This document shows positions 1-30,335 of a DNA stretch of 30,335 nt, one piece after another. Made by a program: the position numbers and the translations under genes. This stretch comes from a virus, in IMG/VR virus record IMGVR_UViG_3300028829_001777, positions 1 to 30,335 of that record; one strand, 5' to 3'. The notes beneath the pieces are model-generated. The model did not search any database. It was given only the letters and a program-made list of their open reading frames with translations, and had not been told where the DNA came from. The number at the start of each line of letters is the position of its first letter. The stretch's first letter is position 1.

Positions 1-711
1 CAGACGAACACGAGTTGATGCGTGAAATGGAAGAGCCTTACCACCTGATGTGGTATAAGGATCACCAAACATAGCACCTAATTTTACCCTCAATTGATTA
101 GTAAATACCAAAGCAACTCTTTGTCTACCAATCATCTGAGTAATCTTTCTCATAGCCTTTGATATGATAATAGCCTTTGAAGTAGCCCAACCATCTTTAT
201 CAAAGTCAGCATCTAATTCCACTTTCGTAGAAGCAGCTGCTAATGAATCAACTAAGATTGTTACTAACCTATCTTTATCTGATTCTCTTACTTTTGTTAC
301 AATCTCTTCGATAGCCTCAAAGACATCTTCGATAGTTTCTAAATGTAGATACAACATATTGTTTATATCGACACCTATAACTTGTAGAAAATCTTCACTT
401 ACTGCTGTCTCTGTATCTATATAAACAGCGACACCACCTTTCTTTTGAGTCTCTGAAAGTAGGTGAGCACCCACTAATGATTTACCACTACTCTCCAATC
501 CATTCAGTTCTGTAATCCTACCAACTGCAATACCACCATTAGGGCGATTTGAAATTGCTAAGTCTAACATTGTTGAACCTGTTGAAATAAACTCTTTGAT
601 ATCTGTTGGTGTTTCTTGTGCGCCATCTAAGAAGTAAGCAACCTTATAATCTTTGAACTTCTTATTTAGAGAGTCGGCAAGAACTCCAGCTAAATCGTCT
701 TTTACTGACAT
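1..711 (-). CDS. uvsX: UvsX/RecA-like recombinase, C-terminus cut by window edge
   Basis: ATP-dependent strand-exchange protein that would polymerise on ssDNA with gp32 for recombination-dependent replication and repair. 237 residues are visible with no stop before the window edge. Walker A is GLESSGKS (residues 71-78). Walker B is TILVDS, with the acidic residue at D155. The FTNQLR stretch (203-208) and the following GGKALPFHAS segment match the RecA core and DNA-binding loop L2 region. The Walker A resembles bacterial RecA (ESSGK) more than T4 UvsX itself, as far as I recall that family. The ATG at 709-711 has a GGAG ribosome site about 7 nt upstream. It lies downstream of the gp32 gene on the same strand, separated by a possible attenuator hairpin. 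Family assignment is firm; the name uvsX is inferred from the T4-like context. Confidence 0.93.
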   Translation of the reverse strand, partial: MSVKDDLAGVLADSLNKKFKDYKVAYFLDGAQETPTDIKEFISTGSTMLDLAISNRPNGGIAVGRITELNGLESSGKSLVGAHLLSETQKKGGVAVYIDTETAVSEDFLQVIGVDINNMLYLHLETIEDVFEAIEEIVTKVRESDKDRLVTILVDSLAAASTKVELDADFDKDGWATSKAIIISKAMRKITQMIGRQRVALVFTNQLRVKLGAMFGDPYTTSGGKALPFHASTRVRL

Positions 712-731
712 ATATTTCTCCTACTAAAAAT

Positions 732-792
732 GAGGGTGACTCCAGATGATAAAGGATAAATCAAACAGTAGCTCTGAACCTTAGCCACCCTC
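732..792 (-). terminator. Possible attenuator/terminator hairpin between gp32 and uvsX
   Basis: GAGGGTG (732-738) pairs perfectly with CACCCTC (786-792) across a long loop of about 47 nt. On the minus strand the stem is followed by ATTTTT, as in an intrinsic terminator. The loop is long, so it may work only as a partial terminator or as an RNA stability element that lets gp32 be made in excess of UvsX. Confidence 0.35.
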
Positions 793-806
793 TTATTTTT
801 GTTTAT

Positions 807-1559
807 TTACTTACTAAACAGTTCATCAAAAGCAGCACTCGCATCTTCAACTTTCGTAGAACTTTGTACTACGGAAGCAGGAGCCTCTTCTTTTGTTTCT
901 TCAGTAGAATCTGATGGATTCAACCACTCGTTTAGAACCTCTGTGAGTTCTTCGTAGGTCTTTTCCTGATACAACTCAGTAATATCTTTTTGGTTTTCCA
1001 AAAGATTTTCTAACTGAGCTTTATCTTCCACAATTGGATTCTGATTAGGTTTTACCCTAATAGAAGTTTTTGGAAAAGAAGCACCACTTTCCTCAGCAGT
1101 TATGAACTCTACGGAAACATCACGACCATTTATAGCATCTGTGATATCACCATAGTCTGGATCAGCAATTACAGAAAGTAATTCTTGATAAACAGTCTTA
1201 CCAAAACCCCAAAACTTAACACCTTGAGTTTCTTCACCTCTGACAATTACTGGAGCAAAGGTTCTCATCTTAGCTTCTAACTTACGAGCCATCTGATATT
1301 CTTCTCTATTTCCGCTTGTTTTTAGTTTCTGAGCAAACTCTTCAATTGGGTCTGGACGACCAAAAGAGATTGGTGATAAATAGGTTTTGTTATTCAAACC
1401 AAAATGAAAGAACAACTCAATGAAAGGATTATCCTTATTATGTTTATAAGGTAAAACTCTAATTACTTGTTTTCCTGGTTGAGGTTTCCACAGATTTGAA
1501 GTCCTATTGTTTGTGGTTTGAAGTTGGTTTAATCGTTTACGAATTGAACTAATATCCAT
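807..1559 (-). CDS. 32: T4 gp32-like single-stranded DNA-binding protein
   Basis: 250 residues. It would coat ssDNA at replication forks and load or regulate UvsX and the replisome. The N-terminal basic stretch (IRKRLNQLQTT) resembles the self-association segment of gp32. It is followed by WKPQPGKQVIRVLPYK, the usual start of the gp32 OB-fold core, and later VKFWGFGKTVYQEL, like the VFKYRFGKKIWDK region of T4 gp32. The C-terminus is acidic and ends in FDELFSK, the usual partner-binding tail. The protein has no cysteine at all, so the zinc ribbon of T4 gp32 (one His, three Cys) is missing: that region reads FGLNNKTYLSPISFGRPDP. The ATG at 1557-1559 has AGGAG upstream and an AT-rich leader with a small hairpin. 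It is directly upstream of uvsX, consistent with a recombination/replication operon. Confidence 0.9.
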   Translation of the reverse strand: MDISSIRKRLNQLQTTNNRTSNLWKPQPGKQVIRVLPYKHNKDNPFIELFFHFGLNNKTYLSPISFGRPDPIEEFAQKLKTSGNREEYQMARKLEAKMRTFAPVIVRGEETQGVKFWGFGKTVYQELLSVIADPDYGDITDAINGRDVSVEFITAEESGASFPKTSIRVKPNQNPIVEDKAQLENLLENQKDITELYQEKTYEELTEVLNEWLNPSDSTEETKEEAPASVVQSSTKVEDASAAFDELFSK

Positions 1560-1568
1560 TTTCTATTC

Positions 1569-1617
1569 TCCTATGTTTTATTATTTATTTTTTAATTTGT
1601 AGTTACTTACCGTAACC
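1569..1617 (-). promoter_or_regulatory. gp32 leader: hairpin, AU-rich tract and ribosome site
   Basis: On the minus strand GGTTAC-GGTAA-GTAACT forms a 6-bp stem (one G-U pair) with a 5-nt loop at 1601-1617. An A/T-only-rich tract of about 25 nt and then AGGAG precede the gp32 ATG. T4 gene 32 is autoregulated by gp32 binding a structured leader followed by an unstructured A/U tract reaching the ribosome site, and this layout is similar. A true pseudoknot partner was not found, so function is inferred. Confidence 0.35.
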
Positions 1618-1661
1618 ATTACTAATAAGTATAACCTTTTATACTCAAATACAATTTTATT

Positions 1662-2075
1662 TTAGACCTCTCCGAACTTTTTTGTGTCTACTATTTTGTA
1701 TAATTTAGTTGGTATTTTATTTAGACCAATGTCATTTGTGAGCAATAATGAGTTCCTATATTCTTCCCAAGGAACAGGAAATCTTTTGTCCAATACGCCA
1801 CCGTTCAAATCTCTAATAACTTCATTCAAAGCATTGATTGAATATAAAGTATTTGTTTGTTTCTTTCTATGTAATGAAATAGTATTTGGTATATCTTCAG
1901 CAACATGATCATCATCATACATTACATTATAAGTACATATCATTTGATTTGGCTCTGATAAATTTTGGAATACATAGACCTTATCATATAAAATATCATT
2001 ACACTCTATGATAAGTTCGAGAATATCCTCAAGCCTATCTCTGATAGAAAACGTACATAGTAGTTGAGTTCTCAT
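1662..2075 (-). CDS. Conserved-looking phage hypothetical protein
   Basis: 137 residues, function not recognised. It starts MRTQLLCTFS and has a compact mixed alpha/beta composition, with a central HRKKQTNTLYSINALN stretch and a charged C-terminus. No signal peptide, membrane segment or metal-binding cluster is visible. Its ATG overlaps the TAA of the upstream 569-residue gene in the form TAATG, so the two are probably translationally coupled. It sits between the replication-type genes and gp32. I have an impression that similar proteins occur in other aquatic T4-like phages, but cannot verify it here. Real coding status is well supported by the overlap and by continuous reading in a tightly packed operon. 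Confidence 0.8.
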   Translation of the reverse strand: MRTQLLCTFSIRDRLEDILELIIECNDILYDKVYVFQNLSEPNQMICTYNVMYDDDHVAEDIPNTISLHRKKQTNTLYSINALNEVIRDLNGGVLDKRFPVPWEEYRNSLLLTNDIGLNKIPTKLYKIVDTKKFGEV

Positions 2076-3784
2076 TATTTCCTTTTCACTTTATGTTTGA
2101 ACAACAATTTAGGCGAACTATTCATTTCTGTTTTACAGTCAACCTGAACATACTCATCGGTCTGTGTTTCTAAATTTATCACAACCTTACCACCTTCATA
2201 TTTTATATCAAAAGGTGGTTTAGGATCACAATAATGTTCTGGTGGTTTAATTTGCGACTCACCTGTTTTTTTATTGACGATTAGAGTATGAACATCATGA
2301 CCACATCCATGAACATCTTTCCACATCTGAACTAATTGTTTTTGACCTTCTTCAGTTTCTGCTAATTTTTTCATACCAGCACCAAACCCTTTTATGTATT
2401 CTTCTCTAAAAGCTCTTTTTCTATCTTTTTGTTCTAAATCAGTTATCCCATCTTCTTGATAATTGTTCCTGTCTCTCATTTCTTGTAGTTTAGCATCAAT
2501 AGGAGAGCCTATTTCATCTCCAAGATAAGTTTTGCCAGCAGTTTTTGTACCAGAGTTCTTCATAGTTATATCATTTGGATTACTATAAATTTTAGCAGAT
2601 ATTTTCATAGTCTGTTTATTTCCATCCTTATCATCATAAACAACTAACATATCTGTAGGATCTACTTTCTCATCTATTCCATATAAGTCCATTAGTTTTG
2701 AACCACCTATACCACCGACTTGTATACTCTCTGTTACTTTAGAACCCTCAGGCAAAGATTTTTTGATAAGTTCTACCGCTGTTTTATTTTGTTCATGTGC
2801 TTCTGAATCATCATTACCAAGCTCTTGATATTTTTTTCTGAGTTCTTCATATTGTTTTTGATTCTCTTCTGAAGGATCTAATAAAGCAACAACACCAGCT
2901 TCATTATGTTTACCACTCAAATCAGCTAATGCTCTATCAGCAGAGTTATTCCTCATATTAACTTCTAATCCATTTTCTCTGATAATTCTATTTATATCTT
3001 CAGTTACAGCATCACCTTGCTTTCCACCCATAAAATGTTTATATGGAACACCCATAGCATTAGATGATATATAGATTTTTCCCTTTGATTTTTCACTAAA
3101 CTGATTTCTTTCTATTAGACCATTATCTACCAAAGATTCAACAGCTTCTATTTTTTCTTCTTCAGTTTTAGCATTTGTAAACTTTTCCCAACTCTCAACT
3201 AATGTACTTAGAGCCTTTTTTCTATCTGGATCTTTTTCATTATCTTTAATTTTTTGTGCACTTTCAATGTAACCTTTATGGTTTTCTTGTGTCTTTTTTG
3301 AAAATGGTTTGACTTTCGATTCTTCCTCAGAATCATTTTCGCTATCATCGCTTTTTGGTCTTTCAAAGTCCTTAGATATGCCCTTGTTAGAATCTACACC
3401 TCTATCAAATTCACTTGGTTCATCTAACTTCTCACCATCTTTCTTATCACCACCATCGTTCTGTAGTGCTTTTGCTGCAATATATGCTGGAGAGTCTTTC
3501 TCTCTATTTATAGCAGACTTGTAAGTAGTTTCTTTATCGACATCCTTACCATCTTTGTCTTTTATTTTATATTTTACCTTAGTTTCTGGATCTATCTTAT
3601 CACCTTTTTGTCTGGGTGCTTCTGATAGATTTTCTAGTAAAACATTTCTTTGAGCTACATTCCAACCAAAATCTTTTAGTACGCTTTCTAGTACTATTCT
3701 GTCTCGAATACTTTTAGGATTAGGCTTACCATCTTTTACCCTATACGCCCATTCAATTATTATATCATCTATGATATCATTCAT
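2075..3784 (-). CDS. Large hydrophilic protein, possible PD-(D/E)XK nuclease-like core
   Basis: 569 residues, very rich in Lys, Asp and Glu. An N-terminal module (residues 1-55: EWAYRVKDGKPNPKS then an amphipathic helix ending LLENLSE) is followed by a long low-complexity charged linker (about 60-210), probably disordered. A folded region begins near 235. Within it HNEAGVVALL (E295), DPTDMLVVYDD (D378) and KISAKIY (K398) have the order and spacing of the E, D and xxK of PD-(D/E)XK nucleases. The usual (D/E)xK is SxK here (S396, K398), so activity is doubtful. A C-terminal part carries CGHDVHTLIV. The start overlaps the upstream polymerase-like gene by ATGA, and the stop overlaps the next ATG. 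It could instead be a virion or DNA-packaging accessory protein. Function is unproven. Confidence 0.75.
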   Translation of the reverse strand: MNDIIDDIIIEWAYRVKDGKPNPKSIRDRIVLESVLKDFGWNVAQRNVLLENLSEAPRQKGDKIDPETKVKYKIKDKDGKDVDKETTYKSAINREKDSPAYIAAKALQNDGGDKKDGEKLDEPSEFDRGVDSNKGISKDFERPKSDDSENDSEEESKVKPFSKKTQENHKGYIESAQKIKDNEKDPDRKKALSTLVESWEKFTNAKTEEEKIEAVESLVDNGLIERNQFSEKSKGKIYISSNAMGVPYKHFMGGKQGDAVTEDINRIIRENGLEVNMRNNSADRALADLSGKHNEAGVVALLDPSEENQKQYEELRKKYQELGNDDSEAHEQNKTAVELIKKSLPEGSKVTESIQVGGIGGSKLMDLYGIDEKVDPTDMLVVYDDKDGNKQTMKISAKIYSNPNDITMKNSGTKTAGKTYLGDEIGSPIDAKLQEMRDRNNYQEDGITDLEQKDRKRAFREEYIKGFGAGMKKLAETEEGQKQLVQMWKDVHGCGHDVHTLIVNKKTGESQIKPPEHYCDPKPPFDIKYEGGKVVINLETQTDEYVQVDCKTEMNSSPKLLFKHKVKRK

Positions 3785-5085
3785 ACAAATTTCTCCGTAA
3801 TATTTTCCATTTTGTGATAATTCAAACCTTCTGAAACTCTCACTGGATACTTACCTCTCACTTCGACAATAGATTTTACCATCTTCATAAACTCCATCCC
3901 ATCATCTTTATGTACATCAAATAAAAATGAATCGTAACTGTACAGAATTATCTTACTCTTATAACCACTTAGTTTTGGTAATAATTTTGTAAGCACTTTC
4001 ATATTATTTTCAGTTTCCATCAGCTGAATAAGATAATTGAACATTTTATTCTTATTCATATCAGATAGATTATTTTTGTATATCCTCTTATTATAAATAT
4101 CAGATTCTACGAAATTATTAGATTTATACCTCTTCCATACCTCATCGATATATATTTGAACTTTGGCAAAAAATGGATTTTCTCGCAAAACATTATCAGG
4201 AATATGCCCATATAAATACTGAAATGATAGAGACTTAGCCTCATCATAATTTACTTGATATAACTTAGACATATGTCTGTGAACAGACCCCTTTGGAAAT
4301 TTATAGTCTACTACATCCGCAATTAGCCTTAGGTGATAAGCATCGTAATCCATCTCTATCAGTACACCATCTTCACCATGCCTACTTATAAACTTTTTTC
4401 TACTACCATCTGATTTATTTAGAGCAGCAAAGTTAGTTCCACCGAATCTATTTGATGGACGACCTGTAGCAGTATACAGATTATATTCACTAAAGACCAT
4501 ACCATTTGTGGTTTGTAATCCGTTCTTTTCAATACTATGTAAATTAGGTATAACATCGTTATTGTATGTACCAAAGCAACTTTGATCTTGAGTGAATACA
4601 CATTTTTTTATCTCATCAACGATAAGTCTACTCATTTCTAAATGTTTCATTATAGGTATAATACAATTTATATTAGACTTCCCCCAATAAATTCTATGAA
4701 AATAGTCATGTGAATTTGTTGTTAGTTGATCGAGTGGCATCGGAACATTTTTATCTAAATAATTTTTCATCTGAATGTCTGTGATATCATCCCAATCTAA
4801 AAAGTGCAGTAACTTCTTTTTATCATAAGTAAAGACTGTCTGTTCTGTTCTAGTCATACCTAAATACTTTTTTTCTAAGTTTATAGCATCAGAGTGTCTA
4901 AATGGTAATATGTATTCTTCGGTATTATCATTCACATCTCCAAGCAATCTTATATAAATTAAGCACAGATTTGTTGCTAATGGGTGTTTGTTATCATCAC
5001 ATTGTACAGGAACTACTACAGAAGAATTTATCTGAAACTCTTTCATAAAACTTTCCCACTCTTTATGTGATTCTATTATTTTCAT
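3781..5085 (-). CDS. Short family A DNA polymerase-like protein with altered motifs
   Basis: 434 residues from the chosen start. The C-terminal half aligns by eye with the Klenow palm and fingers. TATGR (205-209) contains the Arg equivalent to Klenow R668. Motif A is DYDAYHLR (246-253) for DYSQIELR. Motif B is KSLSFQYLYG with K284, F288 and Y292 retained, but Klenow R754 is Tyr. N350 and Q354 match N845 and Q849. Motif C is YDS (384-386) instead of HDE. Both metal-binding Asp residues (246, 385) remain, while the Glu steric-gate position is His251. The N-terminal 150 residues lack recognisable 3'-5' exonuclease DxE residues. An ATG at 5107-5109 is also possible, but the ATG at 5083-5085 overlaps the upstream TGA as ATGA and is preferred. 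It could be an accessory or repair polymerase, or a primer or gap-filling enzyme. Confidence 0.85.
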   Translation of the reverse strand: MKIIESHKEWESFMKEFQINSSVVVPVQCDDNKHPLATNLCLIYIRLLGDVNDNTEEYILPFRHSDAINLEKKYLGMTRTEQTVFTYDKKKLLHFLDWDDITDIQMKNYLDKNVPMPLDQLTTNSHDYFHRIYWGKSNINCIIPIMKHLEMSRLIVDEIKKCVFTQDQSCFGTYNNDVIPNLHSIEKNGLQTTNGMVFSEYNLYTATGRPSNRFGGTNFAALNKSDGSRKKFISRHGEDGVLIEMDYDAYHLRLIADVVDYKFPKGSVHRHMSKLYQVNYDEAKSLSFQYLYGHIPDNVLRENPFFAKVQIYIDEVWKRYKSNNFVESDIYNKRIYKNNLSDMNKNKMFNYLIQLMETENNMKVLTKLLPKLSGYKSKIILYSYDSFLFDVHKDDGMEFMKMVKSIVEVRGKYPVRVSEGLNYHKMENITEKFV

Positions 5086-5684
5086 TTTATATGAGGACCT
5101 GCTATCCAAACGACTAACGACCTTCTAATACCACTTGTGACTGGCAATACTCTGTGTCTCAGTAAGGATGGAAACATAACAGCATTACCTTTCTTCAAAT
5201 GTTCAGGTGTATTCAACATACCACCCCTTTCTAATTCAAATATACCACCACTATATTCATTAGCATCTGAAAGTTGTACTGACAGGCTAATTTTTCTATA
5301 GTTCATATTGGGTCCTGTATCGGTATGCCAATCATACTTTGCTGTACCATCTGTCGAGTCATATATTGTATATTGTAGATTCTCATAAAATCCTCTTATA
5401 TCTAACTCCCATCGATTTGTATTTTGAACCGAAGCCCAAATCCACTCATAAATCCATTCTGTTTCAGTTGCTTTCGGTATCCAAGAAATTTTAGAGTTTC
5501 TTGTATCTTTGGTGACACTTCCCTTATCTGTAATAGTAGCATCTTCCGATACTAATCGTTCTCCAATATCAATAATCTTATCACATTGTTCTTCAGAGAA
5601 AAGTGGTTCGAACAAGTAATGATGATTTAGTTCAAAATCAGCATCAACTTTCCATTCTTTAGGAATTTCTTCTACATACTCCAA
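5082..5684 (-). CDS. 2OG-Fe(II) oxygenase, prolyl-4-hydroxylase-like fold
   Basis: 200 residues with a double-stranded beta-helix dioxygenase pattern. The iron triad is H120-T-D122 (YDWHTDTG) and distal H177 (LLRHRVLPV), with 2-oxoglutarate-binding Arg at 187 or 188 (GIRRSL). LSVQLSD and YSGGIFEL are the typical strands between them. The family couples 2-oxoglutarate decarboxylation to hydroxylation of a protein, nucleic acid or small-molecule substrate; the substrate is not shown. There is no in-frame ATG near the beginning. TTG at 5682-5684 is chosen because GAGG lies 7 nt upstream (5692-5695) and the next in-frame Met is residue 127. It overlaps the end of thyX by 13 nt and the polymerase-like gene by ATGA. 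The position between ThyX and a polymerase permits, but does not prove, a nucleotide or DNA modification role. Confidence 0.9.
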   Translation of the reverse strand: MEYVEEIPKEWKVDADFELNHHYLFEPLFSEEQCDKIIDIGERLVSEDATITDKGSVTKDTRNSKISWIPKATETEWIYEWIWASVQNTNRWELDIRGFYENLQYTIYDSTDGTAKYDWHTDTGPNMNYRKISLSVQLSDANEYSGGIFELERGGMLNTPEHLKKGNAVMFPSLLRHRVLPVTSGIRRSLVVWIAGPHIK

Positions 5685-6376
5685 TTATGCGCCTCGCACC
5701 ATAACTCAGTTGTCTTTGGAAATACTTCACCCATCTGTTTCAATAGAACCTTAGCATAATCTTGTATCTCTATCTGTGCTGTTTTTTCATTTCTTAACTC
5801 AATAAAGTTCATTACTGCCTGAAATGATGCTGTCCAATAAACTTCAGTATATAATGTAAGTGGCAATATACAACGAGCTTGTTCTTTTGCCATACCACTA
5901 TCTATTAGATTTTTATAAGCAGTTAGACTCATACTATGAGCCTGTTTCCAATTAGACTCTACATCTTTTATATCATCTCCTTCAAACTCGCCTTCTGATG
6001 CTTGTTTATTATCATCAGATTGTTTTCTGTAAATGGTTGGTTCGTAAAACTCATCGTACTCGACATACCTACCACTAATCTCATTCCAAGCATGATCTTT
6101 AGTAGAAGAGTTAGATGTAGTCTCTATCCCAACTACATGCTTATACCATTGTCTCATTACGAACTCAGGTGCTTTTATGTGGAACTGAACTTGTAGATGT
6201 CTGAATGGAGAGTAGTGTTTGTATTTAGCTAAATACCTAACTAACCTCTCATCTGACTTATCGAATGTTTCTTTTCTTTTACCGAATGATACTCTAGCTG
6301 AATTGACAACAGTCAAATCGTTTCCTAACGAATCAACAACCTCAATAAAGCCTTTGTCTAAGACTTGACTTTTCAT
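5672..6376 (-). CDS. thyX: Flavin-dependent thymidylate synthase ThyX
   Basis: 234 residues. It makes dTMP from dUMP using methylene-tetrahydrofolate with FAD and NADPH, supplying thymidylate for an AT-rich phage genome. Visible family features are NSARVSFGKR near residue 25, YSPFRHLQVQFHIKAPEFVMRQWYKH (55-80), NEISGRY (98-104) and the C-terminal ILPLTLYTEVYWTASFQAVMNFIELR with conserved Arg residues. The ThyX signature RHRxxSxNExSxRY is altered: RHR is replaced by KHV, and about a dozen residues (VGIETTSNSSTKDHAW) lie between it and NE. I recall a similar arrangement in T4-like cyanophage ThyX proteins. The ATG at 6374-6376 has a weak ribosome site (AAAGG about 10 nt upstream). The end overlaps the 2OG oxygenase gene. 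Confidence 0.92.
   Translation of the reverse strand: MKSQVLDKGFIEVVDSLGNDLTVVNSARVSFGKRKETFDKSDERLVRYLAKYKHYSPFRHLQVQFHIKAPEFVMRQWYKHVVGIETTSNSSTKDHAWNEISGRYVEYDEFYEPTIYRKQSDDNKQASEGEFEGDDIKDVESNWKQAHSMSLTAYKNLIDSGMAKEQARCILPLTLYTEVYWTASFQAVMNFIELRNEKTAQIEIQDYAKVLLKQMGEVFPKTTELWCEAHNWSM
5692..5695 (-). promoter_or_regulatory. Ribosome site deciding a TTG start
   Basis: GAGG on the minus strand lies 7 nt before the TTG at 5684-5682, inside the last codons of thyX. It is the main reason to accept a TTG start for the 2OG oxygenase gene, whose frame has no nearby ATG or GTG. Confidence 0.6.
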
Positions 6377-6391
6377 ATATAATAACCTTTG

Positions 6392-6399
6392 ATTTTATA
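6392..6399 (-). promoter_or_regulatory. Possible T4-late-like promoter before thyX
   Basis: The minus strand carries TATAAAAT 16-23 nt before the thyX ATG, one or two changes from the T4 late octamer TATAAATA, in an AT-only-rich gap after a hairpin. Weak: in DNA this AT-rich such matches arise by chance. Confidence 0.2.
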
Positions 6400-6418
6400 A
6401 TATATATCTAATTAAAAT

Positions 6419-6440
6419 CTGAAATACGAAAGTATTTTAG
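6419..6440 (-). terminator. Hairpin at the end of the baseplate operon
   Basis: On the minus strand CTAAAATAC-TTTC-GTATTTCAG forms a 9-position stem with one mismatch, overlapping the TAA stop of the 293-residue gene and followed by ATTTTAAT. On the plus strand the loop is a GAAA tetraloop. A plausible weak terminator separating tail genes from the thyX operon. Confidence 0.4.
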
Positions 6441-7318
6441 TATCCACCCATACCAGGAGGAGGACCACCTGAACCAGCATTATATCCTGATGGTGCTGGT
6501 TGTTGAGTCTGTGTCTGTGTCTGTGTCTGAGTTTGTGTTGTGGATTGGTTTTCAGTTTGCGTTGTATTGTTTCCTTTTATTTTAGACACTATGTTCTCAA
6601 CAGCCTCTTTTGGATTGAGTTTGTTGTCTTGTACAAAATATTGTAAGTCAGGAATCAACTTTGTTATACCAGGCATTTTCTTTTCTGCTCTTCGTAAAGC
6701 TAAATTGTTTATAACATTTACAGCATCTTTTGTACCTACGAAATGCCATATTAAAGTAGTGTATTTATACAACGGGCTTTTATTCATATCCTTTTTAGTA
6801 ATCTCAAAGGGTGGAGTTGTATCGTTTGGTTTAGTAGCAAAATACCTTTTCATAAATCCACGCCCAACATCTTTAATAACAGGCTTTACTGTAGTCTCTT
6901 TTATAGAAAGTATTTTTTGTGGATTTAGATTTTGGTATATAGCAAAATCAGTTGGAGTATCAACTCTAGTAATTATTACAGAAGCTTTATTATGCTCATT
7001 TCCAGTCATAAAAAATTCTTCTAACTTATTAGTATAATGTATGTGATATGGAGTTTCCTTTGGTACAGACTTTCCGCTCCTATAGACAAATTCTTCACTG
7101 TTAGTAACCAAGCCCTTCACTACTCTTGATGTATTATCCGTCACATATTTTACTAATGCTGGCTGTCCTTTTTTTTCAGAGTTCTTCTCATCGATTAGTT
7201 TTTGTAGTTTTTGACTCTGAATATTCTGTTGGGAAGTTGGTACATTTTGAGTAGCTTGTACTGTCGATTGCGCCTCTTCGGCTGTCATATTCCCTAAACT
7301 TTCTGCTGAATAAGCCAT
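6437..7318 (-). CDS. Tail-operon hypothetical protein with TQ repeat
   Basis: 293 residues, not assignable to a known family by eye. The N-terminal third is Gln/Ser/Thr-rich and likely flexible. The middle (about 60-235) looks folded, with YHIHYTNKLEEFF and VIITRVD strands, and a helical part ends near 250. The C-terminus is low complexity: five Thr-Gln pairs encoded by a hexanucleotide repeat, then a Pro/Gly tail ending GGPPPGMGGY. It is the last gene of the baseplate cluster, 11 nt after the 1064-residue hub-like gene, with AGGGAG upstream of the ATG. A virion baseplate or spike component is the likely role from context only. The Pro/Gly tail may be a flexible tip or docking segment. Confidence 0.75.
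   Translation of the reverse strand: MAYSAESLGNMTAEEAQSTVQATQNVPTSQQNIQSQKLQKLIDEKNSEKKGQPALVKYVTDNTSRVVKGLVTNSEEFVYRSGKSVPKETPYHIHYTNKLEEFFMTGNEHNKASVIITRVDTPTDFAIYQNLNPQKILSIKETTVKPVIKDVGRGFMKRYFATKPNDTTPPFEITKKDMNKSPLYKYTTLIWHFVGTKDAVNVINNLALRRAEKKMPGITKLIPDLQYFVQDNKLNPKEAVENIVSKIKGNNTTQTENQSTTQTQTQTQTQTQQPAPSGYNAGSGGPPPGMGGY
6507..6536. repeat. Hexanucleotide tandem repeat GTCTGT
   Basis: Three exact GTCTGT units followed by GTCTGA and GTTTGT on the plus strand, encoding the Thr-Gln repeat on the minus strand. The unit length keeps the frame, so copy number could vary by slippage without breaking the protein. Confidence 0.8.
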
Positions 7319-7329
7319 TTATATTCTCC

Positions 7330-10300
7330 CTACCATATTGCTGGTGTACTGTCCCAATGTTCTTTTCTTTGGGCATCATCTTGATAATCATTTTTATAAG
7401 CAGTATACCCAGTATATGGATTACCATCCGCATCTCTGAATGCACTTGCTAAAGCGGCTCTAGCATCAGCCCTATTAGCATGAGAACCAAATGGGTCTTC
7501 ACTATAATATGGGTCTACAAATGGATATCCTGGATTCTGCTTTGTACTTCCTTCGTTTTCAGCTATCTCTTCATTAGGAAATTCGGTAGCAAAACGAGCT
7601 GCTATAACTTGTTCATTATATTTCTGAATTCTTTTTCTTGTTGCAAAAACTGAGCTTCCTGCCATCTCTGCAGTAATGAATGTTTCTTCTTTTTCTTTAA
7701 ATTTTCCAATTGTTTCGACTTGTACATTAAAGTCTCCCGCCATAGCTGTCGTTGATACGTTATGTGTAAATTTTATTTTCTTTAACAATACTATTGCTCT
7801 TTCTGATGGTTTTGGGCTTTTTACATCTCTTTGTTTTTTTCTAAGACCAGCTTTTATTTTTTTCATTATATTTGCTAATCTAACACCAAAACTTGCTGGT
7901 ATGTCGCTAGTTGGAGCACCAAGCTCTTCATCTACGGTTTGTGGTATTTTATCTGGAGATTTATCAGAACCGCCGGCATCAACCATATCAGCTTCTAATG
8001 TAGTAGTTGATTTTTCACCGCCGCTGGGATTTATATTACCATTTTTAGATATATCCCCTTCCGAAAGTTCGCCAAATCCAGAAGATAAGAAGTTGGATAC
8101 AGCACCACTAATTGCACCAAAACCACCACTAGCAATAGTACCAACGCCCGCAGCAACTCCCTTAATAGGCGTAGCTATATCAGATGTCACGCCAGCAATC
8201 TTTTTCAAATACTCTCCGTCCTGTTCACTAACAGGCGTAACCTTTCCATCCATATTATCTATTTTTTTCTTTTTCTCTTCTCTTTCAGCTTCAGCTAACT
8301 TTTTAGCAGCTTTGGTTTCTGCTTGATTAGTTAAAGCATTATCGAAAAAGTTAGTAACACTATCAGCTACATCACCTATCACACTAATAAAGTCTTTTAT
8401 TTTACCCAAATAATCAAACGGCATGTTTTCTGTACCGAATGCTCTTCCCATTTCTAAACTAAAAAAGTCATCTACCGCACTCTGTTTTAATTTGGTAAAC
8501 TCACTTATAGCATCAGTATTAGGCAGTCCTATGCTACTAAAAGAAGTATTCCAGCCATCTACAGTTACTTCTTGTTTTAAATCACTTATCCTAAAGAACA
8601 TTAAAGGACCATATTCAGTACCTCCATTTACAAAATTTTTATTATATTTTGCTGGAGCATAAGAAACATTGAACAAGTTTCCTGGAGAAACACCTGAAAT
8701 ACCATCTATAGTCAATGATAAACTTGCGGGATAAAATGGGGGCATACTCTTACGACCCTTTGTCCCACTACTATTCATTAATGTACTAGCGTATTTTTTT
8801 ACTGTAGACTTCAGTCTCATTCTTTCTAATGGGTGACTGTCTGAGCCTTTTGGATCTACAGAATAATAAAGAAAGTCTATGTTTTGAGTTTCTGCTGTGA
8901 CAGTAACAGCTTTTTTTGCCTTCGCAGCATCTGCATTGAAAACAGGTCTTAATACAGTTTTCTCCTCCTCCTCTTGAACTGCTAGGTACATCTCCAGAGG
9001 TATCGAACCACCGCCATTATCGCCCAAAAAAGGAGAAATGGTTTGTTGCAAATATTCATTATCAATACTCTTATCTTGTGCTTTGCCGAAAGTAAGACTG
9101 CCCGCAGCTGCTGTATCAGAACTCTCATTTATCGGTTCTTCAGGTGATGTGTTACCGACTGCTCCATCAACAGCATCTGAGACACTACTAACAGCATCAG
9201 AAGCAACACTCGCAATTGAGTGTGCAGTATCAGCTGGCTTTTCAGTAACATACTGATATCTACCATCGCTAAAAATTAGAGATCTGTTCTCTGTAGGAGA
9301 TTCGTCTGTTTCTATTTTACCAGACTTTGCTGTTGGTGTTGGTGAATACTTTCTCCAATATATACGTTCACTTCTTTTTTCATCTAAGTTAGGATTAATA
9401 AACTCAGCAAGAGTATGAACTTTTTCTTTATGATTAAAATCAGATTCTAATTTCATTTTTCTAGACTCATCTCCATATGGATATCCACCATTTGGATATT
9501 GAGTATAGAGTCTACCTAAACCTCCGTACAGACCTTGCTCTGATTCTAAGTCCCTATCAGAATTTTGTATAGCAGCAAAGTTTTGAGCACTTCTTATCTC
9601 TATATCTGATGATGGTTCAGTATTAACTGAATTAGCTGCATAATAATATACTGCAGCGTCTCCTTTTGGTATACTCACATCAAATGTTTGATTTTTTACT
9701 ACGCTTGAAAATTCCATACTTGGAAACAGATATACACCTAAATCCGATACTTGTGCGGGATTACCTAAGTCTGATTGTAAGAATCTAGTATAAGACCCAA
9801 CACGAACAGGTGAATGATTTTTATCTACCACCAATGAATTTTCAGGATTAGAACCATCGGTAATAACATCGAATTCCCAAAAGTTAGAGAAATTAGCACT
9901 TATCTCTGACAATACACTTTTCATAGAAGCAACGATATTAGTAGATGGTGATATACCTTCTGTATGGTAACCATCGGTTCCTTGAGTAGGACCTAAATTA
10001 TCAATATCTATTCCAAACTTTTTTTGTATAACTTCAACATTTACAAAAATATTTCTTAGATATCCATCGCCCTCTTTGGAATCAGTTGAAGTATATTCCG
10101 GATGATTGAATTGTCTAGACTTACTACCACCTACCATTGTGCTGTTTACTTCAACAAGCATATGCTCTATTTTTTGAGTTCTTGATTTTGCTGAACCTCT
10201 CATAGTACTATATTCACTTTTGAATATCAATGAATGTGATGGATTTATAGGTCTAAGTAAATTGTGATCTGGGATTCTAACGGAAGTTTTTATAGCAACA

Positions 10301-10524
10301 CCATTTGAATCAGTATATTTTGGGTTTCCGCCTTCGTCTAACTCTACAGCAAGACTTCTAAAAGTTACTATCGGCTTTCCAGCAGCACCTACAAGTGAGA
10401 CATATTTTGAAATTATATTATCTTCAAACCAACCCCATCGAATCATTTTTACTGTAGGACCTTCGGGTGAATTGAATACTATAAAGTTCTTTCCCTTATC
10501 AATTAATGTATTAAAAGTTCCCAT
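7330..10524 (-). CDS. Large baseplate hub-like structural protein
   Basis: 1064 residues. The N-terminus (MIRWGWFEDNIISKYVSLV, from about residue 27) and two later blocks are of a kind I associate with baseplate hub proteins of aquatic T4-like phages. One block is GYLRNIFVNVEVIQKKFG with VLSEISANFSNFWEFDV (about 160-225). The other, near residue 600, is LSLTIDGISGVSPGNLFNVSYAP followed by FRISDLKQEV and GWNTSFSSIGL. A charged linker, a Gly/Ala/Ser-rich segment (near 800-840) and a second folded domain (VLLKKIKFTHNVSTTAMAGDFNVQVETIG) follow. No enzymatic motif is visible. It follows the 408-residue hub-like gene by 16 nt, and the two probably form one assembly. The exact T4 counterpart (gp27/gp5-type hub or wedge) is not determined. 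Confidence 0.78.
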   Translation of the reverse strand: MGTFNTLIDKGKNFIVFNSPEGPTVKMIRWGWFEDNIISKYVSLVGAAGKPIVTFRSLAVELDEGGNPKYTDSNGVAIKTSVRIPDHNLLRPINPSHSLIFKSEYSTMRGSAKSRTQKIEHMLVEVNSTMVGGSKSRQFNHPEYTSTDSKEGDGYLRNIFVNVEVIQKKFGIDIDNLGPTQGTDGYHTEGISPSTNIVASMKSVLSEISANFSNFWEFDVITDGSNPENSLVVDKNHSPVRVGSYTRFLQSDLGNPAQVSDLGVYLFPSMEFSSVVKNQTFDVSIPKGDAAVYYYAANSVNTEPSSDIEIRSAQNFAAIQNSDRDLESEQGLYGGLGRLYTQYPNGGYPYGDESRKMKLESDFNHKEKVHTLAEFINPNLDEKRSERIYWRKYSPTPTAKSGKIETDESPTENRSLIFSDGRYQYVTEKPADTAHSIASVASDAVSSVSDAVDGAVGNTSPEEPINESSDTAAAGSLTFGKAQDKSIDNEYLQQTISPFLGDNGGGSIPLEMYLAVQEEEEKTVLRPVFNADAAKAKKAVTVTAETQNIDFLYYSVDPKGSDSHPLERMRLKSTVKKYASTLMNSSGTKGRKSMPPFYPASLSLTIDGISGVSPGNLFNVSYAPAKYNKNFVNGGTEYGPLMFFRISDLKQEVTVDGWNTSFSSIGLPNTDAISEFTKLKQSAVDDFFSLEMGRAFGTENMPFDYLGKIKDFISVIGDVADSVTNFFDNALTNQAETKAAKKLAEAEREEKKKKIDNMDGKVTPVSEQDGEYLKKIAGVTSDIATPIKGVAAGVGTIASGGFGAISGAVSNFLSSGFGELSEGDISKNGNINPSGGEKSTTTLEADMVDAGGSDKSPDKIPQTVDEELGAPTSDIPASFGVRLANIMKKIKAGLRKKQRDVKSPKPSERAIVLLKKIKFTHNVSTTAMAGDFNVQVETIGKFKEKEETFITAEMAGSSVFATRKRIQKYNEQVIAARFATEFPNEEIAENEGSTKQNPGYPFVDPYYSEDPFGSHANRADARAALASAFRDADGNPYTGYTAYKNDYQDDAQRKEHWDSTPAIW

Positions 10525-10540
10525 TATTTAGTTTCCCATC

Positions 10541-11767
10541 CTAAAGACCCAATAACTTAGCAAGCCAAGGTTTTTTGATAACTTCTTCGTTAGTTTCTAC
10601 TACATAAGTAGATGCATCAAAACCTTCTTCTGTAACATTATCGCCAACGATAACAACTTCCTCATCATCGCCTTTCGAACTTATTATACTAATAGAAGTT
10701 TCTACAGTGTTATCATATGCATCAATATCTTCCTCGGTAATTGGATTGTCGCCTATATCTGAAAATTCAATATCTATAGCACCATTACCGTACATATGAG
10801 CTAAGACTATGTTATCTAAGTTGAGCAAAGCATTTAGTAAATTATCTTCTGTACCAGTAACCTTTGGATTATCAACATTTTGTGCAGAATTAGGATTAAG
10901 AAAAGAAAATGTTTCTGTTATCTGTCCGATGGTATCGTCAATTACATTTATAACTTTATCAGGTATTAACCCATTAGAAATTTGTTTTAGCTTACTCTCT
11001 ACATCCTTTGGCAAAACAGCAGACATTCCTTGAATATCTCCTAGTCTATTATCCACACTAAATACATTACCACCTAATGATATTAATTCGGTTACACAAT
11101 CAAATCCACCATCATCTCGTAGTTTGAATGAAAAATTACTTACTTGTCCCGCAACGCCATCCATATTTCCATTTGATCTAATTATTCTTTCTAAAGGACT
11201 TGTTTGAACATCTTGATTTATTGTTATTCTATCATCATTTAAAACTATAAAACTTTCATTATTATCCAATGTTGTTTTAGCACCCACATTACCCCATTGA
11301 ACTACTATGTTTTCACCTATTGTTAAGAATGCTCCAAACTCTTCTAGTGACTCAAGCGATGGAGCAACCCATCTTACATCAGTCTGTCTAATATAACTCT
11401 GATTGTCTCCTGTAAATTCTGAAGATATAGACTTTATTCCAGCAACTGGTCTTATTCCTGTCGCACTTCCCAACTCAGTATTTCTATACGCTCCATTCCC
11501 ACTACCTTTGAATCCCCAAGACATATTAATTAAATTTCCGTTGTTTACTTTTATTTCACCAGCAGATATTGCTTTGTTTTTTGTAGAATCTGCCAGATTA
11601 GTAGACATTATAGCATAATGAGTTTTAGAAGCATAATCAGCGAATACAGCATTTTGTCCAGCACCAGGAACATAAATACTCTTTGCTGATCTACTACTAA
11701 GTAACTCTCTTCTTTTGAGCTCTTCTTGTATTTCTCTTGGTATCTTACTTGTAATTGATGAAGCCAT
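10541..11767 (-). CDS. Baseplate hub-like structural protein
   Basis: 408 residues. After a helical N-terminus (REIQEELKRRELLSSR) comes a block reading TGIRPVAGIKSISSEF, then RQTDVRWVAPSLESLEEFGAFLTIGENIVVQWG (about 108-160). This 'GI-S... element, aromatic strand, QL-E-F, leading to V-WG' layout is characteristic of gp27-type hub and other baseplate proteins that I know from aquatic myoviruses. The later part is acidic. The start overlaps the stop of the LysM gene as TAATG, indicating coupled translation. The adjacent 1064-residue protein carries complementary hub-like domains, so these may be two halves of what is a single protein in other phages. Role in the central baseplate is inferred from motif pattern and position. 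Confidence 0.75.
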   Translation of the reverse strand: MASSITSKIPREIQEELKRRELLSSRSAKSIYVPGAGQNAVFADYASKTHYAIMSTNLADSTKNKAISAGEIKVNNGNLINMSWGFKGSGNGAYRNTELGSATGIRPVAGIKSISSEFTGDNQSYIRQTDVRWVAPSLESLEEFGAFLTIGENIVVQWGNVGAKTTLDNNESFIVLNDDRITINQDVQTSPLERIIRSNGNMDGVAGQVSNFSFKLRDDGGFDCVTELISLGGNVFSVDNRLGDIQGMSAVLPKDVESKLKQISNGLIPDKVINVIDDTIGQITETFSFLNPNSAQNVDNPKVTGTEDNLLNALLNLDNIVLAHMYGNGAIDIEFSDIGDNPITEEDIDAYDNTVETSISIISSKGDDEEVVIVGDNVTEEGFDASTYVVETNEEVIKKPWLAKLLGL

Positions 11768-12060
11768 TATGAATTATTAGTCTCAAGTGTACTTAGTATA
11801 GGTTGTATGTTCATCGGTATTCTTATTTTCGTTTCATTGGAAATTGCTATCTGACCATTAGCCATATCATTTGCTTTTGCGATAATCCACCATAAATTAG
11901 AATCACCATAAAATTTTTGTGCTAAGCTATCAAATCTCTCCCCAACAACAGTTCTTATAAATAAGTCTGTATCACTTATAGGTATTGACGGTACAATTGT
12001 TGGCAAGTAATATCGTTTTCTATTTTTATCTATCTTAAATTTGGTAGATTTATATCTCAT
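11767..12060 (-). CDS. Small LysM-domain baseplate wedge protein, gp53-like
   Basis: 97 residues. Residues about 33-84 form a LysM-type fold: IRTVVGERFDSLAQKFYGDSNLWWIIAKANDM with a closing I-I-ETKIRIP strand. In contractile tails this domain occurs in gp53/gpX-type proteins, where it binds baseplate partners or peptidoglycan. T4 gp53 is about twice as long, so this is a minimal version. Basic N-terminus (MRYKSTKFKIDKNRKRYY). The stop overlaps the start of the next hub-like gene, and the 969-residue gene ends 23 nt downstream of the window's upstream side with ACTCCT (AGGAGT) as ribosome site. Good confidence in LysM and moderate confidence in the T4 equivalence. Confidence 0.85.
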   Translation of the reverse strand: MRYKSTKFKIDKNRKRYYLPTIVPSIPISDTDLFIRTVVGERFDSLAQKFYGDSNLWWIIAKANDMANGQIAISNETKIRIPMNIQPILSTLETNNS

Positions 12061-12083
12061 TTTTTACTCCTACAGCGTTTGTA

Positions 12084-14993
12084 TCAGAACCAACTGGATA
12101 CTTTGTCTTTCAAATTTTCTATACCTTTAGTTATTCCTAACTTTTCATCGACATAAGCAGCCCCTTGGTCTATAAGAGTACCATCATGATTTATATCAAA
12201 ATTGATATATTTGTTGAATATATCTTCAGCAGTTGGATTATTGACCTCAAATGGCCTAATTCCACCATAATGATCTCCGGATGTTCCTGATGGTACACCA
12301 CTACCAATGTATCGATACTGGCAACTAACAGAAATATGTTTTGGAAACTGTAGTCCCTCATCCATTTCCCAAGTTGTATTATCTTCAACAGTAATACCTA
12401 CTGTTTTAAGTATACCAGGAGCATCTACAAACATATCACCTAATGTCAAATTCATAAATGGCGTTTTCATTCTACTATTAGATGATATACTTGGATAGCA
12501 TAGCCCAATAAGATAGTTAAGTTTTTCTATTAGTATTGGAAATTCCTGCTTTGATTTAGGGTAAATTTTAAAGCTGAAACTTACATCTCTATCAGCACCT
12601 TTGTAAATATAAAGTTTATCGGGCCTTCCTATATATTTTTCTTCACCATAATCAGTTTGTATTGTATCTTGTATTCCACTAAGTATAGCTCTAAATATTA
12701 TGTATTTATTATTTACAACATCAAAGAATCTAAACTTTATAAAGTCTTTAGCAGTCAAACTATTTGAATACTTTACATTTTCACCATCTACATCTGCTCC
12801 GTATGGAGTCATATTAATTTTATCAGTACCATCATAAGCACCTGCGGAAAACCCACTACCATATGTACTTTTCTTTACTACGCCTAATTTTGGATCTATA
12901 GTAGGAACACCTACCTTACCTTCAACACCAGCATTCCCTACAGCATCATTTATTTCTTTCTCTTTACGCCTTCTAGCAACATTATGTGTTGATGGAACAT
13001 CGCCTAATGTTGCTGTGTAGTCGATTCCAAAAATTTCTCCTGTTAAAGTGGCACTTGGAAATATACTTCCTGGAGAAATATCACCATCCTCTAAAAATCC
13101 AATAAGTTCAGCAGGACTCTTTAGTGTTTTCTCATATGAATGTAAATTGTTTAGTCTACCATATGCTAACGAAGCATATTTTTGAGCTATGTTACTTCTT
13201 GTACTGTCATAGGAATGAGCTTCTTTATTGAAAGTTCCTCCTTGAGTATTTAATATTTTGTCAGCATCTGATTTAGCAGTACTACCTTCTCCCGTACCCG
13301 CATTTTTTGTAAATGATGGTATCCCATCTACTATAGTAACTGGAGCAGAAGATAGTTCTCCAGTATATCTATTTGGATTTGAAAAGAATATTCCATTTGC
13401 TAATGGTAATGCTGGATTACCAGCTTCAAAACCCGCAGTTATTCCAAATATGCTTAGTGATAATGAAACATCAGGATTTATATCATAATTTCCCTGCATA
13501 GCAATTCTACTACCAAACCCAAATTTTTGTGTTAGAAGATCAAAACGACTAACATTTGGATTGTCTTGTATAAACTTTGGTGTAGTTTTTCCATTTAATA
13601 ACTTTTCATATCTATTACCATTATCATCCGTATCTTTATGTCTTGTCTTGTGTTGATAAAATAATCCTTTTGCTCCTCCAATACCACCAAGTATAGAGTT
13701 CTGATGAAACCCTCTAGTCTCAAATGTTGGGTTCAATTTCTGTAAATTTTCTTGTTGGGTGAACCAAACAGAACCAGCAGTAGTCTGAGACCAGACATTG
13801 ATTCTATAATAACTAGCAGCACTCATATTTATTTGAATGTCTGATAAGTATCCAAAAGCATTATCATATTCGTCTTTGAGACCATATTCGCTCTTTGGTA
13901 ATTCATCACTCCAATTATTATCATAACTTCGTATGAGTATAGGATGGGTGGCATTACCCTCAAAAGGCCCCTTGTTGGACACCATTCTCATCAGAGTAGT
14001 ACTGAACAGATTGTTTTCATTTAGTCCATTCGGCACATTATTGAATTGAAAAATACCATCCTTTTTACCTGGCGCATCCGAGCCATATGAAAGTAAGTTT
14101 GTTCTAATCGTAGTATCCCATAATTGACTCAAAGTAGAACTTTCTCCAGTAGCACCAATGTACTGACTATCAAATGTATTTATGAAAGGACCTAAATTAG
14201 AACTTCCTTGGTACTTAGCAGTAGTACCCATCATAGTACTAGCAACTGCGTTCGGTGAACTAATAGCTAAAACATTATGTGTATCTGTGCTGTTATTATT
14301 ATTTAAATAACTGACATAACCACTAATTGGAGTAATCATAAAGTCAACATTAGCATTAACTACTGGATTATCAAAACTAAATCCACCTGGCTGAGTATCT
14401 ATAGTCCACTGACCACCATCTTGTAAATTTTGTATTCCATATAAAGTAGTTTGTGTACTAATATCAAATGGTGGATAAATAATCTCACTTTCTGTTCCAG
14501 TAGGTATAGTTCCCCATTGATTGAAAGTGTAACTTGATTCTCTTCTATACATACTATTACGATTTTCTATTGGAATTAGATCAGCATAGTAAGAACCATT
14601 ATGATTTCTTACGCCCACTACCACGTCACCATCTATTATATGAGATTGGCTTGATATACCTACATTTGGAAGTTCCCCGTACTCACCATTTTCACCATAA
14701 GCACTTCTAGTCTTAGTATTCGTTCTAGCAGCATCAGGCCAAGCAGAAGAGATAGTAGCACCTTTCATCTGATGATATCTAGATGCTAAATCTGTTTTTG
14801 GTACAAATCCAGTATGACTGCTTGTGTTATCGTCAAAGAAGTCTACTCCATTTTCTATTTGATTGTCTATAGGATTAGTTATAGTACCGCCTGTCTTATC
14901 TGCTGAAACTTTAGTTCTGTTAGGCTGACCTTTTCTCCACAAGTCTATTTTATCTTGTATTCTTTGCTCATTAATTTCTGGATCAAATCCCAT
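12084..14993 (-). CDS. Large baseplate protein with tail-tube-initiator-like C-terminus
   Basis: 969 residues. The first ~600 residues are rich in Asn, Ser, Gly and aromatic residues, like surface beta-structure of virion proteins, with no enzyme motif seen. From about 735 to 900 the pattern changes: a FRAILSGIQDTI strand, YIGRPDKLYIYKGADRDVSFSFKIYP, a helix EFPILIEKLNYLIGLCYP, then MNLTLGDMFVDAPGIL and a closing HISVSCQYRYIG strand. This sequence of strands with one helix resembles tail-tube or tube-initiator folds (T4 gp19/gp54/gp48 group). It lies 1 nt after the tape measure gene, the usual place for distal-tail and baseplate-top proteins. The T4 counterpart is uncertain. Confidence 0.75.
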   Translation of the reverse strand: MGFDPEINEQRIQDKIDLWRKGQPNRTKVSADKTGGTITNPIDNQIENGVDFFDDNTSSHTGFVPKTDLASRYHQMKGATISSAWPDAARTNTKTRSAYGENGEYGELPNVGISSQSHIIDGDVVVGVRNHNGSYYADLIPIENRNSMYRRESSYTFNQWGTIPTGTESEIIYPPFDISTQTTLYGIQNLQDGGQWTIDTQPGGFSFDNPVVNANVDFMITPISGYVSYLNNNNSTDTHNVLAISSPNAVASTMMGTTAKYQGSSNLGPFINTFDSQYIGATGESSTLSQLWDTTIRTNLLSYGSDAPGKKDGIFQFNNVPNGLNENNLFSTTLMRMVSNKGPFEGNATHPILIRSYDNNWSDELPKSEYGLKDEYDNAFGYLSDIQINMSAASYYRINVWSQTTAGSVWFTQQENLQKLNPTFETRGFHQNSILGGIGGAKGLFYQHKTRHKDTDDNGNRYEKLLNGKTTPKFIQDNPNVSRFDLLTQKFGFGSRIAMQGNYDINPDVSLSLSIFGITAGFEAGNPALPLANGIFFSNPNRYTGELSSAPVTIVDGIPSFTKNAGTGEGSTAKSDADKILNTQGGTFNKEAHSYDSTRSNIAQKYASLAYGRLNNLHSYEKTLKSPAELIGFLEDGDISPGSIFPSATLTGEIFGIDYTATLGDVPSTHNVARRRKEKEINDAVGNAGVEGKVGVPTIDPKLGVVKKSTYGSGFSAGAYDGTDKINMTPYGADVDGENVKYSNSLTAKDFIKFRFFDVVNNKYIIFRAILSGIQDTIQTDYGEEKYIGRPDKLYIYKGADRDVSFSFKIYPKSKQEFPILIEKLNYLIGLCYPSISSNSRMKTPFMNLTLGDMFVDAPGILKTVGITVEDNTTWEMDEGLQFPKHISVSCQYRYIGSGVPSGTSGDHYGGIRPFEVNNPTAEDIFNKYINFDINHDGTLIDQGAAYVDEKLGITKGIENLKDKVSSWF

Positions 14994-14994
14994 T

Positions 14995-16584
14995 TTATTT
15001 TCCCATGTTTTTTGTTACTTTTATAAGTTCATCATTTTGAGCATGCATCTTGTTCATAAGCAACATCTGTTCTGTATGATTTGATGTTAGTATTTCATTT
15101 GATTTATTAGCAGCTGATAGAGTATCTTTAGCAACAGGTGGAGTAGCACTTCCATTGACTGTGTCTGTAACACTCTCTCCTGAATTCATTTTCAGCATAT
15201 CTGAAAAAGAAAAGCCAGGAAAAATATCTTCAAGTGCCCGTTGTTGAGATCTAGTCTGAATGTTCTCTATTCCTATTTTACCTAATACATTACCAATTTC
15301 TGATTGTAGTCCTTCTAAATCATTCGCATCTGATAACTGCATCGCCCTACTCAAATCTATATTAGCTCCTTGAAATAGTGAATTTAGTCTAGCTTGATTC
15401 ATCATTGTTTTTTCAATATCCATAAAACTATCTGCTAAACTATCAAACTTACTTAGTGCAACCCCCATTCTCTCACTAGCCATAGCTGCCTTAATCATAG
15501 AATCAGCACCTTTTGCTCCCGCCATAGCAAAAGAATTAGCATTATTAGCAACCATTTTCAAAACATTTGCTGTTCGTAATGAACCAGCCTCAATCATATT
15601 GTCTTTTGCTAATAATGTATTAATATTTGTTTCTAAAGAAGCATCATTCATTAAATCCATAGTCTTTAGTAAACTACCAGCTTCAGCACCAGTTAGTCCT
15701 GTATTAGCTAATAGTTTAGCCATAGCAGTAGAAGTACCCAATGTTACTACTCGAGTATCTCTGAATGCGTCAAGTAATCCAGTAACAGCTTCTTTTCCCT
15801 GTTCAAAATTACCACCAGCAAGTTTAGCAGCTGCACCAGCCGCTTGCATGTTGACTGCTAATCTACCTGATTCTAATGTCGAAGTACCTAAGTCTTGTCT
15901 TAGTTCCTTAGTTGCTTTTACTGTACCAGCAACGAATTGAAATAGCTTCATACCAAGATATCCAAGTATTGCTACAAGCGCACCAATTCCCGTACTAGCC
16001 ATCATTGTTCTAATTGTAGTCAATAACCCACCAGCTGCTTTATCTAAAGCAGCAAATGTTTTAGCTTTTACTTCAAATATTTTTTGCATCTTTGGAGTTT
16101 TTCCCATAGCGTCAGCCAACTTCTTAACTTCTTCTTCGTGTACACCAAAGTCTGTATTAGCCAATGCTGATAGTATTCCACTTTCACCTAACTCACCAGA
16201 ATTTACTTGATTTAACAAATCAGCAAAAGCGTTACCAGCACCTATAGCAGCTTCATCTCCAGATTTAGCCGCTGCACTCAATGATTTAGAAAAATCATCT
16301 CCACTTCCAGCCAACTTAGACATATAGCCAATCATAGACTTACTTAGTCCTTCTATTTTCTGTGTTAGATTGAGTTGATCTGCATCAGTCTTATATTGTG
16401 CTTGTTTAAACCCTAATATTTTTTTATCACGATCTAATCTGCCCTTTTCGTATTTTTCAATTTCTTTTTCTAATTTTAATAACTTTTCGTATGTTGCTAC
16501 ACGCATTTTGACGCCTTTTTCAACAGCGTTTTTTTCTATTTTAGCAGCTTCTCTTTTAGCTTTATTATATTCTTTTTGATCCAT
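14995..16584 (-). CDS. Tail tape measure protein (gp29-like)
   Basis: 529 residues. A charged coiled-coil N-terminus (1-85, many K/E/R) is followed by an Ala/Gly-rich helical protein with one strongly hydrophobic stretch at about 193-220 (MMASTGIGALVAILGYLGMKL...). This is the common layout of tape measure proteins, which set tail length and enter the host envelope. The rest is Ala/Leu/Met-rich helix with repeated A-A-A-G patterns, and a polar C-terminus ends in a heptad-like segment (MLLMNKMHAQNDELIKVTKNMG). At roughly 1.5 angstrom per residue it predicts a tail near 80 nm; T4 gp29, with 590 residues, fits a longer tail. Position downstream of the gp26/gp51-like frames and upstream of hub genes supports the call. 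Confidence 0.87.
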   Translation of the reverse strand: MDQKEYNKAKREAAKIEKNAVEKGVKMRVATYEKLLKLEKEIEKYEKGRLDRDKKILGFKQAQYKTDADQLNLTQKIEGLSKSMIGYMSKLAGSGDDFSKSLSAAAKSGDEAAIGAGNAFADLLNQVNSGELGESGILSALANTDFGVHEEEVKKLADAMGKTPKMQKIFEVKAKTFAALDKAAGGLLTTIRTMMASTGIGALVAILGYLGMKLFQFVAGTVKATKELRQDLGTSTLESGRLAVNMQAAGAAAKLAGGNFEQGKEAVTGLLDAFRDTRVVTLGTSTAMAKLLANTGLTGAEAGSLLKTMDLMNDASLETNINTLLAKDNMIEAGSLRTANVLKMVANNANSFAMAGAKGADSMIKAAMASERMGVALSKFDSLADSFMDIEKTMMNQARLNSLFQGANIDLSRAMQLSDANDLEGLQSEIGNVLGKIGIENIQTRSQQRALEDIFPGFSFSDMLKMNSGESVTDTVNGSATPPVAKDTLSAANKSNEILTSNHTEQMLLMNKMHAQNDELIKVTKNMGK

Positions 16585-16595
16585 AATCTTATATA

Positions 16596-16796
16596 TTACT
16601 TACCAAATTCATCTTTTAGATGTGGGAATTTTTTTACTAATGCGGCTATAGCTTTTTCACTAGCACTATTCATATTTTGAAATGACTTTTTTAGCTCTGG
16701 ATCTTTATCTAATAATTTTTTAGCAGCTCCTTTGAGTTTATTATCTCTCCACCTCTGATATAGTTTGTCTAATAGACCATATTCAGTAATTTTCAT
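16596..16796 (-). CDS. Small basic helical protein upstream of tape measure
   Basis: 66 residues, highly charged (Lys, Asp, Glu), predicted all-helical, with no recognised family. It sits between the gp51-like frame and the tape measure gene, with CGGAGAG before the ATG and 11 nt to the tape measure. Position suggests a tail-assembly chaperone or baseplate accessory factor, but this is only contextual. Confidence 0.7.
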   Translation of the reverse strand: MKITEYGLLDKLYQRWRDNKLKGAAKKLLDKDPELKKSFQNMNSASEKAIAALVKKFPHLKDEFGK

Positions 16797-16849
16797 ACTT
16801 CTCTCCGTAGTTTATAAAGTTGGAACTATTCAATAATAAATATCAAGTT

Positions 16850-17083
16850 CTAAAACTTTTTACCTCTGGCTTTTTCCATTTCTTTTTCTTGATCTTTATA
16901 ATGCTTCATAAGCCTTTTCATATAAAATGTCCGTAAATATATGGGCATGTCATACAACTCTGTAAAGGAAAATAGCCCTTTAGAGTTGAAACCTATTTGA
17001 AATATTTGTTCGTGAATCTGTGACTTAGATTCTGGCGTTAGGCCAAAGAAACGTAACGGTGACTGGCACCAATATATCCCTCC
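16850..17083 (-). CDS. gp51-like hub-assembly factor frame, no ordinary start codon
   Basis: Reading frame of 77 codons between an in-frame TAA (17084-17086) and TAG (16850-16852), overlapping the end of the gp26-like gene in the +1 frame. From GGC at 17044 it reads GLTPESKSQIHEQIFQIG then LFSFTELYDMPIYLRTFY and a basic helical tail ending KARGKKF. This is a well-formed small protein, of the kind that follows gp26 in T4-like phages (gp51, baseplate hub assembly catalyst). There is no ATG, GTG or TTG in frame before the Met at 16946-16948, which would leave only 32 residues. Expression may need a +1 frameshift from the gp26-like frame (at CTT-T, 17045-17048), a non-standard start near AAGGAGG (17079-17085), or the short ATG form. 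The coordinates give the full open frame. Confidence 0.6.
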   Translation of the reverse strand, partial: GGIYWCQSPLRFFGLTPESKSQIHEQIFQIGFNSKGLFSFTELYDMPIYLRTFYMKRLMKHYKDQEKEMEKARGKKF

Positions 17084-17771
17084 TTACTCCGTTGTTGTCT
17101 GTATATTCCCACGACATATCAACATCAGGAGTAATGTCCTCAATGTACTTTCGTAGTTCGATACTATCAATTGATAGCAATTCATTATCAACAAAAGAGT
17201 TTATACCAGCCTTATCTGTCACACCATCTACTGATATAATTTGATGCTTCATTCTAGTGGTTAGATTGTATGATACACCACCACTTATTTTAGCTAATGC
17301 TTCTGCCTCATCTGATATACTTTTTTCATCTTTTGAAGTAAGCATTTTAAATTTTAGTTTTCTCTTAGTAGCAGGCAGTTCATAATCAAATGAATTTATA
17401 CGATCACCTACAATAGACTCATCTAATATTTTATCTTTCAGTTTAGTTAAATCTACTTTTACTTTTTGACCATCTACCTCTACCTCATAATCTTTACCAT
17501 ATGCTAATATTCTAGCAATTATAAGTATGGCGTTTTTGTCGCCGGATAGTAAGTTTTCTACTTTTATATCTTTATCGACTATAAGACTTTCCAGTAACTT
17601 ATCAATTACTATTCCTTGTTTTATTAGATTAGGCGATGTGAGGATATCCTCATCTTTTGCCGTCATATACCTTACTTCTACTTTACCAGTTGATATAGAA
17701 CTGTCCTCAGGATAAAGTAACCCTTTTGACGGCAAATCCACTACTTCTGTAGGGAATTTGACTTCAGCCAT
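17025..17771 (-). CDS. 26: T4 gp26-like baseplate hub/assembly protein
   Basis: 248 residues. The opening FPTEVVDLPSKGLLYPEDS, followed by GKVEVRYMTAKDEDILTSPNLIKQG and IDKLLESLI, is typical of the T4 base-plate family (gp26), which acts in hub assembly beside gp51. The middle contains a long K/D/E-rich stretch, and the C-terminus ends TVTFLWPNARI. The ATG at 17769-17771 follows a perfect TATAAATA late-promoter octamer. Downstream, a second frame opens before its stop in the +1 register, and the pair then leads to the tape measure gene. That is the gene order seen for tail-assembly chaperones in many long-tailed phages. Family call from motif memory; a profile search would settle it. Confidence 0.82.
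   Translation of the reverse strand: MAEVKFPTEVVDLPSKGLLYPEDSSISTGKVEVRYMTAKDEDILTSPNLIKQGIVIDKLLESLIVDKDIKVENLLSGDKNAILIIARILAYGKDYEVEVDGQKVKVDLTKLKDKILDESIVGDRINSFDYELPATKRKLKFKMLTSKDEKSISDEAEALAKISGGVSYNLTTRMKHQIISVDGVTDKAGINSFVDNELLSIDSIELRKYIEDITPDVDMSWEYTDNNGVRRDILVPVTVTFLWPNARI
17042..17051 (-). other. Candidate +1 frameshift site (TTT CTT TGG C)
   Basis: In the gp26-like frame the codons are TTT CTT TGG. A ribosome with tRNA-Leu on CTT can slip +1 to TTT and continue with GGC CTA ACG in the gp51-like frame. CTT-T is the same slip pair as in bacterial prfB, and TTT-C is another cognate +1 slip pair for tRNA-Phe. No stop codon follows, and the AAGGAGG element is about 30 nt upstream, farther than in prfB. 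Hypothesis only. Confidence 0.35.
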
Positions 17772-17790
17772 ATTTGACTCCTATGATTTG

Positions 17791-17798
17791 TATTTATA
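17791..17798 (-). promoter_or_regulatory. T4-type late promoter octamer before gp26-like gene
   Basis: Perfect TATAAATA on the minus strand, 20 nt before the gp26-like ATG, in the short gap after the 69-residue gene. Matches the late promoter element used by gp55-type sigma factors in T4-like phages. No -35 is expected for this class. Confidence 0.5.
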
Positions 17799-17804
17799 CT
17801 ATAA

Positions 17805-18014
17805 CTATTTTTTACCGAACTTTTCAGCTGCTGTAACACCAAGTCCAACTACTGAAATGTACATAAAACATTCTAATATTTTGTCTTTTACTTCGAATGC
17901 AGAAAAGGTATCAGCACCCCAACTACATATCAACATAAAGAAAGCCATAAAACCGACAAATCTTTTACTTGATATCTTCGCATCACTCGAAAGCATTTCT
18001 CTTAAAAAACTCAT
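17805..18014 (-). CDS. Small two-helix membrane protein, possible holin-like
   Basis: 69 residues. A polar start (MSFLREMLSSDAKISSKR) leads into a first hydrophobic helix (about 20-38, FVGFMAFFMLICSWGADTF) and a second (about 47-64, LECFMYISVVGLGVTAAEK), with a basic end. Small proteins with an SSKR-FVGF entry and two membrane helices are widespread in aquatic myoviruses and are sometimes labelled holin-like. No lysis gene neighbours it here, so lysis is unproven; it could be a virion membrane-interacting component. AAGGAG precedes the ATG, 9 nt after the tube gene. Confidence 0.75.
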   Translation of the reverse strand: MSFLREMLSSDAKISSKRFVGFMAFFMLICSWGADTFSAFEVKDKILECFMYISVVGLGVTAAEKFGKK

Positions 18015-18023
18015 AATAACTCC

Positions 18024-18512
18024 TTAGAATTGTAGGACAGCGTAATCGTATTGTAGTGTCAATGTGATATCAGATGGTTCATTTACAGACCAATCGATAG
18101 TACCAAAGTTTGCGTTTTGTATAAAAGCACCTTTTAGTGTCCATTCTTCTACTTTATCTCCTACGGGACCTAACATATTGAAAGTAATATCCTTTTTATA
18201 AAAATCTGAATACCCATCTCTTCCTGTTACGGATTCATGTGATAATCTAACCCATTCCATAACGGCTTGAGCACCAGATGGTACTATTGGATCAAATAAC
18301 ATTATTTCTAATGTCTGCCAGGTACCTTTACCTTTTACATACCTCTGAACATTTATATGGTCTAAAGTAATAGTTTCAAAATTTATTTGTGGTCTGTTTC
18401 CACTTTTTATAATATAAGCAGGTACGCCTTCAATGTACATAATGAACCTGTTTTTCAGTTTAGGTTCAAATGGAGTGAACATTATTTCTGAAGGATCGAT
18501 TAAGTCTGGCAT
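18024..18512 (-). CDS. 19: Tail tube protein gp19
   Basis: 162 residues, close to the length of T4 gp19 (163). It forms the inner tube of the contractile tail. Visible features are KLKNRFIMYIEGVPAYIIKSGNRP near the N-terminus, the LDHINVQRYVKGKGTWQTLEIML strand pair, PSGAQAVMEWVRLSHE helix, and closing EEWTLKGAFIQNANFG... DITLTLQYDYAVLQF strands, all usual for gp19. It is directly downstream of the sheath gene, separated by a strong terminator and an AT-rich gap with a likely promoter. AGGAG lies 6-7 nt before the ATG. Confidence 0.93.
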   Translation of the reverse strand: MPDLIDPSEIMFTPFEPKLKNRFIMYIEGVPAYIIKSGNRPQINFETITLDHINVQRYVKGKGTWQTLEIMLFDPIVPSGAQAVMEWVRLSHESVTGRDGYSDFYKKDITFNMLGPVGDKVEEWTLKGAFIQNANFGTIDWSVNEPSDITLTLQYDYAVLQF

Positions 18513-18544
18513 TTCAGTTCTCCTAATAAGTGTTTAATTCTTTC

Positions 18545-18557
18545 ATATATAAATATA
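18545..18557 (-). promoter_or_regulatory. TATATTTATATAT motif upstream of tube gene
   Basis: AT-only motif 33 nt before the tube ATG and after the sheath terminator, so a promoter is expected near here. The same TATATTTATA core lies before the sheath and the GH130-like genes. On the plus strand it contains an exact TATAAATA, so strand orientation is ambiguous. Confidence 0.35.
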
Positions 18558-18622
18558 ACCAAACTGAAAAATCGTTCAAATCATTTAATGATTTCTTTCA
18601 TAGTTTTTTCTTAGTTTTTTAG

Positions 18623-18654
18623 ACAAAAAAAAGGGGCTCTAAATTGAGCCCCTT
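18623..18654 (-). terminator. Strong bidirectional intrinsic terminator after sheath gene
   Basis: AAGGGGCTC (18631-18639) pairs with GAGCCCCTT (18646-18654) across a 6-nt loop. On the minus strand the stem is followed by a run of about eight T, and on the plus strand T-rich sequence also follows. It lies 20 nt past the sheath stop, and would reduce read-through from sheath to tube. Confidence 0.9.
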
Positions 18655-18674
18655 AGTTTTTTTACACCCCCTTA

Positions 18675-21122
18675 TTATTCAGGAAATGCAGCACCAGTCG
18701 GTAATACTGAGAAATCCAATACAATGAACTCTGCAGTTCTTGTAGGTTGGATAAATATCTGTCCAACCAATTGGTTTCTGTCAATTACATCAGGTGTATT
18801 ATTACTTTCGTCCATTACTACTTTGAAAGCACTCAATCCACTATTAGATTGAACTGATTCTAAGAACGGATTCACAATATTTAGGAATCTAGTTCTTGTA
18901 GATGAATCGTTTTGTTCAAATACTAAGAATCTACTTGACGAAGCAATAAACTTCTTCAATCTGATTAATAATCTTCGTACATTGATTCTGTCTAAAGCAG
19001 ATGGTTTAGCTTGTAGTGTCTTTTGTCCAAATACCACAACTCCTTGTCCAGGAAATGTAGCAATAGGATTGACTCTACCATCATACAATCTATCTCTATC
19101 TGTATGAGTTAATTTCTTTTTAGCCATTCTAACACTAGCTAACCCACCACGATTCAATCCAGCAGGAGCAAACCATTCGTGAGCTACACTATCTGTGAAA
19201 GCAATTACGCCAGGTATTACTACCGATGGCGGAACCCATACACCTTCACCAGTATTAGGATCATCTATCTTTACCCAAGGAAAATAAGTAGCAGCATAAT
19301 TAGTGTCTAATGTTTTGACATTACTAATAGCAGCAGCAACTGTATCACCCCAAGCAGCACCATCCATTACATAGAAAGCATCAGCTCTAGCTTCTACTTT
19401 ACTGATAATATGATTAGTTACGTTTGGATGTAAACTATGTACTAATCCAGGTGTTGCTACCATATTGATATCAATCTCATCAGGATTACTAACAGCATTT
19501 ACAGCTTTTTTCCAAGCAACTGAACCACTAGCTGCTGATGTACTACAATCAAATCCCATTACATTAGTAGCAGTAATATCATTACCAGTGTTTAGAACTT
19601 TATTTGGTGCTATACCATCAAATCCATACTGCATCGGAACAGCAAATTTCTGTTGTACAGAAGCGGCAGCAATCGTCAAACTAGCTGCACTGCCTACAAA
19701 TGTAGAACCATATGTAGTCTGTAATGTTGTTAGGTCAGCGCCTGTTCCAAATCCACTCATATTAGATAATAAGAAATTAGCATTATTACCTTTTACAGCC
19801 GCCTTTGGAATCGGTGACAAGTAAGAAACAGCATCATTTCTCTCTTCTTTATTGAAATGTAATGAACTCAATTTGAATCCATATGCTACTCCACCATCAT
19901 AGTTACCTTTGTTTGATGTTGATTGTTGTATCGTATTTATTGAACCAGTAGGTACAGCAGCTGTAGATATAATCGGTTCGATTACAGCAGCAAAACCAAA
20001 TGGCTGTGAAGCCTTTGAAGCCTTTAGATTATCTGGAAGATAGTCACCGACTCTGATTCTATTAGAACGATTAGCGTACTCACCATAAACAGTTACTTCA
20101 CCATCATCACTTACACTCTGAAATTGGTCTCCTATTACCTTAGCAATAAAATTAGGTGATGTAGGATCTAATACTAATTTAGAATATGATTCTAAAGAAT
20201 TTCCTATTGCATCAAATAATTCTAATCCAAATTCAGCATAATTTTCAGCTGTATTATTCACATCCGCCTGAACAACATCTTTTATGACAACATAATAGTT
20301 GTTAGTTGCTGTTCCATCTGCTCTCATATAAATTTTGAACAATTCGTTGGAATTTTGGTCTAAAATAGATGGTGTTCTAGCAGAAGTTGCTCCACTACTA
20401 CCATTTATAGTAGATACATATGTACTAGCATTTACTGTCTCAGTTCCGCTTTGAAAATCCATCTCTGATGAAGATAATACTTCAATACTCATAGATACAG
20501 TAGAGGCTACTGCGCCACCAGACAATGATTGACTAATGTGTCCTCTGAAATACTTGTATGTGTATACTGGAGCAGAAGTGCCATCAATTGTGTTTACATT
20601 AGCATCCGATGGTACTTTATCTCCAAGATAATTAGCACTTGTAGCGTCTGATTCAGCTATGGTCAATGATGTAAGACTAGCACTAGCATTTGAACCAGCA
20701 AATCTAATATCAAATGAATTAGCCCGTGTTGCTGTTGCTGATGTCAACGAAGCAGATACAGAACCACCAGTATTATTTTTAGCTGGTAAGTAACTGGCAA
20801 CTACGTGATTTATTCCTGAGCCACTAGCAACTAAATGTATTGCATTTGCTTTGTATCCTTGTAAATATCCAACTCTGACTACGGTTACTGAACCTGCAGA
20901 CCTTAGATATTCGTTTATTGTGTAAGGCGTATAATAATCTTTGGTATATCCTCCAAAAATTGTTTTAAACTCAGAAAAAGATGATACTTGTGTTGGAACA
21001 AATGAAGGACCTTTCAATGTAGGTCCTATTATAGCTGCTCCAATGTTAGCTACCCCAGCGGGTAGAAACGATAAGTCTTTCTCACGAGTAAATACACCAG
21101 GACTGACAATTCTCTCTGACAT
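18675..21122 (-). CDS. 18: Tail sheath protein gp18
   Basis: 815 residues, longer than T4 gp18 (659). It is the contractile outer sheath that drives the tube into the cell. The N-terminus ERIVSPGVFTREKDLSFL... IGAAIIGPTLKGP with FSEFKTIFGGY, and NEYLRSAGSVTVVRVG, is the standard sheath opening. The C-terminus has FPGQGVVVFGQKTLQAKPSALDRINVRRL, LIRLKKFIASSSRFLVFEQND and VDESNNTPDVIDRNQLVGQIFIQPTRTAEFIVLDF, the conserved sheath end including the strand exchanged between subunits. The extra length is in the Ser/Thr/Ala-rich middle (about 110-330), probably surface-exposed domains. AAGGAG precedes the ATG by 7 nt. Ends just before a strong terminator. Confidence 0.96.
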   Translation of the reverse strand: MSERIVSPGVFTREKDLSFLPAGVANIGAAIIGPTLKGPSFVPTQVSSFSEFKTIFGGYTKDYYTPYTINEYLRSAGSVTVVRVGYLQGYKANAIHLVASGSGINHVVASYLPAKNNTGGSVSASLTSATATRANSFDIRFAGSNASASLTSLTIAESDATSANYLGDKVPSDANVNTIDGTSAPVYTYKYFRGHISQSLSGGAVASTVSMSIEVLSSSEMDFQSGTETVNASTYVSTINGSSGATSARTPSILDQNSNELFKIYMRADGTATNNYYVVIKDVVQADVNNTAENYAEFGLELFDAIGNSLESYSKLVLDPTSPNFIAKVIGDQFQSVSDDGEVTVYGEYANRSNRIRVGDYLPDNLKASKASQPFGFAAVIEPIISTAAVPTGSINTIQQSTSNKGNYDGGVAYGFKLSSLHFNKEERNDAVSYLSPIPKAAVKGNNANFLLSNMSGFGTGADLTTLQTTYGSTFVGSAASLTIAAASVQQKFAVPMQYGFDGIAPNKVLNTGNDITATNVMGFDCSTSAASGSVAWKKAVNAVSNPDEIDINMVATPGLVHSLHPNVTNHIISKVEARADAFYVMDGAAWGDTVAAAISNVKTLDTNYAATYFPWVKIDDPNTGEGVWVPPSVVIPGVIAFTDSVAHEWFAPAGLNRGGLASVRMAKKKLTHTDRDRLYDGRVNPIATFPGQGVVVFGQKTLQAKPSALDRINVRRLLIRLKKFIASSSRFLVFEQNDSSTRTRFLNIVNPFLESVQSNSGLSAFKVVMDESNNTPDVIDRNQLVGQIFIQPTRTAEFIVLDFSVLPTGAAFPE

Positions 21123-21157
21123 GTCTTTTCTCCTTAAAAATTAGTGTGATAAATTAT

Positions 21158-21170
21158 TATATATAAATAT
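21158..21170 (-). promoter_or_regulatory. TATATTTATATAT motif upstream of sheath gene
   Basis: On the minus strand TATATTTATATA lies about 37 nt before the sheath ATG, in the gap after the coiled-coil gene. Same motif and similar distance as before the tube gene, suggesting a shared promoter class. The plus strand holds exact TATAAATA at 21162-21169. Confidence 0.35.
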
Positions 21171-21209
21171 AATGAGAAACTCCCAAATACACATATATAC
21201 AAGTTTATT

Positions 21210-21506
21210 TTACTTTTCCTCTGGTTTTTCTTCTAATTTAGATGTAAATTCACCAGTCTGTGGGTTCAATGTTCCCTGACCATACTTTTCATTCATATCT
21301 TTCAGCAATGCTCTTTCTTTTTCTTGCGCTTCGATATAATTGGATTCAAGTTTGACTTCAGTTTCATCAAGTCCCTTTATTTGTTGCTCAAGTAACATTC
21401 TCTGAACCTTTAGTTGACCAAAAGTATTAGCAATAGTTTGATATTGTGTTCCTAAGTCCTTAATAGTCTGTAGCTCTTCTTCTGTTACTTTTTTTACTTC
21501 ACTCAT
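21210..21506 (-). CDS. Small coiled-coil protein upstream of sheath
   Basis: 98 residues from the chosen start. Almost entirely helical with heptad character (about 5-85: QTIKDLGTQYQTIANTFGQLKVQRMLLEQQI...), then GTLNPQTGEFTSKLEEKPEEK. No known family recognised. An ATG at 21534-21536 in the same frame would add ten residues (KKNNNKEYI) and overlap the preceding gene. The ATG at 21504-21506 is preferred because AAGGAG lies 7 nt upstream and the extension is low complexity. Could be a tail accessory or assembly protein given its place before sheath and tube. Confidence 0.75.
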   Translation of the reverse strand: MSEVKKVTEEELQTIKDLGTQYQTIANTFGQLKVQRMLLEQQIKGLDETEVKLESNYIEAQEKERALLKDMNEKYGQGTLNPQTGEFTSKLEEKPEEK

Positions 21507-21522
21507 AATATACTCCTTGTTA

Positions 21523-23730
21523 TTATTTTTTTTCATTAAAGAAGAACACTTGATACAATCTAGAATTATCTATGGATTCTCCAAAGTAAGAACCTGCTGT
21601 ATGTAAATGTCTCCCATTCCATAAAATTAATCTGTTATAGACATTAGCAATATCGTCTATCTTTTCAAATGGATGTGTATCCCATTGTGCCTGATTACCT
21701 ATAAATACATCTTCGAGACCTTCTTGTCTCATCTTCTTGCCAGTCTCTTTATGTTTCATCAACCAAGTGCCTGTTCTTGGTGGTGCATCAGGACTTAAAA
21801 ATATTATACCAGCCCAATCTGTAGCATCACAATGTACTACCTGACCAGTTTCTGCTGGTGACCATTGATAGCACCCATGCGTTCCACCATCACCAGCCCA
21901 TTCGCTATCATCTGTTTTTATTCCTAACAATTTTTCAAATATTGGTCTGTAAATATCTCCATGTGGATATGGTTTAGACCTAATACCAACCGAACCCCTT
22001 TTTTTATACTCATCTGACATACTTAGTGCTAACTCTCTAACCTCATCAGGATTTTCTAAAAAATTATCAACTACAACGATAGTTGGTTCATTATCGGTAT
22101 TTACTTTAGGTAGTAAAGTTTTTTTTTCATAGATATCACCACCCCATTTAGAAGTTTCGTTTATTTTTATTATATCTTTCTCTAACGAAATTTCATCATT
22201 TAGACCTGCTTGGTTATCAATCAATTTATCACCTAAAGATTTATTAGCCAATTTATCTTTTATTGGTATAGCATTTTCACATCCATTACACAACGAAAAA
22301 CTTTGATTATTATCAGGAATACTATCTTCAAATGATTGTTCATATAAGTTACCTGTAATATGTTTTAGTCCATAGTCCATACAACAAAGAGACACATCTC
22401 CATTTGGTAATAAAATATTATGATATAAATCTTCGACACATCCACAAGTAAGTTCCCCTTCAACATAATTTTCAGAGTTGTACTCAGAAGCATCCCTAAC
22501 TCTATCCATAACTTTTCTTAGTTCCGGCTTCATTTGAGCTTCGCCCTTCAAATTACCAGCTCTAGACCACATTACTGGTATATGGATATCCTCTTTTTTC
22601 CAAATGCCTAATTTTTCTACTTCTTCATGTACATCTCCCATAGACATTAGGTAAAAACTACTAAATTTAGCCTTTTTTATAGCTTTCAGTACACTTATAT
22701 ACCTTTTTGTTATAGGATGTTTTGCTAAATGTTCTTTATCTGGTAAATGTAATGTAAATCCGCTATTAGGACCGTCATCAAATGGTATATGTTTTATTTT
22801 TTCTACATCATCTAATGTCATACCTATACCAGTAGTAAATGCTGCAATAGGATGTCCCTTTTCATAAGCATAAATCATCATATCAGAGCAATGCTTATTC
22901 ATAAATGGTTCTATAAAGCCTGAAAATATAATTCTCACATCATTAGGAACTTTATCAATAGCTTTTTTGAAATCAGCCATAGTCATAAATCTCATCTCAT
23001 CAGTATATGATTTTTTTAGTATTTCTTGTGGACAAAATACACAATCTACAACACATCCCTTAGTAGGTATTACAGTTGTTATCTCTAATGTTGGGTAATC
23101 AGTTACAGCCCATTTTGGTTTTTTTGGTTCTATATCTACTATCTTAGGTTCTTCTATTTTATTATTTTTTTCAGGCCACCCACAGTTATTTAGGTTGTTT
23201 ACGACAAGTTCGTTATAAAACTCAGACATTTCATAATTTATATGCAGGTCATAAAGGATTTCTTTTGACTCTTCTATCTTCCAACTATGCCAAGCGTTTA
23301 TGGCTTTTTGAAATACAGCTTTATAATGTTCATACTCAAATGGTAGAGATGTTACCCTTTTTGAATTATCTTTATACTCAATTGATATATTAGCATAAGC
23401 ATATGCCTGAAATGGCTCTTCTATTTCAAATTCTCTACATAAAAGAAAATAAGCTTCAGGTCTTTTTGGTTTTAGAGCAACTGCGTGATATAACGAAACT
23501 TTATTATGCGAACTTCTATTTCCTTGTAGAAAAAAACAATTTGCTAAAAGTAAAAGACTTTCATATACAACATCATCATCTTTAGATGTTTCAGCTATTC
23601 TATTTAGGTATGATACTGCTGAAGCATATTGCTGTATATCGAAATAAGCCTTAGCCAGCTCCAACTGAATTTCAATACCAGTAGTATCTATACTGTATTG
23701 CTGTAATAATTTTGTTATCGTATTATTCAT
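21523..23730 (-). CDS. TPR - radical SAM/SPASM - 2OG oxygenase-like fusion protein
   Basis: 735 residues with three parts. Residues about 15-175 are TPR-like helical repeats (LELAKAYFDIQQYASAVSYL; KPKRPEAYFLLCREF), as seen in phage glycosyltransferase-type proteins. Residues about 212-490 are a radical SAM enzyme. CVVDCVFC (C226, C230, C233) binds the SAM [4Fe-4S] cluster. A SPASM-like set follows (C429, C431, LLPNGDVSLCC with C449/C450, C481, C484) for auxiliary clusters, typical of peptide- and protein-modifying members. Residues about 548-735 resemble the DUF6445 / 2OG-Fe(II) oxygenase-like family: VVDNFLENPDEVRELAL, H633-C-D635, distal H708 or H710 and R724 before YQVFFF. Starts by ATGA overlap with the GH130-like gene. 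The substrate is unknown; the nearby collagen-like fibre is a candidate. Confidence 0.9.
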   Translation of the reverse strand: MNNTITKLLQQYSIDTTGIEIQLELAKAYFDIQQYASAVSYLNRIAETSKDDDVVYESLLLLANCFFLQGNRSSHNKVSLYHAVALKPKRPEAYFLLCREFEIEEPFQAYAYANISIEYKDNSKRVTSLPFEYEHYKAVFQKAINAWHSWKIEESKEILYDLHINYEMSEFYNELVVNNLNNCGWPEKNNKIEEPKIVDIEPKKPKWAVTDYPTLEITTVIPTKGCVVDCVFCPQEILKKSYTDEMRFMTMADFKKAIDKVPNDVRIIFSGFIEPFMNKHCSDMMIYAYEKGHPIAAFTTGIGMTLDDVEKIKHIPFDDGPNSGFTLHLPDKEHLAKHPITKRYISVLKAIKKAKFSSFYLMSMGDVHEEVEKLGIWKKEDIHIPVMWSRAGNLKGEAQMKPELRKVMDRVRDASEYNSENYVEGELTCGCVEDLYHNILLPNGDVSLCCMDYGLKHITGNLYEQSFEDSIPDNNQSFSLCNGCENAIPIKDKLANKSLGDKLIDNQAGLNDEISLEKDIIKINETSKWGGDIYEKKTLLPKVNTDNEPTIVVVDNFLENPDEVRELALSMSDEYKKRGSVGIRSKPYPHGDIYRPIFEKLLGIKTDDSEWAGDGGTHGCYQWSPAETGQVVHCDATDWAGIIFLSPDAPPRTGTWLMKHKETGKKMRQEGLEDVFIGNQAQWDTHPFEKIDDIANVYNRLILWNGRHLHTAGSYFGESIDNSRLYQVFFFNEKK

Positions 23731-24743
23731 ACACTATATTCCAAATTCTTATCAAAAAAGTTATCAAGAACCTTTTCATTTATCTGTAGCATGTGAGCTG
23801 AATTATCTTCGAACCCAAATGTTATATAAAAGTCATCTCCTAACTTATCCATACCACAGCAAAATTCAATCTGACCATCCATAAAAGTAAATTGTTTAGA
23901 TACCCTTTGTACTACGAAATCTTTATCCCATTGTACAAGTCTGTGACTATAAATAGCATCTTTGTTTTCAGCACACCTATCTTCAAATCTCCACCAATTA
24001 GTATCATGTACTATAGCAAAAAATCCATCATTATGTTTTATAATTTGTGAAGAGCCTCTCATATTTCCATCAATATCTATCTTTTTCCCTTCATATACCA
24101 ATTCACATTTTCCTGTTTTTGGATTAGCTTTGACTAATTTAGTAGGATTAGCATCCATAACAAAATGATATGGTAAGTCCCTAACAGGCATCCAATTTTT
24201 TTCACAATAAGAGTTTGGATCTGTAGGGTGTTCTATTCTAACTCTACTAATTTCAGTTGGATGTGAAGATATTTTTTTCAACTCTGATAATTCCATTCTT
24301 CCTTGTCCATTATCTGTAGTATCTCTACGGACACCTGTAATATAGACTTTATCATTCCAATTTACTAACCTACCATCTTCTAATCCAGCAAATGTCCATT
24401 TGGATTCAACATCTAATTCCATATTTATTTTATTGAATTTAGTCGAATTACTCCACTTTGCTAAAAAGTTATCTGTAACTAATCTAGCATCATTTTCAGG
24501 ATGTACATATGTCAAAGGACCCCATCTTGAAGAATATCTACCACCTTCTTCCATCCAACCTTTAGCACCAATAGAATGATATAATGTGTAGTTTAGCATT
24601 CTTATATTGATATATAAAAAGTCATCTATATTCAGTATGCTAGGATTGGCAATTCCAGTTCCATTTGTATCTGAACTGTCTATAATCAAAGGATGGTTTA
24701 TGCCCAGCTTTGATATCGATTCAATATTCATAAAAGATTTCAT
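23727..24743 (-). CDS. GH130-like five-bladed beta-propeller protein
   Basis: 338 residues with repeating blade signatures: NPSILNIDDFLYINIRML (33-50), GLEDGRLVNWNDKVYITG (120-137), EKNWMPV (181-187), RGSSQIIKHNDGFFAIVHD (229-247) and DGQIEFCCGM with FYITFGFEDNSA (289-316). The N-PSI, EDGR and R-SS/FCCG positions fit glycosidase/phosphorylase families GH130/GH43-like, which act on mannosides or related sugars. Whether the catalytic acid is intact cannot be judged by eye. It is coupled by ATGA overlap to the TPR-radical SAM fusion, so the two probably work on one substrate, perhaps a glycan on the fibre or host surface. GAGG lies about 11 nt before the ATG. Confidence 0.72.
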   Translation of the reverse strand: MKSFMNIESISKLGINHPLIIDSSDTNGTGIANPSILNIDDFLYINIRMLNYTLYHSIGAKGWMEEGGRYSSRWGPLTYVHPENDARLVTDNFLAKWSNSTKFNKINMELDVESKWTFAGLEDGRLVNWNDKVYITGVRRDTTDNGQGRMELSELKKISSHPTEISRVRIEHPTDPNSYCEKNWMPVRDLPYHFVMDANPTKLVKANPKTGKCELVYEGKKIDIDGNMRGSSQIIKHNDGFFAIVHDTNWWRFEDRCAENKDAIYSHRLVQWDKDFVVQRVSKQFTFMDGQIEFCCGMDKLGDDFYITFGFEDNSAHMLQINEKVLDNFFDKNLEYSV

Positions 24744-24762
24744 ATAACTTTTTTCCTCAATA

Positions 24763-24778
24763 ACTATAAATATATAGT
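24763..24778 (-). promoter_or_regulatory. Palindromic TATATTTATA element before modification cassette
   Basis: ACTATA-AATA-TATAGT inverted repeat centred about 27 nt before the GH130-like ATG. On the minus strand it contains TATATTTATA, the core shared with the sheath and tube upstream gaps; the plus strand reads exact TATAAATA (24765-24772). Promoter or operator for the two-gene cassette is a guess. Confidence 0.3.
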
Positions 24779-24810
24779 AGTTATCTCAAAAAATAATTTA
24801 TTTTTGCATT

Positions 24811-25056
24811 TTAGTAAGAACCACTAACATCATTTCCTGCCCAAAATACATTACATTCAGGACAAAATGAGCCTGTTATAAAGTCTCCTATCTCTTCATC
24901 ATCGCTATCCATATCGTGAGTTGAAGATATTTTTAGTAATGAACCTGAAGTCGCTCCTTTTGTACTAATGATACTATAATCTTCTGTTCTACATATGTAT
25001 ATTGATTCGGATAATTGCGTTGTTCCATCGCAACTCCCACTATGTATTAGACTCAT
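24811..25056 (-). CDS. Small acidic protein with CPEC motif
   Basis: 81 residues, function unknown. A Ser/Thr/Asp-rich beta-type sequence with a strongly acidic stretch (HDMDSDDEEIGDF) and an FCPEC motif (half of a zinc or iron knuckle; other cysteines are at residues 9 and 22). It follows the 266-residue fibre gene by 4 nt, with AGGA about 8 nt before the ATG. Possibly a minor virion or fibre-associated protein. Confidence 0.7.
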   Translation of the reverse strand: MSLIHSGSCDGTTQLSESIYICRTEDYSIISTKGATSGSLLKISSTHDMDSDDEEIGDFITGSFCPECNVFWAGNDVSGSY

Positions 25057-25060
25057 ATCA

Positions 25061-25861
25061 TTATCCTGTTATGTAAATGCCTAAGAAAAGAGTACCCATA
25101 TTTGATCCGTAGCCATAGCCTTCATAAGTCATGGTATTAGAAGAAAAAGTAATTTCAGGAAACCTTAGATAAACATCTTTGTTAGAACCAGCACCACTTG
25201 ATTCATAATAAAGACCATCTGCACTTACTCCTGTTCCACTTGACGGAGGTGTACCATTACGTTGATTCCATCTTCCTGCCGTAGTTGCATTAGCGATTTG
25301 AATCCATGTAGAGCTGTGATTGTATGCTGTATTAGTGGTTAGGGATGTTGTTTGAATACCATTGACTCCTGATGTAGAAAATGATTTGAATACAAGACCA
25401 CCATTGTAAATTAGTCTTTTTAGCTGAGCATCAGATCTAAAAGATGTTCCTGACTCAAATCTAAAGAAAATATGACCTGTCGCGCCGATGAGTGATTCAC
25501 CTACATAAGCTGCTGATGATAAGTCTATATTCGAAACGGTTACTTGACGAGTACCTTGATCTCCTGAGAACATTTGGGTATTACTACTATTACCATAAGA
25601 GCCTACTGACGGGCCACCATCATGATCATAACCATAAAACTCACTCATTGAGTATGGAGCTACTTGAGCCTGTACACCATTACCACCACCACTACCTTTC
25701 AAATTTATATTTCCATTACTACTGTCATCGTGACTATTACTAGAAAGTCCTCTTAGACTAAAATTGCTCTCACCATCTGTATTATTAGAAGTATAATCAC
25801 TATCATTTTTTTCAGACCAAATACCTAGCATTGATATTGTACCGCTACCAGGAACCGCCAT
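25061..25861 (-). CDS. Tail fibre/adaptor-like structural protein
   Basis: 266 residues. The start GSGTISMLGIWSEKN, with FSLRGLSS and then APYSMSEFYGYDHDG, is a pattern I know from fibre or other virion proteins of aquatic phages (GTISM-I... and 'SMSEFYGY' elements flanking a variable loop). A Gly/Ser-rich beta domain follows from about 95 to the end, with RFPEITFSS and MGTLFLGIYITG strands, probably a receptor-facing or trimeric tip. Its ATG overlaps the stop of the collagen-like fibre gene as TAATG, so it is translated together with it. The likely role is a tail-fibre partner or short fibre, from pattern and position. Confidence 0.75.
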   Translation of the reverse strand: MAVPGSGTISMLGIWSEKNDSDYTSNNTDGESNFSLRGLSSNSHDDSSNGNINLKGSGGGNGVQAQVAPYSMSEFYGYDHDGGPSVGSYGNSSNTQMFSGDQGTRQVTVSNIDLSSAAYVGESLIGATGHIFFRFESGTSFRSDAQLKRLIYNGGLVFKSFSTSGVNGIQTTSLTTNTAYNHSSTWIQIANATTAGRWNQRNGTPPSSGTGVSADGLYYESSGAGSNKDVYLRFPEITFSSNTMTYEGYGYGSNMGTLFLGIYITG

Positions 25862-28800
25862 TATTTCAACTCCTCTAATTCTCGTCTAAGTTCATCGATT
25901 TGTTTTTGTTGTTCTTTTATAGACTCTATTAGTAATGGAACTATCTTATCATATTTGACTGTTAAGTAATCTTCACCAGATTTTGAATTACCATCTTTAT
26001 CTAAATCAAAAGGAGCAATATCAACAACTTCTGGTAATACTTTTTGTACAGATTGTGCACTAACACCTATTTGAATATCATCGTTATCAAATCCAAAACT
26101 TTTTGCTAAATCATTGTTTTTGTAAGTAAATACTTCTATATCATTAATTTTATTTATTGGATTATCTATACCAATTTTAATTTTATCTTTTAGTCTAGTA
26201 TCTGAATAGTAAGCCGTTACATCACCAGTAACTGTAAAGTTACTTGTGGTTGCATCAATTCTAGCGGTAGAATCTCCATCATAAATTGCAATTCGTTGAG
26301 TAGAATTTCCACCACCATTTAAGAAAAGAGTACCTGTATTCTTAGCACTTACAAATGTGTGAAAATCTGTCGTATCATAAAGTAGTACATAATCATTAGT
26401 ATTATGGTCATCCGTAGTTAATGCTAAATATCTACCAGTACTAGCTGCCCAAGGTTCTAATTGCCAATGATGACCTGCTACTGTAGCGGCTGAAAAGTCT
26501 CCTGTTACATCTAAAGGACCATCAAGAATTAAATCAGTACCATCAAATACTAAAGAGGCATCAAATCCAGCCGTAGCTGCCCCAGTTCCAAATACAAGCT
26601 TTGTATTATCGTAAAATTTTAGTTGGTCGGCTGATTGATCCCAAAACGCTTTTCTACCTGAGGTAGCACCAAAGAATGTTACATCTATTCCAGCGTCATT
26701 TACACCGAATTGAACCTCTGCACCTGAAAATCTAGTTTGATCTTCGGCAAATTGAGCCCTTTGACCAATAGCTTTGATTAAAACATTGTTGATTGCATCT
26801 GAGTCTTGAGTGTCACCTATTGTCATTGTTTGACTGTTTGTAAGTATTCCACCATTTTGGGTATTATGACCACCAGTAGCCATCTTTAGTTCAGAATTAC
26901 CTGATGCATTTAATGACAAGACATTACCATCAAAAGTCATATTAGCTTCAGCATTTATTGTAGATGAATTTACAGATGTTATTACTCTGTTATTAGTCTG
27001 ATTGGTATATGAAGTTATTCCAGCATTTGGACCTGTAGGACCAGTAGGACCTGTAGGACCAGTAGGCCCTGTTCCTCCAGTATTACCAGTTGTTCCAGTA
27101 GCACCTTGAGTTCCTTGAATCCCCCTTATTCCTTGAACACCTTGAGAACCAGTACCACCAGTAGGACCTGTACCACCAGTAGGCCCTGTTCCTCCAGTTG
27201 GACCTCCAGCACCAGTAGCACCTTGAGTTCCTTGAGTACCTTTGATTCCTTGTATACCTTGAGTACCTTGAGTTCCACCAGCACCTGTAGGACCACCAGG
27301 ACCAGTAGGACCACCAGGACCAGTAGGACCATCTGGACCAGTAGGACCAGTAGGACCTGCTCCTCCAGTAGAACCAGTTGTTCCAGTAGCACCTTGAGTT
27401 CCTGTAGCACCTTGAGTTCCTGTAGCACCTTGTGAACCAGTAGGCCCTGCTCCTCCAGTAGGACCAGTAGGACCTGTTCCACCAGTTGGACCTGTACCAC
27501 CAGTATTACCAGTCGTACCTTGAGTACCCTTCGTTCCTTGTGTTCCAGTTCCACCAGTAGGACCAGTAGGACCAGTAGGACCTGTTCCACCAGTTGGACC
27601 TGTACCACCAGTAGAACCAGTTGTACCTTGTGTACCTTTTGTACCTTGAGTTCCCTTCACACCTTGTAGGCCTTGAATTCCTTGTATACCTTGACTACCA
27701 GTATTACCAGTTGTACCTTGAGTACCTCTGATACCTTGGACACCTTGAGAACCAGTAGAACCAGTAGAACCAGTAGGACCTGTTCCACCAGTTGGACCTG
27801 TTCCGCCAGTATTTCCAGTAGTACCTTGAGTACCTTTCGTACCTTGAGTACCTTTTATGCCCTGTAAACCTTGAGAACCAGTAGGTCCTGTTCCACCAGT
27901 ATTTCCTGTAGTTCCTTGAGTTCCTTTTATACCTTGTACTCCTTGAGTTCCAGTAGCACCTTGAGTTCCTGTAGCACCTTGTGAACCAGTACTTCCAGTT
28001 GAGCCTGTAGTTCCTTGAGTTCCTTTGATGCCTTGAATTCCTTGAATTCCTTGGCTTCCTGTAGAACCAGTAGGACCAGTTCCACCAGTATTACCAGTCG
28101 TACCTTGCGTACCTTTTGTACCTTGAGTTCCTTTGACTCCTTGGACACCTTGAGTTCCAGTAGCACCTTGAGTTCCTGTAGCACCTTGAGAGCCTGTAGA
28201 ACCAGTTGAGCCAGTTGTACCTTGAGTCCCCTTTATACCTTGTATACCTTGGATACCTTGAGAACCAGTAGAACCAGTAGGACCAGTTCCACCAGTATTT
28301 CCTGTAGTTCCTTGAGTTCCCTTTACACCCTGTATACCTTGTATACCTTGAGAACCAGTAGAACCAGTAGGACCAGTTCCACCAGTATTACCAGTCGTAC
28401 CCTGAGTACCTTTCGTTCCTTGTGTTCCCTTAATTCCTTGAATTCCTTGAATTCCTTGTGAACCAGTTGGACCTGTACCACCAGTATTACCAGTTGTACC
28501 CTGTGTTCCTTTTGTGCCTTGTATCCCTTTTATTCCCTGAACTCCTTGAGTACCAGTAGCACCTTGAGTACCAGTAGCACCTTGAGAACCAGTACTTCCA
28601 GTCGAACCAGTTGTACCTTGTGTACCTTTTATTCCTTGAATACCTTGAATTCCTTGAGAACCAGTACTTCCTGTAGAACCAGTTGTACCTTGAGTTCCTT
28701 TTATACCTTGTACACCTTGAGTACCAGTATCACCTTTATCACCAGTTCTAGCAAAGGTAACTATTAATTCTTCACCATTTGAGAATGGACTGTCAGCTGA

Positions 28801-30335
28801 AGAAGAAACATTGGAAATGTAAACTCTGAAGTAGCCTGTCATTTCTGCAATTGCTGATATCGTAAATAATAAAAATTGTGACGAATCAGTTTTATTAGAT
28901 ATTCTAACATGACCCTTTATAGTAGATGTAGAATCGTCTATCGTTCTTAGGTAAGTTTGTATATCTGTACTATCGACATCAGCATCATCTATATAAATAA
29001 TTGTTGAATTTTTCTGAGTTCCTGAACTTAGTCTTAAGTCACCAGCGCCTGGATCTGAATCAGAGTTTGAGCTATCAAAGTTATATGCGAATGTAGCACC
29101 ACCGAAGTTACCCTCTACACCTTGGATTCCTTGTAAGCCTTGAATTCCTTGAACACCCTGTGAACCAGTAGAACCAGTCGTACCTTGTGTACCTTTTGTT
29201 CCTTGAGTACCTTTGATTCCTTGTAAGCCCTGAATTCCTTGTATTCCTTGAGAACCAGTAGGTCCTGTACCACCAGTATTTCCTGTAGTTCCTTGAGTTC
29301 CTTTTGTGCCCTGTATACCTTTTATTCCTTGAACACCCTGCGTTCCAGTAGCACCTTGACTACCAGTACTTCCAGTTGTACCTTGAGTACCGATTGTACC
29401 TTGTATACCTTTTATTCCTTGTATACCTTGGATTCCTTGTATACCTTGAGAACCAGTAGGTCCTGTACCACCAGTATTACCAGTCGTACCTTGAGTACCG
29501 ATTGTACCTTGTATACCTTTTATGCCCTGAACACCCTGTGAACCAGTACTTCCAGTCGAACCAGTAGTACCCTGCGTACCCTTTACACCTTGTAGGCCTT
29601 GAATTCCTTGTGAACCAGTAGAACCAGTAGAGCCAGTTGTACCTTGAGTTCCCTTTATACCTTGTAGGCCTTGAATTCCCTGCGAACCAGTACTTCCTGT
29701 AGTTCCTTGAGTTCCTTTGATTCCTTGAACTCCTTGAACTCCTTGCGAGCCAGTAGAGCCAGTAGTTCCTTGTGTACCTTTGATACCTTGTAGTCCTTGT
29801 AAGCCTTGAATTCCTTGAGAACCAGTACTTCCAGTTGAACCAGTTGTACCCTGAGTTCCTTTTGTGCCTTGTATCCCTTTTATTCCTTGTAGTCCTTGTA
29901 GTCCTTGTAAGCCTTGTAAGCCTTGAATTCCTTGAGAACCAGTACTTCCAGTTGAACCAGTTGAACCAGTAGAACCAGTCGTACCTTGAGTACCAATACC
30001 TCCTTGTACTCCAGCATTCTGTCCGTTTACTATTACATGACCAAACGAACCGGTTGAGGTTGATGAACCGCTTATTAATCCATTTGTTTTTGTGGATATG
30101 ATATCCTGAGTTGTTAGTATATCCCCACCAGTAAAATGATGTTCTTTTAATGATTCTATTTTAGTGCTACGAAGTCTAAATATTTGACTAGTTGAATTTG
30201 GAGTTCCATACCTAAATGATAAATTACCTGAGTTCCATATATATTGAGGATTATTAGTATTGTGATATAAAGTCGTACCAGATATTCTAACTGTGCCTTC
30301 TACATTAAGTTTATAATCACTTGGAATAGTTCCTA
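25861..30335 (-). CDS. Very long collagen-like tail fibre with S74 chaperone end; start outside window
   Basis: 1490 residues visible, open to the right edge without a stop; an ATG at 28840-28842 is internal. From the N-side: a globular head ([16 protein letters not shown]... [12 protein letters not shown]), about 99 Gly-X-Y triplets, a globular interruption of about 120 residues ([23 protein letters not shown]... [13 protein letters not shown]), about 190 more triplets, a beta-rich shaft with FDGNVLSLN-type segments, then a peptidase S74 domain with SDTRLKDK about 114 residues from the end (Ser codon at 26203-26205) and a coiled-coil tip. S74 domains fold trimeric fibres and cut themselves off before this Ser, using the Ser and Lys. 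The fibre probably binds the host. Confidence 0.93.
27025..28743 (-). repeat. Collagen-like Gly-X-Y block 2
   Basis: About 190 consecutive Gly-X-Y triplets inside the fibre gene, built from 9-bp units grouped in longer repeats that recur almost exactly. X is often Ile, Ser, Thr or Pro and Y mostly Thr, Gln or Lys. Prolines are in X position (GPT), so Y-position proline, the usual prolyl-hydroxylase target, is absent or rare. Confidence 0.9.
29104..29994 (-). repeat. Collagen-like Gly-X-Y block 1
   Basis: About 99 consecutive Gly-X-Y triplets on the N-terminal side of the globular interruption, again with 9-bp periodicity and Thr/Gln/Ser-rich composition and fewer prolines than block 2. The reading frame is continuous with block 2 and with the window edge. 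Confidence 0.88.

Follow-up and report, generated by a model that had tools for sequence, protein, structure and literature searches.

When a phage encodes glycosyltransferases close to its tail fibres, they are commonly taken to modify DNA or LPS. Several described systems resemble parts of the locus analysed here. In pelagimyophages the host recognition cluster forms a variable island that combines tail fibres with glycosyltransferases and radical SAM cassettes; in the accessible part of that report neither domain fusions, nor a GH130-like/TPR core, nor a link to collagen-like proteins are described (PMC7029224). In Clostridioides difficile, SgtA, encoded by a gene adjoining bclA3, adds O-GlcNAc to the Thr of the GPT collagen repeats of BclA3 (PMC7157674). 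There, as here, a sugar-transfer gene lies beside a Thr-rich collagen-like surface protein, but the protein belongs to a bacterial spore, the glycosyltransferase is a different one and neither a radical SAM nor a 2OG enzyme takes part. For single components, GT108 and GH130 enzymes are alike in their five-bladed propeller and both act by inversion (PMC8950772), and BtrN is a Twitch enzyme catalysing the two-electron oxidation of a cyclitol alcohol (PMC9012708).

The window, i.e. the whole stretch of 30,335 nucleotides that was analysed, comes from a marine phage. An initial annotation had pointed to a 735-residue frame without stops, located between the fibre genes and the sheath gene. This frame is confirmed, on the minus strand (735 codons), as is its location, flanked by a collagen-like fibre and by the tail sheath. 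The relevant features are the following.

18675..21122, minus strand: tail sheath protein, a landmark (Pfam Phage_sheath, PHROG 23)
21210..21536, minus strand: gene of about 100 aa before the sheath, far edge of the variable site, kept in sister phages with and without cassette; its true start is probably an internal Met near 21506
21523..23730, minus strand: triple-fusion gene, TPR - radical SAM/Twitch - DUF6445, 735 aa (Pfam)
21526..22104, minus strand: DUF6445 domain, residues 543-735, predicted 2OG-Fe(II) oxygenase fold (PF20043, PHROG 1644, AF2/Foldseek)
22264..23112, minus strand: radical SAM and Twitch module, residues 207-489 (PF04055, alignment of relatives, BtrN match)
22279..22446, minus strand: Twitch cysteines C429-x14-G444-x4-C449...C481-x2-C484, for one predicted auxiliary cluster (invariant in 31 relatives)
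23032..23055, minus strand: CxxxCxxC, SAM-cluster motif C226/C230/C233 (invariant in 31 relatives)
23176..23730, minus strand: TPR module, residues 1-185, conserved cassette core (family profile of relatives)
23727..24743, minus strand: partner gene of predicted GH130/GT108 fold, 338 aa (AF2 and Foldseek), kept in radical SAM loci
24811..25056, minus strand: small protein of 81 aa between the fibre accessory gene and the cassette, in close relatives only
25061..25861, minus strand: protein of 266 aa after the fibre, kept in relatives with or without cassette
25861..30333, minus strand: collagen-like tail fibre, incomplete at the window end, carrying a Peptidase_S74 chaperone at its C-terminus; candidate acceptor

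A search of metagenomic phages for the same fusion and its neighbours, suggested at the outset, retrieved four distinct viral sequences (IMG/VR) that keep the order TPR-radical SAM-DUF6445, and revealed a larger cassette around it. As four distinct sequences share this architecture, a frameshift, chimera or assembly artefact can be ruled out as the origin of the triple fusion. Each of the three segments also aligns end to end with proteins of other phages.

The radical SAM identity holds: Pfam Radical_SAM (PF04055) matches residues 220-365 with E 3.7e-9 (37.4 bits for a cutoff of 29.5), and the cluster cysteines are kept in homologues. The three SAM-cluster and four Twitch cysteines are all invariant (7/7) in an alignment of 31 relatives. 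The initial annotation had called the C-terminal ones SPASM-like. To judge by their spacing they form a Twitch set with one predicted auxiliary cluster and not a full two-cluster SPASM domain; the SPASM profile (PF13186) falls slightly under its cutoff (E 4e-4). When the profile of 31 radical SAM sequences was compared with solved structures the best match was BtrN (butirosin synthesis, PDB 4M7T; E 6.6e-7), followed, each at E about 0.003, by a tetraether lipid synthase and DesII; the three are radical SAM enzymes. BtrN has the same CxxxCxxC and four-cysteine Twitch with one auxiliary cluster, but it is a stand-alone enzyme acting on a small cyclitol whereas the phage module is fused to TPR and DUF6445. 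The similarity lies mainly in the Twitch part and is weak outside it, so that it leaves the substrate unfixed. Weak profile similarity to AlbA-like peptide maturases appears in three of the 31 members. A RiPP maturase seems less likely, since no conserved small precursor was noticed in the loci of the wider family and the cysteines are of Twitch rather than SPASM type.

Stand-alone versions of the radical SAM module exist. One lies among head genes of a Methanomicrobiales virus (L004:7989-8726) and another in a 735-kb phage (L012:2992-3699); GH130-like and TPR modules were not found beside them in the stretches examined. A stand-alone homologue with 28-30% identity is recurrent in rhizobia (L172-L214, mostly Mesorhizobium/Sinorhizobium), several times on symbiosis plasmids, and once (L172) adjoins, by eye, an ACC deaminase-like gene. 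Two further bacterial/archaeal homologues (bacterial L215, and L174) are placed, also by eye, inside apparent polysaccharide or glycosyltransferase clusters.

The DUF6445-like domain with HxD, distal His and Arg, likewise proposed initially, is borne out. DUF6445 (PF20043) is above its cutoff (E 6.3e-7, 30 bits for a cutoff of 24) and PHROG 1644, whose name "minor coat protein" is an annotation only, covers residues 546-734 (E 1.7e-26). The putative 2OG residues are H633-x-D635, H710 and R724: in 29 relatives the Asp, the distal His and the Arg are invariant and H633 is kept in at least 90%. The AF2 model of the domain (pLDDT 88, pTM 0.85) retrieved in Foldseek PHD2 (E 2e-6) and the Pseudomonas putida P4H, both with probability 1.00, and also the BesD/HalD halogenases. 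DUF6445 is thus predicted to be a double-stranded beta-helix, as had been anticipated, and one of prolyl-hydroxylase type. It has in common with PHD2 and P. putida P4H this fold and the HxD...H...R residues, but in sequence it matches none of the solved members, its profile having retrieved nothing useful from PDB. Our literature search found no paper on DUF6445. The window encodes a second, separate 2OG-Fe(II) oxygenase at 5082-5684 (PF13640, PHROG 61), flanked by ThyX-like and polymerase-like genes; in one relative (L247, 1414-1971) a DUF6445-type protein replaces it.

The TPR-like repeats noticed initially are a more nuanced case. In the 735-aa protein TPR_19 (E 3.5e-4) and TPR_14 stay under their Pfam cutoffs, but the module is conserved and the corresponding part of relatives exceeds the cutoff, e.g. 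with 35 bits for TPR_17. It also matches the TPR part of phrog_13126, which is named beta-1,4-glycosyltransferase (E 2.7e-5).

The initial annotation had not connected the fusion with the gene directly upstream, which overlaps it by ATGA (plus-strand TCAT, 23727-23730). This partner gene is nearly always central to the sets found in relatives. By sequence it is outside GH130, the Pfam profile (PF04041) giving E 0.07 and 12.5 bits for a cutoff of 26, and its own profile has no sequence match in PDB. Its AF2 model (pLDDT 88) has GH130 and GT108 enzymes as top Foldseek matches, which predicts a five-bladed propeller: beta-1,2-mannobiose phosphorylase (5B0P) comes with E 1e-9 and the Leishmania mannosyltransferase MPT-2 (6Q4X) with E 8e-8. 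The likeness to these enzymes resides in the fold (TM about 0.55); the partner differs from them in being phage-borne, outside GH130 by the Pfam cutoff and only 10-15% identical. E122, D123 and R125 do not vary among 60 relatives, and we take E122-D123-x-R125 to resemble the GH130 motif that holds the catalytic Asp. Fold similarity to GH130/GT108 gives neither the donor nor the linkage.

Scans of IMG/VR retrieved a radical SAM relative on 234 contigs and the partner gene on at least 575; among 50,697 records, only two annotated phages have the partner gene. Where 2.5 kb or more of upstream sequence was available, radical SAM loci had both the GH130-like and the TPR module in 56/56 cases and DUF6445 in 29; for 69/80 partner-gene loci the distance to a TPR module is no more than 1.2 kb. 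These counts take in some overlapping or near-identical loci. The modules are fused in various combinations. Counted as distinct sequences, there are 21 TPR-rSAM, 20 GH130-rSAM, 6 TPR-DUF6445, 4 TPR-rSAM-DUF6445, 1 GH130-DUF6445 and 1 GH130-TPR fusions, and FkbM, Methyltransf_24, GT2, GT25, GT17, GT7C and WavE domains occur in the same polypeptides as cassette modules. The triple fusion of the window is one permutation of a large phage cassette, whose core is the GH130/GT108-fold gene and the TPR module; radical SAM, DUF6445, FkbM methyltransferases and glycosyltransferases are added to it as fusions or neighbours. DUF6445 is missing from many cassettes, some of them beside collagen-like fibres. 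Three proteins of 987-999 aa (L062, L064 and L066) end in DUF6445; in L064 FkbM and GT17 domains precede it, a direct fusion to glycosyltransferases.

The domain fusions link both the radical SAM module and DUF6445 with the assembly of glycans, and the FkbM, glycosyltransferase and carbamoyltransferase partners around the GH130/GT108-fold gene point to sugar chemistry. We therefore regard glycan chemistry as well supported for the cassette. All components can be assigned to familiar folds or superfamilies, and glycosylation by phages is itself not new. The cassette with its GH130-like/TPR core is apparently undescribed before: neither this core, nor its Twitch radical SAM and DUF6445 fusions, nor the collagen link were found in the open-licence literature, where our search also returned no description of phage radical SAM/FkbM/TPR fusions.

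The cassette site lies between the fibre, with its 266-aa and 81-aa genes, and the gene of about 100 aa before the sheath, and its content varies between sister phages. Two of them (L304/L305, sheath 73% identical) carry the partner gene and TPR-DUF6445, and lack only the radical SAM part. Two others (L386/L389), whose fibre C-terminus is 95-100% identical, encode TPR-FkbM-WavE and DUF6445 beside the partner gene and two 2OG enzymes. In L383 (fibre 85% identical) the partner gene is absent and GT9, FkbM and carbamoyltransferase genes are present. Thus sugar-modifying sets are swapped while the fibre remains almost unchanged. The GT9-FkbM-carbamoyltransferase fusions that occupy the site in L383 (10240-15522) suggest another sugar-decoration set. 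Downstream of the GH130-like and TPR-FkbM-WavE genes, L386 (6148-7694) and L389 (6110-7659) encode proteins that look, by eye, like a sugar nucleotidyltransferase and a phosphodiesterase (no Pfam match at 0.001). No cassette part and no collagen-like repeat occur in the stretch examined of L307, L308, L315 and L327.

The fibre of the window matches Collagen (E 2.6e-109) and S74 (E 7e-9) in Pfam. Its collagen-like part (27001-30000) has a G+C of 0.42-0.49, against about 0.33 elsewhere, probably because of glycine codons. To ask how general this neighbourhood is we scored as collagen-like any run of at least 12 Gly-X-Y triplets. Such runs occur in 46/99 non-redundant cassette loci, in 0/44 gp32 loci and in 2/56 sheath loci, one of these two with a cassette. 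A further control set, made of loci found with the C-terminal part of the window's own fibre, was chosen to exclude mere nearness to tail genes as the cause. Only 7/53 of these tail-fibre loci have a run (Fisher p 3e-5, cassette against tail-fibre set). The association is still enriched relative to tail-fibre loci, but not exclusive. About half of the cassette loci show no collagen-like gene in the stored flank, some flanks being short, and 8 of 11 collagen-bearing tail-fibre loci have no cassette in the flank examined; the link is therefore a bias and no rule. Cassette and nearest run share a strand in 56/59 loci and are separated by a median of 1.1 kb. In composition, Thr takes 36% of the X positions, Gln 51% and Thr 33% of the Y positions, and Pro is not among the ten commonest Y-position residues of the linked fibres.

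From this we lean, if only slightly, towards reading the 735-aa protein as a glycan-tailoring enzyme of a modular fibre-glycosylation cassette built on the GH130/GT108-fold enzyme and the TPR module. The partner enzyme would transfer a sugar, of mannose type by analogy of fold, and in relatives additional glycosyltransferases would lengthen the glycan. The TPR module would dock the partner, the acceptor or both. The substrate of the Twitch radical SAM domain would be a sugar: the enzyme would abstract H from a sugar carbon and oxidise the hydroxyl, as BtrN does on its cyclitol, the second electron passing to the auxiliary cluster. DUF6445 might use O2 and 2-oxoglutarate to hydroxylate the glycan itself or, ahead of glycosylation, the fibre backbone. 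The likeliest acceptor would be the collagen-like tail fibre next to the cassette: its Gly-X-Thr/Gln repeats are reminiscent of the collagen repeats that carry glycans on Thr in bacterial BclA proteins.

The main rival, which we hold to be rather unlikely, is that the cassette modifies the host surface (LPS O-chain or capsule) in infection and blocks superinfection, the fusion tailoring a host glycan. GT, WavE, GT25 and GT9 domains are indeed typical of LPS synthesis, Zaragoza-Solas et al. proposed this role for the glycosyltransferases of the pelagimyophage cluster (PMC7029224), and the bacterial homologue L215 belongs to an apparent polysaccharide gene cluster. The genes of the window nevertheless sit inside a tail operon, joined by the ATGA overlap between fibre and sheath, and cassette loci have collagen-like fibres nearby more often than tail-fibre loci at large. 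No membrane transporter or polymerase was noticed in an unsystematic look around the phage genes.

The initial annotation had envisaged TPRs presenting a fibre or other protein to two successive oxidative enzymes. Such direct action of the radical SAM and 2OG domains on fibre side chains, by RiPP-like radical chemistry and prolyl or other hydroxylation, is in our opinion improbable. The idea of TPRs presenting a protein to both enzymes received no specific support: the radical SAM and DUF6445 modules also occur apart, sister phages lack the radical SAM part at the same site, and in relatives FkbM, glycosyltransferases and a carbamoyltransferase join or replace the oxidative modules. The DUF6445 model is nearest to the prolyl hydroxylases PHD2 and P. 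putida P4H, a collagen-like fibre adjoins the fusion gene, and the Bacillus anthracis P4H hydroxylates collagen-type peptides (PMC8968730); but Pro, the usual P4H site at Y, is rare there in the linked repeats, and many cassettes, including ones beside collagen-like fibres, do without DUF6445. The weak AlbA-type maturase similarity has to be set against the Twitch type of the domain, with a single predicted auxiliary cluster, and against BtrN being its best match among solved structures. The partners are sugar enzymes, no dedicated precursor peptide gene was noticed, and the 81-aa neighbour is confined to close relatives of the window and missing from the wider cassette loci. The fibre stays plausible as the final target; its direct oxidation as a protein is what the neighbouring domains do not favour.

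A role in auxiliary metabolism with no bearing on virion or surface, such as AhbD-like haem synthesis or small-molecule metabolism, is very improbable: a Baltic Sea virome study reports 261 "ahbD" genes (PMC9301287) and NCBIfam AhbD and NirJ1 match weakly (E 1e-5 to 1e-3), but 16-23 bits against cutoffs of 500-650 lead us to reject AhbD identity, AhbD has two auxiliary clusters (PMC10452713) against one predicted here, no haem genes are nearby and the radical SAM module strictly co-occurs with the GH130-like and TPR modules.

With glycan tailoring, the reading that we prefer, DUF6445 and PHROG 1644 would acquire a function. The cassette might account for some of the "ahbD" and prolyl hydroxylase genes that are counted as auxiliary metabolism in viromes, and the Baltic "ahbD" genes may partly be this radical SAM family with its weak AhbD match. 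The kit is present in hundreds of viral contigs but only two annotated phages, and two isolates carry relatives of the cassette, namely the Synechococcus phages DSL-LC02, with TPR-FkbM-rSAM and DUF6445, and S-SCSM2R, with TPR-FkbM-DUF6445. More tentatively, and short of thinking it probable, we propose that phages widely carry a combinatorial kit building unusual oxidised, methylated glycans on collagen-like fibres, a phage counterpart of BclA-type glycoproteins. Shuffling of modules (radical SAM, 2OG, FkbM, carbamoyl- or glycosyl-transferase) on the TPR/GH130-like core would then let the fibre's glycan vary with the same ease as fibre tips do. If such a radical SAM/2OG/GH130-like kit does belong to collagen-like fibres, the tailoring of virion glycans would be a further ability of phages.
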